Part shown: one piece after another, positions 1-64,000 of the stretch | Numbering within the stretch: position 1 is the stretch's first letter | How the letters are laid out: every line of letters starts with the position of its first letter | NCBI GenBank assembly: GCA_903883645.1 | Contig: CAISBR010000004.1 | Coordinates: 1 to 64,000 of the forward strand | DNA: 64,000 nt | Source of the DNA: an uncultured Myxococcales bacterium | GTDB taxonomy: Bacteria > Myxococcota_A > UBA9042 | Direction of reading: 5' to 3' | Position numbers and translations under genes: made by a program | The notes under the pieces: generated by a model | Told to the model about the DNA's origin: nothing | Databases searched by the model: none | What the model saw: only the letters and a program-made list of their open reading frames with translations

Positions 1-927
1 GCCCGGTGGATAGGCGCCCGGTGGATAGGCGCCAGGGGGCGGGCTAGGTGGGTACGCCGGTGGCGGCGCCCGGAAACTGCGACTTTTGATCTGGTCCCAG
101 CTCGGCCAGGTGATCGAGAGGCCGACAAGGCCCATCAGCGGCGGCAGATCGAATTGCGCCTGCAGCGTGCCCTTTTGCTTTTGCTGTACGACAAAGTTGG
201 CGTCGGTCAGCACATGAAAATCCTTACTCGTTGGCCGCCCTTGCGTATCGTAGCCGCCCTGCGTCGCGGTGATCACCAAGTCTTCGGACCGCGAGCTCGA
301 GTCGGTCAGTCGGGCCGAAACCTGAACAAATGCATGAGCCCACCAGGCCAGCGTGTACTCAACGCCGCCCGTTGCGTACCAACCACTCCGGCTCTCTTTC
401 GACGTGTATTTGACGGCATCGCCGGCCTGAATAATAGCATTACCAATACTTACCGGGTCTTGGATTGCCAGCGTATAGTTGGCCTGCACCTTCGCGTCCA
501 GATTGAGCCAACTGATGCCCCCCAGCGCGCGCAACCGCCCGTCGTACCCGCTCAATTGGTGCTTGTACAGCGCGTCGACCTGCAGCATATCCAGGTTCGC
601 ATCGCTCGACAGGCCGGGCGCAACCACTAGACGCGCAAACGAAAAATCGAGCCCAAGCGGAATCTGCGTCATCGACCCCGTGGGGCCCACCTTGCCCGCC
701 TGCGGGGCCAGCTTGACCGGCAATGTAAACGACTTGCCCGACCACCCCGTTGGGCTAGTAGCGAGCATATCGACGCCCGAAAACGTATAGGTTCCATCGA
801 CTTTGGGCATAAGCACGGTCTGTTGCAAGCCGACGCTGCAGCCTGCGGCTGTCCCAGCGATCAGCAGCGCGATCAAAGGCAGCACTGCCCGATTGATCCG
901 GCCCAAGACGGTTCGGCCCATCGTCAT
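1..927 (-). CDS. Secreted lipoprotein/outer-membrane candidate, C-terminus truncated at window edge; ends in PPGAYPPGAYPPG repeats
   Basis: Manual reverse-strand translation from ATG at 927: MTMGRTVLGRINRAVLPLIALLIAGTAAGCSVGLQQ... (lipobox AAGC), open to base 1 with no stop; absent from ORF track because it runs off the edge. Start overlaps upstream stop (ATGA). Confidence 0.7.
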   Translation of the reverse strand, partial: MTMGRTVLGRINRAVLPLIALLIAGTAAGCSVGLQQTVLMPKVDGTYTFSGVDMLATSPTGWSGKSFTLPVKLAPQAGKVGPTGSMTQIPLGLDFSFARLVVAPGLSSDANLDMLQVDALYKHQLSGYDGRLRALGGISWLNLDAKVQANYTLAIQDPVSIGNAIIQAGDAVKYTSKESRSGWYATGGVEYTLAWWAHAFVQVSARLTDSSSRSEDLVITATQGGYDTQGRPTSKDFHVLTDANFVVQQKQKGTLQAQFDLPPLMGLVGLSITWPSWDQIKSRSFRAPPPAYPPSPPPGAYPPGAYPPG

Positions 928-1409
928 ACCTCGTCGAGCGAATGAATCAGGCGTGGCCCGCGATCGACTGGCGCTGCGGCGGCCGCTGGCTCTGAGCCGC
1001 CCGTAAGTTGAGCATATTCCCAGATCATGTCGTTGAGCAGCGCCACCGCTTCGCTCGGTTCGACCGCCTCGGCCGGCATACGGCGGCAAAGCACCACCGC
1101 CACTTCGTCTTCGTTGATCGGCAGCAGCCCGATCGAACACGTCATTAGCCGGGGATTCAGGGCAAAAAGCGACACGCCGCCGTCCGCCGCCGCCGCTTCT
1201 TCCCACGGCCCGACGATCACGGCACAGAGGAGCGCAACCCCCACTGCTGCATCGGGTTCTAGCACCAGGATACACGTCGCTTCGTGGCCCGGATGCACAA
1301 ACGAGATGGCCACAGCATCGGTCGCCGCATCCAAGTCGAGCGCGACGCCCGGAATCGCAGCCTCGACGGCCCGCTGCAATTGCTCGCCAAGTTGCTGCAG
1401 GTTGAACAC
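924..1409 (-). CDS. Small acidic cytosolic protein, possibly CesT/YbjN-like chaperone fold (tentative)
   Basis: ORF ending at 924; plausible GTG start near 1409 (VFNLQQLGEQLQRAVEAAIPG...). Pattern of short beta strands followed by a C-terminal helix resembles the YbjN/CesT-like class. Start uncertain. Confidence 0.4.
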   Translation of the reverse strand: MFNLQQLGEQLQRAVEAAIPGVALDLDAATDAVAISFVHPGHEATCILVLEPDAAVGVALLCAVIVGPWEEAAAADGGVSLFALNPRLMTCSIGLLPINEDEVAVVLCRRMPAEAVEPSEAVALLNDMIWEYAQLTGGSEPAAAAAPVDRGPRLIHSLDEV

Positions 1410-1664
1410 GAACTCACCGTTCGGGCGCCGGCCCAGTCGCAGAGTACAGGGGTTGCCGGGCGCGAGACAAGTCCGTGACCGCCTATGCCGAGTTGAAGGT
1501 TTTGCGGCAGCGTCGCATGATCGCTGCTGCCATGAATCAAATGCGCGGTGGCAGCGTAGAACAGCGGGCGACGCAACACGGGCCACGCACTTGTAGAAAA
1601 TGGGGAGACCGGGGCGATGCAGCGTGCAGGCAAGCAGATCAAAATACGCGGTGTGCGAGCCATC

Positions 1665-2630
1665 ATGGCAGCGTTGGGGCTGCTGGCGGCGCTCAGCGTG
1701 GCGGGGTGCGGTACTAGTACGGTCAGCATGATGGCGGTGCGGCCCGCCTTCTTGAATGCGCGCGCCTACGGCGGCACGGTAAGCGTCGCGGGATTTATGC
1801 CGGTTTACCCGGACTATGCCCTAGTGGCGGGCCAGCTGCAGCGCGAGGTGGCCGAGCGCATCGCCAACGGCTCGGTGCCGGGGTCCGTGCAACTGCTTGA
1901 ATATGGTGGTGGACTGTCGGTCAGCGGACGCGTCGATCTGTACGCGGCGCAACTGCATTCGCGCGAGCGCATGGCGACCTGCAACGACCCGATCAAGGTC
2001 GACGAGGGCAAGGGCTCAATCACCAAATACATCGACAGACCCTGCACTTGGCGGTGGCTCGACTGGACTTGCCAGGTGGTGGTTACGACGCAGGTGACCG
2101 ACGCGGGCGGGCGGGTGCTGCTAATCCGCCCGATCTCGGCGCAGAGGAGTGGCAGCACGATGCAAGTGCGTGATATTATGCCAACTCCGCCCAATTCGCA
2201 CCCGATCTTGCAAGAGCTGCGAATGAGCGTAGCCGAGCAAATTGCGTGGTTGGTAGCGGCCCATCGCGAGCGCGTCAACGTGGTGTTCTACAACTGCGAG
2301 AAACCCGCGAAAGCTACTTGCGAAGTGGGCGTACAACGGATGGCCGAGGGGCGCTACGACGAGGCCGCGGCCGCCTTTACCGACGCCTTGGCTCAGCTCG
2401 ATCGCGCCGGTGCCAACAAGGATGATCGCGCAAAAGTGCTGTGGAACCGTGCACTTGTCTTCGAGTTTTCGCGACAGTTTGACCAGGCCGAGGCCGACTT
2501 GCGCGCGGCTTACGCCCTGGACGACGAGCGCCAGTACCGCGATCAGATCGGCGCGGTCGAGCGTGAGCGCGCTGCGCATCAACAGCTGCTAGAGCAGGGT
2601 CTGGGGCCGCAGCCTCAGGCGCCGAAGTAG
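1665..2630 (+). CDS. Lipoprotein with C-terminal TPR-like repeats
   Basis: MAALGLLAALSVAGCGTS lipobox; C-terminal EGRYDEAAAAFTDALAQ...FSRQFDQAEADLRAAYALD TPR-like pattern. ORF opens at 1617; 1665 chosen for signal peptide. Confidence 0.65.
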   Translation: MAALGLLAALSVAGCGTSTVSMMAVRPAFLNARAYGGTVSVAGFMPVYPDYALVAGQLQREVAERIANGSVPGSVQLLEYGGGLSVSGRVDLYAAQLHSRERMATCNDPIKVDEGKGSITKYIDRPCTWRWLDWTCQVVVTTQVTDAGGRVLLIRPISAQRSGSTMQVRDIMPTPPNSHPILQELRMSVAEQIAWLVAAHRERVNVVFYNCEKPAKATCEVGVQRMAEGRYDEAAAAFTDALAQLDRAGANKDDRAKVLWNRALVFEFSRQFDQAEADLRAAYALDDERQYRDQIGAVERERAAHQQLLEQGLGPQPQAPK

Positions 2631-2634
2631 GCGT

Positions 2635-4005
2635 ATGAACGAAGCAATCGTCTCACACGACGGTCCGGGCCACCTGTGGCTGGCCAGCCTGGGCCGCCGC
2701 GGCATGGAACTTGGGCTGCAGCGCATTCAGACGCTACTGCAACGCTTGGGCGACCCACAACAGCCGTTTGCGGTGGTGGCCGTAGCGGGGACGGACGGCA
2801 AAGGTTCGACGTCGGCGATGGTGGCGGCCATGCTGCAAGCGGCCATGCTCAAGGTCGGGCATTACACGTCGCCGCACCTGCTCGAAACCCGTGAACGTGT
2901 TGTACTTTCTGGCCAGGCCGTGCCAGCCGAAACGCTCGATGCGGCTTTGGCCAAAGTGCAATACGCCTGCGCCGGCGACCTGGACCCCACGCCGTTCGAA
3001 GCCCTGACGGCGGCGGCACTGCTCGTCTTTGCCGAGGCGCAGGTCGACGTGGCCGTGCTTGAGGTCGGGCTGGGTGGCCGACTCGACGCGGTAAATGCCA
3101 CGGAGCCAGTTGTCAGTATCATCACGCACTTGGACTACGATCACGTGGCGGTTCTGGGACACAGCCTGCCCCAGATCGCCTGGGAAAAGGTCGCGATCGC
3201 GCGCGATGGCCGCGCCTTGGTCTGTGCCCAGCCGGGCCTGGTCAAGCCGGCGCTGCGCAAGCACGGTATCGTGCCGCGGTTGCTCACGTTGGGGCACGAC
3301 TTACTGGTCCAACAACCCGCTGACTTGCAAGGACAATGGCTGTCGCGTGCGCAACTTGCTGGCCCCGCGCTTGGCGATGCGCTGCCCATCGAGCTGAGCT
3401 TGCCGGGTCTGCATCAGTTGGATAACGCGGGCTTGGCGGCCCTGGCGTACTTGGCCTTTGCCGAATGGTGGCTGGCCATGCACGGCAAGCCGTTGCCGCC
3501 GCTCGACGAAGTGACGCCCGCGCTGGCCGAAGTGCAGTGGCCGCTGCGGGCTGAAATCCTGAGCACAGGCCCGCTCGTGGTCGCGGATGCCGCACACAAT
3601 CCCTCGGGTATCGCGGCATTGGCCGATTGGCTGGGCGCGCGCGGTCGGGGCTGGCAGGTGATGCTGGCCGTGCGCACGGATCGCGACGCCGAACAGCTGC
3701 TGCGGGCCCTGGCCCCCGTCACCGCCTGTTTTTGGCTGCCGCGCTGCGAGGGTTCGACCCTGCGCTCGGCCGACGAGCTCGCCGAACTGATCGACCGCGT
3801 CGCCCCGGCGTGTGCAGTAGCCGTCGGCTCGGCCCACAAGTGCTTGGAACAGGCGCGCCGCGAAGTGGGCAAAGGCCCCGGCGTAGCGATTACCGGCAGC
3901 CAGCACGCACTGGGCGAATGGCTCAAGACGGGCGTGATCGCCAGCCCGCGCCTAAACCGCCGCTTGGGCAATGCGCCCAGGTCGGACACCCCAACGGCAG
4001 GATGA
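2635..4005 (+). CDS. folC: Bifunctional folylpolyglutamate synthase/dihydrofolate synthase
   Basis: Mur-ligase P-loop GTDGKGSTSAMVAAML, TSPHLLETRERV, LEVGLGGRLDAVNA, HNPSGIAAL motifs. Confidence 0.93.
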   Translation: MNEAIVSHDGPGHLWLASLGRRGMELGLQRIQTLLQRLGDPQQPFAVVAVAGTDGKGSTSAMVAAMLQAAMLKVGHYTSPHLLETRERVVLSGQAVPAETLDAALAKVQYACAGDLDPTPFEALTAAALLVFAEAQVDVAVLEVGLGGRLDAVNATEPVVSIITHLDYDHVAVLGHSLPQIAWEKVAIARDGRALVCAQPGLVKPALRKHGIVPRLLTLGHDLLVQQPADLQGQWLSRAQLAGPALGDALPIELSLPGLHQLDNAGLAALAYLAFAEWWLAMHGKPLPPLDEVTPALAEVQWPLRAEILSTGPLVVADAAHNPSGIAALADWLGARGRGWQVMLAVRTDRDAEQLLRALAPVTACFWLPRCEGSTLRSADELAELIDRVAPACAVAVGSAHKCLEQARREVGKGPGVAITGSQHALGEWLKTGVIASPRLNRRLGNAPRSDTPTAG

Positions 4006-4103
4006 CTGGGCGGCACAGGGCCAGCCAAAGTCCACCGAACGCGCGACCCGGGGCGGAGGGTCGAAATCGCGCCAGCTACCGCCCAACGACAGAGGAGTAA
4101 CCC

Positions 4104-4430
4104 ATGCATCTGCTTAAGATCTTGATGACCCTGGCTATCGGTACCGCCCTTGCCCTGCCCGCCTACGCCGATGGCCGTGGCGGTGGCAATCCCCATCCGG
4201 CAACTGCGGCTCCGGCAGCCCCCGGCGCGACGGCTCCGGCTCCGGCCGCAGCCCCTGTCAAAGACGCGCGCTCGGGTGGCACCGGTGCGGCCGCCCCCGC
4301 GGCAGCCGGCGATAGCCGCAAGAGCGGCGGCGGCGCGATGAAAGAAGGCAAGCCAGTCAAGGTCAAGAAAGAGAAGAAGGCCAAGGCGCCCAAGGCGAAA
4401 AAAGCCAAGAAAGTGGCCGCCCCCAAGTAG
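4104..4430 (+). CDS. Small secreted Ala/Pro-rich protein with Lys-rich C-terminal tail
   Basis: Signal peptide MHLLKILMTLAIGTALALPAYA; low-complexity body; tail KVKKEKKAKAPKAKKAKKVAAPK. Confidence 0.6.
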   Translation: MHLLKILMTLAIGTALALPAYADGRGGGNPHPATAAPAAPGATAPAPAAAPVKDARSGGTGAAAPAAAGDSRKSGGGAMKEGKPVKVKKEKKAKAPKAKKAKKVAAPK

Positions 4431-4503
4431 CTCCGCAGTCGTTTCGCGATTGCGACCGGCCCGCTATCTTGGCAGGCCGGTCGCGATCGGCGAAACTGGC
4501 GGC

Positions 4504-4962
4504 ATGTCTGCCACGATCATCTGTGTAAGCCGCCTTTTCCCCGACCGCGATGCCGATCTACCCCTGCCGCGCTATATGAGCAGCGGCGCCGCTGGAGCGG
4601 ATGTGGTGGCTGCTATCGACACGCCAATTACCCTACAACCACTTGAGCGCACAGCCATTTCGACTGGGCTCGCCCTGGCCATTCCAGCCGGGTTTGAGGT
4701 TCAAGTCCGGCCTCGCTCGGGCCTCGCGCTGCACAGCGGCATCACGGTGCTGAACGCGCCCGGCACAATCGACAGCGACTATCGGGGCGAACTGCGCATC
4801 CTACTGGTCAACCTGGGCAGTCAGGCGGCGACGTTGACACGCGGCGACCGTATTGCCCAGTTGGTGGTGGCCAAGGTCGAGCAGTTGGAGTTCAAAGAAG
4901 TAGACGAGTTACCCCCTTCGGCACGCGGCCAGGGCGGCTTTGGCTCAACGGGGCAGAAGTGA
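4504..4962 (+). CDS. dut: dUTP diphosphatase
   Basis: Motifs SSGAAGADVVA, RPRSGLALHSGITVLNAPGTIDSDYRGEL, GDRIAQLVV, RGQGGFGSTG. Confidence 0.93.
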   Translation: MSATIICVSRLFPDRDADLPLPRYMSSGAAGADVVAAIDTPITLQPLERTAISTGLALAIPAGFEVQVRPRSGLALHSGITVLNAPGTIDSDYRGELRILLVNLGSQAATLTRGDRIAQLVVAKVEQLEFKEVDELPPSARGQGGFGSTGQK

Positions 4963-7577
4963 TTCAGAGACACCGCACTAGTCTGCAAATTGGCTTGGTT
5001 TTCTGGCTACTGCTGGCCCACATGGGCGCAGCTTGGGCCGTGGATACGCCCGCGGCGATCGAGCCGCCTGCCCTGCAAAGGCCCATCGAGCCCGTGTACC
5101 CGGCCGAGCTGGCTGCGCGCGGTGTGGCGGGCAGCGTGGTGGTCGAGGTCGATATCGACGCCAAGGGGCAAGTGACGGCGGCCCAAGTGGTCGAGTCGGC
5201 CGGCCCCGAATTCGATGCCGCCGCGCTGGTCGCAGCCAAGCAACTGCAGTGGACGCCGGCCAAGCAGGCGGGCAAGGCCATTGCCGTGCGAATTCGTTAT
5301 CGTTTTGCCTTTAGGCCGCCCTTGGTCGCCGAGCGGCGCGGACTGGCTCCGTCGCAAGGTCGCTATGATCGCCGCGACTTGGAACTGGCACCGGCAGGGG
5401 CGACGAGCCTAGAGGGCACCGTCACCGAGCGCGGCACCGGTCGGCCAGTGGTGGCAGCGCCGGTCACGGTGCCAGCCCTCAATGCCGAGACAAGCACGGA
5501 TGGCGACGGACACTTTCGCTTTGGCCTGCTGCGTGCGGGCACGTACGAGGTGTATCTGCCGGGCACCGATCACAAGCCGCTGCGGCAAAAGATTACGGTC
5601 CCGGCTATGGGCGCGGCGACGGCCAAGTTCAAGGTCGAGCGGTTGTCGTATACGGTGTACCGGGCCACGGCCCAGGCACCGCAAGAGGCCGGCGAGATTG
5701 CGCGGCGCAGCCTAGGTGTCGAAGAAATTCAACGCATTCCTGGCACTCAGGGCGATGCATTCAAGGTGATCGCCAATCTACCTGGTGTGGCGCGGCCGGC
5801 GGCGGGCTCAGGCTTCTTGGTCGTGCGCGGCTCGGCGCCCCAAGACACGCTGATCGCAGTAGAAGGAGTACACATTCCGCTGATTTACCACTTTGGCGGC
5901 GTGTACTCGATCCTAAATACCGACTTGCTCGAGAGCATCGACTTCTACCCCGGCGGCTATCCCGTGCGCTACGGGCGCCAGTCGGGTGGCCTGATCAACG
6001 CCAGGTTGGCCGCGCCGCGCGATCTCGACGGCTGGCACGGATACGCCGAGGCCAACATCTTCCACGCCGGCTTCTTGATCAAGGGCCCCCTGGGCCCCGA
6101 TACGCAGCTGACGGTGGCGGCGCGGCGCTCGTACATCGATGCCTTCTTAAGCCTTGAGCCGATTGCCAAATTGCTGCCGCTCACTCTGGCGCCGCGCTAC
6201 TACGACTACCAGGTCAAGCTCGATCACCGCGTGTCGGATCGGACCAGCGCGACCATGTTCCTGTTTGGGAGCGACGACAGCTTGTCGGCCGTGCTGCCCA
6301 ATCCCCCGGCGGCATTTCCGCAGGCGAGGGGCGACATTGAGACTCGCACCTCATTCCACACCCTGCTGGGCATCTTGCGCCACCGCGGCAACGGCTGGAC
6401 GTCGAACACCACCTTGGCAGGCACCCTGGGCACCGCCAACGCCAACTTCGCCGACTTGTTTCGATTTGATCTGTTCAACCGCGAGTACACGCTGCGGCAA
6501 GACTTTACCATCGGCGACGGCCCGGTGCAGCTGCGCCCCGGCCTCGATATTTTGTGCAATCCTTTCAGCATCGAGGTTTACGCCCCACCACTCACGAGCA
6601 GCGGCGAGCGCGGCACCGGTGGCGGCGGCTCGGGCGGCCTGCCACGCAGCGTCTTGGCCAAGCAAGAGGGCGTCTTGATCTCGCCGTCAGCCTATTTCGA
6701 CACGGTGCTGAAGCTGCGTCCTGGGCTAGAAGTGGTGCCCGGCTTGCGCTTGGACCTGTTCCGCGGTCTGTCGGGCGGCGATGCGGTGACGCCCCGGCTC
6801 AACGTGCGCTGGCAGGCGCTGCGCGGCCTGACGCTGAAGGCCGCCTCGGGCATGGCGGTGCAGCGACCGCAGCCGCAAGAGCTTGGCGATCGCTTTGGTA
6901 ATCCTAATTTGCAACCCTTTCGCAGCTATGAGACGGCGGGCGGCTTTGAGTGGAAAGCGACGGAGGCGGTGGATCTGGATGTGCAAGTGTTCCGCAAAGA
7001 CCTGCACGACTTGGTGATCTACCCCAAAAGCGTGCTACCCCAAGCGCCGATCAACGCCGGCCGAGGCTGGATCACCGGCGCCGAGGTGCTGCTGCGCCAC
7101 CGCCCGGTCGGCCGCTTCTTTGGCTGGATCGCCTACACCGTGCAGCGCGCCGAGCGGCAAGACACGCCGAGCGACCCGGTGCGCTTGTTCGGCTGGGATC
7201 AGACCCACATCTTGACGCTGCTGGGCTCGTACAAGCTACCCGACAATTGGGAGGTAGGTCTACGATTCCGCTACGTAACTGGCAATCCGATTACGCCGGT
7301 ATCCACGGCGGTGTACAACGAGCAGACCGATACCTACACCCGCGTGCAGTCGCCGAATTTGCTGAGCGAGCGGTTGCCGGGATTCCACCAGCTCGACGTG
7401 CGCATCGACAAGAAGATTGTGTTCGATAGTTGGCTGCTGAATCTGTACCTCGATGTGCAGAATACCTACAACCACGGTAACCCCGAGAATATCCAGTACA
7501 ATTACGACGCCACCCAGTCTACCTACGCCACCGGCTTGCCGATCATTCCGAGCCTGGGTGTCCGCGGCGAGTTCTAG
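4959..7577 (+). CDS. TonB-dependent receptor with N-terminal TonB C-terminal-like domain and carboxypeptidase-regulatory-like domain
   Basis: N-terminus PVYPAELAARGVAGSVVVEVDIDAKGQVTAAQVVESAGPEFDAAALVAAKQLQWTPAKQAGKAIAVRIRYRFAF (TonB_C-like); then SLEGTVTERGTGRPVVAAPVTV (CarboxypepD_reg-like); then plug and barrel. GTGA overlap with dut stop. Confidence 0.85.
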   Translation: MIQRHRTSLQIGLVFWLLLAHMGAAWAVDTPAAIEPPALQRPIEPVYPAELAARGVAGSVVVEVDIDAKGQVTAAQVVESAGPEFDAAALVAAKQLQWTPAKQAGKAIAVRIRYRFAFRPPLVAERRGLAPSQGRYDRRDLELAPAGATSLEGTVTERGTGRPVVAAPVTVPALNAETSTDGDGHFRFGLLRAGTYEVYLPGTDHKPLRQKITVPAMGAATAKFKVERLSYTVYRATAQAPQEAGEIARRSLGVEEIQRIPGTQGDAFKVIANLPGVARPAAGSGFLVVRGSAPQDTLIAVEGVHIPLIYHFGGVYSILNTDLLESIDFYPGGYPVRYGRQSGGLINARLAAPRDLDGWHGYAEANIFHAGFLIKGPLGPDTQLTVAARRSYIDAFLSLEPIAKLLPLTLAPRYYDYQVKLDHRVSDRTSATMFLFGSDDSLSAVLPNPPAAFPQARGDIETRTSFHTLLGILRHRGNGWTSNTTLAGTLGTANANFADLFRFDLFNREYTLRQDFTIGDGPVQLRPGLDILCNPFSIEVYAPPLTSSGERGTGGGGSGGLPRSVLAKQEGVLISPSAYFDTVLKLRPGLEVVPGLRLDLFRGLSGGDAVTPRLNVRWQALRGLTLKAASGMAVQRPQPQELGDRFGNPNLQPFRSYETAGGFEWKATEAVDLDVQVFRKDLHDLVIYPKSVLPQAPINAGRGWITGAEVLLRHRPVGRFFGWIAYTVQRAERQDTPSDPVRLFGWDQTHILTLLGSYKLPDNWEVGLRFRYVTGNPITPVSTAVYNEQTDTYTRVQSPNLLSERLPGFHQLDVRIDKKIVFDSWLLNLYLDVQNTYNHGNPENIQYNYDATQSTYATGLPIIPSLGVRGEF

Positions 7578-7820
7578 GCGAAACTGGATAACCTCGCGCA
7601 ATTGCAGCCAGATACCAGCCAGATGCCAGCCAGCGTTGTTCGGCGATCGCAACTGTGCTAGCCTTTGGCCACAATTGTTAGTGAGTGACGACCGGTGAGC
7701 GCCCTAGCGAGCGCCGGGTGTGGGCATGCTAAACTGAGCACTGGTCGCTGCAACGCCGGCCGCGCCCGACGACAGCCCAGTTGTGGCGGCGTGGTAAGCG
7801 ATGTAAGGCAAGGGGATGCG

Positions 7821-8384
7821 ATGGATTTCGTGCTGGCGAGCTTGCTAGAGAACTTGCCGGTCATGCGGTCGCTGAACGACGATGGCCGCCGCGAGCTGAC
7901 GCGCTGGCTGCGGATGATCCCCGTGGATGCAGGCGATGTGATCTTTCGCCAAGGTGAGCGAGGCGGCGCGCTGCTGTGGGTTTTGCAGGGCATTGTGCGG
8001 CTCGAAGTCGCGGATCACACTGGCCGCAGCCACGGCGTATGCAACGCGCAGCCGGGCGAATTGATAGGTGAACTTTCATTTGGCGAAATGGCGACACGCG
8101 CCAACACGGCCATTGCCGCGAGCTCCGTGGTGCTAGCCGAGCTAACGGACTCGGACCTGAATTTGCTGGAGCGGCGGGCTCCGCTGGTGGCTTCGCGCGT
8201 GCTGGCCAGCTTGACCATGGTCAGCTTGCGCCGGCTGCGGCACATCAACCGCGAGCTCGACCAGCGGGTAGCGCGGCACGTGGGGCAGGCCGCTCAACTG
8301 GCGCCGGCGCCCGAGCAGGCTGCTACCGGTCTGGCACGCCTTTGGGGCAAGCTGGTGAACGATGACCCAGAGCAGGGAGCATAA
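7821..8384 (+). CDS. Cyclic-nucleotide-binding-domain protein
   Basis: MDFVLASLLENLPVMRSL...DAGDVIFRQGERGGALLWVLQGIVRL...PGELIGELSF cNMP-binding fold motifs. ORF opens at 7695. Confidence 0.75.
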   Translation: MDFVLASLLENLPVMRSLNDDGRRELTRWLRMIPVDAGDVIFRQGERGGALLWVLQGIVRLEVADHTGRSHGVCNAQPGELIGELSFGEMATRANTAIAASSVVLAELTDSDLNLLERRAPLVASRVLASLTMVSLRRLRHINRELDQRVARHVGQAAQLAPAPEQAATGLARLWGKLVNDDPEQGA

Positions 8385-8390
8385 CCTAAG

Positions 8391-9020
8391 ATGGCGCAAG
8401 CGATTCTAGAGCGACTTCGCGCGAATCCCGCGGTCGCTAGGTGGCCGGATGCAGACTTGACGGTCTTGGCCGGCGCAGTCGTGCTCGAGCGCTATCAGCA
8501 GGGCGCTATGTTGTGCCGAGAAGGGCGGCCCGGCGCGTGCTGCTGGCTGGTTCTTGACGGGCATCTCGAGGTCGTGCGCGGCATTGCCGGCCATCGCATC
8601 GAAGTCGCCCGTGCGGGCGTGGGCGAGTGGGTCGGGCAGCTATCGCTCATCGACGGGTCGCCGCGCTCTGCGACCGTGATGGCGGCGACGGATACAGAAG
8701 TATTAGTAATGACTCGCGATATTTTTGAACAGTTGCTGGCATCGCAAGCCCCCGTGGCGTTGCGCTTCCAGCGGCACGTGGCGATGGCGGCGACCCAAAA
8801 CCTGCGAGCGGCGGCCGAGCACTTGGCGAAAGTGCTGGGTCTCGTGGCCGAACAGGGTGAGCTGCTGCCGTCTGACCTGTATACGGTGCGCACACGGCGA
8901 CCGAGGGCTCTGCCGGCCCACCACGGCATTCGCTGGCCTGTCGTGCTGCGGTCGCACACACCGCGGCCGGGGTTGGCGGCACAGCCCGCGGCAGATCCCG
9001 AAGAAACGAACCGAAGCTAG
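8391..9020 (+). CDS. Cyclic-nucleotide-binding-domain protein
   Basis: LERYQQGAMLCREGRPGACCWLVLDGHLEVVR...AGVGEWVGQLSLIDGSPRSATVMAATDTEVLVM; tandem with preceding gene. Confidence 0.75.
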   Translation: MAQAILERLRANPAVARWPDADLTVLAGAVVLERYQQGAMLCREGRPGACCWLVLDGHLEVVRGIAGHRIEVARAGVGEWVGQLSLIDGSPRSATVMAATDTEVLVMTRDIFEQLLASQAPVALRFQRHVAMAATQNLRAAAEHLAKVLGLVAEQGELLPSDLYTVRTRRPRALPAHHGIRWPVVLRSHTPRPGLAAQPAADPEETNRS

Positions 9021-9026
9021 CGCGTC

Positions 9027-9941
9027 TCAGCCCTTGCCGGGCACGACCTTGCCTTTGTAGATCGCGTGGCGAATCGCGTCGCAGTCGCAGTGCCACTCGG
9101 CGGGGGCCTGCTGGCAGACGAGCGCCGCAATCAAGCGATGCCCGCCACCATTGGGATGCACGTGATCAAAGTCGTGGTACTGCTTGGCCAAATACTGCTG
9201 CGGCACGGCGCGCGCGGCGTCGATCCAGCGGTCGCGCTCGGCGCTGCGCTTGGCCCACGGGCTTGAATCGAACGTTCGCTCTAGTGGCTCGCGCGGCCGC
9301 TGCACGGCACTCGCACCTGCTCGCAGCGGCGATCGCCACAGATCAATCGCAATATCAGGAAGTTCACCCTTCTGCCACGGCGCATCGGCACTGGCGCGCT
9401 GCGCGACGCGCTTGCCAAACGCCGTCGGCGGGGTCAGATGGCCCAGCACAAACTCGACCACATGCTCGGTGGCGCGGTGCAGATGCAGGGCCTTCCAGTT
9501 GTCGAAGCGCGGGTCATCGTCGCTACCCCACGGCGACAGCGAGAGCGCCAGCACCTTTAACCCCGCGTCATGGCTAGTGGTAAATAGGCGACTGAGCCAC
9601 CACGCCGTCGACTCCGGCGCCCACACCGAGTTCAGGCCGCCCTGAATGATCACCCACTGCAGGCCACTGCGGGTCGTCGGCTCCGCCAGGACTCCGTCGC
9701 GCAAGTTTTTCAAGATCTTAGCCGCACCGGCGCCCACCTCGCCCCGGTTCACCACTTCGAGGTCGCGGCAGCCATACTGCAGGTATTGGCCGAAGTTGCC
9801 TGCGTAATAGCGCGAGATCGAGCCGCCCAGCACCACAGCGCGGACCGGCCGGGTCGTGTGCCACGGATTCTTAGGCGCATCGTCGGCCAGTGCAGGCATG
9901 GCCAGCAAACCCGCTAAAGCACAAGCAAAAAGCCGGAGCAC
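9027..9941 (-). CDS. Secreted SGNH/GDSL-hydrolase-like protein
   Basis: Signal peptide MLRLFACALAGLLAMPALA; VVLGGSISRYYAGNF block I-like, IIQGGLNSVW, late HDFDHVHPNGGGH block V-like. Confidence 0.6.
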   Translation of the reverse strand: MLRLFACALAGLLAMPALADDAPKNPWHTTRPVRAVVLGGSISRYYAGNFGQYLQYGCRDLEVVNRGEVGAGAAKILKNLRDGVLAEPTTRSGLQWVIIQGGLNSVWAPESTAWWLSRLFTTSHDAGLKVLALSLSPWGSDDDPRFDNWKALHLHRATEHVVEFVLGHLTPPTAFGKRVAQRASADAPWQKGELPDIAIDLWRSPLRAGASAVQRPREPLERTFDSSPWAKRSAERDRWIDAARAVPQQYLAKQYHDFDHVHPNGGGHRLIAALVCQQAPAEWHCDCDAIRHAIYKGKVVPGKG

Positions 9942-9944
9942 CGG

Positions 9945-10952
9945 CTAGGCTCGCCGCAAGGTAGCCACACAATCGGCCACCATCTGCACCAGGTCGCGGC
10001 ACGGCTCAATGCCCAGCAGCACTCGCATCTTGGACGACTCGGCGACGAGGGCCGCAATATCGCCATCGCGACGGCTAGTTAGCACGTGTGGCACCGGCAC
10101 GCCCATCACCTTTTCTACGGCGTGGATCACTTCGAGCACACTCGACGGCCGGCCCGAGCCCACGTGCAGCACTTCGTGCCCCGCCTGACCCGCCAAGCAG
10201 GTGGCGCGGCTGTACTTGGCACCGCGAATCAGCGCCGCGATCACATCGCGCATATGCACGTAATCACGCAGACAAGTGCCATCGGGCGTGGGCCAATCGG
10301 TGCCAAAGACCTTGAGCGGCGGCAGATCGCCCCAGGCCGCGCGCACCGCCAGCGGAATCAAGTGCGACTCGGGCTCATGGCGCTCGGCGCAGCCACAATC
10401 GGCGCCCGACACATTGAAAAACCGCAGCGCAATGGTCGAGATCCGACCCGTCGCCGCCGCGGCCGCCAAGGTCTGTTCGGCCTGCCACTTGCTCAGACCG
10501 TATGGACTCTCAGGGTCGATCGCCGCCGACTCGTCGAGTTGCTCCGCCCCACCCTGCTCGGGCCCCAGCACCGCCGCCGAGGAGGCCAGCACCAGCGCCG
10601 GCACGCCCACCTCGAGACAGGCCTCGGTAACCACGCGCGTCCCCTCGGCATTAACTGACAAGTAACGGTCTGGCTGCGCCACCGACTCGCCGACCAGGAT
10701 CAGCGCCGCCAAGTGGAACACCGCCTCGGGAACACTGCCACAGGCCTGCAAAGCCTCGCGCACCGCCTCGGGGTCGCGCACATCGCCGGCCACCACATGC
10801 ACGCTCGGCGGCACGGTGTCGCGATGGCCGCGTTCAAAGCTGTCGAGCGCCACCACCCGCGTGCCTTGGGCCAGCAGATGCTGCACCAGCGTGGTGCCAA
10901 CAAAGCCGCCAGCGCCGGTCACAAGAGCGGTACGCAGAGGACGATCGAACAT
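9945..10952 (-). CDS. galE: UDP-glucose 4-epimerase-like NAD-dependent epimerase
   Basis: TGAGGFVGTTLVQHL, SSAAVLG, YGLSKWQAEQ, RFFNVSGA, RDYVHMRDVIAALI motifs. Confidence 0.85.
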   Translation of the reverse strand: MFDRPLRTALVTGAGGFVGTTLVQHLLAQGTRVVALDSFERGHRDTVPPSVHVVAGDVRDPEAVREALQACGSVPEAVFHLAALILVGESVAQPDRYLSVNAEGTRVVTEACLEVGVPALVLASSAAVLGPEQGGAEQLDESAAIDPESPYGLSKWQAEQTLAAAAATGRISTIALRFFNVSGADCGCAERHEPESHLIPLAVRAAWGDLPPLKVFGTDWPTPDGTCLRDYVHMRDVIAALIRGAKYSRATCLAGQAGHEVLHVGSGRPSSVLEVIHAVEKVMGVPVPHVLTSRRDGDIAALVAESSKMRVLLGIEPCRDLVQMVADCVATLRRA

Positions 10953-11006
10953 CGCCTTTCTCCCGATTTGCAGTGTTCAGAAGGGCTTAGTGGCGTTTCG
11001 AACGGG

Positions 11007-11492
11007 CTAGTGGTGATGACCACCCGGGCCGTGCACATGGCCGTGGGTCAGTTCTTCCTCGCTCGCCGCGCGCACATCCATGACTTCGATGGTAAAGTGC
11101 AGCGTCTCGTCCGCCAGCGGGTGGTTGCCGTCGAGCACCACATCGCTGTCGTGGGTACCCGCGATCCACACCGGAAACGCATTGCCCTGCTGATCTTCGA
11201 GCTCGAGTGGCAGGCCGATCTCGACCACAAAGTCTTTGGGCAGCGCGGTGCGCGGCAAAGCGATGACCTTCGACTCGTCGCGCACGCCGTAACCCTGCTC
11301 GGGCGAAACCGAAATGACGCGCTTGTCGCCCTTGACCAAGTCAAGCAGTTCGCTCTCGAGGCCCGGCACGATGTTTTCGTGGCCGACCAAGAAGAAGAAC
11401 TGACCGTCACTCGACTCGTCGATGACCTCGTCTTCTTCGCCCACGCGCAGTTGATAGTTCATAGCGACAACGGTATTGGGAGCAATTTTCAT
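11007..11492 (-). CDS. slyD: FKBP-type peptidyl-prolyl isomerase, SlyD-like, His-rich C-terminus
   Basis: MKIAPNTVVAMNYQLRVGEEDEVIDESS...LVGHENIVPGLESELLDLVKGDKR...; tail HGHVHGPGGHHH. Confidence 0.9.
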   Translation of the reverse strand: MKIAPNTVVAMNYQLRVGEEDEVIDESSDGQFFFLVGHENIVPGLESELLDLVKGDKRVISVSPEQGYGVRDESKVIALPRTALPKDFVVEIGLPLELEDQQGNAFPVWIAGTHDSDVVLDGNHPLADETLHFTIEVMDVRAASEEELTHGHVHGPGGHHH

Positions 11493-11617
11493 ATTTGATT
11501 CCAACGGGCTTGGCCCGAGATCGAGTCCATTCGCCGGCGAACTCTGGCCAGCAGAGGCGCAAGTCTGCCACGGTTCGCGGCAGCTTGCACGGTGCGTGCG
11601 CGCAACCTAGCGACGAT

Positions 11618-14107
11618 TCACGGGGCGGCGCCAAAGTCAGCGGCACTGCGCGGAGCGAGCTTTTCTTCCGAATAGCTAAAGTACATCACGCCGCGAATAA
11701 AGCTGAATATACTCATAGCTTTGGGGCGCGGAACGTCCTTGTCCCAGGCCACCAGCAAATCGTCGATCCGCAGACCGCCCAGCGCCAGCAACTCGCCAAA
11801 ATCCTTGCCCGAGTCCGCGTCCGCGTTGTCACTTTCGATTTGCGCATTCTGCACTTGTACCAACAGCGATCGGTACGGCAGCGATGTAGGCGCCGCCGCC
11901 AGCGTGGTGGCATCGACCGCGAGCGGCACCGGCTCGCCGAGCACCGCCCCAATCTCAAGCTGCGCACCCGCGATCGAGCGCAAACCAAACACATCCGCGA
12001 CCTTGCCAGTCACCGTCAGCTCTTGCCCCAGCTTTAGGCCCAGATTCGGCTTGGCGAGTTGGATATACACCCCGCCCCACGGCACCGCGGGCACCGGCTG
12101 CGCCCACGCGATGTCGCCCTTCTTCGTCACCGCCGCCAGCTGCAGGCCTTTGATGCGGATCTGCTCGCCCGCGGGCCACTTATCCGGGTTTTGATTGAAC
12201 TCGACCGCCGAAATCTCGTTCACAGGGCACGCAGCGTCGCCGGGATTGGCCGCCTTGGGGCACGGATCGCACGCATCCCCTTTGCCGTCGCCATCGCCGT
12301 CAACTTGAGTGTCATTGGCTACTTGCGGGCAGTTGTCCTGGTCGTTGGCCCGGCCATCGCCGTCGAGGTCGGTCGGCCCCGGCTTGGGGCACTGCGTAGC
12401 ATTTTGCACCAGCGGGCACGGGTCGCAGGCATCGCCCACCTTGTCGCCGTCCAGGTCGCCCTGGTCCGGATTCCACACGTTGGGGCAGTTATCGGCCGTG
12501 CCTTTTTGGCGATCACCGTCCGGATCCGCGGCACTGGGCGGGTCGGCCAGGGTCGGCGCCATGTCGCACTTGATAAGGGCATCGCCCGCCGTACCGCACA
12601 AAAAGAGCGGCCAGAGCTCATATGCGTAGAGAAATTCAGTAGAAGGCAGGTCTTTGGCTTTAGCCGTCGCCAGCGTCGAGATGAGCGTGTTCTGCACATC
12701 CGCCAGTTTTTCGCCGCCCTTCGCCCCCGTTGTCGGATCTTGGCTACACAGCCGCTTTGGAATCCCGCACACATCCAGCGTTTCACAATCACTTTTGCCC
12801 AGTTGCAGCATCAACTCGTCGTCGCCATACAGCGCCTTGCCGCCCACCATGGTCAGCCGCACCTGCTCGGGCCGCGCGGCGATCACACTCTCGAGCGGCT
12901 TCTTGCGATCGCCGGTAAACACCGCAATATCGGCCATATAACCGGTTGCCAACTTGCCCACCCAGTTATCGGCGCCCACCGCCTTCGCGGCCTGCGTCGT
13001 GACCATCCCCACCAGAATCTCAGGGGTAAGCATGCCGCCAAAACGCTTATCGCTCACAGTCTTGGCGCACTTCAGCTCGTCGAGCGGATGAATCGACCCC
13101 GAGGCCGTCCAATCCGGCCCCAGTGCCACGGTCAGGCCCAGGTTTAGCGCGGCCGGCACCCGCGTCGTGTCGCCATACAGGTCCAAATTCGATTGCGGCG
13201 ACCAGATGATCGCCATGTTCTGCTGCCGCGCCTCGGCCAGCTCCACCCCCGTCAGCCCCGTAGCGTGGATCATCGACACATGCGGCCGCGCCAGCCCCAA
13301 GTCTACGAGATCGTACCACTCTTGCTTGGCTGCCGCGTTCACCCCCTCGCCCAAGTGGATAATCACGTTTTGGTAAGTCGCCGCGTCGAGCCCCTGTTTC
13401 CAGTTGTCGATGTCGGACTGCGCCGCGCCCGCGATCGCCGGAACTACATGTGTTTCAATAAGATAGCCGGTAAGACCGCTCGCCCCCTTCTTGTCGTCGA
13501 GATCGCGCACCCAGCCCGTCGCACAGGTCCCAACCGCGCTCGACACCCCTTGAATCGAAGTAACACCAGAAAGCAGCTCGCGAAATTCGGTCCACTTCAA
13601 GTTCTCGCACTTGGCTGCCGTGCCCACGCTCGCGTTCGGCTTCTTAAATGCCTTGTAACTATTATCTTTCTGCCACGCATAGCGGTCTTGGTACAGCTGC
13701 GCGTGCTTCCAACGCGGCAAGTGGTCGTAGGTGCCGTGGTCGTGGGCGTTGATAAGCCCCGGCGTGATCACCCCGCCGGTACAGATCACGGTGGCGGTGG
13801 CGGCCTGGGGCGACTCACTACAATCGCTAGAAACACAAAGAATCTGACCGGTATTGGCGTTGACGTAGACCTCGCCGTCGTCGAGGCGCAGCTCGCCGGT
13901 CCACACCGTGCCCCGCAAGCGAATAAGGTTGGGGTCGCCCGCCATGGGCTGACAGGGGGCAAAGCTAATTGTATCGGCTACTTTAGTGCTATCGGCGCTG
14001 GCGTCGTGGGCCGCAGACGCCGAGGTGGCGGTCGCATTGCTGCCCGAGCCACAACCGACAAGGGTCGCGAGTAGTAGAACAGCAAGACTAGCAACGCTTT
14101 TATTCAT
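11618..14107 (-). CDS. Lipoprotein amidohydrolase with thrombospondin-type-3-like repeats and C-terminal domain
   Basis: MNKSVASLAVLLLATLVGCGSGS lipobox; TPGLINAHDHGTYDH metal-binding motif; DPDGDRQKGTADNCPNVWNPDQGDLDGDKVGDACDPCP TSP3-like repeats. Confidence 0.8.
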   Translation of the reverse strand: MNKSVASLAVLLLATLVGCGSGSNATATSASAAHDASADSTKVADTISFAPCQPMAGDPNLIRLRGTVWTGELRLDDGEVYVNANTGQILCVSSDCSESPQAATATVICTGGVITPGLINAHDHGTYDHLPRWKHAQLYQDRYAWQKDNSYKAFKKPNASVGTAAKCENLKWTEFRELLSGVTSIQGVSSAVGTCATGWVRDLDDKKGASGLTGYLIETHVVPAIAGAAQSDIDNWKQGLDAATYQNVIIHLGEGVNAAAKQEWYDLVDLGLARPHVSMIHATGLTGVELAEARQQNMAIIWSPQSNLDLYGDTTRVPAALNLGLTVALGPDWTASGSIHPLDELKCAKTVSDKRFGGMLTPEILVGMVTTQAAKAVGADNWVGKLATGYMADIAVFTGDRKKPLESVIAARPEQVRLTMVGGKALYGDDELMLQLGKSDCETLDVCGIPKRLCSQDPTTGAKGGEKLADVQNTLISTLATAKAKDLPSTEFLYAYELWPLFLCGTAGDALIKCDMAPTLADPPSAADPDGDRQKGTADNCPNVWNPDQGDLDGDKVGDACDPCPLVQNATQCPKPGPTDLDGDGRANDQDNCPQVANDTQVDGDGDGKGDACDPCPKAANPGDAACPVNEISAVEFNQNPDKWPAGEQIRIKGLQLAAVTKKGDIAWAQPVPAVPWGGVYIQLAKPNLGLKLGQELTVTGKVADVFGLRSIAGAQLEIGAVLGEPVPLAVDATTLAAAPTSLPYRSLLVQVQNAQIESDNADADSGKDFGELLALGGLRIDDLLVAWDKDVPRPKAMSIFSFIRGVMYFSYSEEKLAPRSAADFGAAP

Positions 14108-14331
14108 ACAGGCAGGTCCAGAGGCCGGCACCGGTGCCAGGGCCGCGACCCCTACAGACCGCGCACTTGCAGCATACGGTCGCCATCGCATGGCGTCGAG
14201 CCAGCGCAACACATCGGCACATGCGGCAAGGTGCTTGGAAAGCGGCGACGTGTCAGGCATACTGGCGCTAGCGTGTCGCTGCCCCCCCAAGCGGCCTGGA
14301 CTCGCAACCCCCGAATTCGGAGGCTGATCTC

Positions 14332-15861
14332 ATGCGCCTGCTTGCTGTTCGTTCCAATCCATTGCTCTGTCTCGTTGTCGCTTCGGCGCTCGCGCTGTCG
14401 TCGCTGGCGGCTGGCTGCAGCTCGAGTTCCACGGCGGCCGCGACCCCCGACGAGGGGACCACCGACGAGGGCGACGCCGAGCCGGGTGTCGACGGCAGCA
14501 CCGACAAAGGCGACACGCTCGTGGGCGACGCCAAGCCCGCCGATGTCGCGGTCAGCCCCGACGGCACACCCCTCGACACGACCGACGAAGACAGCCAAGT
14601 CGACGGCACGGACGACGACAGCGGCGTAGATGCGGCCGGTGATGCGTCGTCGACAGGCGACACCACCGACGCGGGCGCAGATACGGTCGGCGACACGGGA
14701 GGGCCTAAGATTATTCTGCCCGACTGTGCCATCGGCAGCTGCGCCAAGTGCTCGTACTGCCCGACCGCGCCCCTGTGCGTCGGCGGTGTCACGTACAACA
14801 ATGACTGCGACGCGATCTGCAAGCTTGACCTGAAAGAGGGCTTGGGGCCGATCCTCGACCAGGTCAAGAAGGGCGCCTGCCCCGAGTGCGCGGCGTGCGG
14901 CACTGAGACCATCAAGTGCAACACCCAGAGCCAGCACTGCGCCATTGGCGAAAACGGTGTGTTTGTCGACAAGACCACCTCGACCTGCCTCAAAGACGCC
15001 GACTGCGCTGCCGCCTATACCCAGTGCGCGACGCTCGAAGACGGCAGCAAGGTCGAGATCGACTCGCCCTGCCAGGCCAGCTGCCTCAAGCTCAAGACCG
15101 GCATCACCAACCCCACGCCCGGCGCCTGCAAGACCAAGTGCTCAGCGCCGCCAGCCAGCTGCCCCACGACCAAGCCGTCGTCGGCCGTGCCGTCTGTGCC
15201 CGTCTGCGCCAAAGAAGACGGCAAGTCGTACGACACCGCCTGCGCGCTGAAGAACTGCTCACTCGACGGTTGCTACGCCACGGGCGAAACCGCGGCAACC
15301 CTGGCCTGCGGCACCGGTCTGACCAAAGAATGCGACGGCGAGTGCTTTGCCGATGCCTCGAAAGTCAGCGCCACGGCAGCCAATTGCCCCAAAGACTGCA
15401 ACTCGGTCTGCGGCGTGCTGCCCACCGGCCGCGGCAAATCGTTCCGCAACGAGTGCCTGGCCACCAACGCCGGCGCCAAGGTTAAAGACTGCACCGGCAT
15501 CACCGCTACCCCTGACGACAAGTGCGCCGCCGACACGCTGTACAGCAACCGCGGCTGCTGCGCCGACGTCAACTACACGCTCGGCGGCATCAAGCAGGTT
15601 TGCGCCAAGAAGGTCGACCCCGCGGGCGGCCCTGAGCTATGGGTAACCTTTCGCAATACCAACGAGTTTAAGTGCCTGACTACCGGCCAGACGGGTTGGG
15701 AGCAGCAGTACTACGGCCCCTGCCTGTGCAAATGCTCCGACGTAGAAAAGCTGGTCTGCGGCGACAACGGCCAGACCTACCTGAACCAGTGCGTCGCCGA
15801 GTGCTACAACAAGTTGCTCATGCCCGGCTTTACCACCAAGCCCGGCTCTTGCACGCCGTAA
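14332..15861 (+). CDS. Lipoprotein with Asp/Thr-rich linker and multiple Kazal-like Cys domains
   Basis: Lipobox LAAGCSSSS; Kazal-like PLCVGGVTYNNDCDAIC, PVCAKEDGKSYDTACALKNC, KLVCGDNGQTYLNQCVAEC. Confidence 0.7.
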   Translation: MRLLAVRSNPLLCLVVASALALSSLAAGCSSSSTAAATPDEGTTDEGDAEPGVDGSTDKGDTLVGDAKPADVAVSPDGTPLDTTDEDSQVDGTDDDSGVDAAGDASSTGDTTDAGADTVGDTGGPKIILPDCAIGSCAKCSYCPTAPLCVGGVTYNNDCDAICKLDLKEGLGPILDQVKKGACPECAACGTETIKCNTQSQHCAIGENGVFVDKTTSTCLKDADCAAAYTQCATLEDGSKVEIDSPCQASCLKLKTGITNPTPGACKTKCSAPPASCPTTKPSSAVPSVPVCAKEDGKSYDTACALKNCSLDGCYATGETAATLACGTGLTKECDGECFADASKVSATAANCPKDCNSVCGVLPTGRGKSFRNECLATNAGAKVKDCTGITATPDDKCAADTLYSNRGCCADVNYTLGGIKQVCAKKVDPAGGPELWVTFRNTNEFKCLTTGQTGWEQQYYGPCLCKCSDVEKLVCGDNGQTYLNQCVAECYNKLLMPGFTTKPGSCTP

Positions 15862-15881
15862 GAAATAGCCACTAGCTTCAG

Positions 15882-16532
15882 CTACTTCACGGGCTTGTTC
15901 AGAGCGATCTGGGCAAGCTTCGTGCTTTTTGCCGTGGCCAGTGTGCGCCAGGGCAGGCGCCTCAGCCGGGCCAGCAACGCGCCGCGCTCAAGATAATCCG
16001 CCGCCAGTTCGGGGTGTTGCCGCAGGTGATCCCGCAGTTGGGCATAGTGCTGCACGGCCCGGTCCAGGCACTTGGGCAGCGCCGCCATAGCCTCGTCGGC
16101 GATGCGACCCGCCAGGCCCGGGGCATTTCCTGCCGTACCTACGCACAGTTGCACGTCGCCACGCTGCCGCACCGCCAGCCACCACGCCGAGCACGACTCG
16201 GGGCGATCGGCCGCGGTGCACAGCGTCTGATGTTGCTCGCACGCGGCAAAAACTGCTGCATCCACCTGGGGTTGGTCGGTGCAGGCCACCACCAAGAAGT
16301 GGCCGACCACATCGCTTGGAGCAAATTCGCGCAGGTGCAAGGTGATCGCGCCCGCATTCGCCAAGTCTTGGATCGCCGGCAAGGCCTGTGGTGCTACCAC
16401 ATCGACGCGCGCGCCGGCAGCCAACAGCGTTTCTAGCTTGCGAACCGCGACGTTGCCAGCACCAACCAGCAAGACAGCACGCTCCTCGAGGCGCACGGCT
16501 AGGGGCAAGGGCAGCCGGCTCACGGTAGCCAC
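15882..16532 (-). CDS. Precorrin-2 dehydrogenase/sirohydrochlorin ferrochelatase (siroheme synthase N-domain)
   Basis: LPLAVRLEERAVLLVGAGNVAVRKLETLLAAGARVDVVAP; Met8/CysG-N-like. Confidence 0.82.
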   Translation of the reverse strand: MATVSRLPLPLAVRLEERAVLLVGAGNVAVRKLETLLAAGARVDVVAPQALPAIQDLANAGAITLHLREFAPSDVVGHFLVVACTDQPQVDAAVFAACEQHQTLCTAADRPESCSAWWLAVRQRGDVQLCVGTAGNAPGLAGRIADEAMAALPKCLDRAVQHYAQLRDHLRQHPELAADYLERGALLARLRRLPWRTLATAKSTKLAQIALNKPVK

Positions 16533-17272
16533 CGCTGCGCCACCACGGCGCCCAAAATCGCCACCGACGGACTGCGCGGGTCCGGCGCATCACGGTCGGC
16601 ATACGCCTGCGAAAGATTTGTAATCCTGCACGTTTGCTCGTCGCGGCCCGCCCAGGTCACCCACGCGAGCGGCAGGTCGGGCGGGTAGCCGGTTTGCAGC
16701 AACTGCCCCAGCCAAAGGCCGCGACTGGCCACGCCCATCAGGACCACCAGCGTCAGTTGCGGCGCAAACAGAGGCCAGATCGGCAGCGCTTCGTTCTGGC
16801 GGTGCGCCGAGATCACGGCAAATCCATCAGCAACACCTCGCAAGGTCAGAGGAATCCCCGCCAATGTGGGCGCCGCCAAGGCCGACGACACCCCCGGAAC
16901 CACATCGAACGGCACCTCGGCAGCGAGCAGCGCCCCCACCTCTTCGCCGGCGCGCCCCAGCACCATCGGGTCGCCGCCCTTGAGCCGCACCACTGCCTTA
17001 CCAGCCTTGGCTAGGCGCACAAGAAGATTATTAATCTCAGACTGTTTCATGCCGTGTGCACCGGCGCGCTTGCCGGCATCGATCACCTCGGCCGCCAGCC
17101 CGCCCAGCAGTGCCGGATCGACGAGCGCGTCGACGACCACCACATCGGCCGAGTGCAGCAGCGCAAGCCCACGCAATGTCATCAGATCTGCGGCACCCGG
17201 CCCAGCCCCCACCAGGTACACCCAACCCGGGCGGGCAACAACAAGCGGCAAGTGACGAAGGGGATGTGGCAT
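16520..17272 (-). CDS. cobA: Uroporphyrinogen-III C-methyltransferase
   Basis: GWVYLVGAGPGAADLMTLRGLALLHSADVVVVDALV, VRLKGGDPMVLGRAGEE, PGVSSALAAPTLAGIPLT motifs. Confidence 0.9.
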   Translation of the reverse strand: MPHPLRHLPLVVARPGWVYLVGAGPGAADLMTLRGLALLHSADVVVVDALVDPALLGGLAAEVIDAGKRAGAHGMKQSEINNLLVRLAKAGKAVVRLKGGDPMVLGRAGEEVGALLAAEVPFDVVPGVSSALAAPTLAGIPLTLRGVADGFAVISAHRQNEALPIWPLFAPQLTLVVLMGVASRGLWLGQLLQTGYPPDLPLAWVTWAGRDEQTCRITNLSQAYADRDAPDPRSPSVAILGAVVAQRWLP

Positions 17273-17362
17273 GATCGTCCAAGTGTAGCGAGGCTGCGAA
17301 GCGGCGAAAACTCGCGACACGCCAAGCCCGCGCTATGCTGGCAGTTGGCGCCCAATGGCGCC

Positions 17363-18202
17363 GTGCGAGACGCTGTGCCCGACGGGGACTCTCAGCCCAC
17401 AACCCCTTGGTTCAAGCCGCTGTTGTTGCTGGGGTCCGTGCCGCTGGCCGCTGTAACCTATATGGGCGCGGTGGTGCTCTTTGCCGTGACCGCAGTGTGG
17501 CGCGCGCGGCGGCGACCGTATCGCTTCAGCTCCTATCTGCAGCAGATGGAGTTCGCCGGCGTCGGCTCGCTGGGTATTATCTTGCTCACTGGCACCTTTA
17601 CCGGCGCGGTGTTCGCCATCCAAACCTCTGTGGCCTTTGGTATTTTTAACGCGAAGGCGCTGATCGGCGGTTCGGTGACCCAGGCGCTGGTGCTCGAACT
17701 GGCCCCGACCATTGGTGCGCTGATGGTGGCGGGGCGGGTAGGCTCGGCCATGACAACCGAATTGGGCACGATGCGCGTGACCGAGCAGATCGATGCGCTC
17801 GAGACAATGGCTGTCGATCCGCTGCACTACTTGGTCGCACCGCGGCTAGTGGCGACCACGGTGATGATGCCGATGCTGACCATCGCGTTTAACGGCGTAG
17901 GCATGGTGGGCGCCTATCTGGTGTGCACAAGCCTGCTAGGTATTGACCGCGCTTCGTTTTTTTCGCGCATCTACGCTTGGCTCATACCGTCGGATATCTA
18001 TTGCTCGGTCGTAAAGGGCACGGCCTTCGGGGCGATCATCGGCGCCATCGCCCTGTACAAGGGCTTCAATGCCTCAGGCGGCTCGCGCGGCGTCGGCCTC
18101 GCCACCACCAGCACCGTGGTCACCGCCAGCGTCACCGTGCTCATCGTCGACTACTTGATCACCAGCTTGTGGATGGTCATCTTCCCCAGCATGGCGATCT
18201 GA
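17363..18202 (+). CDS. MlaE-type ABC transporter permease
   Basis: GVGSLGIILLTGTFTGAVFAIQT, LELAPTIGALMVAGRVGSAMTTELGTMRVTEQIDALETM; GTG start chosen, ORF opens upstream at 17054. Confidence 0.85.
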   Translation: MRDAVPDGDSQPTTPWFKPLLLLGSVPLAAVTYMGAVVLFAVTAVWRARRRPYRFSSYLQQMEFAGVGSLGIILLTGTFTGAVFAIQTSVAFGIFNAKALIGGSVTQALVLELAPTIGALMVAGRVGSAMTTELGTMRVTEQIDALETMAVDPLHYLVAPRLVATTVMMPMLTIAFNGVGMVGAYLVCTSLLGIDRASFFSRIYAWLIPSDIYCSVVKGTAFGAIIGAIALYKGFNASGGSRGVGLATTSTVVTASVTVLIVDYLITSLWMVIFPSMAI

Positions 18203-18286
18203 GGCGCGGTTTGCACTTGCGGGGGCCGGCCCGTACACTGCGCCGCGCTGCCCAGACCGGTCTGGGGCGACCCTTCGCGAGGATAT

Positions 18287-19424
18287 ATGGCTACTTTTTC
18301 TGACCTGCGGGCCTGCGCCAGCGTGATCGATGTGCGAATCGATGCGCTGCGCAGGAGTCTTTGACTGCGATGCCAAAGCCGCACGATTACATGAACTTGA
18401 AGCCCTAAGCGCCGAGGGCGACTTCTGGCTCGATGCCGACCGCGCCCAAAAGCTGATGAAAGAGCGTGGCGACATTGCCGCCGATTTGGGCAATGTGCTC
18501 GAGCCTGAAGCCGTGGTGCGCGATGTGCGCGACATGGCTGAACTGGCTGAGATGGAAGGCGAAAGCGGGTTAATCGACGACTTGCAGAGCCAGCTCGACG
18601 ACGTGAGCGCCCGCCTCGACGCGGTGGAATTCGCCCGCACCATGTCGGGACACACCGACAAATCGCCCGCAATTCTGCAAATCAACGCCGGCGCGGGCGG
18701 CACCGAAAGCGCCGATTGGGCGTGGATGCTGCTGCGCATGTACACGCGCTGGGGCGAAACCCATGGCATGAAGGTCGAATTGCTCGACGAAGTGCCCGGC
18801 GAAGAAGCGGGCGTGCGCAACGCCGTGATCCGCGTCGAGGGGCCGTTTGCCTTCGGCTGGCTCAAGGCCGAGAACGGCGTGCACCGCCTGGTGCGCATCA
18901 GCCCATTTGACGCCGCCAAACGCCGCCACACCAGCTTTTGCAGCGTATTCGTGGTGCCCGAAGAAGACGACGAGATCGACATCGAGATCAACGAATTGGA
19001 CTTGCGAGTCGATACGTTCCGAGCCTCGGGCGCAGGCGGCCAGCACGTGAACCGCACCGACTCGGCCATCCGCTTGACCCACATCCCCACGGGCATTGCG
19101 GTGGCGGTGCAAGCCGAGCGCAGCCAGCACAAGAACCGCAGCTTGGCCATGAAGATGCTGAAAGCGCGGCTGATTGATCTGGAACGCAAGAAGCGCAACG
19201 CCGTCAAAGACGAGATCGAGGCCGCCAAGCTGGGCATTAACTTTGGCAGTCAGATTCGCAGCTACGTGCTGCAGCCGTACCAGATGGTCAAAGACCACCG
19301 CACCGGGCATCAGACCAGCAACACTTCTGGCGTGCTCGACGGCGATTTGGGTGAGTTTATGAAGGCTTATCTGCTGGCGTCGGCTTCGGGTGCGCCGCTG
19401 GCCGTGCAAGTCGACGACGACTAA
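18287..19424 (+). CDS. prfB: Peptide chain release factor 2, expressed by programmed +1 frameshift (join 18287..18361, 18363..19424)
   Basis: Frame 0 MATFSDLRACASVIDVRIDALRRSL-TGA; slippery CTT-TGA at 18359-18364 preceded by AGGAG; +1 frame continues DCDAKAARLHELEALSAEGDFW...; NAGAGGTESADWAWML and RASGAGGQHVNRTDSAIRL motifs. Confidence 0.94.
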
Positions 19425-19457
19425 CTTCGCGACCCTGGGCAAGAAACCAACTGGGCT

Positions 19458-19516
19458 AAAAAACCGAAAGCCCGGAACGCGGTCCTACTCCAAAGAGTAA
19501 GGCGCGCCCGGGCTTA
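19458..19516 (-). terminator. Rho-independent-like terminator downstream of the tRNA pair (minus strand)
   Basis: Minus strand reads AAGCCCGG ... CCGGGCTTTCGGTTTTTT: inverted repeat (aagcccgg at about 19468-19475 / ccgggctt 19508-19515) followed by a T run. Confidence 0.65.
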
Positions 19517-19521
19517 CGGTA

Positions 19522-19597
19522 TGGCGTCCCCAGCGGGAATCGAACCCGCGTTATCGGCGTGAAAGGCCGGTGTCCTAGGCCGCTAGACGATGGGGAC
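19522..19597 (-). tRNA. tRNA-Glu (anticodon TTC), CCA encoded
   Basis: Minus strand GTCCCCATCGTCTAGCGGCCTAGGACACCGGCCTTTCACGCCGATAACGCGGGTTCGATTCCCGCTGGGGACGCCA; cloverleaf by eye. Confidence 0.95.
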
Positions 19598-19598
19598 G

Positions 19599-19674
19599 TG
19601 GTGAGCCGGGAGGGGATCGAACCCTCGACCAACAGATTAAAAGTCTGCTGCTCTACCGACTGAGCTACCGGCTC
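19599..19674 (-). tRNA. tRNA-Lys (anticodon TTT), CCA encoded
   Basis: Minus strand GAGCCGGTAGCTCAGTCGGTAGAGCAGCAGACTTTTAATCTGTTGGTCGAGGGTTCGATCCCCTCCCGGCTCACCA. Confidence 0.95.
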
Positions 19675-19700
19675 GGTAGGTCGGCGAATCCGGAGACACT

Positions 19701-19752
19701 CTTGAGAAGTGTCCTTGAGAAGTGTCCTTGAGAAGTGTCCTTGAGAGGTGTC
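19701..19752. repeat. Four tandem copies of a 13-bp unit cttgagaagtgtc
   Basis: cttgagaagtgtc x3 then cttgagaggtgtc; flanking gacact at 19695 is complementary to agtgtc. Confidence 0.95.
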
Positions 19753-19930
19753 ACGTTGCGGTGGCCTAAGTCCGCGTGCCCGCGCAGGGCCGGCGAAGTT
19801 TAGAGACGATTGCCGGCAGCGTCAAGGGGGCTCGCTGGCAACGTCGCGTTCTGTAGTTGACAGCGCGCAGCAATGACCGCACATTGCGCGACGTTCCAGC
19901 CCGTCGCTGGCCCACTACCGCAGCGAGCCG

Positions 19931-21739
19931 ATGAAGGCCAACCACATCCGAAATTTTAGCATTATCGCCCACATCGACCACGGCAAGTCGACGCTGGCGG
20001 ACCGCATCCTCGAGCTGACTGGCGCCGTAGAAAAGCGCGATATGCAAGAGCAGTACCTCGATTCGATGGATATCGAGCGCGAGCGCGGCATTACCATCAA
20101 GTCGCAGGCCGTGCGGCTGCACTATGTGGCCAAAGACGGCATCGACTACATGCTGCACCTGATCGACACGCCCGGACATGTGGATTTTCATTACGAAGTC
20201 TCGCGTTCGCTGGCGGCGTGCGAGGGTGCGCTGCTGGTGGTCGATGCGTCGCAAGGGGTCGAAGCGCAGACACTGGCCAATGTGTACCTGGCGCTCGATC
20301 AAGGGCTCGAATTGGTGCCCGTGATCAACAAGATCGACCTGCCCGCGGCCCGGCCCGACGAGGTGGTGCGCGAGATCGAAGAGGGTATCGGCATCGACGC
20401 CTCGGGCGCGGTGTTCGCTTCGGGCAAGACCGGCCTGGGTATTGTAGAGCTGCTCGAAGCGGTGATTGCCCACGTGCCGCCGCCCGAAGGTGACCCCGAA
20501 GCCCCGCTTCGCGCAATGGTTTTTGACAGCCAGTACGACAACTACCGCGGCGTGTTGGTGCAGGTTCGCATCATCGATGGCAGCGTGAAGAAGGGCGATC
20601 GCGTCTACTTCATGGAGTCGGGCAGCGAGTACGAGGTGCTCGAAGTCCGCATTCGCACTCCCAAAGATGTGATCGTCGATCAGCTGAGCTTTGGCGAGTC
20701 GGGCGTGCTGGTCTGCGGCATCAAGACCGTGCGCGATGTGCAAGTCGGCGAAACAATTACGGGGGCCAAGCGCCGCGCCGAGCACGCGCTCAAGGGCTTC
20801 AAGAAAATTCAGCAGATGGTGTTCTCGGGCATCTTCCCGGTGGAATCGCACGATTACGAAAAGCTGCGCGACGCCATCGAAAAACTGGCGCTCAACGACT
20901 CGGCGTTTTCGTGGGAGCCCGAGACTAGCTCCGCGCTCGGCTTCGGTTTTCGCTGTGGTTTCTTAGGCATGCTGCACATGGAGGTGTTCCAAGAGCGGCT
21001 CGAGCGCGAGTTCGACGTCGACCTGATCACCACGGCGCCCAGTGTCGTGTATCATGTCTACAAGAACGACAAGACCATGCTCGAAATCAGCAATCCCGGC
21101 GATCTGCCGCCCACGGGCGACATTGACCGCATCGAGGAGCCGATCGTGCGGGCGACGATCCACACGCCGACCGACCACATTGGGCCGATCGTCAAGCTGT
21201 GCACCGATCGCCGCGGTCACCAAAAAGACATGCGCTACATCTCGCAAACCCGCGTCATGCTCGAGTACGAGATTCCGCTGGCCGAGATCGTGTTCGACTT
21301 TTTTGACAAGCTGAAAACAGCGACGCGCGGCTACGCGAGCTTAGATTATGAATTCAAGATGTTCCGTGCCGACGACCTGGTGCGACTCGACGTTTTGCTC
21401 CACAGCGACATCGTTGACGCCCTGAGCGTGATCGTCCACCGCGAAAAATCGTACGAAAAGGGCAAGGCCCTGGTGCATCGCCTGCGCAAAGTGATTCCGC
21501 GTCAGCAGTTCGACGTGGCGATCCAGGCGGCGGTGGGTGCTCGCATCATCTCGCGCGAGACCGTCAAGGCTATGCGCAAAGATGTGACGGCCAAGTGCTA
21601 TGGCGGCGATATCTCGCGGAAACGCAAGCTTTTAGAGCGGCAGAAAGAGGGCAAGAAGCGCATGAAGATGGTCGGCACGGTCGATGTGCCGCAAGAGGCG
21701 TTCTTGGCCGTACTGTCGAGCGACGACGATGACGATTAG
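19931..21739 (+). CDS. lepA: Elongation factor 4 (LepA)
   Basis: [75 protein letters not shown]. Confidence 0.97.
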
Positions 21740-21757
21740 GTTGTAACCAACTGAATC

Positions 21758-22564
21758 TTACGACTTTTTTCGCGTGCGTTTGACCGGTTTGCCATCGTCG
21801 TCGTCATCGCCGCCTGGCTTGACCGCCTGCTTGTATGCCTGCGCCGAGGCGGCCAGCGCCTGGTCGTAGCCCAGAGCACCGTAGCCCGGACCAGCACGCA
21901 ACAGGGCCACGCCCGCCCAATCTGCCTGACCAATCGCGGTCTTAAGCGAGGGATCGCCAGCAATCACCGCCGTCACCGCATCGAGTTGTGCCGTCGCATT
22001 GCCATCGAGCGCCTGCTTCATCGCCTCGGCCGACGGATAACCCGCTGCCACGGCCTCGCTACCGCTCACTTGCCCAAGGCCCATCCGCAACGAGCGATGC
22101 GCCGCCTCGCCGTCGAGCGCTTTGGCCTGGTCGAAGACGCGCTGCTCAGCCTGCTGGTCGCGGTGGGTCGCCGCCAGCCAGCGCCCCGTTTCGCGAAAAA
22201 AAGCATAGGGTTCAAAGCGAATGGCCAGAGTCTCGTTACCGGCGAGCTTGGGCACGTACTGGCCCTCGGTCAGCACCACCGCCGCCAGATTCTCGCCCGG
22301 CACACCCAACTTGCCCGCCGACTGCTGCAGTTGTTCGCCATGTTGCGCCGCCAGGGTGAGGGCCGCCTGATGCAGCTCGCTGGCTGGCCCCGTAGGAGTT
22401 ACCGCAGGTTGCGACCCCGAGGTGCCCGGCGAACGCGCTGCAGCGGCCCCCTGGTAGCGATGGCCAGCGGCACTATCGGTCGCACCACGGCCAACCGCAA
22501 CCGTCTTGCCCGAGCTTGGCGCGGGTCGCGTGGTCTGCTGCTGCTTGGGCGCGTCGTGCTTCAT
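21758..22564 (-). CDS. N-acetylmuramidase-like domain protein
   Basis: RFEPYAFFRETGRW...RSLRMGLGQVSGSEAVAAGYPSAEAMKQAL...WAGVALLRAGPGYGALGYDQALAASAQAYK resembles the PF11860 muramidase family pattern. Confidence 0.65.
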   Translation of the reverse strand: MKHDAPKQQQTTRPAPSSGKTVAVGRGATDSAAGHRYQGAAAARSPGTSGSQPAVTPTGPASELHQAALTLAAQHGEQLQQSAGKLGVPGENLAAVVLTEGQYVPKLAGNETLAIRFEPYAFFRETGRWLAATHRDQQAEQRVFDQAKALDGEAAHRSLRMGLGQVSGSEAVAAGYPSAEAMKQALDGNATAQLDAVTAVIAGDPSLKTAIGQADWAGVALLRAGPGYGALGYDQALAASAQAYKQAVKPGGDDDDDGKPVKRTRKKS

Positions 22565-22701
22565 GATCACCGCGGCATGGCCGTTGAACTGTTTTGCCAC
22601 GGCTCGGCCGCATTCGCAAACCTTTGGGCGCAAAGCCGACCGCAAGGGCTCACAGTTTGACCTTTTGCGCCCGGTCGGTGTCCAATCGGCAGGAGCGTTC
22701 C

Positions 22702-23340
22702 ATGTCGGTGTCGTCCAATTCCCTTGCTCATCTTCCGTTGCCGCAGGTACCTATGGCCGCCGCGCACGATGATCCCCAGCAAGATGACAATCGACTGCTG
22801 CAGCAAGTGGTGCAAGGCGACCGCCAAGCGTTTGCCGTGCTGGTTCGCCGCCATCAGCGCACGGTTTTTCATGTGGCCTGGCGCTATGTCGGCGACGACG
22901 AAGATGCCCGCGATGTGACCCAAGCCGCGTTTGTGCGCGCCTGGCAAAATTGCGCAAGTTTTCGCGGCGACTCCAGTTTTCGCACTTGGCTCGTGCAGAT
23001 TGCCATCAATTTGGCGTTGAATTTCCGCCGTGATCGCAGTCGGCGCCGCCAAGAGCCCCTGGGCGACGAGCAGACCACCCTGCCCGACCCGCACACCCAG
23101 CACCCAACCGACCGTATTGCCCACGCCGAGACGGCGGAACAGCTGCGGCAAGCGGTCGAGGCCCTGCCACCCAAGCAGCGGATGGTGGTCGAGCTGCGCG
23201 TGCATGAGGGCCTTTCGTTTAAAGAAGTAGCCGACATCGCCGAGTGCAGCGAAGACGCGGCCAAAGCCAATTTTCACTACGCGCTGAAGCGTTTGCGCAG
23301 CTTGCTCGCGCCGGTGCCCCAGGCCAAGGCCGAGCGCTAG
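22702..23340 (+). CDS. ECF-family RNA polymerase sigma factor
   Basis: DRQAFAVLVRRHQRTVFHVAWRYVGDDEDARDVTQAAFVRAWQN (sigma2), RTWLVQIAINLALNFRRDRSRR, LPPKQRMVVELRVHEGLSFKEVADI (sigma4); aggag upstream. Confidence 0.92.
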   Translation: MSVSSNSLAHLPLPQVPMAAAHDDPQQDDNRLLQQVVQGDRQAFAVLVRRHQRTVFHVAWRYVGDDEDARDVTQAAFVRAWQNCASFRGDSSFRTWLVQIAINLALNFRRDRSRRRQEPLGDEQTTLPDPHTQHPTDRIAHAETAEQLRQAVEALPPKQRMVVELRVHEGLSFKEVADIAECSEDAAKANFHYALKRLRSLLAPVPQAKAER

Positions 23341-23367
23341 CCGCAGGCGATGCCACAGGAGGATACG

Positions 23368-24015
23368 ATGCAACCCCATGATCCCCAAAATGATCCCTTA
23401 AGGCAAAGGCCTGCGCCACGCTTTGAGGTGATCGCCGGCGGCAAGCCAGATCGCTGTCAAGAGCTCGCGGAGGAGTTGGCGCTGTGGACCGACGATGCGC
23501 TCGACGACGAGCAGGCCCAGCAAGTAGCTGATCACGTTCGTGTTTGCCGCGCTTGTGCCAGCGAGGCCCGGGCTTTGCGCGAGACGCTGGCTCTGCTGCG
23601 CGATGCCGATGAGCGCAGTCGCCCAGCGCGGACCCCCGGGTTTTGGAGTGCACTGGAAACGTCGGTGCTTACCGAGGTCGATCGACAGCCGCAGGCGACG
23701 CCTTGGTGGCAACGCTCGGCGTGGCGCTTTGGGCTCGCGACGGCCCTGGCAGCCGTGGTACTGGGTGCAGTGGCGGTGCCGATGGCGCATTGGTTGGCCC
23801 AAGCTCCGGCAGAGGCCGCGGCGACGGGCGACGCGGTGGCAGTGTTTGGCACGGCCAGCGAGGCCGTTACTGAAGATCGCAATTTTGTAAATGATCTGGC
23901 TGCGACGGACGATGACCCGCTGGGCACAGTCGATGAACTCGACGACCTCGACGATGTAGACCTGGACGCCTTGGGCACTGCCATGGACGACCCGAATAAC
24001 GGACATGGAGCCTAA
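23368..24015 (+). CDS. Anti-sigma factor with putative zinc-finger domain and one TM
   Basis: CQELAEELALWTDDALDDEQAQQVADHVRVCRACASEARAL (H-x3-C-x2-C-like), TM LATALAAVVLGAVAVPMAHWL; directly downstream of ECF sigma. Confidence 0.8.
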   Translation: MQPHDPQNDPLRQRPAPRFEVIAGGKPDRCQELAEELALWTDDALDDEQAQQVADHVRVCRACASEARALRETLALLRDADERSRPARTPGFWSALETSVLTEVDRQPQATPWWQRSAWRFGLATALAAVVLGAVAVPMAHWLAQAPAEAAATGDAVAVFGTASEAVTEDRNFVNDLAATDDDPLGTVDELDDLDDVDLDALGTAMDDPNNGHGA

Positions 24016-24661
24016 GGTGATGCTTGTACGCCCCTTTCGCCGGCACTGGGCGGCCTTGAATGCCGCGGTGACCGTAGCCGTGCTGGGCCTAGCGACCTCG
24101 CCTGTGCTGGCCGAGGATGCCCTGCCGCCCCGCCCCGCCGCCAGCACGACGGCTGCGCCCGCGCCCCTGCCGCCGCAACTTGGCAAGCCGCCCACCGCCA
24201 AGCCGGCCAAGCCGCCCAGCAAGGTCGATCCCAAACAGCGCGAGGCGGCGAAACAGAAATTGCTGCAAAGCATCCGCGCCATGCGGGCCAAAGAATTGGG
24301 CGACGTGCTGAACCCCGATACCGCGGCGGTGGCCAAGGTGGTCGAGCTGTCGTCGGGTTTTGAAGATCAGCTGGTGGCGGCCCGCCAAGATCTCAGGCAA
24401 AAGCGCAGCGCTATCGATATCTTGCTAGCCCAACCCAAGCCAGATGACCCGGCACTCAACCGAGCGGTCGACGCCCTGATGGCCCAGCGCAGAAAGCTAG
24501 AAGACATCGAGGCCGAGCGCACCGCGGCATTACGCAAGGTGCTGACGCCAAATCAGTTTGCCCGTGTGGTAGTGGCGTGGCCGCGCATCAATCGGCGCAT
24601 TCAAGAGCAGCTGTATCGGGCGCTGCTGTCGGCGAAGCAGGGCGCGGTCGACGTCGAGTAA
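24005..24661 (+). CDS. Periplasmic Spy/CpxP/ZraP-like helical protein
   Basis: Signal peptide; helical LLAQPKPDDPALNRAVDALMAQRRKLEDIEAERTAALRKVLTPNQFARVV typical of Spy-like LTxxQ pattern; overlaps anti-sigma gene. Confidence 0.65.
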   Translation: MEPKVMLVRPFRRHWAALNAAVTVAVLGLATSPVLAEDALPPRPAASTTAAPAPLPPQLGKPPTAKPAKPPSKVDPKQREAAKQKLLQSIRAMRAKELGDVLNPDTAAVAKVVELSSGFEDQLVAARQDLRQKRSAIDILLAQPKPDDPALNRAVDALMAQRRKLEDIEAERTAALRKVLTPNQFARVVVAWPRINRRIQEQLYRALLSAKQGAVDVE

Positions 24662-24691
24662 ACCGGCAGACGCCAACAGGCGAAATTGCGG

Positions 24692-25945
<1,254 letters not shown>

Positions 25946-26074
25946 GGTGACCTCCGGGGCCGGCATTGTCGGTCAAGTGCGGCGACCTGCAAAGGGCACA
26001 TGCGCGTGCGCGGTTGACAACGTAGCCACAGTTCGAAAAAACGCAGCTGCGGGCCGCTCCCGCTTGAGCGCGCA

Positions 26075-26629
26075 ATGCCCCTGCCCTGGATGGAACACAG
26101 TCGCACGCAGATAGCCGAAACCCGTGTTTTTACAGTGTGGTCGACCCAGCGCGCGTCGCCGCGTACGGGCGCGGTCCACACGTTTGGCCTGATCGACTGC
26201 CCCGATTGGGTCAATGTGGTGCCGCTGACGGATACCGGCGAGCTGGTGATGATCGAGCAATTTCGCCATGGCATTTCTGCAGTTACACTAGAAGTGCCGG
26301 GCGGCATGGTCGACCCGGGCGAGTCGCCGCTCGAGGCCGCCCGCCGCGAGCTGCTCGAAGAAACGGGATATGCCTGTCGCGAGATCCGCCCACTGGGCGC
26401 GGTGCATCCCAATCCGGCCCTGCAACCCAATCGCTGCCACTCGTTCGTGGCACTGGGCTGCCACAAAGTGTGCGAGCCGCATTTCGATTCGACGGAAGAC
26501 TGTCGCCTAAAGGTGGTGCAAGCCGATCAGGCCGGCGCGTTGGTGGGCGATGGCTCCATTACGCATGCGCTGGTGATCACGGCGTTTTCGTATGCTTGGT
26601 TGCAGGGTTACCTACCTATCAAGCCCTAG
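26075..26629 (+). CDS. NUDIX hydrolase (ADP-ribose pyrophosphatase-like)
   Basis: Nudix box GGMVDPGESPLEAARRELLEETGY. Confidence 0.9.
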   Translation: MPLPWMEHSRTQIAETRVFTVWSTQRASPRTGAVHTFGLIDCPDWVNVVPLTDTGELVMIEQFRHGISAVTLEVPGGMVDPGESPLEAARRELLEETGYACREIRPLGAVHPNPALQPNRCHSFVALGCHKVCEPHFDSTEDCRLKVVQADQAGALVGDGSITHALVITAFSYAWLQGYLPIKP

Positions 26630-26980
26630 CTAACCCTCGTCGCGCGCCATCGCCGCGATCAAGCGCTTGCGCTGGTCTGGAAACAGGTGCTTGAAGCGGA
26701 TTGCCCAGGCCAATTCGCTCGCGGGCGACGGCCCCATCACTTCGCCAAGTGCGCGGACGGGTTCACCTTCGTCGACATCGAGGTCGAGCCACACATAGCG
26801 CCCCAGCACCGCCGACGGCGGCTCGGCCAGGCTTACACCTTGCAGATCAAAGTGCTGGGCGGTGGCCACACAATCGGGCTCGTCCTGGGCACGCCGGCGA
26901 TGCAGCCCCACACGGTAGGCGTGCGGCGCGCGCTGCTCCGGGGCACGGCGAGAGGCGACGGAAGTGGTCTCGGTCTGCAT
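26630..26980 (-). CDS. PilZ-like domain protein (divergent)
   Basis: Basic N-terminus RVGLHRRR, beta-rich body, ELAWAIRFKHLFPDQRKRLIAAM C-terminal pattern as in PilZ proteins. Confidence 0.5.
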   Translation of the reverse strand: MQTETTSVASRRAPEQRAPHAYRVGLHRRRAQDEPDCVATAQHFDLQGVSLAEPPSAVLGRYVWLDLDVDEGEPVRALGEVMGPSPASELAWAIRFKHLFPDQRKRLIAAMARDEG

Positions 26981-27065
26981 GGGGCCCTAGACTGCCAACT
27001 GCGGCAGACTGCGATAGTGGCCCAGCCTCGTGCGCCGTCAAAAAATGCGCACGCTCGACCGCCGG

Positions 27066-28160
27066 CTAGTGGGCGCGGGCCTTGACGATCTCATCGTATT
27101 CAGCCGTATACATGCCCAGATTATTGCGTACAATCTGCAGGTTTTGCGTGTTCGCCGGCCTACCGTGCACATCGTCGAGGCGCTGCATCTGCCGCTCGAC
27201 CTCGCTCAGCCGGTCGATAATGCCGCACAACCGATCGAGATCACGGGTAGCGCGCGTCTTGCCCGCAAAGTGCTCGCCGTAGGACTCAAACTCCGCGTTC
27301 GCCGCGGTCGCCAGGTCGCTCTCGAGCGAGGCCGCACTCGCCTTTTGCCGCTCCGCACGAATCGCCGTCAGCTCGCTTTGCCACGCCACAAGCCGCGACT
27401 CGACAATACCGAGGTTCTGGTCATTGCTCGCATCGGCCAAGCCCTGCTTCTTCAGCGCCACCATCTTGTCGCGCACGGTCTGCAGCGCACCGGTCAGCCG
27501 CACCAGCAGCTCGGGGCGCCGCGACACCCGCGGCTGATTGGCAAAGCAGCGCGTGTACTGAGCAAACAGGTTATTGGCCGTGCCGCCCAGCGCCGAAGCC
27601 TGGTCATCCGGCGCACCGTCGCTCTGGGCCTTTGCGACCTCTTGCCGCTCTTTGGTGAACTGGTCGATACGGCCGTCGATCACCGCCAGGTCGCTGCGCG
27701 CACCCTCGAGGTCGGGCCGCTGCGCCACCAAGGCCGCCATCGCCGCGCGAATCGTCTTGAGTTCATCGAGCATGTCGCCCAGCAGCGTGCCGTCGCGACT
27801 CGTGCGACTCTGCCCCGCAAAGTGGCGAGCATACACATGAAACACTTGGTTGGCCCGCGACCCCAGCTTGCCCGCTTCGGTCGCTTGCGGCCCCTGGCGC
27901 TTGGCTTGGTCGATCAGCGTGCGTTCGCTGCGGTACAGCTCGAGCTGCCGTTCGGACTGCGCCACCACCTCGTCGCGTTCTGCCGATTCGCCTTTGGCAC
28001 TGCGCAGTTGCCCGGCAAGGTCTTGGCACGAAGCGATCAGGTCGTCGAGCAGGTCAAGGCTGCGCGTCGCCCGCGCGTGACCGGCAAAATTCGCCGCGTA
28101 GCGCTGATCGATCTGTTCAAGTTGCTTCTTGATCTTAGTAGCTTGCGTGTCTTGCGTCAT
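27066..28160 (-). CDS. Cytosolic helical/coiled-coil protein with four internal repeats
   Basis: Repeated signature F-A-G/N-x-x-R-x-[ST]-R: NFAGHARATRSLDLLDDLI, HFAGQSRTSRDGTLLGDML, CFANQPRVSRRPELLVRLT, HFAGKTRATRDLDRLCGII. Confidence 0.65.
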   Translation of the reverse strand: MTQDTQATKIKKQLEQIDQRYAANFAGHARATRSLDLLDDLIASCQDLAGQLRSAKGESAERDEVVAQSERQLELYRSERTLIDQAKRQGPQATEAGKLGSRANQVFHVYARHFAGQSRTSRDGTLLGDMLDELKTIRAAMAALVAQRPDLEGARSDLAVIDGRIDQFTKERQEVAKAQSDGAPDDQASALGGTANNLFAQYTRCFANQPRVSRRPELLVRLTGALQTVRDKMVALKKQGLADASNDQNLGIVESRLVAWQSELTAIRAERQKASAASLESDLATAANAEFESYGEHFAGKTRATRDLDRLCGIIDRLSEVERQMQRLDDVHGRPANTQNLQIVRNNLGMYTAEYDEIVKARAH

Positions 28161-28244
28161 CAGGCGCTGGGTTCCATACGCCGCGTTAGGCGGCAGGCTC
28201 CACAGCAAAGCACGCCACTTCGGCCGCGCAAGGCACGGCTTCGG

Positions 28245-28511
28245 CTATTGCGGGTCGTCGCGCAATTCTTCGGTGTCTTGCACCTTGGCATCGCCGTACT
28301 CGGCAATCAGGGCCTCGGCGCGATCGGCGTCGTCCAGCGGCACCACCACCCCCGTGCCGTGGGCAAACGCCAGCGCCGGGTCCAGGCCGCCCAGGTCATC
28401 TTCGTCGATAAGCTGTGCGTCGATGCCGTTGCCGCGAAGCCACTGCAAAATCGGCTCGGCGTCCATCGGGTTGTCTGCGTAGAAGACCTTGCGTTCGTCG
28501 GAGAATACCAT
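28245..28511 (-). CDS. Small DUF2007-like putative signal-transducing protein
   Basis: MVFSDERKVFYADNPMDAEPILQWLRGNGIDAQLIDEDD...VVVPLDDADRAEALIAEY. Confidence 0.55.
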   Translation of the reverse strand: MVFSDERKVFYADNPMDAEPILQWLRGNGIDAQLIDEDDLGGLDPALAFAHGTGVVVPLDDADRAEALIAEYGDAKVQDTEELRDDPQ

Positions 28512-28570
28512 GATCGCCCTCCACTTTCGCTGCCTAGACTCAAGGTAGGTCGGCGCGGGCCAGCGGCAAG

Positions 28571-30856
28571 CTATTTCGTGGAGCACATGGCGGCGTCGGC
28601 GCTGCCGAGCGGGCTTAGGTAGCACGGGCGAATGCAGGCGGTGCCCGTATCGCTCCACATCTTGCCGCCCTTGGGGTCTTTGGGGTCTTTCAGGGCCAAG
28701 CACTGGTTGCCAGTCTGCAAGCACGGCTTAAACACGGCGTCGGTGCCGCCAATGGCGTCGTTCGGCCAGTTGATCTTGCCCACGTACCACATGTCGACCG
28801 GGCTCATCTCTTGGTCTTTGTACTCGACCTTCAAGTTGCCGAGGACATAAATCCGCACAGTTGCATAGCTTTTGCCAAAACCGTGGTCGTTCCAGTAGTG
28901 CACACCGACCGAGTACTGCAACGGCTCGCTCACCGTGCCCTGCGGCACATCGAGGTTGATGTTCTCGGGCCCGGCGCCATCGGTGTCGTCGAGGTCGAGA
29001 TGCGCATCGTCGTCGGTAGTCGACGCGCTGCCCCACTTGGGCATGGGGTTGAACCAGAAGCAATCAAACGGCTGATTGAACCACGGGTCGGGCTCGCCAT
29101 CGCAGTCGAGATCCTGGCCTTGCGCCAGCGGATGGGCCAAGTGCAAGTCCATGTCGGCACCCACGCCCTGGCCTTGGTTGGTCTCGTCCGAATCGGCGGG
29201 CGTCTTCCACAGCAGCTCCGCGTGCAGAGCTTCGCTAGGAATCACCAGCACTTCGACACACACGGGGTCGCCGCACGACTTCTTGGGCGGACTCTGATTG
29301 TCGTACACATCCAGGCAAAACTCGTAGGTACCCGCGGCGTTCGTGGTAAAGGTGGGGTCGGGGAAGTTGGCGCCGGGCACAAATGTCTGCTTGTAGCCTT
29401 CGGGCTGCTTGGCCACGGTCCACACGTACTTCGACACGCTGCCACCGCCGGGGGCATACGACGCTGAACCCTTTAAGTGCAATACGGTTTGCGGCACGAC
29501 CTGTTCGCCTTCTTGCACCGTGACCAGCGCCACCGGGCAGGTCTCGGCCACACACACGCCCGTCAGCTTGAGCGCCACGGGCGAGGCATTCGACTCAAAG
29601 TCCAAACTGCCCAGGTCGGGCGCATCCGCCAGCGCAGGCGGCATGTAAGTCACTTTAAACTCTTTACTATCGTTGACGGCGAGCACCCACGGCGCTGCGG
29701 CGGTCGGCTTGCCCAGCGTGCCAAAATCGACCGTATAGGCATCGCGCGCGCCGGCGTTGAGGCCGATGTTGCTGAGTGTGAGCTTTTCGCTGCCGCAGTT
29801 GGCCACGGTGATGTTTTGCGGAACCGTGCTGCCGACTTTGACCGCGCCAAAATTGACCACCGGCGACGGCGTAACCTGGATACACGGCACCTTGGTGTTG
29901 GCGGTGACGAGGATCGGCAGGCCGCCGACAATGGTGAGATCGTTGCTGAAAATCTTGATCTCGCCGGCGCGTTTCTTGTCGTCGACGGGCTTAAAGTGCA
30001 CGACGCCGCCGAGGGTACTGCCCGGCGCAATCGCCAGCGGCGGATCAAAGGCGGGCAGCGCGGTGCCGCCCTTTAGACTTTTGCCGGCAATGTCGACCGC
30101 GAACGACGAGTCGAGGTTCAGCTCAAATTTGCTGAGATACAGCGTACTTTCGCCGCCATTGAGCACCGCAAAGGTACCCGTGGCCTCGCTGCCGAGCTTG
30201 ACGTAGGGGAAGTCGACCTGCGGCGGCTGCACGCTGATCTTCGGTTTGCCTGCCGTGGTAACCACCTGGAAACACAGGTTCTTCTTGGCAAAATCCTTGT
30301 CGCCGCCCATCACCATGCACACCTTGGCGGTGCGAACCTTGGTGTCGAACTGGGTGTAGCGGATCTTGAACGTTTCCTGCGCGAACAGACCGCTTGGGGT
30401 GGCGCCGCCCACGGGCGCGAGCTTCTTCCACATCCCCTTCTTTTCTGAGCAGGGAACGGTGCCGGTCGAGTCCCAGCAAGAAAGTGCAACCACAGACGTT
30501 TCTTGCGGATTAGTGGGCGTATAGCTGAACTTGATGTCGTCGATGCGCAGCGCCGCCGCCGAGGTCAAATTGGCGGTATTGGTGATGCGAAACTCAGCAT
30601 CGGTGGTCTGCCCCAACGCGACCGAGCCGATCTGCAACTCGGTCTTGTCGCCCGTCGCGCCGGTCATTTGCTGGCTGTTGGCTAGGCGGCGCACCTCGGC
30701 CTTGGCGTAGCAGTCGAGGCCCGTTTGCACGCCGTTTAGGCAGCTTTCGAGCCCACCGCCCTCGCTCGACGCGGTGGTCGAGGTACTGGCGTCTTGGCCA
30801 CAGGCGCTCAGCAAAAGCGCGACTATAATCAACACGTTCCATGGCATGGTTCGCAT
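28571..30856 (-). CDS. Lipoprotein with ASH/choice-of-anchor-like beta domains, a PKD-like domain and a C-terminal secreted domain
   Basis: MRTMPWNVLIIVALLLSACGQ lipobox; repeated FPYVKLGSEATGTFAVLNGGESTLYLSKFEL and VNFGAVKVGSTVPQNITVANCGSEKLTLSNI modules; PKD-like LKGSASYAPGGGSVSKYVWTV. Confidence 0.75.
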   Translation of the reverse strand: MRTMPWNVLIIVALLLSACGQDASTSTTASSEGGGLESCLNGVQTGLDCYAKAEVRRLANSQQMTGATGDKTELQIGSVALGQTTDAEFRITNTANLTSAAALRIDDIKFSYTPTNPQETSVVALSCWDSTGTVPCSEKKGMWKKLAPVGGATPSGLFAQETFKIRYTQFDTKVRTAKVCMVMGGDKDFAKKNLCFQVVTTAGKPKISVQPPQVDFPYVKLGSEATGTFAVLNGGESTLYLSKFELNLDSSFAVDIAGKSLKGGTALPAFDPPLAIAPGSTLGGVVHFKPVDDKKRAGEIKIFSNDLTIVGGLPILVTANTKVPCIQVTPSPVVNFGAVKVGSTVPQNITVANCGSEKLTLSNIGLNAGARDAYTVDFGTLGKPTAAAPWVLAVNDSKEFKVTYMPPALADAPDLGSLDFESNASPVALKLTGVCVAETCPVALVTVQEGEQVVPQTVLHLKGSASYAPGGGSVSKYVWTVAKQPEGYKQTFVPGANFPDPTFTTNAAGTYEFCLDVYDNQSPPKKSCGDPVCVEVLVIPSEALHAELLWKTPADSDETNQGQGVGADMDLHLAHPLAQGQDLDCDGEPDPWFNQPFDCFWFNPMPKWGSASTTDDDAHLDLDDTDGAGPENINLDVPQGTVSEPLQYSVGVHYWNDHGFGKSYATVRIYVLGNLKVEYKDQEMSPVDMWYVGKINWPNDAIGGTDAVFKPCLQTGNQCLALKDPKDPKGGKMWSDTGTACIRPCYLSPLGSADAAMCSTK

Positions 30857-30996
30857 GCAATTCCCCATCGGCCGCTTTTGACGCAATTGGCAGCGACCAC
30901 AGCCCGCGCAGCAACCGCTCATCGTGCGGTAACCCGCCAGCTTGCGCAAGTGGCCGCGGGCGCGACGGCGAGGTCGCCCACAGACCGGCTCTGACG

Positions 30997-32259
30997 CTAA
31001 CGGAACAAGCTAAACAGGGTGGCGATGCCAATGTGGACCTGAACGATGCGCGCGCGCTGTGTTTCCCACAACTCAAGGCCTAGGCCGTTCCAGCGAAAGC
31101 CGTCGCCGTCGCCGCTGAACCACACGCCGGCGCGCAATTCGTCGGCCCAGCCAAGTGTGGGCGAGCCGTTGCGGCGGTCGCTGCTGGCCGACCAGCTGGG
31201 TTCGAACCAGGCGATCGTGTCGTATTTGCCAAGAGTGGTGTGGCCTTGGGCGCGGGCCGACATCAGCAAGGTGCCGGGCAAGACACTTTCGGTCACGCCG
31301 GTGACGCTGAGGCCGCCCTGTACAGCCAAGCCATGCCGGGCGTTGCCGACTTGGGCGCCTAGAAACCCTGCCAAACCATAAGAAAATCCTAGGGGCAAGC
31401 CGCCGCCAAACTCCAAGCGCAGGGTCGCCGTCCAGCCCTGCTGCCGCGAGGCGCTCAGGATGTGTACGCCCAGGTCGCCGGCTAATTTCTGCTGGCCACC
31501 ACTGAAGTTACCCCCTACATAGGCCGAGCCGAAGCCGAGACCGGTATCGCCCTTAGGCGTGAGCAGATCGGGGTCGAACAAGCTGCCGGCCGCTGCAGGC
31601 CAGTCGCGCGCACACACAGCATCGGCCGTAGGGCGAATCTCATCGGTTAAGTCTGGGTGATTTGGACATAAAGTGGCCTTGTCGACCTTGGCCTCGCGCA
31701 GCATCCAGATGGACGCAGCCGCGAGATCGGGCGTGGGCACCGCATCAAACTCGTCGACGGCGCCCGCCGGTGCTGGGCTGGGCGGCTCGGGCGGCGGCAC
31801 GTACTCCGTCACCAGTCGCATGGCTACCCAGCTCGTCTTGCCGACAATGCCGGCCGAAACGATCGTGGCCGACCAACCGGCGCTGGCTTGCACGGCCCCG
31901 ACATCGACCACCCGACCGTCGCTGTAGCGCACACGGTGGCGGACAGAGCCTACGTAGGCGACGTGGATCGTGTCGCCATCGTCGACGGCAGTCGCGGGCA
32001 GTCGGGCCAAGGCAGCCACAGCCAATTTGCGAATTGCGGCAGGATCTTGCTGAGGTAGCGGGCCAACAATACCCGCAACGGTGCCCACGGCGACCACGGG
32101 CGGCGGCGCCACAGGCACGGGATCGGTCGCGGCGGGGGTCCCCGGCTTTGCCCCAGGCGGTGCAGGCCGCGGCCCCGCCAGGCCCATAGCCGGCACCAAC
32201 AGCAGCGACGCAATCGCGCCAAGCACCAACAGCAAGCTGCGTTTGACCCTAATCTTCAT
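30997..32259 (-). CDS. Secreted/outer-membrane beta-barrel-like protein with Pro-rich N-terminal linker
   Basis: Signal peptide MKIRVKRSLLLVLGAIASLLLVPAMGLAG; alternating beta pattern at C-terminus (WTATLRLEFGGGLPLGFSYGLAGFLG...). Confidence 0.5.
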   Translation of the reverse strand: MKIRVKRSLLLVLGAIASLLLVPAMGLAGPRPAPPGAKPGTPAATDPVPVAPPPVVAVGTVAGIVGPLPQQDPAAIRKLAVAALARLPATAVDDGDTIHVAYVGSVRHRVRYSDGRVVDVGAVQASAGWSATIVSAGIVGKTSWVAMRLVTEYVPPPEPPSPAPAGAVDEFDAVPTPDLAAASIWMLREAKVDKATLCPNHPDLTDEIRPTADAVCARDWPAAAGSLFDPDLLTPKGDTGLGFGSAYVGGNFSGGQQKLAGDLGVHILSASRQQGWTATLRLEFGGGLPLGFSYGLAGFLGAQVGNARHGLAVQGGLSVTGVTESVLPGTLLMSARAQGHTTLGKYDTIAWFEPSWSASSDRRNGSPTLGWADELRAGVWFSGDGDGFRWNGLGLELWETQRARIVQVHIGIATLFSLFR

Positions 32260-32542
32260 AGCTTTTGCCCCGCAACTGGACGAGCGACCCGCCGCCATCG
32301 TAGAACGCGCGACGGATGCGACGCAATTGCCGCGATCGCACCTTCGACACAAATTTTAAGATTGTAGGTGCCCTGCGACCTAGCGAGGCAGGCGGCGGAG
32401 TTGCTAGGCTTGCCCTGCCCGGCCAGCCGTGGTCGGCCCCACCGGGCACCCATCCGGCGCCCGACGTCGCAGCGCCAGACTGTTCACGGCCTATACCATC
32501 TTTCTGCAGAATACTTAAGAACTTACGACCCATGGAGGACTC

Positions 32543-33046
32543 ATGCGCCTTGTCGCCATCACCCTGTTGACCCTGCTCGCCACCGCCTGTAACTCGGAAG
32601 GCGGCAATCAGACCACGGCCGACAACACCTGCTCGGCCAAGGTGGCTTGGTCCGGCGGCGACCATGGCAGCAGCGAAATGCGTCCGGGTGGCGACTGCAT
32701 CGGTTGCCACAAAAGTCGCGGCGAAGGACCCAACTACGTAGTCGCGGGCACGATCTACGGCGACATCGCCGATCACGACAACTGCGAAGGCAAGTCGGCC
32801 ATTACGGTGCAGATCACGGGCGCCGACGGCAAAGTCACCTCGGTGACCAGCAACGCCGCGGGCAACTTTTCGCTGAGCAACAGCAAGGGCTCAGTCAAGT
32901 TCCCGTACACCGTACAACTGCTCTACAACGGCAAGAAATACGGGGCGATGGCCACCAAGGTGTCGGACGGGTCGTGCAATACGTGCCACACCGCCACCGG
33001 CGAGACCGAGGGCCCCGCCGGGCGCATCATCGCGTTCGAAGAATAA
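32543..33046 (+). CDS. Lipoprotein with two CxxCH haem-c motifs flanking a beta domain
   Basis: MRLVAITLLTLLATACNSEGG; CIGCH and CNTCH motifs; internal TVQITGADGKVTSVTSNAAGNFSLS beta-sandwich-like. Confidence 0.65.
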   Translation: MRLVAITLLTLLATACNSEGGNQTTADNTCSAKVAWSGGDHGSSEMRPGGDCIGCHKSRGEGPNYVVAGTIYGDIADHDNCEGKSAITVQITGADGKVTSVTSNAAGNFSLSNSKGSVKFPYTVQLLYNGKKYGAMATKVSDGSCNTCHTATGETEGPAGRIIAFEE

Positions 33047-33179
33047 CTGCAGCCGAAGCGAACCGCACCCGCGCAGAATACTTGCCGCTGCGACGCAGAA
33101 ACCGCACCATGATCGCCAGAGTCGCCGCCGCCGAGGGGTTCTGCCCAACGCGGCGAGCGGCAGGCGACAGGGGTGTGCG

Positions 33180-34361
33180 ATGCGAATGCTCGTTCTGATG
33201 GCAATTCTTGGGGCGACAGCTTGTGGTGCGACCCCTAACTCGGGCGGCAATTACTACGACGAGGGCGGGCCGGCGCCAGTATTCGGCAGCGACTCGGGCG
33301 CTGTGACCCCGGCTAGCGACGCAGCGACCGTTAAAGCCGACGCCGCAGCCGACGTAAGCCTAAGCGACACAACCGTTCTAGCCGACGTCACCGTAATCGG
33401 CGAGGATGGTCAGGGCCAAGACGGCGCAAACCCCATCGACGCGATCGCCGATCAAGTGGGCAAAGATACCCAGGCCGACACCAAAGCAGACGCCAAATCC
33501 GACACGGCGGACGCAAAATCGGACACGGTCGACGCCAAAGTAGACGCGAGCCCAGTGTGCGGCGACAAGAAGTGCGACGCGGCAAGCGAGGACTGCGCCA
33601 ACTGCCCCAGCGACTGCGGCGTATGCCCCGCCGTGTGCGGCGACGGCACGTGCGACAGCTCGGAAACCTGCGGCGGCTGCCCAGCCGACTGCTGCACCCC
33701 CAGCTGCGGCAACGGCACCTGCGAGCAACCGGGCGAAAATTGCAGCACCTGTAGCGCGGACTGTGGCAACTGCCCGACCGGCACCTGCAACACCATTACC
33801 TCGCAAGGCTGCAAAGCTGCTGAGCAATGCTACCTGGGCAGCGACATGAAACCGGTCTGCGGCGCGCCCGGCAGCGTGGCCGCAGGCTTGGCCTGCAACG
33901 CCGTAGCCGATTGCGTAAAGGGCTATATCTGCGTCTCGGGCCAATGCAGCAAAGTCTGCGATACCAAGAACTTGACACCCGGCTACGCCTGTCCGAACAG
34001 TGGCATCTGCGACGAGCTGAGCGCCAACGGCGTAGCCTTGCCCAACAACTTGGGCGTGTGCTTTGGCGGGCAAACCTGCAATTTGGTTAACAATTCGGGG
34101 TGCCCTAGCGGCCAGGCGTGCGTCTTCAGCGGCACAACCAAGGGCTGTGTGATCGCGGGCCCCGGCGGTACAGGCGCGGTGTGCCAAGGTTACACCGACT
34201 GCAAGACGAGCCACATCTGCGTCAACGATGGCAAATCATCGACTTGCCGGCAAAAATGCACGACGACGGGCACGGTTACCTGCACCGTCGGCACCTGTTC
34301 GGGCTTGACGAGCGGCAATCCGCCCAAAAGCACACCCGACTCGCTGGGCGGCTGCTTCTAA
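33180..34361 (+). CDS. Cys-rich lipoprotein with Asp/Lys linker repeat
   Basis: Lipobox ILGATACGAT; DTKADAKSDTADAKSDTVDAKVD linker; repeated CGDGTCDSSETCGGCPADC / CGNGTCEQPGENCSTCSADC. Confidence 0.7.
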   Translation: MRMLVLMAILGATACGATPNSGGNYYDEGGPAPVFGSDSGAVTPASDAATVKADAAADVSLSDTTVLADVTVIGEDGQGQDGANPIDAIADQVGKDTQADTKADAKSDTADAKSDTVDAKVDASPVCGDKKCDAASEDCANCPSDCGVCPAVCGDGTCDSSETCGGCPADCCTPSCGNGTCEQPGENCSTCSADCGNCPTGTCNTITSQGCKAAEQCYLGSDMKPVCGAPGSVAAGLACNAVADCVKGYICVSGQCSKVCDTKNLTPGYACPNSGICDELSANGVALPNNLGVCFGGQTCNLVNNSGCPSGQACVFSGTTKGCVIAGPGGTGAVCQGYTDCKTSHICVNDGKSSTCRQKCTTTGTVTCTVGTCSGLTSGNPPKSTPDSLGGCF

Positions 34362-34516
34362 GCCCGCACTGCCAGCGCCAACGCGGCGGCCAATGCAAGG
34401 CCACGAGCCTTGGTTACAACCAATGGATGCCAGCTAGTTTTGCCCCTGGGGCAGATCGAGTGCCGGCGTGGCGCGTCTTGCTGAGTGCGGCAACAGAAGT
34501 CGCCGAGGAGCAAGCG

Positions 34517-35155
34517 ATGGCACACACGACGGCGCGAGCGACAGGGCAGCGGGGGGCGTTGGCAGCGATGGTGGCGGCGGCAGTGGCCTTTGGTGCACTG
34601 GGCGCACCGCCCTTGGATGCAGACGACGATGCGGCGGCCAAACAGGAGCACGCGCAGCTAGTGGCGGTAACGCCCGAGACCGTCAAGGCACTGGGGCGGC
34701 TTGTCAAAGACCCGCTGTCGCCGTCGGGCTGGTCGGCCGAGATCGAAGTGACCAATCCGGCGCAAGAGACCGTGGGGCTCGACGTGGTGGTGGCGGTGAC
34801 GGAGTCGCGCGGTGGCGGCATGTCGCGCATGCCCGCGATGCCCGTGGTTAAATTTTCGCAAAAGACCCATCTCGAACTGCTGGCCGGTGCGCGGGTCAAG
34901 CAGCGCGTGGCCATCCCCAAGGGCACGCTGAGCATTAAGGGCGACAAGGTGCTGCGGCCGACCGCGGTTCGGGTGGCCATCGACAAGCTGCGGCGGGCCG
35001 ACGGTACGCTGGTGGCGGCGAAAAGTATGGGGCGAAAGCTGTTGCCATCACTGGCGATTGGCGACCTTGGCGACCTTCTCGACGACCTTGAGAAGCCGCC
35101 CATGGCCGCGCCAGCCCAGGGCGACGCGGTGGCCAAGCAGGCGCCGCAGCCCTAG
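34517..35155 (+). CDS. Secreted protein of unknown function
   Basis: MAHTTARATGQRGALAAMVAAAVAFGALGAPP signal; body WSAEIEVTNPAQETVGLDVVVAVTES beta-sandwich-like. Confidence 0.55.
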   Translation: MAHTTARATGQRGALAAMVAAAVAFGALGAPPLDADDDAAAKQEHAQLVAVTPETVKALGRLVKDPLSPSGWSAEIEVTNPAQETVGLDVVVAVTESRGGGMSRMPAMPVVKFSQKTHLELLAGARVKQRVAIPKGTLSIKGDKVLRPTAVRVAIDKLRRADGTLVAAKSMGRKLLPSLAIGDLGDLLDDLEKPPMAAPAQGDAVAKQAPQP

Positions 35156-35191
35156 CGATTGCCTTCAGCGCGGCGCAGGCGCAGGATCCAT

Positions 35192-36415
35192 ATGGAATTG
35201 CTGAGGTCGTTGCCAATGCCGCGTTGGGCCGCTATTGCCGGGGGACTTGGAGCGGGCGCGCTGGCGGCGCTGCTGGTCAATGGCCTACAACCGAGCAAGA
35301 TACTTGACAAAACCTTGCCGATGCAGGCGATTTCGGAGCTGGATGGCAGGCTGAGCCAGGTTTGGCTGCAGTACTCGGCCGCGGCGCAAGCGGTGGTGGG
35401 GCCGGCGCAGCTCGAGTTCGTGCGGGCGCTGCCGGCGACGACGGCGCAGGTCTGGACGGTGGCGCGCGGCGAGGAAGCCAAGCAATTACGGAACTTTCTG
35501 AGCCATGGCGGGGTGACGCTAAACGCCCAGTCCCAGGTGATCGAGGTGCCCGGGCCGCTGACGCCGTGGACCCGCGATCGGGCCCTGGCACTGCGCCGCG
35601 GCGGGCAGTTGGCGCTGCTAGTGCCGCCGGAACCGGGTGAGAGCTGGCCCGAGCGGCAGGGCGACTGGCACGCCGTGCAGTGGCTGGCAAGCGGGCGGCA
35701 GGGGACAAAGAGCCTAGAGCTGCCTATTGATTTTGACGCGGGCGACCTGATCTTGAGCGACGAAGCGACGCTGTTTGACGCCAACTTACTGGCCAAAAAC
35801 CGTGGGCGCGGTTTTGCGAATTTGGCGGAATTGGCCACGGCCGTGGCGGGTTGGACCGGGCGGCCGGCGCTGGCTTTGGGGCACGACGAGGGCGATGTGC
35901 CGCGCTACCACATGGCGATGTACGTGATGCCGCTGGGGCACAAGCGAGTGCTGGTGGGTGATCCGCAGCTGGGGCGCGCACTTACTGGGCCTAGGTGGCA
36001 GCCCGGCGACCGCTCGCCCGACGACGATAGCCTGCTGCTGGCCGACGATTCGACGGTGACTCAGGCGCGTTTTGACCGTGCAGCCAAAGACTTGCAAGCC
36101 CAAGGTTGGGCGGTGACGCGCGCGCCGGTGGTCGCTTTTGACGACCGCACCTACCTAAGCTACACCAATGTGGTCGCGGAGATCGGCGCTCAGGGGCCGC
36201 GGGTGTACCTGCCGCACTACGCGAGCGCGACCGACGCCGCCGATTCGGTGCTTGGCCGCCTAGACGCTGCGGGGCGTGCGCCGTGGCAGCGTGCGGGGTT
36301 CGCCGTCGTGCCGATTCATGTGGCCGGAGTGTGGCGACATCACGGAACAATCGGCTGCTTAGTCAATGTGTTGTGGCGCGGATCGCTGCCCGCAACGCCG
36401 GCAGTGTCGCGCTAG
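35192..36415 (+). CDS. Membrane-anchored agmatine deiminase/peptidylarginine deiminase-like (guanidine-modifying superfamily) protein
   Basis: TM IAGGLGAGALAALLVNGL; PWTRDRAL, FDAGDLILSDEATLFDANLLAKN, YHMAMYVMPLGHKRVLVGDP, GTIGCLVNVLWR resemble WxRD / GGD / HxDM / GxxHC motifs. Confidence 0.5.
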   Translation: MELLRSLPMPRWAAIAGGLGAGALAALLVNGLQPSKILDKTLPMQAISELDGRLSQVWLQYSAAAQAVVGPAQLEFVRALPATTAQVWTVARGEEAKQLRNFLSHGGVTLNAQSQVIEVPGPLTPWTRDRALALRRGGQLALLVPPEPGESWPERQGDWHAVQWLASGRQGTKSLELPIDFDAGDLILSDEATLFDANLLAKNRGRGFANLAELATAVAGWTGRPALALGHDEGDVPRYHMAMYVMPLGHKRVLVGDPQLGRALTGPRWQPGDRSPDDDSLLLADDSTVTQARFDRAAKDLQAQGWAVTRAPVVAFDDRTYLSYTNVVAEIGAQGPRVYLPHYASATDAADSVLGRLDAAGRAPWQRAGFAVVPIHVAGVWRHHGTIGCLVNVLWRGSLPATPAVSR

Positions 36416-36519
36416 GTGCGGTGCATCGCAGCAGGCGATTCTTGTGTCCGTGCCGCGGTCTGGGTAGCATGGCGGTAGCGGCTGGCGGCACAGGCACGCG
36501 GCGCCAAGGCGCAGTCAAT

Positions 36520-39500
36520 ATGCAAGGCCAGCACGGTCGGGGTCATTCTTTGAAGTACTTGTCTGTGATTAAGCACTTTACGGCCATGGTGGCGCTGGCA
36601 GCCCTAGCGGCCGGCTGCAGCGAAAACGTTGTCACCAGCGGCAGCAAGGCCTTGAGCGACGCCAAAGCCGACCAGCAAGTGGTCGATCTGCCGCTGGCCG
36701 CCAGCAGCGATCAAGCGGCGTGGTTGTGCCCGGGCGGCTATGGCTGCGCGTGCGAAAACGACGCTGCGTGCCCCAGTTCGGGCCTGTGCGTCGCCGACGG
36801 CAAGGGCCCGGCACACTGCGCGGTACCCTGCCCCGAGGGCTACTGTAGCGACGGCGAGGTGTGCCGACCGCTGCCCAGCGCGAAAGATGGCGGCAACTGG
36901 TGCATCGGCAAGACGGCCCACCTGTGCGATCCCTGCGCCACGACTGCGGATTGTGCCATTGCCGGCCACCCGCAGGCCCGCTGCGTCGACTATGGCAGCG
37001 ACGGGCACTTCTGCGGCCTAGCCTGCCAGGGCGATGCCGAGTGCGGCGCGGGCTACCACTGCGGGCAAGTGAGCACAACAGATGGCAATTCGGCCATGCA
37101 GTGTGTCAAGAGCGGCGTTCAACCGGGCCAGCTGGGCGTGTGCGAGTGCAGCGCGCGTGCCAAGAGCCAAAAGCTTGAAACAGTATGCGGCGTAGGTACT
37201 TGCAAGGGCAAACGCAGCTGCAGCGACGCGGGCTTGGCGGCGTGCAGCGGCGCGGCACCGGGCAACGAAGAGTGCAACGGCCAAGACGACGACTGCGACG
37301 GCCAGACAGACGAGACCAGCTGCAGCGACAACAACCCTTGCACAATAGATAGTTGCGACCTATCCAAAGGCTGCAGCCACGCGCCCGCCGACAGTTTGCC
37401 TTGCTCCGACAAGACGGCGTGCACCGAGGGCGATGCCTGCAAGAACGGCGCGTGCCAGCCAGGCCCCGAGGTCAACTGCGACGACGCAAACCCATGCACC
37501 ATCGAGACTTGTGACCCCATCAAGGGTTGCCAGACCAAGTTCAGCGACGGCAAGGCCTGCGACGACGGCGATGCCTGCACCAAAGACGAGGCGTGCAGCA
37601 GCGGCGCGTGCGCCAGCGGCAAGCCACTGATCTGCGACGACAAAAACCCTTGCACCGCCGACACGTGCAGCGCCGGTGAATGCACCGCCACGCCGGTTGA
37701 CGGCGCACCCTGCAGCGACGGCAGCGCCTGCACGGGCGCCGACACGTGCGCGGGCGGCAAATGCGCCGGCACCACGCTGGTCTGCGACGACAAAAATGCC
37801 TGCACCATAGACAGTTGCGACCCTGCCAAGGGCTGCATCTATCTGCCCGGCCCCGCCACCGCCTGCGACGACGGCAACTTGTGCACCACCGGCGAGACCT
37901 GCCAAAGCGGCAACTGCACCGGCGGCACGACGCAAGCGTGCGCCAACGACAACGCGTGCGCCACCGCCGCGTGCCAGCCCGCGACCGGACTTTGCGCCAT
38001 CAAAAAGAAGGCCGACGGCACCCTATGCAGCGACGGCAAGACCTGTACCGCCGAAGATCATTGCGCTACGGGCGCTTGCGTGGCCAAGCTAAGCTGCGAC
38101 GACAAGGACGCGTGCACCGCCGACCTCTGCGGCTTGAACGGCAACTGCACCCACGTGCCCATTACGACGGGGAACTGCATACCAGCCGCCTGCGTCGGGG
38201 TCGACTGCGATGACAAAAATGGTTGCACGATCGATGGTTGCGACGGCAGCGGCTGCACCCACACCGCGGCAGTGGGCCAAAGTTGCGACGACGCCAGCCT
38301 CTGCACGGTGGGCGACGTCTGCAGCCAGCAGGGCAAGTGCGCGGGTGCCAGCGTGATCTGCGGCGACGATAACCCTTGCACAACCGATAGTTGCGACCCA
38401 CTCAAGGGCTGCAGCAACACCGAGAACAGCCTGCCTTGCGACTTGGGCGGCTGCCAGGCGGGCGCGTGCACTGCGGGAAGCTGCGTGGGCACGGGGCAAG
38501 TCGGCTGCGACGATAAGAGTCCTTGCACGAGCGACAGTTGTGAGGCCAGCGGCTGCGTACACACCCCCACCGGCGACGGCACCGGCTGCGACGATAGCGA
38601 CGCCTGCAGCAGCGGCGACACGTGCAAAGGCGGGGTATGCGCCGGCACCGCGCTCGATTGCACCCTGCCCGGCAACCCTTGCGCCGTTGGCCAATGCGAG
38701 GGCAGCCCCGGCCAATGCACCGTAACCAAGCTAAACGACGGCACATCGTGCGACGACAGCAACACCTGCACCAAGGCCGACAGCTGCGCAAATGGCGCTT
38801 GCGGCGGCAGCGCGGTCGACTGCGACGACAAAAATGCTTGCACTACAGACAGTTGCGACAAGACGGCTGGCTGCCAACACGCCAACGCCAGCGACGGCAG
38901 CAGCTGCAGCGACAGCGACGCCTGCACGGTCAGCGACGCCTGCACCAGCGGCACCTGCAGCGGCACGGCCAAGGTCTGCGACGACAAGAATCCTTGCACC
39001 AGCGATGGTTGCGACCTCTCGGTCGGCTGCACGGTCGCGGCAGTGAGCGATGGCCAAACCTGCGACGACGGCGACACCTGCACCCTGAGCGATGCCTGCC
39101 AAAGCGGCAAATGTACAGGTAATCTTGGCGCAGACGCGGTCAGCTCGCTAGCCGGTGCGGGCAGCTCGGGCTACATAAACGGCAAGGGCGCGGCGGCCAA
39201 GTTCACCCTGCCCTCGGCCATCGCAGTGGGCGCGGACGGCACGTTGTACATCGCAGACGCCGCGGCCAATGGGGCGTATATCCGAAAAGTACTGCAAGAT
39301 GGCACTGTTACCAACCTTGCCGGCAAGGGAATCGACGGTTTTGCCGATGCCAGCGGCGCTTTGGCCCAGTTTTGGAACCCCGCCGGCCTCGCGGTCGATG
39401 CCTCGGGCACGGTCTACGTGGCTGACCGGTTTAACCAGCGTATTCGCAAGATTACCGCAATTGGGGTGGTCACTACGCTCGCTGGCGACGCGGCCGAGCC

Positions 39501-40152
39501 GGGCTTCTTGGATACCAAAGCCATCGGCGGCTACCAAGACGGCCAAGGCACGGCGGCGCGCTTTGACGAACCCGCCGCGATCGCGCTGGGCCCCGACGGC
39601 AAGCTGTACGTCGCCGAGGCCGCCAACCACAAGATCCGCGTGGTCGATAGCGACGGCACGGTCACGACCCTCGCCGGCAGCAGCCAAGGCTACCTCGACG
39701 GCACGGGCACTAGCGCCAAGTTCGACGCACCGCAGGGCATCGCTGTGGCGGCGAACGGCACTGTCTACGTCGCCGACACGGGCAACAACCGCATCCGCGC
39801 CATCAGCGGCGGGGTAGTAACTACCTTTGCCGGAACGGGAATCTACGGATACGCCGACGACCTGCTGCAAAACGCCTGCATCGCCGCCCCAGCCGGCATG
39901 AGCATCGGCAGCGACGGCACGCTGTACGCAACGGACGCATTCCACACCATCCGCGCGCTCAGCAGCACGGTCGTGACGACACTGGCGGGCATCGGCGGCG
40001 CGTCGGGCTACCTGGATGCGGCGCCGCTGCAAGCGAAGTTCAATGGCCCGCTCGGCGTGGTGTGGGCGGGCAAGGGGCTGTGGTTCGTAGCGGATACGCT
40101 CAACTTCCGCGTGCGCAAGCTTCTTTCGCCCACGCTGGCTTGCAAACCGTAG
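36520..40152 (+). CDS. Lipoprotein with about 12 Cys-rich CDDxNxCTxDxC modules and C-terminal NHL-type beta-propeller
   Basis: Lipobox ALAALAAGCSEN; repeats CDDKNPCTADTC..., CDDGDACTKDEAC...; C-terminal FTLPSAIAVGADGTLYIADAAANGAYIRKVLQDGTVTNLAGKG NHL repeats. Confidence 0.8.
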   Translation: MQGQHGRGHSLKYLSVIKHFTAMVALAALAAGCSENVVTSGSKALSDAKADQQVVDLPLAASSDQAAWLCPGGYGCACENDAACPSSGLCVADGKGPAHCAVPCPEGYCSDGEVCRPLPSAKDGGNWCIGKTAHLCDPCATTADCAIAGHPQARCVDYGSDGHFCGLACQGDAECGAGYHCGQVSTTDGNSAMQCVKSGVQPGQLGVCECSARAKSQKLETVCGVGTCKGKRSCSDAGLAACSGAAPGNEECNGQDDDCDGQTDETSCSDNNPCTIDSCDLSKGCSHAPADSLPCSDKTACTEGDACKNGACQPGPEVNCDDANPCTIETCDPIKGCQTKFSDGKACDDGDACTKDEACSSGACASGKPLICDDKNPCTADTCSAGECTATPVDGAPCSDGSACTGADTCAGGKCAGTTLVCDDKNACTIDSCDPAKGCIYLPGPATACDDGNLCTTGETCQSGNCTGGTTQACANDNACATAACQPATGLCAIKKKADGTLCSDGKTCTAEDHCATGACVAKLSCDDKDACTADLCGLNGNCTHVPITTGNCIPAACVGVDCDDKNGCTIDGCDGSGCTHTAAVGQSCDDASLCTVGDVCSQQGKCAGASVICGDDNPCTTDSCDPLKGCSNTENSLPCDLGGCQAGACTAGSCVGTGQVGCDDKSPCTSDSCEASGCVHTPTGDGTGCDDSDACSSGDTCKGGVCAGTALDCTLPGNPCAVGQCEGSPGQCTVTKLNDGTSCDDSNTCTKADSCANGACGGSAVDCDDKNACTTDSCDKTAGCQHANASDGSSCSDSDACTVSDACTSGTCSGTAKVCDDKNPCTSDGCDLSVGCTVAAVSDGQTCDDGDTCTLSDACQSGKCTGNLGADAVSSLAGAGSSGYINGKGAAAKFTLPSAIAVGADGTLYIADAAANGAYIRKVLQDGTVTNLAGKGIDGFADASGALAQFWNPAGLAVDASGTVYVADRFNQRIRKITAIGVVTTLAGDAAEPGFLDTKAIGGYQDGQGTAARFDEPAAIALGPDGKLYVAEAANHKIRVVDSDGTVTTLAGSSQGYLDGTGTSAKFDAPQGIAVAANGTVYVADTGNNRIRAISGGVVTTFAGTGIYGYADDLLQNACIAAPAGMSIGSDGTLYATDAFHTIRALSSTVVTTLAGIGGASGYLDAAPLQAKFNGPLGVVWAGKGLWFVADTLNFRVRKLLSPTLACKP

Positions 40153-40211
40153 CGCGCGCGACCACCATCGCTGGCGCAAACCCTGGCGACCGCGCAGCGA
40201 GGCAACCGGCT

Positions 40212-41012
40212 ATGCATTCAGCGCGACTGCACGCAAGTAAGCCCTTTATCATCGCGATGTTGCTAGGCATCCTGGCGGGCTGCGATGTGCCCAGTGCCAC
40301 CGGCGTGGCAACGGCTGCGGTGGCCGAAGCCGCGACGCCACTCGAAACCGGATCGCTCGACGCCGTGCTCGAATACCGCGCGCCACCCGCAAAATCTGCG
40401 CCCAGGGTGGCCAAGGGCGAGCCCAGGCCCGAGCCCAAGCCGAAACTGGAACCCAAGCCGGACCCCAAGCCAACGGGGCCGAGCGCCGAGCTCCTGGCCG
40501 CCCAGGCCGAACTTGCGCGTATTCAGGGCGATACTGCGACGATTGCGGCGGCCGAAGCCGCCTTGCGCGCGGCCACTGCCGAAGCTGCGGCGGCCAATGC
40601 CCCCATCGCGGCCGAACTGGCTGCGGTATCGCGCAAGATCCAAGAGGTAGCGCTGAGCATGGAGATTGAGTCGGCACAAGTGCGCCAAAACAAATGCTGT
40701 TCGGTGTGCGGCAACAGCAAGACCGAAATCGAGAGGAACGGCGAGCCGTTCGACAAGCACCTGACCAACGTGAAGGGCACCATCGCCGTGTGCAAGCCGG
40801 GTAAGCTAGAGGCGGTACAACGCAAGTATGCTGGGCAGTTAGAGCCCCTGAAGCAACGGGCGGCCGAGCTGCGGGCCAAGGTGGGGCCGGCCTCGCAAGC
40901 GGCGCAAGCCAAGGTCAACGCGGCCCTGGCGGCGGTAGATGCGGCGAAGGTGGATCGCGCGCAAAAGCTGGCCGCGGCGCAGGCCAAGCTCGATGCAGCG
41001 GCGCACAAATAG
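40212..41012 (+). CDS. Lipoprotein with Pro/Lys linker and coiled-coil
   Basis: FIIAMLLGILAGCDVPS lipobox; PEPKPKLEPKPDPKP linker; long Ala-rich helical C-terminus. Confidence 0.6.
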   Translation: MHSARLHASKPFIIAMLLGILAGCDVPSATGVATAAVAEAATPLETGSLDAVLEYRAPPAKSAPRVAKGEPRPEPKPKLEPKPDPKPTGPSAELLAAQAELARIQGDTATIAAAEAALRAATAEAAAANAPIAAELAAVSRKIQEVALSMEIESAQVRQNKCCSVCGNSKTEIERNGEPFDKHLTNVKGTIAVCKPGKLEAVQRKYAGQLEPLKQRAAELRAKVGPASQAAQAKVNAALAAVDAAKVDRAQKLAAAQAKLDAAAHK

Positions 41013-41018
41013 CCAAAA

Positions 41019-42476
41019 CTAGATGCCGATCAGCACCTTGAGCAGCCTCTCAATCGGCTTGCCGTAGGGCGGATTGGTCATGCCGGCGGCGTTCATGCGG
41101 CTTTGGTAGAAGACGCCTTTGCAGTGCGACAGGGTGTCGAAGCCCACCTTGCCGTGGTACGCGCCCATACCAGCCGGGCCAACTCCGCCAAAGGGCAGTT
41201 CTTCTTGGGCAATATGCAAGATGGTGTCGTTGACGGTGACGCCGCCCGAAGTGGTGCGCTCGACCACCGTGCCGATGCGGCCACTGTCGCGATCGAAGTA
41301 GTACAAGGCGAGGGGCCGCGGCCGGGCGTTCACGTAAGCAATGGCGCTGTCTAAGGAATCGTACTCGACGAGCGGCAGAATCGGCCCAAAAATCTCGTCT
41401 TGCAGCACGGCCATCGTGTCGTTTGCGCCAATCACCAGGGTGGGCACCAGCTTGCGCGCCGCGGGTTCAAAGGTCTCGCCGGCAGGATTGAGCTCGACCA
41501 GCTGTGCGCCACCGGCCTTGGCCTCGGCCAGATAGCCCTGCAAACGCTCGAATTGACGGTCGTTAATCACCGCACAGTAGTCGGGGCTCTGCGCCAGGGT
41601 CGGCCGCAGACGCGCGATCACGGCCTGGCAAGCCTGCACAAACGCTTGGGTCTGGCCGCGCGGCACCAGCACATAGTCGGGGGCGATGCAGGTCTGGCCG
41701 GCGTTCAGCAGCTTGCCCACTAAGATACGTTCGGCTGCTTTTTCAAGAGGATACGACCCATGCACGATAACCGGCGACTTGCCGCCAAGCTCGAGCGTCA
41801 CCGGTACCAAGTTCTCGGCGGCGGCCCTCATCACGGCGTGGCCCACGCGCGTCGATCCGGTAAATACAATATGATCGAGGGGTAAGCGGCACAGCGCCTC
41901 GGCCACCTCCGGCCCGCCCTGGACCACCTGCACCTGATCGGGGGCAAAGACCTCGCGGATCATGCGCGCCAGCAGCTCGGACGTCTGCGGCGTAAACTCC
42001 GAAGGCTTGATGATCACGCGGTTACCCGCCGCCAGCGCACACACCAGCGGGGCCAGCGCCAGCTGCACGGGGTAGTTCCACGGCGCCAGAATCGCCACCA
42101 CGCCCAGCGGCTGCGGATGCACCTTGTTGCTGCCCGGCTGAAAAGCCCAGTGCACCGGCATGGTTCGCGGCCGTGCCCAGCGCGCTAGGTGCTGCCGCGC
42201 GTGCTTTAGGCCCGCCAGAGTAGGAAACAGGTCGGCCAGCAGCGTCTCGTGGCGCGAGCGGGTGCCAAAATCGGCCTGGATGGCGGCGACAATGTCTTCG
42301 GTGTGGGCGCGAATCACCCGTTCCAGGGCATCGAGCCACGCGCGCCGGCAGGCGACACTGGGCGGCGCTTCGCTGCGACTCAGCTGGTGCATCTTGGCGA
42401 AGGTTGTACGCATTTCGACGATGGCGGGCGACTCGTCGCGGTGGTCGTCTAAGTGGGCAAGCGTAGCGGTACTCAT
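41019..42476 (-). CDS. Aldehyde dehydrogenase
   Basis: APWNYPVQLALAPLVCALAAGNRVIIKPSE, VFTGSTRVGHAVM, VTLELGGKSPVIV, NAGQTCIAPDYVLV, EIFGPILPLVEYD; GGAGG upstream of ATG 42476. Confidence 0.95.
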   Translation of the reverse strand: MSTATLAHLDDHRDESPAIVEMRTTFAKMHQLSRSEAPPSVACRRAWLDALERVIRAHTEDIVAAIQADFGTRSRHETLLADLFPTLAGLKHARQHLARWARPRTMPVHWAFQPGSNKVHPQPLGVVAILAPWNYPVQLALAPLVCALAAGNRVIIKPSEFTPQTSELLARMIREVFAPDQVQVVQGGPEVAEALCRLPLDHIVFTGSTRVGHAVMRAAAENLVPVTLELGGKSPVIVHGSYPLEKAAERILVGKLLNAGQTCIAPDYVLVPRGQTQAFVQACQAVIARLRPTLAQSPDYCAVINDRQFERLQGYLAEAKAGGAQLVELNPAGETFEPAARKLVPTLVIGANDTMAVLQDEIFGPILPLVEYDSLDSAIAYVNARPRPLALYYFDRDSGRIGTVVERTTSGGVTVNDTILHIAQEELPFGGVGPAGMGAYHGKVGFDTLSHCKGVFYQSRMNAAGMTNPPYGKPIERLLKVLIGI

Positions 42477-42518
42477 GGAGCCTCCTGGCAAGAAGATGGC
42501 GGATTCTGTGCGGTTTGA

Positions 42519-43154
42519 CTAGAGCGAGGTAAGAATCTGCAGCAACTGTGCGGCATCTGCGGCCGTATGGCGAAGATGCGCAACCTCGGCCGGGCGAAAG
42601 CCCCACTGTACCCCCACGGGCCGCATCCCGGCATTGACGGCCGTTTGCAGGTCGACTTCGGTATCGCCCACAAACCAGCAATCTGCAGGCTGTACACCGA
42701 GTTGCCGGCAGATATCGAGCGCCGCCGCCGGATCGGGCTTGCGCGGCCAGTCGGGGCGCTGCCCCACCACCGCACGCCACGGAACTCGGCCAAAGTAGTG
42801 CTGAACCAGGGCCTGGGTCGCCGGGTGAGGCTTATTCGACAGCACCGCGAGCGGCACGCCGGCCAGCACCAGCTGATCGAGCACGGACTCTAGGCCCGGA
42901 TAGACACGAGTCTGGTCGCACATCCTTTGTGTATACAAGATCTTGTAGCGGGCTAGCCACTCTAACTGCGGCTCGGCCGGCGCTGTCGCCCGCTGCAGCA
43001 GCATCTCGGCCCCTTCGCCAACAAAGTGGTAATACTCGGCCACGGGGTGCACAGGCAGGTTCACTTCGGCGAGCAGTGCGTTCGCCGCCGCCGCGATGTC
43101 GGCCACGGAGTCGATGAGCGTGCCGTCGAGGTCAAAGATCACCGCACGGGGCAT
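42519..43154 (-). CDS. gph: HAD-family phosphatase, phosphoglycolate phosphatase-like
   Basis: VIFDLDGTLIDSVADIAAA, LAVLSNKPHPATQALV, KPDPAAALDICRQLGV, FVGDTEVDLQTAVNAGM. Confidence 0.85.
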   Translation of the reverse strand: MPRAVIFDLDGTLIDSVADIAAAANALLAEVNLPVHPVAEYYHFVGEGAEMLLQRATAPAEPQLEWLARYKILYTQRMCDQTRVYPGLESVLDQLVLAGVPLAVLSNKPHPATQALVQHYFGRVPWRAVVGQRPDWPRKPDPAAALDICRQLGVQPADCWFVGDTEVDLQTAVNAGMRPVGVQWGFRPAEVAHLRHTAADAAQLLQILTSL

Positions 43155-43175
43155 AAGATTTTCCTGAGCAAGGCA

Positions 43176-44987
43176 TTAAGCCGAGAGTTTGCGGGCAATT
43201 AGCATCCATGCCAGCGGCAGCACAAACGCACCGATGGTGGCAAGTGCCCCCCAATTGCGCAAGCGGGCGGCCAGATCGTCGCGACCGACAGCATGGGCGC
43301 GGTACTCGGCGATAACTTGCAGCGTGGCGATGCCGATCGAGGCATAGGCGGCAAAATACGACCAATCGACGACCGTCAGGTAGCCGACTTCGGGCAGGTG
43401 GCCGGCCGTATTGACCTGCAACTCGACCGCGCATAGCAGGGCCAACACCGTTAAAAGCAGCTTGGCATCTAGCTTTTCGGCGGGGATGAGGCTCGCTGCC
43501 AGCGCCATTAGCACCATCAGCAGCAGGGGCGCCAAGTCGGCCACGGCAAAACGCAGCACTTCGCGGCGCACATCGACAACAAAGTTGTAACGACTAAAGA
43601 ATTCGGTGGGCCCATACTGCGACTTGACCTCTTCGGAGCGCACCGCCACCAACTGCCAGTCGTGCAGCGAGAAGTTAGGGCCCAGGCGCTGGTCGAGGGT
43701 CAGCTTGGCCTCGGGGTGCCAGCGCGTCTCGCAGTGGAACACCAGCTGCCCGTACTGCAACAGAGGGTGTTCAAACGCTAATTCGAAGCGCTGCGCATCG
43801 AACGGGTAGGCGTGCAGGTCAAAATGGCTGCGGGCGCGCCCGTGCATCCGCCAGTTGAGGCTGTGCCACGGACCGTGCGGCTCGTAGCCGTTGGGGGTGA
43901 TCTCGACCTCGTCGGCGTTCATCACCTCGAACGGCCGCGGATCTTCGGGACCCATGCGCGGATCGAGCCAGCGCAGCTCAAGCGTCGCATCAAAGGTAAA
44001 GGTGCCTTTTTGCAGGTCAATCGCGCTAATCGCAATCAGCCAAACCGTTACGCGCACATCGATGGGCTTGTCGAGCGGCCCACCGCGGGCATAGGCATCG
44101 GCGGCACCCAGATGCAGGGGCAGCGGCGAGGGCATGGCGGCGGTGGCGCGCTGGAGACTGCCCAGACCGGGATCGGCGGTGCGCAGTAAATCGCTTTGAT
44201 TCCAAATGGCTTCGACCAGATCGTCGACCTGCAGGCGCGGCAAGGCAGCCCGCCCCACCAGCACCTGCGGAACGGACAGCGTCACCACCTGTTTGTCGCC
44301 AAGCTTTTGAAATTGAGCGCGATCCACGGTCGCCACCTGCCACGGCCAGGCCGACTCGGGCAGTTCTTTGGTCGACGGCAGCGACAGCCAGTGATCGCCC
44401 GCCGCCAAAGCCGCTGTAAGGCTCGCATCCTCGGGCGCCACCACGGCAAACGCGGCATCGACCTGCCCGGCGTGCAGCGCGGCCAGAGGGTCGGCGGACA
44501 TCTGCACTTGCACCGCAGCCCGCGCCAGGCCGGCGTGCTCAAGCAGCACCAGCAGCGCCTCGCGATCGCCCGTCGCCGTCGCCGCCAGGGCCACCCGCTT
44601 ACCCTGCAACTGGTCGAGCGTCTTCAGATCTTGCCGCACCAGCACGGCCAGGTAGGTGGTATGCAGCACGGCAATGGCCCGCAAGTCCTTGTGCGGCTCT
44701 TGGAAGCGCCCGGTACCCAGCCACGCCGCCCGCGCCAAGTCAGCCCGCGCTACGGCCAGCGCATGACCCGGCTGAGCGAGCAATTTCTCTAGATTATCCA
44801 GCGATCCCGCAGTGGCAGTGGGCGTCACTACCTCGCCGCCGGGCACCGCCTGCGCCGCCTGCGCCAGACCCGCCGCCAAGTGCGCCTCGGCCTTGCCTGC
44901 CGGCCCCGAAAAGATGGGCAGCGCGTGCGCCGCTGGGGCCAGCAGCAGCAGCGCAAAGAGCAGGCAAGCCTGGGCCCATGCTCTCAT
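43176..44987 (-). CDS. TAXI-type periplasmic-binding domain fused to pentameric ligand-gated ion channel (pLGIC)
   Basis: Signal peptide; PBP-like LDNLEKLLAQPGHALAVARADLARAAWLG...LKTLDQLQGKRVALAATATGDREALLVLLEHAGL; pLGIC YPFDAQRFELAF Pro-loop, four C-terminal TM segments including KLDAKLLLTVLALLCAVELQVNTAGHLPEVGYLTVVDW. Confidence 0.85.
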   Translation of the reverse strand: MRAWAQACLLFALLLLAPAAHALPIFSGPAGKAEAHLAAGLAQAAQAVPGGEVVTPTATAGSLDNLEKLLAQPGHALAVARADLARAAWLGTGRFQEPHKDLRAIAVLHTTYLAVLVRQDLKTLDQLQGKRVALAATATGDREALLVLLEHAGLARAAVQVQMSADPLAALHAGQVDAAFAVVAPEDASLTAALAAGDHWLSLPSTKELPESAWPWQVATVDRAQFQKLGDKQVVTLSVPQVLVGRAALPRLQVDDLVEAIWNQSDLLRTADPGLGSLQRATAAMPSPLPLHLGAADAYARGGPLDKPIDVRVTVWLIAISAIDLQKGTFTFDATLELRWLDPRMGPEDPRPFEVMNADEVEITPNGYEPHGPWHSLNWRMHGRARSHFDLHAYPFDAQRFELAFEHPLLQYGQLVFHCETRWHPEAKLTLDQRLGPNFSLHDWQLVAVRSEEVKSQYGPTEFFSRYNFVVDVRREVLRFAVADLAPLLLMVLMALAASLIPAEKLDAKLLLTVLALLCAVELQVNTAGHLPEVGYLTVVDWSYFAAYASIGIATLQVIAEYRAHAVGRDDLAARLRNWGALATIGAFVLPLAWMLIARKLSA

Positions 44988-47170
44988 TTCCACGCCTCGG
45001 GCAACTGCAAGCCAAACTGCTGCACCAAGAAGGTCAGCCGGTCGGTGGCCTCGTCGATCTGCTTGGTGGTGGGCTTGCCGGCCCCATGCCCAGCGCGCGT
45101 CTCGATCCGCACCCGAATCGGCGCCGGACCGCCCTGAGCCGCCTGCAACGCCGCTGTAAACTTGAACGAATGCGCCGGCACCACCCGATCGTCGTGGTCG
45201 CCCGTGGTCACCAGCGTGGCGGGATAGGCCGTACCCTTGTGCAAGTTATGAAGAGGACTGTACTTGTATAGCCACTCGAAGGCCTTGGCATCGGCACTGC
45301 TGCCGTACTCGGGCACCCAGCCCCAGCCGATGGTGAACAGGTGGTAGCGCAGCATGTCCATCACCCCCACCGCCGGCAGAGCAGCGCCAAATAATTCAGG
45401 CCGTTGCGCTAGACACGCGCCGACGAGCAGCCCGCCGTTGCTACCGCCCGCGATCGCCAAATGCGCCGAGGTCGTCCACTTCTCGCGGGTGAGCAGCTCG
45501 GCCGAGGCAATGAAGTCGTCAAAAACATTCTGCTTCTTTCCTAGCTGCCCAGCTTGATGCCAAGCCTCGCCAAACTCGGCACCGCCGCGCAGCACCGCCA
45601 CCGCCAGCACGCCGCCCGCCTCGATCCAAGCTTGCAGGTCGGGCTTGTAAAACGGCGTCATCTCTACAGAAAACCCGCCATAGCCGTACAGGTAGGCCGG
45701 CGCCGAGCCATCGCGGGGCAGGTCGCTGCGGGCAGTGACAAAAATCGGCACCCGGGTACCATCTTTGCTAGTCGCATAGCGCAGTTGCGTACTGTACTTT
45801 TCGGCGGGCAGACCGCGCTTGGCGTCGAAACGCACCTGCAGCTCGCCCTTGTCGAGGTTGGCGTGGTATACCCGCGCCGGCGCCAAGAAGTCTACGTATG
45901 CAAAGAACAAATTGGCATCACCCGCGTGGCCCGACAGCCCCACCACCGAGCCCAAACGCGGAAACGTCGGCGCGGGCAGCGGCTTGCCCTGATAGTCCAC
46001 GAATTCGAGCTGATGCGAGGCATCGACCAGCTTGCCCAAGACGATACCCTTGCCCGCCAACACCGCGAACGACAAGGTAGAATCCGCCTCGCCCTGCACT
46101 TGCCGCCACCCCGCAGGCAGCGGCCCCACCGGCTTGTCGCTGTCGAGATTTGCCGCCTTGTGCAGGTCGAGCGCCAGCAGCCGGCCCCGCGGCGCACCCC
46201 AATCACTGCGCAAGAACAGCTGGTTACTAGCCACACCCGCCACTTCGAACGCGCCGCCAAAGCCGCTCGCCAGCTGCCGATTGGGACCCAGACCTTTGGT
46301 CGTAATTTCGCGAACATCCAAGCCATTCTTCGACTCGGCGCCGCGCGAGGTGGTCAAAAGCCACCAGTGCCCGTCGTCGCTCACCTCGACGCCAAAGCCC
46401 CACTCGGCCTGCGCGGCGTTCTCGTGCACCACCGCGTCGGCCGACTGCGGCGTGCCCAATTTGTGGAAGCACACCTTCTGGAACTTGTTGACACCTGTAA
46501 GCGTTTCGCCCGCTTTGGGCGCGTCGTAGCGGGAATACCAAAAGCCGCTGCCGTCGGGATGCCAGGCGATCGAGCTAAACTTGACCCATTGCAGTACGTC
46601 GGGCCGATCGGCGCCGCTGTCGACCTCGCGCACGTGGATCTCGTTCCAGTCCGAGCCGCCGCTCGCCAGGGCATAGCCCAGCAACTTGCCGTCGTCACTG
46701 GGCGAAATCGTCTGCAAGAACAGGGTGCCGTCGCCCGCCGCCCGATTGGGATCGTACAGAACCTTGCACGTGCGCTCGTCTTGCGGCGCCCAGCACAGCA
46801 CGGCCTGATTCTGCAGCCCGTCGTTGTGCCGCCAAAATGCCCGCCCGCCCCGCAGCGTAGGCGCCGTTTCTTTCGGAAAATCCCAGATCTGCGCGAGATG
46901 CCGCGCCAACACCGGCCGCTGTGGCACCCGATCGAGCAGCGCCCGCGTGGCCAGGTTCTGCGCTTGCACCCACGCCTGCGTCTCGGCACTGTCTTGCTCG
47001 AGCCAGCGGTACGGGTCGGCGACTTTGTGGCCATGGTAGTCGTCAACCTGGTCGCTGGTGCGCGTCGGCGGCGGCTGCGGCAGCTCGGATTTCGCAGGCG
47101 TCGCAGGCTGTTGAGCAGGCGAGGAACAGGCGACGGCAAGGGCAAGCAACCAAAGCAGCGATGGGCGCAT
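44984..47170 (-). CDS. Prolyl oligopeptidase (S9A) lipoprotein
   Basis: SLLWLLALAVACSSPA lipobox; DPYRWLEQDSAETQAWVQAQN, IAGGSNGGLLVGACLAQRPELF catalytic Ser, GDHDDRVVPAHSFKFTAALQ. Confidence 0.95.
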   Translation of the reverse strand: MRPSLLWLLALAVACSSPAQQPATPAKSELPQPPPTRTSDQVDDYHGHKVADPYRWLEQDSAETQAWVQAQNLATRALLDRVPQRPVLARHLAQIWDFPKETAPTLRGGRAFWRHNDGLQNQAVLCWAPQDERTCKVLYDPNRAAGDGTLFLQTISPSDDGKLLGYALASGGSDWNEIHVREVDSGADRPDVLQWVKFSSIAWHPDGSGFWYSRYDAPKAGETLTGVNKFQKVCFHKLGTPQSADAVVHENAAQAEWGFGVEVSDDGHWWLLTTSRGAESKNGLDVREITTKGLGPNRQLASGFGGAFEVAGVASNQLFLRSDWGAPRGRLLALDLHKAANLDSDKPVGPLPAGWRQVQGEADSTLSFAVLAGKGIVLGKLVDASHQLEFVDYQGKPLPAPTFPRLGSVVGLSGHAGDANLFFAYVDFLAPARVYHANLDKGELQVRFDAKRGLPAEKYSTQLRYATSKDGTRVPIFVTARSDLPRDGSAPAYLYGYGGFSVEMTPFYKPDLQAWIEAGGVLAVAVLRGGAEFGEAWHQAGQLGKKQNVFDDFIASAELLTREKWTTSAHLAIAGGSNGGLLVGACLAQRPELFGAALPAVGVMDMLRYHLFTIGWGWVPEYGSSADAKAFEWLYKYSPLHNLHKGTAYPATLVTTGDHDDRVVPAHSFKFTAALQAAQGGPAPIRVRIETRAGHGAGKPTTKQIDEATDRLTFLVQQFGLQLPEAWK

Positions 47171-47343
47171 ACGATTCCTGCGGGTCCGACTGCGACCACA
47201 CGGCGCGATGGTGGCCCGCAGGCCTGCCGATGTCTAGTCGCGACAAAGAGCTGCGTATTTTCAGGCAGTAGAACAAGGGTGCCACGTTCTGCCGTCATCT
47301 GCTACCGTGTCGGCCGGCGCGGTAGCTGCGCGCGTGAGCAAGC

Positions 47344-48123
47344 ATGATCGAACCAATTCTTGTGGGCGCCGGGCGGATTGGCCTGGCCTTGGCGCGGCGA
47401 GCCGAGACGAAAGGCACGCCCACACAGCTACTTGGCCGGCACGACCGTTGGGATGTGCTTGACCAGCCGGCCGGGCAGCCGATCGCCCTATGTGTGCGCA
47501 ACGACGACTTGGCAGTGGTGCTGCCGCGCATCCCCCAGCATCGCCATTGCGATCTGTTGTTTCTGCAGAATGGGATGTTGCGCGATTGGCTGGCGAAGCA
47601 GGGGCTGGCCCAGGCGAGCCGCGGTCTGCTGTTTTTTGCTGTAGCCGACCGTACTTGTGACCCGGCGCCCGGCGGTGTCAGCCCGCTATGGGGCCACCAT
47701 GCCCAAGAGTTTGCCAACTGGCTGAACGCGCTCGACCTGCCGGCCGCGGCGGTAACGGCGCAGGAGTTCGCCGACATTGAACTCGAGAAGCTGCTTTGGA
47801 ATTGCTGCCTTGGTGTGGTGTGCCAGGCGCAGCACTGTACGGCAACAGAGGCCGCAACGGTGTACGCCTCACAACTAGCTGACTTAGTAGCCGAACTGGC
47901 GCAAGTGGGCCGCCCGGCGCTGCGGGCGCAGGCAGACAATGAGGCATTAACCCAGCGAATTATCAGCTATAGCCTGCAGCTTGGTGATTATCGCGCCGCC
48001 GTCAAAGAATGGCCTTGGCGCAATGGCTGGTTCGTGGCCGAGGCCAAGCGGCGCAACATGGCTTGCCCACTGCATGATCGGCTGCTGCACCAGGCGATGG
48101 GCGAGAGTGCTGGCGCGGTCTAG
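47344..48123 (+). CDS. Ketopantoate-reductase-like NAD(P)-binding oxidoreductase
   Basis: N-terminal IEPILVGAGRIGLALARRA Rossmann; ELEKLLWNCCLGVVCQ as in the 6PGDH-like C-domain. Confidence 0.55.
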   Translation: MIEPILVGAGRIGLALARRAETKGTPTQLLGRHDRWDVLDQPAGQPIALCVRNDDLAVVLPRIPQHRHCDLLFLQNGMLRDWLAKQGLAQASRGLLFFAVADRTCDPAPGGVSPLWGHHAQEFANWLNALDLPAAAVTAQEFADIELEKLLWNCCLGVVCQAQHCTATEAATVYASQLADLVAELAQVGRPALRAQADNEALTQRIISYSLQLGDYRAAVKEWPWRNGWFVAEAKRRNMACPLHDRLLHQAMGESAGAV

Positions 48124-48485
48124 GGTTTGCAATAGCCCTTGCCGTTGCAGCCGGCGCCACTTGCTCCGCCCGGGCAGTCGGCGGCAGTTTTGCACGGCAG
48201 CGTACAGCGTTTGATGCCATCGCCGTAGGCAAAACAGGTCATGGCCGACGGGCAAACGCCCGCTGCGGGGCACGCCTCGCCAAAGCCCGCTGGGCCCAGG
48301 TGATCCCCGGCGCCGGCATCGGCAGCCGTGCCTGTGGCCGCATTGGCCAGGGCCGTGGCGTCGGTAGCGGTCGCGGCGGGTTGGGCGGCAGTCGATGCAG
48401 ACTCGGTCTTGGCGCACCCAGATAGTGCCCAGCTCGCCAACGCCCCCAGCAGCAGCCCTTGCAGTACCTTGTTTACCCGCCTCAT
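48120..48485 (-). CDS. Small lipoprotein with CPGGASGAGCNGKGYCKP C-terminal module
   Basis: MRRVNKVLQGLLLGALASWALSGCAKTES lipobox; C-terminal Cys module shared with the 51134-53296 gene. Confidence 0.75.
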   Translation of the reverse strand: MRRVNKVLQGLLLGALASWALSGCAKTESASTAAQPAATATDATALANAATGTAADAGAGDHLGPAGFGEACPAAGVCPSAMTCFAYGDGIKRCTLPCKTAADCPGGASGAGCNGKGYCKP

Positions 48486-49255
48486 CGCGCCCCCTTGCCG
48501 ACCCCGCCGCCCACGACGAGCAGGCAGCCGGCGTCTTGGATATCGCCGCCCTTGCTGGCGTTTCGCCCCGTTCCGCATTGCGCGCCGAGCCACAGCGGCC
48601 CCAGTGTGCGCCGTGCACCAAGGTGGATGTGGTCCGCTGTGCCCTCGCCACCGGCTAGGACAGCGCTGCGCACGCCCCACGACTCGGCCGAAATGGTCCA
48701 CACATCAGTTAGTTGCCAGGCCGCCGCAGCTTCGTAGCGAGTCCGGCGGTCGTCGCCCGTCAGTCCGTCGATCGCCAGCACGGCCGAAAGATGCACCCGC
48801 CCGAACCGCCCCGCCACACCCGCGCCCAGTTGTGCCGTCGACGGCCGCGTCGCCTGCAGGCGTACCCGGGCGCCCGCCGTCAAGAAGGGGTGCCAGTTCT
48901 CGCCGACCGGCAGCACCACCGTCGCCAGCGGCGCTAGGCCCGCCACGCGCACATCGCTGCTCGAGAGTTGGCGAAAAGCGCCCTCTAGGCTGACTTGCAG
49001 CGGCCCAACTAGCCCCGCGCGCAGGCTAAGCCGTTCGTTTACGCCCTGATACTGCCCCGTGCCGCTGCCCACCCCACCCTTGACGGGCGAGAGCGGCCGC
49101 ACCACTTCGGCCCCCAGGCTGGATTGAACCTCGAGCGGTCGGAGGCTGATGGTGTCTTGCACGCGCACATAGGCCGGAGCATCGGCATACGCCGTCGAGC
49201 CAGCGACCGCGCTGACTAGCAGGACTGCAAAGACGAAGGCACCGCGCGTCGCCAT
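48482..49255 (-). CDS. Outer-membrane beta-barrel-like protein
   Basis: Signal peptide MATRGAFVFAVLLVSAVAGSTAYA; alternating beta-strand pattern; ATGA overlap with downstream lipoprotein. Confidence 0.6.
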   Translation of the reverse strand: MATRGAFVFAVLLVSAVAGSTAYADAPAYVRVQDTISLRPLEVQSSLGAEVVRPLSPVKGGVGSGTGQYQGVNERLSLRAGLVGPLQVSLEGAFRQLSSSDVRVAGLAPLATVVLPVGENWHPFLTAGARVRLQATRPSTAQLGAGVAGRFGRVHLSAVLAIDGLTGDDRRTRYEAAAAWQLTDVWTISAESWGVRSAVLAGGEGTADHIHLGARRTLGPLWLGAQCGTGRNASKGGDIQDAGCLLVVGGGVGKGAR

Positions 49256-49262
49256 CGCCGTC

Positions 49263-51002
49263 TTACTGCTTGATGCAGTAGATGAGACCTACATAAGGCG
49301 GCAAGTGATTGGTGAAATTGGTCCACGTCCACGTGTTTTGGCCGCCCGAGGCGACGGTCTGCTGCGACTCGCCCTGCCATTCGAAGCCGACGTAGCTGTA
49401 CGAACCCGGCGAGTGCCAAGTGCCCGGGCCACGCTGGGTGTAGCCGCCGATGCGGTAGGTGTGCGAGCCGCCCACGCTGCCGAGCGCCACTGTGCCACCC
49501 TGGGGCAAAGGACCGACGCCGAGGGCAAGGCGACCGCGCATGTCGGGGGTACCGTTTGCCCCATCCGCCGCCACCCAGCCCGCCGGGCAGGTATTCAGGT
49601 TGAAAGGCGCGACCATGCCCGACAAGAACGAGGCGCCGCCCACCGTCAGGCCGCCATCGACGATGAGGTCGCCCTTAATCTCGATCTTCTTGTTCGACAG
49701 CGTTTGGATGTTCACGGACCAGCTGAACTTGCCGTCGAAACCACCGGAGCCGCCACCCGATTTCAGGTCCTTGACCGTAATGGACCACTGCCCGGCGATA
49801 TCTTTGCCGACCCAGTCCAAGTCCATATTGCCAGAAACCAACGCCAAGTCTTTGTTGAAGTTGGTGGTCAGGGCCGTGCCGGTCTTGTTGCCGTTGTAAA
49901 GGACATACGGTGTCGCCATCTGCGGGCCATAGAGCTCGATGCGCACACCCGACATGTCCGAGTTGGTCACCTGCACGTTGATCCAAATCTTTTGCGCTTG
50001 GCCGATGCTCGGAAAGTTAAGCGTGTCGGTGGTGCCTGGGCCAAGGCCGTCTGGAATCACGATATTGCTCTTGCCGGCAGTGGAGTCTGTGAATTGATTC
50101 CAGATTAGACCGTTCGAGACCTCGTCGATCAAGTCTGGCGCGATGGCCGATGCGACGCACGCGTACGAGCCGTCGCTGTTGATGCCGTTCATAACGAGGC
50201 CGGTGCCGCAAGTCTTGCCGAGCTGGGTCGGCGTGGGCGTGCCGCTCAGGTCGGCATAGCTGCCGCTGGCGGCGACCTTGGCCAGGCTCGACGCTTTGAC
50301 GTAGCCCGCCAAGTCGGCACTTTTTGCGTATGCAGCGAGGTCGGTTAGCTTGGCGTAGCCACCTAAGTCGGTGAGCTTGGCGAACGCGCCGAGGTCGCTC
50401 GACTTGGCATAGGCGGCGAGATCGGTGAGCTTGGCGAGGCCGCTCAGGTCGGGACCGCCGTTCAGGTCGGTGAATGCTCCCGTGGTGGCCACTTTGGCAA
50501 GGTCAGATACCTTAGCGTAACCACTCATAATTTTTGGATCAACTTGGGCCGCCGTAATGCAGCCCGTGCAATCCATGCTCTCGGCCACGGCGGCGCGCAT
50601 GGCAAAGGCTGTAGCCAAAAGCGGTCGGCGCGGCAGTTCCGTATCGGTTCCCACTTGCAAACCAACCCATAGCGCGGCACCGGTCAAGACCGAGCCAGTG
50701 AGCGGCGACTTGGCGCCCAGAACGGCGCTCCATGTGCCAGCTTTGACGCCGACCGGGAGCGGGCCTTCCATCCAGATGGGGTTACCACCAGACTCATCTT
50801 TGTAAATCGCAAAGGTAAGCTGGTAATTACCGTCGGGAGCAGCACCTCCGGTCGAAGTCAGCGTACCTTCAATGCCGATGGTAGGGGGGACCGCTGCCTG
50901 GGCCGAGGCACTACCGAACAGGAGGCAGATCATGGCGACCTGCCAGCTCGCGCGCGCTGCCCAGATGCGCGCCGCCGTGGTCCAATTTCCTTTGCTTTCC
51001 AT
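49263..51002 (-). CDS. Secreted tail-fibre-like protein: AKLTDLAAY repeats, P/Homo-B-like domain, phage collar-like C-terminus
   Basis: Signal peptide to AQAAV; YAKLTDLAAYAKSSDLGAFAKLTDLGGYAKLTDLAAYAKSADLAGY repeats; IPDGLGPGTTDTLNFPSIG...GQWSITVKDLKSGGGSGGFDGKFSWSV; CPAGWVAADGANGTPDMRGRLALGVG...NHLPPYVGLIYCIK. Confidence 0.8.
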   Translation of the reverse strand: MESKGNWTTAARIWAARASWQVAMICLLFGSASAQAAVPPTIGIEGTLTSTGGAAPDGNYQLTFAIYKDESGGNPIWMEGPLPVGVKAGTWSAVLGAKSPLTGSVLTGAALWVGLQVGTDTELPRRPLLATAFAMRAAVAESMDCTGCITAAQVDPKIMSGYAKVSDLAKVATTGAFTDLNGGPDLSGLAKLTDLAAYAKSSDLGAFAKLTDLGGYAKLTDLAAYAKSADLAGYVKASSLAKVAASGSYADLSGTPTPTQLGKTCGTGLVMNGINSDGSYACVASAIAPDLIDEVSNGLIWNQFTDSTAGKSNIVIPDGLGPGTTDTLNFPSIGQAQKIWINVQVTNSDMSGVRIELYGPQMATPYVLYNGNKTGTALTTNFNKDLALVSGNMDLDWVGKDIAGQWSITVKDLKSGGGSGGFDGKFSWSVNIQTLSNKKIEIKGDLIVDGGLTVGGASFLSGMVAPFNLNTCPAGWVAADGANGTPDMRGRLALGVGPLPQGGTVALGSVGGSHTYRIGGYTQRGPGTWHSPGSYSYVGFEWQGESQQTVASGGQNTWTWTNFTNHLPPYVGLIYCIKQ

Positions 51003-51133
51003 GATTATGCTCCCGCTGGATTCGCCTTGACCGGCCTCAGGCGTATGGCTTTGAATACAAGACGGCCCGTACGCGCCAATCCCGCAGATTAGCGCCGCTT
51101 AGCAGACCTGGCAACTGCCAATGCGGACGGCGG

Positions 51134-53296
51134 TTACGGCTTACAGAACCCCTTGCCGTTGCAGCCGGCGCCGCTTGCACCGCCTGGGCAGTCCGCGGCC
51201 GAGGTGCACGGAATGGTACATAACTTTCCAATAGTAAACGCAAAACACACCATCGGCGCCGGACATACGCCGTTGGCAGGGCAAGGGTCACCAAAGCTTG
51301 CTGCCGACCCGCCGCAGTCACCCGGGCAGCTGCTGGCCGTCTCGCCCGAGTCGCATGTGCCGTTGCCGCACGCGGCGCTGACACACTGACCGGCGCTGCA
51401 TGTCTGGCCCGCGGCGGCGCAGTCGGTGCCACTGGTCGACCAGCCCGAGCCGTCGGCTAGGCAGACCTGCACGGTATTGCTGCTGCAGTTGGCGGCCCCT
51501 GGTGCACAAACCTGTGCTTGGCAGACGCCCGCTTGGCAGAATTGTCCGGTGCCGCAGGTTTGTAGCGCGGTAGGGCTAACCCCCAACGCATCGCACTTCA
51601 TTGCAACATTACCTTGACAATAAAGGGGATTTTGCGGGTCACACAGCAAGCTGACGCACGCGCCGGCCGAGCAGATCTGGCCGCTTGAGGTGCAGTCGCT
51701 GCCCCCGGATACAAAGCCCGAGCCGTCGGCGTTGCAGACGGTCGCGACCGTGCCATTACAGGTCAACTTTGCAGGATTGCATAGGATTGCCTGGCATCCC
51801 GGCGCGCCACCTTGACCGCTACCGCAGTAGGTGCTGGGTGGGCAGATCTGCCAGCTGAGCACCGCTGTGCCATCGCTGTTGCAGGTGCTGAGCTTGGCGC
51901 CGCTGCACGCCGTGGCCCCGGCCGCGCAAACTACATCTTTACACTGCCCTTCTGAGCACTTCTGCGCGCCGCACGCCTGGCCGCCACCCTGCCAACCCGT
52001 GCCCGAGGCGTTGCATGTCGCAACCACATTCTCTTGGCAAGTTGTTGAATTTGCACTGCAGACTAGAGGCAGACACGAACCGCCGGCACAGGCCTGCCCG
52101 CCGGCACAGGGGGCAACGACCGAACCTGACAGGCCATTCGCCCCGCACAGCACCACGTCGCCACCTACGCAATACGTCGTGTTTGGCGTGCAAGTGGTTG
52201 GAATGCAAGACCCCGCAACACAAACTTGGCCGCCGCACGCCTGGCCTGGACCACTTGGCCCCGAGCCCTGTGGGTTGCACACCTCGACCGCGTTGCCCAC
52301 GCACGTGGCCTGATTGGGCAGACACACCTGCTCTAAGCACGCGCCGCCGCTGCAGTAGTAGCCGGCGCCACAAGTCTGGGTCGCCCAAGCGGACTGGCCA
52401 TCGCTGGCGCAAACCATCACCTGATTGCCTTGGCAGCTCTGGCTTGCGGGCGCGCACAAAGTGGCCGCGCAGTGGTCGCCGAGGCACACTTCGCCGGGAG
52501 CACAGGCCTTGGTGCTGACCACCTTTAACCCATCGCTGGCACACACCTGCAACTGCGCGCCCACGCAACTGATTCCGGGCAAGCATGTCCAAGCCGCGCA
52601 CACCGGGATGGCGCCATCGAGAGTGCACGTGGACTGCGCCGGGCATGGATCGGGCGCGGACAAACTGCTGCCGTCGCTGTTGCAGGTCAGGCGCGCGTTG
52701 GCCTGGCAGATGCCTTGGCCGGGGCTGCAGATGTCGGTGGTGCACACGCCGGTGCCAGCGGGGCCAAAGGGCGCACAGAATTGACCGGGCGCACAGTCAA
52801 GCGATGCCAAGCATTTTGTGCACTTTCCCTTGCCTACGTCGCAATGGGGGGTGTCGCTCGGGCACTGGCCATCGCTGGCGCACGGCAAAAATGGCCGACA
52901 AAGGCCTGCGTCGCAGCTATGGTTGCTAGCGCAATCAGCGATCGTGGAGCAGGCAGTGAGCGGTAGGCAATGGTGGCCGATGCACTCGTGCTCGCCGCTG
53001 CATTGGGCGGCCGACATGCAGGCCACGCAACGACTGGTAATCGGGCTACAAATCGGCTTATCAGCCGGGCATTCACCGTCGCTGGCGCAGGGGATGCCGG
53101 TCGCTGTCGCGTCGCCCGCAGTGTCGCTACCTGAGACTTCGGCGCCCGCCTCACCCACTAGGCTATCGCTGACGGCGCTGTCGCCGGCCACCGAACTAGC
53201 AGGCGCGGCGGCTGGGTTGCTGCTACACGCCAACCCCGCCACCACAGTCAACATCGCCAGCGGCACAAGTTCAATAATTCTCTGCAATAGGCCCAT
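51134..53296 (-). CDS. Cys-rich tandem-repeat lipoprotein with shared CPGGASGAGCNGKGFCKP C-terminus
   Basis: Lipobox LTVVAGLACSSN; roughly 40-45 aa repeats (CVGNAVEVCNPQGSGPSGPGQACGGQVCVAGSCIPTTC / CVGGDVVLCGANGLSGSVVAPCAGGQACAGGSCLPLVC ...). Confidence 0.8.
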   Translation of the reverse strand: MGLLQRIIELVPLAMLTVVAGLACSSNPAAAPASSVAGDSAVSDSLVGEAGAEVSGSDTAGDATATGIPCASDGECPADKPICSPITSRCVACMSAAQCSGEHECIGHHCLPLTACSTIADCASNHSCDAGLCRPFLPCASDGQCPSDTPHCDVGKGKCTKCLASLDCAPGQFCAPFGPAGTGVCTTDICSPGQGICQANARLTCNSDGSSLSAPDPCPAQSTCTLDGAIPVCAAWTCLPGISCVGAQLQVCASDGLKVVSTKACAPGEVCLGDHCAATLCAPASQSCQGNQVMVCASDGQSAWATQTCGAGYYCSGGACLEQVCLPNQATCVGNAVEVCNPQGSGPSGPGQACGGQVCVAGSCIPTTCTPNTTYCVGGDVVLCGANGLSGSVVAPCAGGQACAGGSCLPLVCSANSTTCQENVVATCNASGTGWQGGGQACGAQKCSEGQCKDVVCAAGATACSGAKLSTCNSDGTAVLSWQICPPSTYCGSGQGGAPGCQAILCNPAKLTCNGTVATVCNADGSGFVSGGSDCTSSGQICSAGACVSLLCDPQNPLYCQGNVAMKCDALGVSPTALQTCGTGQFCQAGVCQAQVCAPGAANCSSNTVQVCLADGSGWSTSGTDCAAAGQTCSAGQCVSAACGNGTCDSGETASSCPGDCGGSAASFGDPCPANGVCPAPMVCFAFTIGKLCTIPCTSAADCPGGASGAGCNGKGFCKP

Positions 53297-53344
53297 GCCG
53301 CGTCGCCTGCGACGGTCGCCCCCGGCAACGCCCATCGCGCTACC

Positions 53345-56300
53345 TTACTTGCAGGTGGCGGCGCACGCGACGTCGATCTGGTAGTCCTCGACCGCGTCTT
53401 GGTAGCCGTCGACCACGATGAAGTACTTCTTGCCCTTTACGCCGGCGAAGGTCTTGGTGGCCGTGGTGCCCATCATCAGCGCGTGGCTGGTGCATGAGCC
53501 GGGCCCGCAGGTCTTGCTGCCATCTAAGATGAACAAGTCGACGTAGTTACCGCTCGTGCTCGACGTCTTCTTCAGCGTAACCGTCACATCGCCGGTGCAG
53601 GTGGCATCGTACGTGTAGGTGTACTCGGGGCCCGTGTAGTCGGCCTCGGCGCCGTCGGCGCACTGCCAGCTGTCGATCACATCGGTGCTGCCGGTTGTGC
53701 CGTTGTTGTACTGGTCGCTGCCACCGCAGGCCAGGCTGTAGTCAGAAACGCATTGCGGGGCGGCGACCTTGCAGGCGGGATCGGCCGCGCAATCTGTGTC
53801 GGCGCAGTCGGTTTGGCCGTCTTTGTCGTCGTCGATCTTGTCGCTGCAGTTGGTCTCGGTGGTGGGCGCGGCGCAGCTGCAGTCGACCTTCAGCGTATAG
53901 TTGCCGTTGTAGTTGTTGTAGCCGTCGGCGACCACGTAGTAGGTCTGGCCCTTCTTGGCGGTCCAGGTAGTTTTGCTGGTGGTGCTGCTCATCAGGCCGT
54001 GGACCAAGCAGGCATTGCTGGTGCAGGTCTTGGCGGCATCCAGCACGAACAGGTCGATGTAGCCCGAAGTCGTAGACGTTTTGGTCAGCGTGGCGGTTAC
54101 CGGCCCATCGCACGCGGCGACATAGGTGTACGTGTACTCCGAGCCAGTCTCGCCGGTCATGCTGCCGTCGGCGCACTGCCAGTCGCTCACCACCTTGGTC
54201 GAGCCGGTGCCGTTGTTGCTGTAGCTATCCGAATCGCCGCAGCTCATCGGGTAGTCGGCCTTGCACTGGGTGGCGGCGAGGCAGGTGGCGTCTTTGGCGC
54301 AGTCGCTGTCGGCGCAGTCGGTCTTGCCGTCTTTGTCGTTGTCGACCTTGTCGCCGCAGTTGGTCTCGGTGGCCGGGGTGCTGCAGGCGACGTCTTTGGC
54401 GCAGTCCGTGTCGGCGCAGTCGGTCTTGCCGTCCTTGTCGTTGTCGACCTTGTCGGCGCAAAGCACTTCCGTGCCGGCTACGATGCAGGCGGCGTCTTTG
54501 GCGCAATCGCTGTCGGCGCAGTCGGTTAGGCCGTCTTTGTCGTCGTCGACCTTGTTGGTGCAGCTGGTCTCGGTGGTGGCGCCGCACTTGCAGGTGGTCT
54601 TGATGCTGTAGTTGGCCGAGTACGCGTTGTAGCCGTCGACCACGATGCTCAACTTCTGGCCGTTCTTGACGGTGACGGTCTGGGTGGCGGTGGTGCCGCT
54701 CATCAGCGCGTGGGCGACGCAAGCGTTGCTGCCGCAGGCCTGGCCGCCATCGAGCAAGAACAGGTCTAAGTAACCGCTGGTGGTCGAGGTCTTGGTCACC
54801 GCGACCGTCAGCTGGCCGTCGCACGAGGCGGTGTAGTCGTAGGTGTATTCCGCGCCGGTCTCGCTGCCCATCGTGCCGTCTTGGCACACGTAGGTGCTGA
54901 CGACCTTGGTCGAGCCCGTGCCGTTATTGCTCCACGAATCCGAGCTATTGCACGCGAGCGGATAGTCCGGGACGCAGGCGCACGCACCCTTGCCCGAGCA
55001 GTCGGGGTCGGCGCAATCGACCAAGCCGTCGGCGTCGTTGTCGACCTTGTCGGTGCAGTTGGTCTCGCCGGCAGGCGCGATGCAGGCCGCGTCTTTGGCG
55101 CAGTCGGCGTCGGCGCAGTCGGTCTTGCCGTCTTTGTCGTTGTCGAGCTTGTCGGCGCACAGCGTCTCGGTCGTGCCGCCGGTGCAGACGGGGTCCTTGG
55201 CGCAGTCGCTGTCTAGGCAGTCGGTCTTGCCGTCTACGTCGTTGTCGATCTTGTCGCCGCACGCGGTCTCGACCGTGGGGGCGCAGGCCAAGTTGGTGGC
55301 GCAGTCGCTGTCGAGGCAGTCGAGCTTGCCGTCTTTGTCGTTGTCGATCTTGTCGGTGCACGAGGTCTCAACCGTGGGCGCGCAGGCCAGGTCCGCAGCG
55401 CAGTCGCCATCGAGGCAGTCGACCAACTTGTCGCCATCGTTGTCGATCTTGTCGGTGCAGTTGGTCTCTTTGCCGCCTTCGCAGCCGCACGTAATCTTGA
55501 GCGTGTAGTCGGCCGCAAAGCCCTGGTAACCATCGACAACTACAAAGTACTTGGCGTCTTTCTTGGCAGTAAAGGTCTGCGTGGCCTGCGTCGACGACAT
55601 CAGCGCGTGGGCGATGCACGACGACGAGGCGCAACCCTTGGCCGCGTCTAGGATAAACAAGTCGAGGTAACCCGCCTTGGTGCTCTGCTTAACCAGCGTG
55701 ACGACCACTGGGCCATCGCAGCCCGCGGTGTAGCTGTAGGTGAACTCGGCGCCGGTCTCGCCGTTGACGTTGCCGTCGGTGCACGCGTAGGCGCTGAGCG
55801 CGCTGGTCGAGCCCTTGGCGTCGCTGGTGCCCTTCTCGTTGCCGCCGCAGGTGGTGCTGGCCGCGTCGACGCACTTGTTGGCTGCGCAGGCGACGTCGGC
55901 CTTGCAATCGCTGTCGCCACAGTCGGTTAGGCCGTCTTTGTCGTCGTCGATCTTGTTGCCGCAGTTGGTCTCTTTGCCGGCGCACGCCGCGTCTTTGGCG
56001 CAGTCGCTGTCGGCGCAGTCCGTAGCGCCATCTTGATCGTCGTCGAGCTTGTCGGCGCAGTTGGTCTCGGTGGTGGGCGCGGTGCACTGCTTCTTGCAGA
56101 GCGTGCCGACTTCCTCGACACAGGTAACGTCCCAAGCGGTCTTGCAACAGAACGGGTCGGCCTTGCACACGGTCGCGGCGCAGGCATCGCAGCCGATGGT
56201 CAGCGGCGTGCCACTCTCGAGGCAAACATCGCACTTACTCGCGCACTTGCTGTCTTTGGCGCAGTCGCTGTCGGCGCAGTCGGTAAAGCCGTCTTTGTCG

Positions 56301-57505
56301 TCGTCGAGCTTGTTGCCGCAGTCGGCCTCGGCCACAAGCGCGCACGCGGGGTCCTTGGCGCAGTCAGTGTCTTGGCAATCGAACTTGCCGTCGACATCGT
56401 TGTCTTTGCCGTCGGTGCAATTGGTCTCGGTCGTCACGGTCGAGGCGCACGCAACATCGACGCTGCAGTCGTTGTCTTTGCAGTCCGTAAAGCCGTCGCC
56501 ATCGTCGTCGATGCTGTTGCTGCAGTTCTTCTCGGCGGTCTTGCAGGCATTGTCGGCGGCGCAGTCGGCATCGGCGCAGTCGGTCTGGCCGTCTTTGTCG
56601 TCGTCGACGCCGTCGGTGCAGTTCGCCTCTTTGGTGGGGTTGATCAAGCAAGCCGCGTCTTTGCCGCAGTCGTTGTCGGCGCAGTCGGTCTGGCCGTCGC
56701 CGTCGTCGTCGACCTTGTTGGCGCAGTCGATCTCGCTGCTGGGCTTCTTGCAGGCGTTGTCCGCGGCGCAATCGCTGTCGGCGCAGTCGGTAGCGCCGTC
56801 TTTGTCGTTGTCTTGCTGGTCTTGGCACGCCGTCTCGGGCCCTACTGACTTGCAGGCCGTATCCGACGCACAATCATTGTCAGCACAGTCGGTTAGACCG
56901 TCTTTGTCGTCGTCTTGGGCGTTGCCGCAGTTGGTCTCGGGGCCGGTTTGGCAGGTGCCGTTGGCCGTGCCCTTGCAAGCGCCCGCCGTGCAGGTGTCGT
57001 CGCTGGTGCACTTGTCGCCATCGTCGCAGGGCGCCTGGTTGTTGGTCGCCACGCAGCCGGTCTTGCTATCGCACTTGTTGTCGGTGCAGGGGTTGTTGTC
57101 TTGGCAACTGGTCGCGGTGCCGCCCTGGCACTTGTCGGATTTGCAGGTGCGGCCGGCAAAGCACTTGTTGCCGTCGTCGCAGGGGTCGCCCTCGGCCGAG
57201 GGGCCGGCCTTGCATACACCTGCGGCGCACCACGCTTTTTCGCACGCGGCGAGGTTGGTCACCTTGCCCACGCAGTCGTCGTCCGTCGTGCACCCGGCCG
57301 CCGTGTCGGGCTTGGTCGTATCGAGCTTGGCGGTATCGTTCACCTGGGTGGAGTCGCCCAGATTGACGCCCATGTCATCGCCCGCGACGTCTTTGCCGGT
57401 CGTCTGCTGCGTCTGCGAGGAGCCGGAGTCACCACAGCCGACGGCGACGAGGCCGAGCAGCGCAGTGAGAGCCAAGGACCAACGAATCGTACTGAAATTC
57501 ATCAT
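53345..57505 (-). CDS. Giant lipoprotein with 18 ETNCxDxxDNDxDGxxDCxDxDC repeats and four PPC-like beta domains
   Basis: MMNFSTIRWSLALTALLGLVAVGCGDSG lipobox; repeats and PPC-like YTYDYTASCDGQLTVAVTKTSTTSGYLDLFLLDGGQACGSNACVAHALMSGTTATQTVTVKNGQKLSIVVDGYNAYSANYSIKTTC counted by eye. Confidence 0.85.
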   Translation of the reverse strand: MMNFSTIRWSLALTALLGLVAVGCGDSGSSQTQQTTGKDVAGDDMGVNLGDSTQVNDTAKLDTTKPDTAAGCTTDDDCVGKVTNLAACEKAWCAAGVCKAGPSAEGDPCDDGNKCFAGRTCKSDKCQGGTATSCQDNNPCTDNKCDSKTGCVATNNQAPCDDGDKCTSDDTCTAGACKGTANGTCQTGPETNCGNAQDDDKDGLTDCADNDCASDTACKSVGPETACQDQQDNDKDGATDCADSDCAADNACKKPSSEIDCANKVDDDGDGQTDCADNDCGKDAACLINPTKEANCTDGVDDDKDGQTDCADADCAADNACKTAEKNCSNSIDDDGDGFTDCKDNDCSVDVACASTVTTETNCTDGKDNDVDGKFDCQDTDCAKDPACALVAEADCGNKLDDDKDGFTDCADSDCAKDSKCASKCDVCLESGTPLTIGCDACAATVCKADPFCCKTAWDVTCVEEVGTLCKKQCTAPTTETNCADKLDDDQDGATDCADSDCAKDAACAGKETNCGNKIDDDKDGLTDCGDSDCKADVACAANKCVDAASTTCGGNEKGTSDAKGSTSALSAYACTDGNVNGETGAEFTYSYTAGCDGPVVVTLVKQSTKAGYLDLFILDAAKGCASSSCIAHALMSSTQATQTFTAKKDAKYFVVVDGYQGFAADYTLKITCGCEGGKETNCTDKIDNDGDKLVDCLDGDCAADLACAPTVETSCTDKIDNDKDGKLDCLDSDCATNLACAPTVETACGDKIDNDVDGKTDCLDSDCAKDPVCTGGTTETLCADKLDNDKDGKTDCADADCAKDAACIAPAGETNCTDKVDNDADGLVDCADPDCSGKGACACVPDYPLACNSSDSWSNNGTGSTKVVSTYVCQDGTMGSETGAEYTYDYTASCDGQLTVAVTKTSTTSGYLDLFLLDGGQACGSNACVAHALMSGTTATQTVTVKNGQKLSIVVDGYNAYSANYSIKTTCKCGATTETSCTNKVDDDKDGLTDCADSDCAKDAACIVAGTEVLCADKVDNDKDGKTDCADTDCAKDVACSTPATETNCGDKVDNDKDGKTDCADSDCAKDATCLAATQCKADYPMSCGDSDSYSNNGTGSTKVVSDWQCADGSMTGETGSEYTYTYVAACDGPVTATLTKTSTTSGYIDLFVLDAAKTCTSNACLVHGLMSSTTSKTTWTAKKGQTYYVVADGYNNYNGNYTLKVDCSCAAPTTETNCSDKIDDDKDGQTDCADTDCAADPACKVAAPQCVSDYSLACGGSDQYNNGTTGSTDVIDSWQCADGAEADYTGPEYTYTYDATCTGDVTVTLKKTSSTSGNYVDLFILDGSKTCGPGSCTSHALMMGTTATKTFAGVKGKKYFIVVDGYQDAVEDYQIDVACAATCK

Positions 57506-57671
57506 GATTCTCCAAGACAACCGGGCATTCGGGCGCCAAATAGGGGTCAAGAGGGTACGGATCAGGGCAGTCTGCGTCAAGCAAAACCAGGTGCCCAGCT
57601 TGTGACATTTGTGCAAACGCTGGCCGCGCGCCGCTTCCCCTTGCCGCCACAATTCCGCTAACCTAGGGGCC

Positions 57672-58769
57672 ATGAACTGGCGCGTGTTTGGGCTGATCCT
57701 ACTTATTACAATGGGTTGTCGACGCAGCCCGGCGCCGATGGCTACACCGCACGCGGTGCCAGAGCCTCAGGCCGTCTTGGCCAACAAAGCCCTAGATTTG
57801 TTCAGGGATGCCACCATCACGGGTAATCCGCCGGCAGGAGCGCCGGACTTGCTGCAAGCGATCGCGGCGATCAAAACCGAGGCGACCAAGCCGGCCCTGG
57901 GCAAGCTGGCCGCGCTGGCGACCCCGGCATCGGTGGCACGGCTGGCTGACCGCACCCGCACCGAGGCGGGGCTGGCGGGGCGACTGCCGCTCACCCCGGG
58001 CAGCGTCTTGGCGCGCTTTGCCAGTAAAATCGAGGCTGTAGAGTACCTTGGCGCGCGGGCGGCGGTGCGCACCGTGGGCAAGCCCCAGCCGCAGACCTCG
58101 TGGTTCTACTACCGCAACGGCGCCTGGCTGCTCGACTTGGCCGACACGCGGGCGCTGCAGCCGGCGTGGACAGGCCCCATAAACTATGAGAATCACTCGG
58201 TAACTCTGGCGCAGGCTTTGACTCCGAGCGGCGATCCGCAGCAGCCCCTGGTCGTGACGCTGCATAGCGACAAGGGCGACGTCCACTGCCTGCTGCACGA
58301 GCAGCAAATGCCCGAAATCGTGGCACATTTTGTAGGTCTGGCCACCGGCGCGCGGGCATCGCGCAAGGCCGAGGCGCGCACCATGGAAAACGTGTGGCAG
58401 CACAAGCGCTTCTACGATGGCACCGTCATTTATCGCGCCCTGCCCGGCCGGCGTATCGAGGCGGGCGACCCCTTCAGTCTCGGCACGGGTCACGCCGGTT
58501 TTCGTCTGGCCGATCGCTTCGATCTCAGCCTGCGCCATAGCATTGCTGGGGTGCTGGGTCTGCTGCCGCTCGGGCCGCACAGCACCAGCTCGATCTTCTA
58601 CATCACGCTGCAGGCCGAGCCCGATTTCGACGATCACGGCGTGATTTTTGGCCTGTGCCGCGATCTCGACGTGGTCGACCGCTGGAGTCGCCAGCCCAAA
58701 GGCAGTATTGTACTGAATCATTTCGACTTTTCGCGCGGATGGCCCAGCGAGGCGCCCGCCCCGCATTGA
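57672..58769 (+). CDS. Cyclophilin-type peptidyl-prolyl isomerase lipoprotein
   Basis: MNWRVFGLILLITMGCRRSP lipobox; VTLHSDKGDVHCLLHEQQMPEIVAHFVGLATG, RFYDGTVIYRALPGRRIEAGDP, SSIFYITLQAEPDFDDHGVIFG. Confidence 0.85.
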   Translation: MNWRVFGLILLITMGCRRSPAPMATPHAVPEPQAVLANKALDLFRDATITGNPPAGAPDLLQAIAAIKTEATKPALGKLAALATPASVARLADRTRTEAGLAGRLPLTPGSVLARFASKIEAVEYLGARAAVRTVGKPQPQTSWFYYRNGAWLLDLADTRALQPAWTGPINYENHSVTLAQALTPSGDPQQPLVVTLHSDKGDVHCLLHEQQMPEIVAHFVGLATGARASRKAEARTMENVWQHKRFYDGTVIYRALPGRRIEAGDPFSLGTGHAGFRLADRFDLSLRHSIAGVLGLLPLGPHSTSSIFYITLQAEPDFDDHGVIFGLCRDLDVVDRWSRQPKGSIVLNHFDFSRGWPSEAPAPH

Positions 58770-58800
58770 CGGCAGCGGCTGCAATCGCAACACTGGCGCC

Positions 58801-59691
58801 ATGGCCTCGCATCCCATCGTCCACGGGCTCTCGATCGACGTCGAAGACTGGTTCCATATCCTAGACTGCGAGGGCAGCCCCGACGCCAGCCGCTGGGCCG
58901 AGTTGCCATCGCGAGTAGAACGCAACACCGGCATCTTATTGGATCTTTTTGACCGCCACCGCGTCAAGGCGACCTTTTTTTGCCTGGGCTGGGTGGCCGA
59001 GCACTTCCCGACCGTGCCGCAAGAAATTGTGCGCCGCGGCCACGAGTTGGGTTCGCACAGCCATTTGCACGGTCTGGTGGGGCCCCTTGGCGCCGAGAGT
59101 TTTGCCCGCGACCTCGACACCTCGCTGCAAGCGCTGCAACACGCGACGGGCACCACGATTAAGTGCTTTCGCGCGCCCGGCTTTTCGCTGACGCGCACCG
59201 AAGTGGGCTGGGCGCTGCCGCTGCTGGCCTCGCGCGGTATCGACCTCGACTCGTCGCTTTTCTTGACCGACCGGGCCCACGGCGGCCTGCCGCTGGGTCG
59301 CCAAGATCCGTTTACCATCCAGCTACACGACGGGCACAAACTGCTCGAAGTTCCTGTGATTCCGCGTCGTTTTGGCAACCGCGATCTCGCGTTTTCGGGC
59401 GGTGGCTACCTGCGCCTGCTGCCCCTGCCCCTGCTGCGCGCCAGTTTTGCCGAAGTCGAGCGCCAGGGTCATGGCGCGGTGTGCTACCTGCATCCCCGCG
59501 AAATTGATATCGATCAGCCGCGAATGCCGCTGCCGCCCCAGCGCGCTTTCAAGTATTACGTCGGCCTGGGTAGCGTGATGGCCAAGCTCGAGGCGCTGCT
59601 GCAGCAGTTTCATTTCGGCACGTTGCGGCAAATGGCCGAGCGCAACCCACGCGACCGCTCGATTTCGCTCGACAATCTGCTGCGCGGCTAG
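58801..59691 (+). CDS. Polysaccharide deacetylase family protein (XrtA/PEP-CTERM-locus-like type)
   Basis: SIDVEDWFHI, VKATFFCLGWVAEHFPTVPQEIVRRGHELGSHSHLH, FRAPGFSLT NodB motifs. Confidence 0.88.
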   Translation: MASHPIVHGLSIDVEDWFHILDCEGSPDASRWAELPSRVERNTGILLDLFDRHRVKATFFCLGWVAEHFPTVPQEIVRRGHELGSHSHLHGLVGPLGAESFARDLDTSLQALQHATGTTIKCFRAPGFSLTRTEVGWALPLLASRGIDLDSSLFLTDRAHGGLPLGRQDPFTIQLHDGHKLLEVPVIPRRFGNRDLAFSGGGYLRLLPLPLLRASFAEVERQGHGAVCYLHPREIDIDQPRMPLPPQRAFKYYVGLGSVMAKLEALLQQFHFGTLRQMAERNPRDRSISLDNLLRG

Positions 59692-59781
59692 CCTTGGCGG
59701 GCCCGTCTGCGGTTGCGCCAAGGTCGCGACGTTCCTAGCATGCTGGAGCGGCCCGCGCAGCGACCGTCAGGAGGGCTTTTG

Positions 59782-60957
59782 ATGTACCCAACTTTGCCTC
59801 GCTGGTGGCTTGTGTGCGGTCTACCTTTGGTGCTGATCGCCACCGCACTGAACACACAACTTGCTGTAGCATCACCATTTTCTGGCGCGAACCAGTTTGT
59901 GGGCAAGTCGGTGGTGCCCGATAGCAACGACCAACACTTCTTTGCGGGCGCGCATTTTCAAGTCGCACCGGTCAAGGCGGTGATTCAGTCGGTGGTAAAG
60001 AAGAAGGTGAATGACTACGCGGCACAAAACCCCGGTGCCGCGCAGATGGTCCAGTACATGCAGTATGTGGATGCCAAGCAAGTCAAGCAGTTTGCCGACA
60101 GTGGCCAGGTCGAGCAATACAAGGCCGAGCTGAAGAAGCAGCTGGCGGCGCAAGGGCAGACGCTGACCGCCGACCAGACCGCGCAGATCAACGCGATCGA
60201 CTCGAGCAAGCTGAAGATGCTGGCCACCGTGGTGCAGATGTACCAAGAGCCTGAACCGACTACCACATTTTCGCTCGAGCCCTACGCCGGCTTTATCGCC
60301 GGGCCGCTGATGGTGACGGCGCAGGTGCCGATCGCCGGTTTTCATACGAGCGCGCAAGATACGATGGTGCTTGGCAATCCTGGTCTCGACGTGCGGCTTG
60401 GCCAGCACTTTGGTCTGCAGGGCGCGGCCTTTGCCTATGCCGTGGGTGCGTCGGGCTGGGCGCCGCTGGGCAGCGAAGACTCGAGTACCATTGTGCTTTC
60501 GAACGTGCTCGCCTCGCCGCGCTACATGCACGACTACGCGTCGTGGACGGGCTACGGTGTGTTGGCGGCCGAGCTGGCGGTCTTTGACCTGCAAGTGCGC
60601 GGCGAATACGTCGAGATGCGGCCGTCGTCGAGCCTGAACAGCGACTCGAATCCGCTGAATGACTTACACTTAATGCGCTACGTGAACGCGGGTGCCGCGC
60701 TGTCGACCGACATGGGCTTTGTGGGTCTGTCGCTGGCGGTCGATGGCCTGTTCAACGTGAAGAACGCGCCGGCGTACAATAATACCTACTTTGTGACGGC
60801 GGGCATGCGCTTGTTCTTGAAAAAAGCCCAGATCGGTGCTGCCATCCAGTTGCCGCTGGCCAAACCGGGCGACGGCGATACGGTGCCGGTCGGCGGCATC
60901 AACCTGGGCTCGCCGGCGAGCGTCAACATGCTGCTCAACGCCCAAATTAGCTTGTAA
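59782..60957 (+). CDS. Secreted outer-membrane barrel-like protein with N-terminal helical region
   Basis: Signal peptide MYPTLPRWWLVCGLPLVLIATALNTQLAVA; helical VKQFADSGQVEQYKAELKKQLAAQGQTL; C-terminal alternating beta strands ending LLNAQISL. Confidence 0.55.
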   Translation: MYPTLPRWWLVCGLPLVLIATALNTQLAVASPFSGANQFVGKSVVPDSNDQHFFAGAHFQVAPVKAVIQSVVKKKVNDYAAQNPGAAQMVQYMQYVDAKQVKQFADSGQVEQYKAELKKQLAAQGQTLTADQTAQINAIDSSKLKMLATVVQMYQEPEPTTTFSLEPYAGFIAGPLMVTAQVPIAGFHTSAQDTMVLGNPGLDVRLGQHFGLQGAAFAYAVGASGWAPLGSEDSSTIVLSNVLASPRYMHDYASWTGYGVLAAELAVFDLQVRGEYVEMRPSSSLNSDSNPLNDLHLMRYVNAGAALSTDMGFVGLSLAVDGLFNVKNAPAYNNTYFVTAGMRLFLKKAQIGAAIQLPLAKPGDGDTVPVGGINLGSPASVNMLLNAQISL

Positions 60958-60969
60958 CATACGGATCTT

Positions 60970-62289
60970 ATGACCAATCTCAATCCGGCGCGCGCCGTGG
61001 TGGCCGACGCTTGCGGCAACATCTTTGATCACCCCGAGCTGCTCATGCTGGCGTGGGACGGAGAAGTCTGGCGCCAGCCGCGGCCCGAAGAGCTGATTAC
61101 GCTGCCTAAGGGCTCGGATATGTTTGTGCTTCCGGGTCGCATTCCCTACGCGGTCGACCCCGAGAGCGACGAGCCGGTCGAGGTGATTGGCGACGACGAC
61201 ACCGGGCAACTGCAGGCCGTGGCTGCGTTTGTTGCGCCGGCCTATGCGCGGCTGCTGCACCCGGCCTACGACACGCCGGCCGGTGCGCCCGATCTGACGC
61301 TTTATGCTTATACGGCAGTGGGTTGGCGCGATGGGCGCTTTGTAGTGCCGGCGATGCGCGTCGACGCGGACCAACGCCAAGACCCGTACCGCTTCGATAT
61401 CGACGAGGTCGAGGCCGGGGTCCGCAAAATCCGCAGTGAACACCCGCAGAACAAAGCCTTAGAGCACATCGAGCACTGTGCCCTGGTCTACCACTGCCGG
61501 GCGGCGCAGAACTTTTACTTGGGCCGGTGGGAAGCGCCGATGCCGGCCGCCAGCACCTGCAACGCCGCGTGTATTGGCTGTATTTCGGACCAGAGTGGCT
61601 CCACGTTCGAGGCGAATCACGAGCGTATCGCCATCCCGTCGCACGCCGCCGACCTGGTCGAGCTCGCATGTCTGCATTTTGAGCGCGTGCCCAATGGCGT
61701 GGCGAGCTTTGGCCAAGGCTGCGAGGGCGAGCCGCTGATGCAGTGGAAAGCGCTGCTCGATACCGTAGTTGGCATCCGTCAGCGCACCAAGGCGGGCGTC
61801 ATCAATCTGAACACCAATGCCTCGCTGCCCGACAAGGTGGCGAAGCTGGCCGAGGCCGGACTCGACTCGATACGCATCTCGCTCAATTCGGCCCGACCGG
61901 CGCTGTACCGGGCCTATTACAAGCCGCGCGGTTACGATTTTGCAGACATCGTGCAGAGTGCCCGCGAGATGCACCAACGCGGCAAGTACGTGTCGCTAAA
62001 CTACTTTGTATTTCCAGGGGTTTCGGACTCACCGGCCGAGATCGAGGCGCTGGCGCAGTTCATCGAAGAAGGTGGCGTCGATCTGATTCAACTGCGCAAT
62101 CTGAATATCGATCCTGAGCTGTACTTGCGCGCACTGCCCGAGGGGGCGGTCGATCAGCCGATTGGCGTGCTCGAAATGGTGGCCGAGCTGCGGCGGCGCT
62201 TCCCCAAACTGCGCTTTGGCTACTTTAACCCGGCCAAGACCAAGTTCGGCCGGCCAGGACCTACGCCAGGGCCTAACACAAGTAACTGA
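60970..62289 (+). CDS. Radical SAM protein
   Basis: STCNAACIGCISDQSGS (CxxxCxxC); VINLNTNASLPDKVAKLAEAGLDSIRISLNSARPALYRAYYKPRGYDFADI. Confidence 0.88.
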   Translation: MTNLNPARAVVADACGNIFDHPELLMLAWDGEVWRQPRPEELITLPKGSDMFVLPGRIPYAVDPESDEPVEVIGDDDTGQLQAVAAFVAPAYARLLHPAYDTPAGAPDLTLYAYTAVGWRDGRFVVPAMRVDADQRQDPYRFDIDEVEAGVRKIRSEHPQNKALEHIEHCALVYHCRAAQNFYLGRWEAPMPAASTCNAACIGCISDQSGSTFEANHERIAIPSHAADLVELACLHFERVPNGVASFGQGCEGEPLMQWKALLDTVVGIRQRTKAGVINLNTNASLPDKVAKLAEAGLDSIRISLNSARPALYRAYYKPRGYDFADIVQSAREMHQRGKYVSLNYFVFPGVSDSPAEIEALAQFIEEGGVDLIQLRNLNIDPELYLRALPEGAVDQPIGVLEMVAELRRRFPKLRFGYFNPAKTKFGRPGPTPGPNTSN

Positions 62290-62459
62290 TCTGCAAATTA
62301 TTATTCGGTGCACTTGCGCGACTGCTGCGACCTCGCCAGAATCGCTGCGACTGTAGCCCGATCAACCGCAAGCGCTAGGCACCAAGACCTCGTATTTACT
62401 AGCGAAAAGAAGCTGCCACCGCGATGGCGCACCGCAGCACCGACCGAGGAGGACGCCCG

Positions 62460-64000
62460 ATGGCCCGCATCTACTTCTACAGCGACGAAGGCGAGTTGCT
62501 CGACGTCGAGGTCAGCCCCGACTACCCCGAGATCAGTGTCGGTCGACAGGCCAGTTGTGAGATCCGCTCGGCCGGCCAAAGCGTGTCGCGGCGCCATGCC
62601 CGTGTTTACTTCGACCAGGGGCAGTACATCCTGCAAGACCTCAATTCGTCGAACGGTACGTTCTATTCGGGCACGCGGCTGCCGGCGGGCGACTCGGTTG
62701 TGCTCGAGGACGATGCGTTGTTTGCGTGCGGTCAGTTTGAGCTGCGGCTTGCTTACGAAGAGGCCGACTTGCTGATGGCGGAGCAGGGGTGGGACCAGCC
62801 GGGGGCTATTCCGCCGCCGCCGCCGCCGCCGCCACCGCCACCGCCGCCACCGCCTGGACCGCAAGCCTGGGTTGACGCGGTCTCGGCTATTCCGCCGCCG
62901 CCCCCTCCGCCACCGCCACCGCCGTCGTTTGTGGAGAACTTGGCGCCGCCGCCACCGCCGCCGCCTCCTCCGCCACCACCTCCGCCGCCGCCGCCGTTTG
63001 TGGAGAACTTGGCGCCGCCACCGCCGCCACCGCCACCACCACCGCCGCCGCCGTCGTTTGTGGAAAACTTGGCGCCGCCGCCGCCCCCTCCGCCGCCCCC
63101 TCCGCCTCCGCCACCGGCACAGAGCCTGGGGGAGCCCGAGTGGGTAGAGGTGGATAGTGCGACGTTGCCGGCCGACCGCGATGGGCTGCCGACTCTGGGC
63201 CAGCCGGTATGGGCGCCCACAGCGCTGCCAGTAGTGCTTGATCCGCCGGTCGAGGTAGGCGCTGCGGCAGTGCCGGCGCAACGCGCCCAGGGCCCCGGCC
63301 CCACGTTGGCCTATGGCTCGACCGATGCCGCAGCCGCCATCGCCGCGGTCGCAGCCCCACACCGCGGCACGCCGGCACCACTGGCCGAAGCGGAACAAGT
63401 GGAGCCCGAAGAGGTCGAAGACTCGCTGCTCGACGCGATGGGCATGGGCGACGACGAGGCCCCTGCGCCGGCGGTAATCACAGAGGGCACTGAACGACCG
63501 ACTGCAGAAGCTGAAACCGCGCCCCCAAGCGAGCTGATTGCGCGCATTTCGCAGGCTGCGCAAGCCGAAACCGAGACCGAGCAGCCCGTGGCCGATGCCG
63601 CCCTCCTAGCCGAGATCGACGGACTGCGCGCACAACTCGCCGCCAGTCAAGCGGCATGGGCCGAGGAGCACGAGCACGCGGCGGCCGCAGAAGGCTTGGC
63701 CAGCCAGCGCGCAGACGAGCTTGAGCAGGTGCGCCATGCGCTGCAGCAAGCGGAAGCCGCTGTCGCGGAAGTGCCGGCTGTGGACCTCGAGCTACCCACT
63801 CGACTGCAAGACGCGCAAGACTTGCTCGACCAAGCGCGTGCGGAGCTCGCCGATGCCGATGCAAGGCTGGCCCAGGCCGACGCCTACCGCCAAACTGTTG
63901 AAGCCGAGACCGTTGCGACCCAAGCCCTGCTGGCAGCGAAGACCCGCGAGGCCGACGAACAGCGCGAGCTTGTGGATGGCGAGCGCCTGACGCGGCGCCT
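62460..64000 (+). CDS. FHA-domain protein with four poly-proline tracts and coiled-coil, truncated at window edge
   Basis: Manual translation from ATG 62460: MARIYFYSDEGELLDVEVSPDYPEISVGRQASCEIRSAGQSVSRRHARVYFDQGQYILQDLNSSNGTFYSG (FHA); no stop to 64000; not in ORF track. Confidence 0.88.
   Translation, partial: MARIYFYSDEGELLDVEVSPDYPEISVGRQASCEIRSAGQSVSRRHARVYFDQGQYILQDLNSSNGTFYSGTRLPAGDSVVLEDDALFACGQFELRLAYEEADLLMAEQGWDQPGAIPPPPPPPPPPPPPPPGPQAWVDAVSAIPPPPPPPPPPPSFVENLAPPPPPPPPPPPPPPPPPFVENLAPPPPPPPPPPPPPSFVENLAPPPPPPPPPPPPPPAQSLGEPEWVEVDSATLPADRDGLPTLGQPVWAPTALPVVLDPPVEVGAAAVPAQRAQGPGPTLAYGSTDAAAAIAAVAAPHRGTPAPLAEAEQVEPEEVEDSLLDAMGMGDDEAPAPAVITEGTERPTAEAETAPPSELIARISQAAQAETETEQPVADAALLAEIDGLRAQLAASQAAWAEEHEHAAAAEGLASQRADELEQVRHALQQAEAAVAEVPAVDLELPTRLQDAQDLLDQARAELADADARLAQADAYRQTVEAETVATQALLAAKTREADEQRELVDGERLTRR
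62811..63116 (+). repeat. CCN-triplet low-complexity tracts encoding four poly-Pro runs separated by FVENLA-type spacers
   Basis: Direct reading: PPPP...GPQAWVDAVSAI PPPP... SFVENLA PPPP... FVENLA PPPP... SFVENLA PPPP... Confidence 0.9.

Follow-up and report, generated by a model that had tools for sequence, protein, structure and literature searches.

The window analysed here, a stretch of 64,000 nucleotides from an uncultured Myxococcales bacterium (contig CAISBR010000004.1 of assembly GCA_903883645.1), carries five consecutive minus-strand genes, here named P1 to P5. The genes, the parts of them that are discussed below and the gene beyond P5 were as follows.

53345-57505, minus strand: P1, 1386 aa, lipoprotein; 18 repeats of the acidic double-disulfide type (NF033662) and four domains of about 125 aa, possibly PPC-like
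51134-53296, minus strand: P2, 720 aa, 93-Cys repeat lipoprotein
51137-51307, minus strand: C-terminal Cys-rich domain of P2, common to P5 (71% amino acid identity; 73% over 158 aligned nucleotides)
49263-51002, minus strand: P3, 579 aa, secreted fibre-like protein, with a base (about aa 30-458) common to at least 32 paralogues in its own genome
49266-49628, minus strand: tip of P3 (about aa 459-579), resembling a phage collar, without a similar partner among the 33 tips of its own genome and common to nine genes of a related genome, G009
48482-49255, minus strand: P4, 257 aa, porin-like, predicted beta-barrel of the outer membrane with 13 predicted strands
48120-48485, minus strand: P5, 121 aa, lipoprotein with a 57-aa Cys-rich C-terminal domain, which pairs with P4
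47344-48123, plus strand: ketopantoate-reductase-like gene (PanE), convergent to P5, with a 4-bp overlap

P1 to P5 were taken as real genes because each of them has homologues, orthologues or paralogues. Their coordinates and their spacing (48, 131 and 7 bp between the first four genes, P4 and P5 overlapping by 4 bp) were as given in the first-pass annotation of the window, and so were the export signals on all five products. The lipobox core (PS00013) followed a hydrophobic N-terminus in P1 (VAVGC), P2 (AGLAC) and P5 (ALSGC), and the N-termini of P3 and P4 were of the Sec type without a lipobox; these signals were judged by pattern and hydropathy, not by a signal-peptide program. On the upstream side, a cyclophilin-type isomerase gene is divergent from P1 and is followed by polysaccharide-deacetylase-like and outer-membrane-protein-like genes, both named from sequence inspection only. 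On the downstream side, the PanE gene and a prolyl oligopeptidase gene were found. A promoter and terminator scan gave nothing above chance, and the Rfam search gave no match. Two further Cys-rich proteins are encoded on the plus strand of the window, at 36283-40152 (129 Cys in 1289 aa) and 14332-15861 (46 Cys in 509 aa).

P1 matched the acidic double-disulfide repeat NF033662 at 445 bits, compared with a cut-off of 41, in 18 stretches. P1 is like the NF033662 proteins in these repeats and differs from them in the four extra domains interleaved with the repeats, which were 47-51% identical to the first one. A profile of the 125-aa repeat gave a weak match in the PDB to 2luw, a metalloprotease C-terminal domain (E 0.0024), and P1 had no PPC match in Pfam at E <= 1. 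P1 had been described as a Ca-binding-like repeat/PPC lipoprotein; the lipobox and the repeats stood, the latter as NF033662, and the PPC part was weak. Full-length orthologues of P1 exist. The description of P2 as a Cys-repeat lipoprotein was in agreement with its 93 Cys and its lipobox core. P2 had no match in Pfam, NCBIfam and the PDB, and its relatives showed 43-50% identity across most of its repeat region. Furthermore, the domain formed by the last 57 aa of P2 recurs at the C-terminus of P5, and no further copy was detected in the genome at E <= 0.001. This common domain reads as a local duplication or conversion, and it is the one real link between P2 and P5.

The conservation of the gene order was studied in 22 genomes of the same family, namely the genome of the window and 21 others, each of a different species. 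The order P1 to P5 was found in none of the 21 other genomes. The first-pass annotation had named the lack of a conserved neighbourhood as one outcome that would speak against its proposal of a surface apparatus, and no such neighbourhood was found in these genomes. Orthologues of P1 were present in nine relatives. In eight of them (G001, G002, G003, G005, G007, G008, G013 and G019) the orthologue sat among other genes, and neither P3, P4 nor P5 lay next to a P1 orthologue in any neighbourhood read. The ninth, G004, is the nearest sister, in which the C-terminal half of P1 is 86% identical and several flanking genes are 80-84% identical, and the upstream side of its P1 matches the window. After P1, a same-direction gene with EGF and TSP3 repeats runs off contig C167 of this genome, and on contig C261 a TSP3/OmpA gene that starts off the contig adjoins the PanE gene. 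The two ends may belong to one giant gene that spans the assembly gap between C167 and C261. Since ends of surface-protein genes lie between P1 and PanE in G004, the contents of the site differ between the sister species. The gene ends found there in place of P2 to P5 include a TraB-like C-terminal OmpA region and CglD-like repeats.

P3 belongs to a large family. With its P-domain-like segment, 36 matches were obtained in its own genome, and 33 genes cover the base to its end, which puts the family in this bacterium at 33 genes or more. The base consists of an export signal, a head, a stalk of fibre-type repeats and a P-domain-like module. When the 33 members of the own genome were compared, the bases were similar in all 528 pairs, with a median identity of 47%; for the tips, 33 of the 528 pairs were similar, and the tips fell into 14 clusters. 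The recognisable tips were fibrinogen-like (fibrinogen_C/COLFI), TLDc and ALK/LTK Gly-rich, with the collar-like tip in P3, and the fibrinogen-like/COLFI tips were in the largest cluster, which has 13 members. In an alignment of 43 members from the own and related genomes, the base was well kept, with paired Cys and the motifs DG.Y, GTGL, EVSNGL.NQF and GKN..G.W. The family profile matched, mostly through its head part, 222 of the 386 genomes from the phylum at E <= 0.001, and the full P3-type base was concentrated in this bacterial family.

The proposal that P3 is a secreted fibre-like protein was borne out. P3 itself scored 17.0 of the 21 bits needed for the P-domain model PF01483, which 28 of the 43 family members matched at E <= 0.01 (best 1.2e-8), some of them above the cut-off. 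The tip scored 15.9 of 24 bits with PF07484, below the gathering score, and covered model positions 1-22 of 57 only; weak matches of the tip to a PHROG tail fibre (E 1.8e-5) and to tail fibres in the PDB (E 0.002-0.008) speak for the collar label. The stalk matched PHROG 30808 at E 2e-12, which is no more than suggestive of a trimeric beta-structured fibre. A single-sequence structure model of P3 (aa 29-579) had a pLDDT of 36 and was unusable, and a PDB search with the tip of one paralogue gave no match. A likeness of the family head to 3sik and 3sz6 was rejected, its E values of 5e-4 to 8e-4 being too weak to use. Giant Cys-rich repeat proteins of up to 1962 aa adjoin some of the P3-family genes (loci L033, L037, L038, L119, L121 and L123). 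A tie between the two was also rejected, as such proteins made up 8 of 60 neighbours compared with 6 of 94 background genes, and so slight a tendency does not carry the claim.

The tip of P3 and its base pointed to different relatives. The tip was 40-51% identical to those of the nine G009 genes, and the bases of the same genes were only 41-45% identical to the P3 base. The P3 base showed about 61% identity to members of its own genome and of G004 that bear other tips. On the base tree, P3 grouped with members of its own genus that bear four other types of tip (SH-aLRT 97), and a tree with all collar-tipped bases in one clade was rejected (log-likelihood 165.6 lower, p-AU 1e-5). By the evidence of the tree and the alignments, the base and the tip of P3 have clearly different histories. 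Either tip exchange or homogenisation of the bases by gene conversion could uncouple base from tip and leave the same tree pattern; recombination in general is favoured here as the cause, with the two routes not separated. The collar-tipped relatives in G009 occur in threes on each of contigs 65, 135 and 157, as strongly diverged copies.

P4 and P5 behaved differently from P3. P4 was found in 3 of the 22 family genomes, as a single copy in its own, and had no sequence-family match in Pfam, NCBIfam and PHROG. Homologues of P4 showed 27-44% identity and those of P5 46-59%. A model of P4 predicted from four sequences had 13 regular strands at a moderate pLDDT of 67, and all 50 structures listed as matches to it were outer-membrane barrels, mostly porins (NanC, OmpG and Omp32 among them), with a TM-score on the target of 0.63 and an E value of 6e-5 for NanC. 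The earlier naming of P4 as a barrel candidate was thus backed by its predicted fold, and that of P5 as a small lipoprotein by its 121 aa and lipobox core. Compared with small outer-membrane porins (NanC type, OmpG), P4 is alike in predicted fold and size, but it lacks a sequence-family match, and its strand number and pore are uncertain. On the strength of the model, P4 is probably a small outer-membrane barrel that would act as a diffusion channel and work with the Cys-rich lipoprotein P5.

The two genes recurred together, and without P1 to P3, in the MAGs Loc090721-8m_bin-517 (G009) and A14_bin-1730 (G010). On two G009 contigs the P5-like gene starts 16 bp after P4, and on a third, where the locus ends at the contig edge, the order is P5-like gene, TupA-like binding lipoprotein, P4. 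The same kind of lipoprotein also stands before P4 on contig 57. Downstream of the pair, contig 3 carries an ArsR-type regulator, a cytochrome of the octahaem tetrathionate-reductase family (541 bits against a cut-off of 375) and YeeE-like genes for sulphur transport. In G010, two genes separate P4 from P5 within a single run, next to which is an XRE-PBP_like regulator. From these neighbourhoods it follows that P4 and P5 are a travelling pair and not part of a fibre machine. The neighbours of the pair on G009 contigs 57, 3 and 167, the TupA-like lipoprotein and, on contig 3, the cytochrome and the YeeE-like genes, are a lead for oxyanion or sulphur uptake.

Accordingly, the pair could serve as a unit that takes up or senses an inorganic oxyanion or a sulphur compound and lies beside P3 by accident. 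The TupA-like SBP_bac_11 lipoprotein adjoining two G009 loci, the cytochrome and YeeE-like genes downstream of another, the regulator in G010 and the small-porin-like model of P4 are consistent with it. However, the lipoprotein reaches only 45.7 of the 400 bits of the TupA model, far below the cut-off, the window has no such genes next to P4 and P5, and a single genome supplies three of the four neighbourhoods; this function is therefore considered somewhat unlikely. It concerns P4 and P5 only and is compatible with the explanation preferred below.

Another possibility is that P3, P4 and P5 form one adhesin or receptor unit, consisting of a collar-tipped fibre, a barrel and a Cys-rich lipoprotein, to which P1 and P2 are unrelated. 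Co-transcription of the three genes is plausible from their spacing alone: the 7-bp gap between P3 and P4 and the 4-bp overlap of P4 and P5 suggest one transcript, and the three products may therefore still act together in this bacterium. In addition, the closest relatives found for the P3 tip, P4 and P5 were all in G009. In that genome, however, no contig carries both collar-tipped fibres and a P4-P5 pair, and the pairs have as neighbours the TupA-like lipoprotein and, in one case, the octahaem cytochrome. A three-gene unit is thus regarded as unlikely.

The widest grouping would be a dedicated five-gene appendage, in which P1 and P2 form a mat stabilised by calcium and disulfides, P3 the fibre, P4 the exporter or anchor in the outer membrane and P5 an accessory lipoprotein. 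An apparatus of five genes had been proposed for the locus, and the observations behind the proposal were as claimed, with exported proteins encoded on one strand at short gaps; the common domain of P2 and P5 and the near contiguity of P3, P4 and P5 also point in its direction. The apparatus itself did not hold up. No relative possesses the set, P1 and the P4-P5 pair occur apart from each other, the sister species G004 differs at the site, and at least 33 P3 paralogues stand against a single P4. These numbers exclude P4 as a general exporter of the fibres, and P4 as an exporter of P3 fibres was rejected also in view of the 19 of 22 family genomes without P4. A five-gene appendage is accordingly very unlikely.

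Compared with these groupings, a composite locus, with three independent surface elements side by side rather than one machine, is judged the probable explanation. The elements would be P3, the P4-P5 pair, whose channel activity is predicted from the P4 model, and P1 with P2, the latter two as disulfide-rich lipoproteins, predicted to lie at the surface, at a site whose contents vary between sister species. Of most interest at the locus is the family to which P3 belongs, which amounts to a MAT-like repertoire of fibres in Myxococcales MAGs.

The P3 tip resembles the collar domain of phage tail fibre and collar proteins (PF07484, PHROG 8469 and 1800; PDB 9qgo, 6ov6), but P3 is a Sec-exported cellular protein with a tip below the Pfam cut-off, and its base is unlike phage proteins except for the repeat stalk (PHROG 30808). 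That P3 would be left over from a phage or tailocin and not be a cellular fibre is extremely improbable, as the matches of its collar-like tip and fibre-type repeats to PHROG families are set against a Sec-type N-terminus, at least 33 dispersed paralogues, a base kept across the bacterial family and a family profile that found no relative in 2.9 million viral contigs.

A closer parallel to the P3 family is offered by the mosaic adhesive trimer (MAT) fibres of Bdellovibrio bacteriovorus, which are encoded as tens of secreted phage-fibre-like proteins per genome, with an invariant N-terminal part, mosaic C-terminal tips partly of known adhesive folds and evidence of tip exchange (PMC10769870). 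The P3 family is like the MAT fibres in its constant N-terminal part, its diversified C-terminal tips and its multiple paralogues (33 genes here). It differs in the P-domain-like module between stalk and tip and in its commonest tip, which is fibrinogen-like. Moreover, an S74 chaperone ends 13 of the 21 Bdellovibrio members (PMC10769870), whereas the whole genome studied here had no PF13884 match, and therefore at best the non-S74 type of MAT is matched. The P3-family profile found no MAT entry in the PDB, where the deposited MAT constructs are C-terminal parts (PMC10769870). No description of a family like that of P3 outside Bdellovibrio was found in the open-access literature searched.

By analogy with the Bdellovibrio work (PMC10769870), the P3-family proteins would be displayed at the surface as trimeric fibres that bind targets. 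Sec would export them, the head would be held at the outer surface, and the stalk and the P-domain-like module would project the tip outside the cell, where each tip would bind its own glycan or protein target. Recombination would then reshuffle the tips between the bases. It is suggested, tentatively, that this Myxococcales MAG group may possess a MAT-like recognition repertoire of its own, independent of or distantly related to that of Bdellovibrio, with some 30 fibre proteins or more in each genome, a distinct base of head, stalk and P-domain-like module, and recombining tips of animal-type folds (fibrinogen-like, TLDc, Gly-rich).

With the reading of the locus as a new appendage removed, effort on it can be saved. 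One kept fibre base with many exchangeable tips outside Bdellovibrio would be a natural library on how bacteria recognise cells or surfaces. Within it, collar-tipped P3 is a case of a tip and a base with different histories, and a repertoire of this type would allow one to ask whether the number of tips tracks the range of targets.
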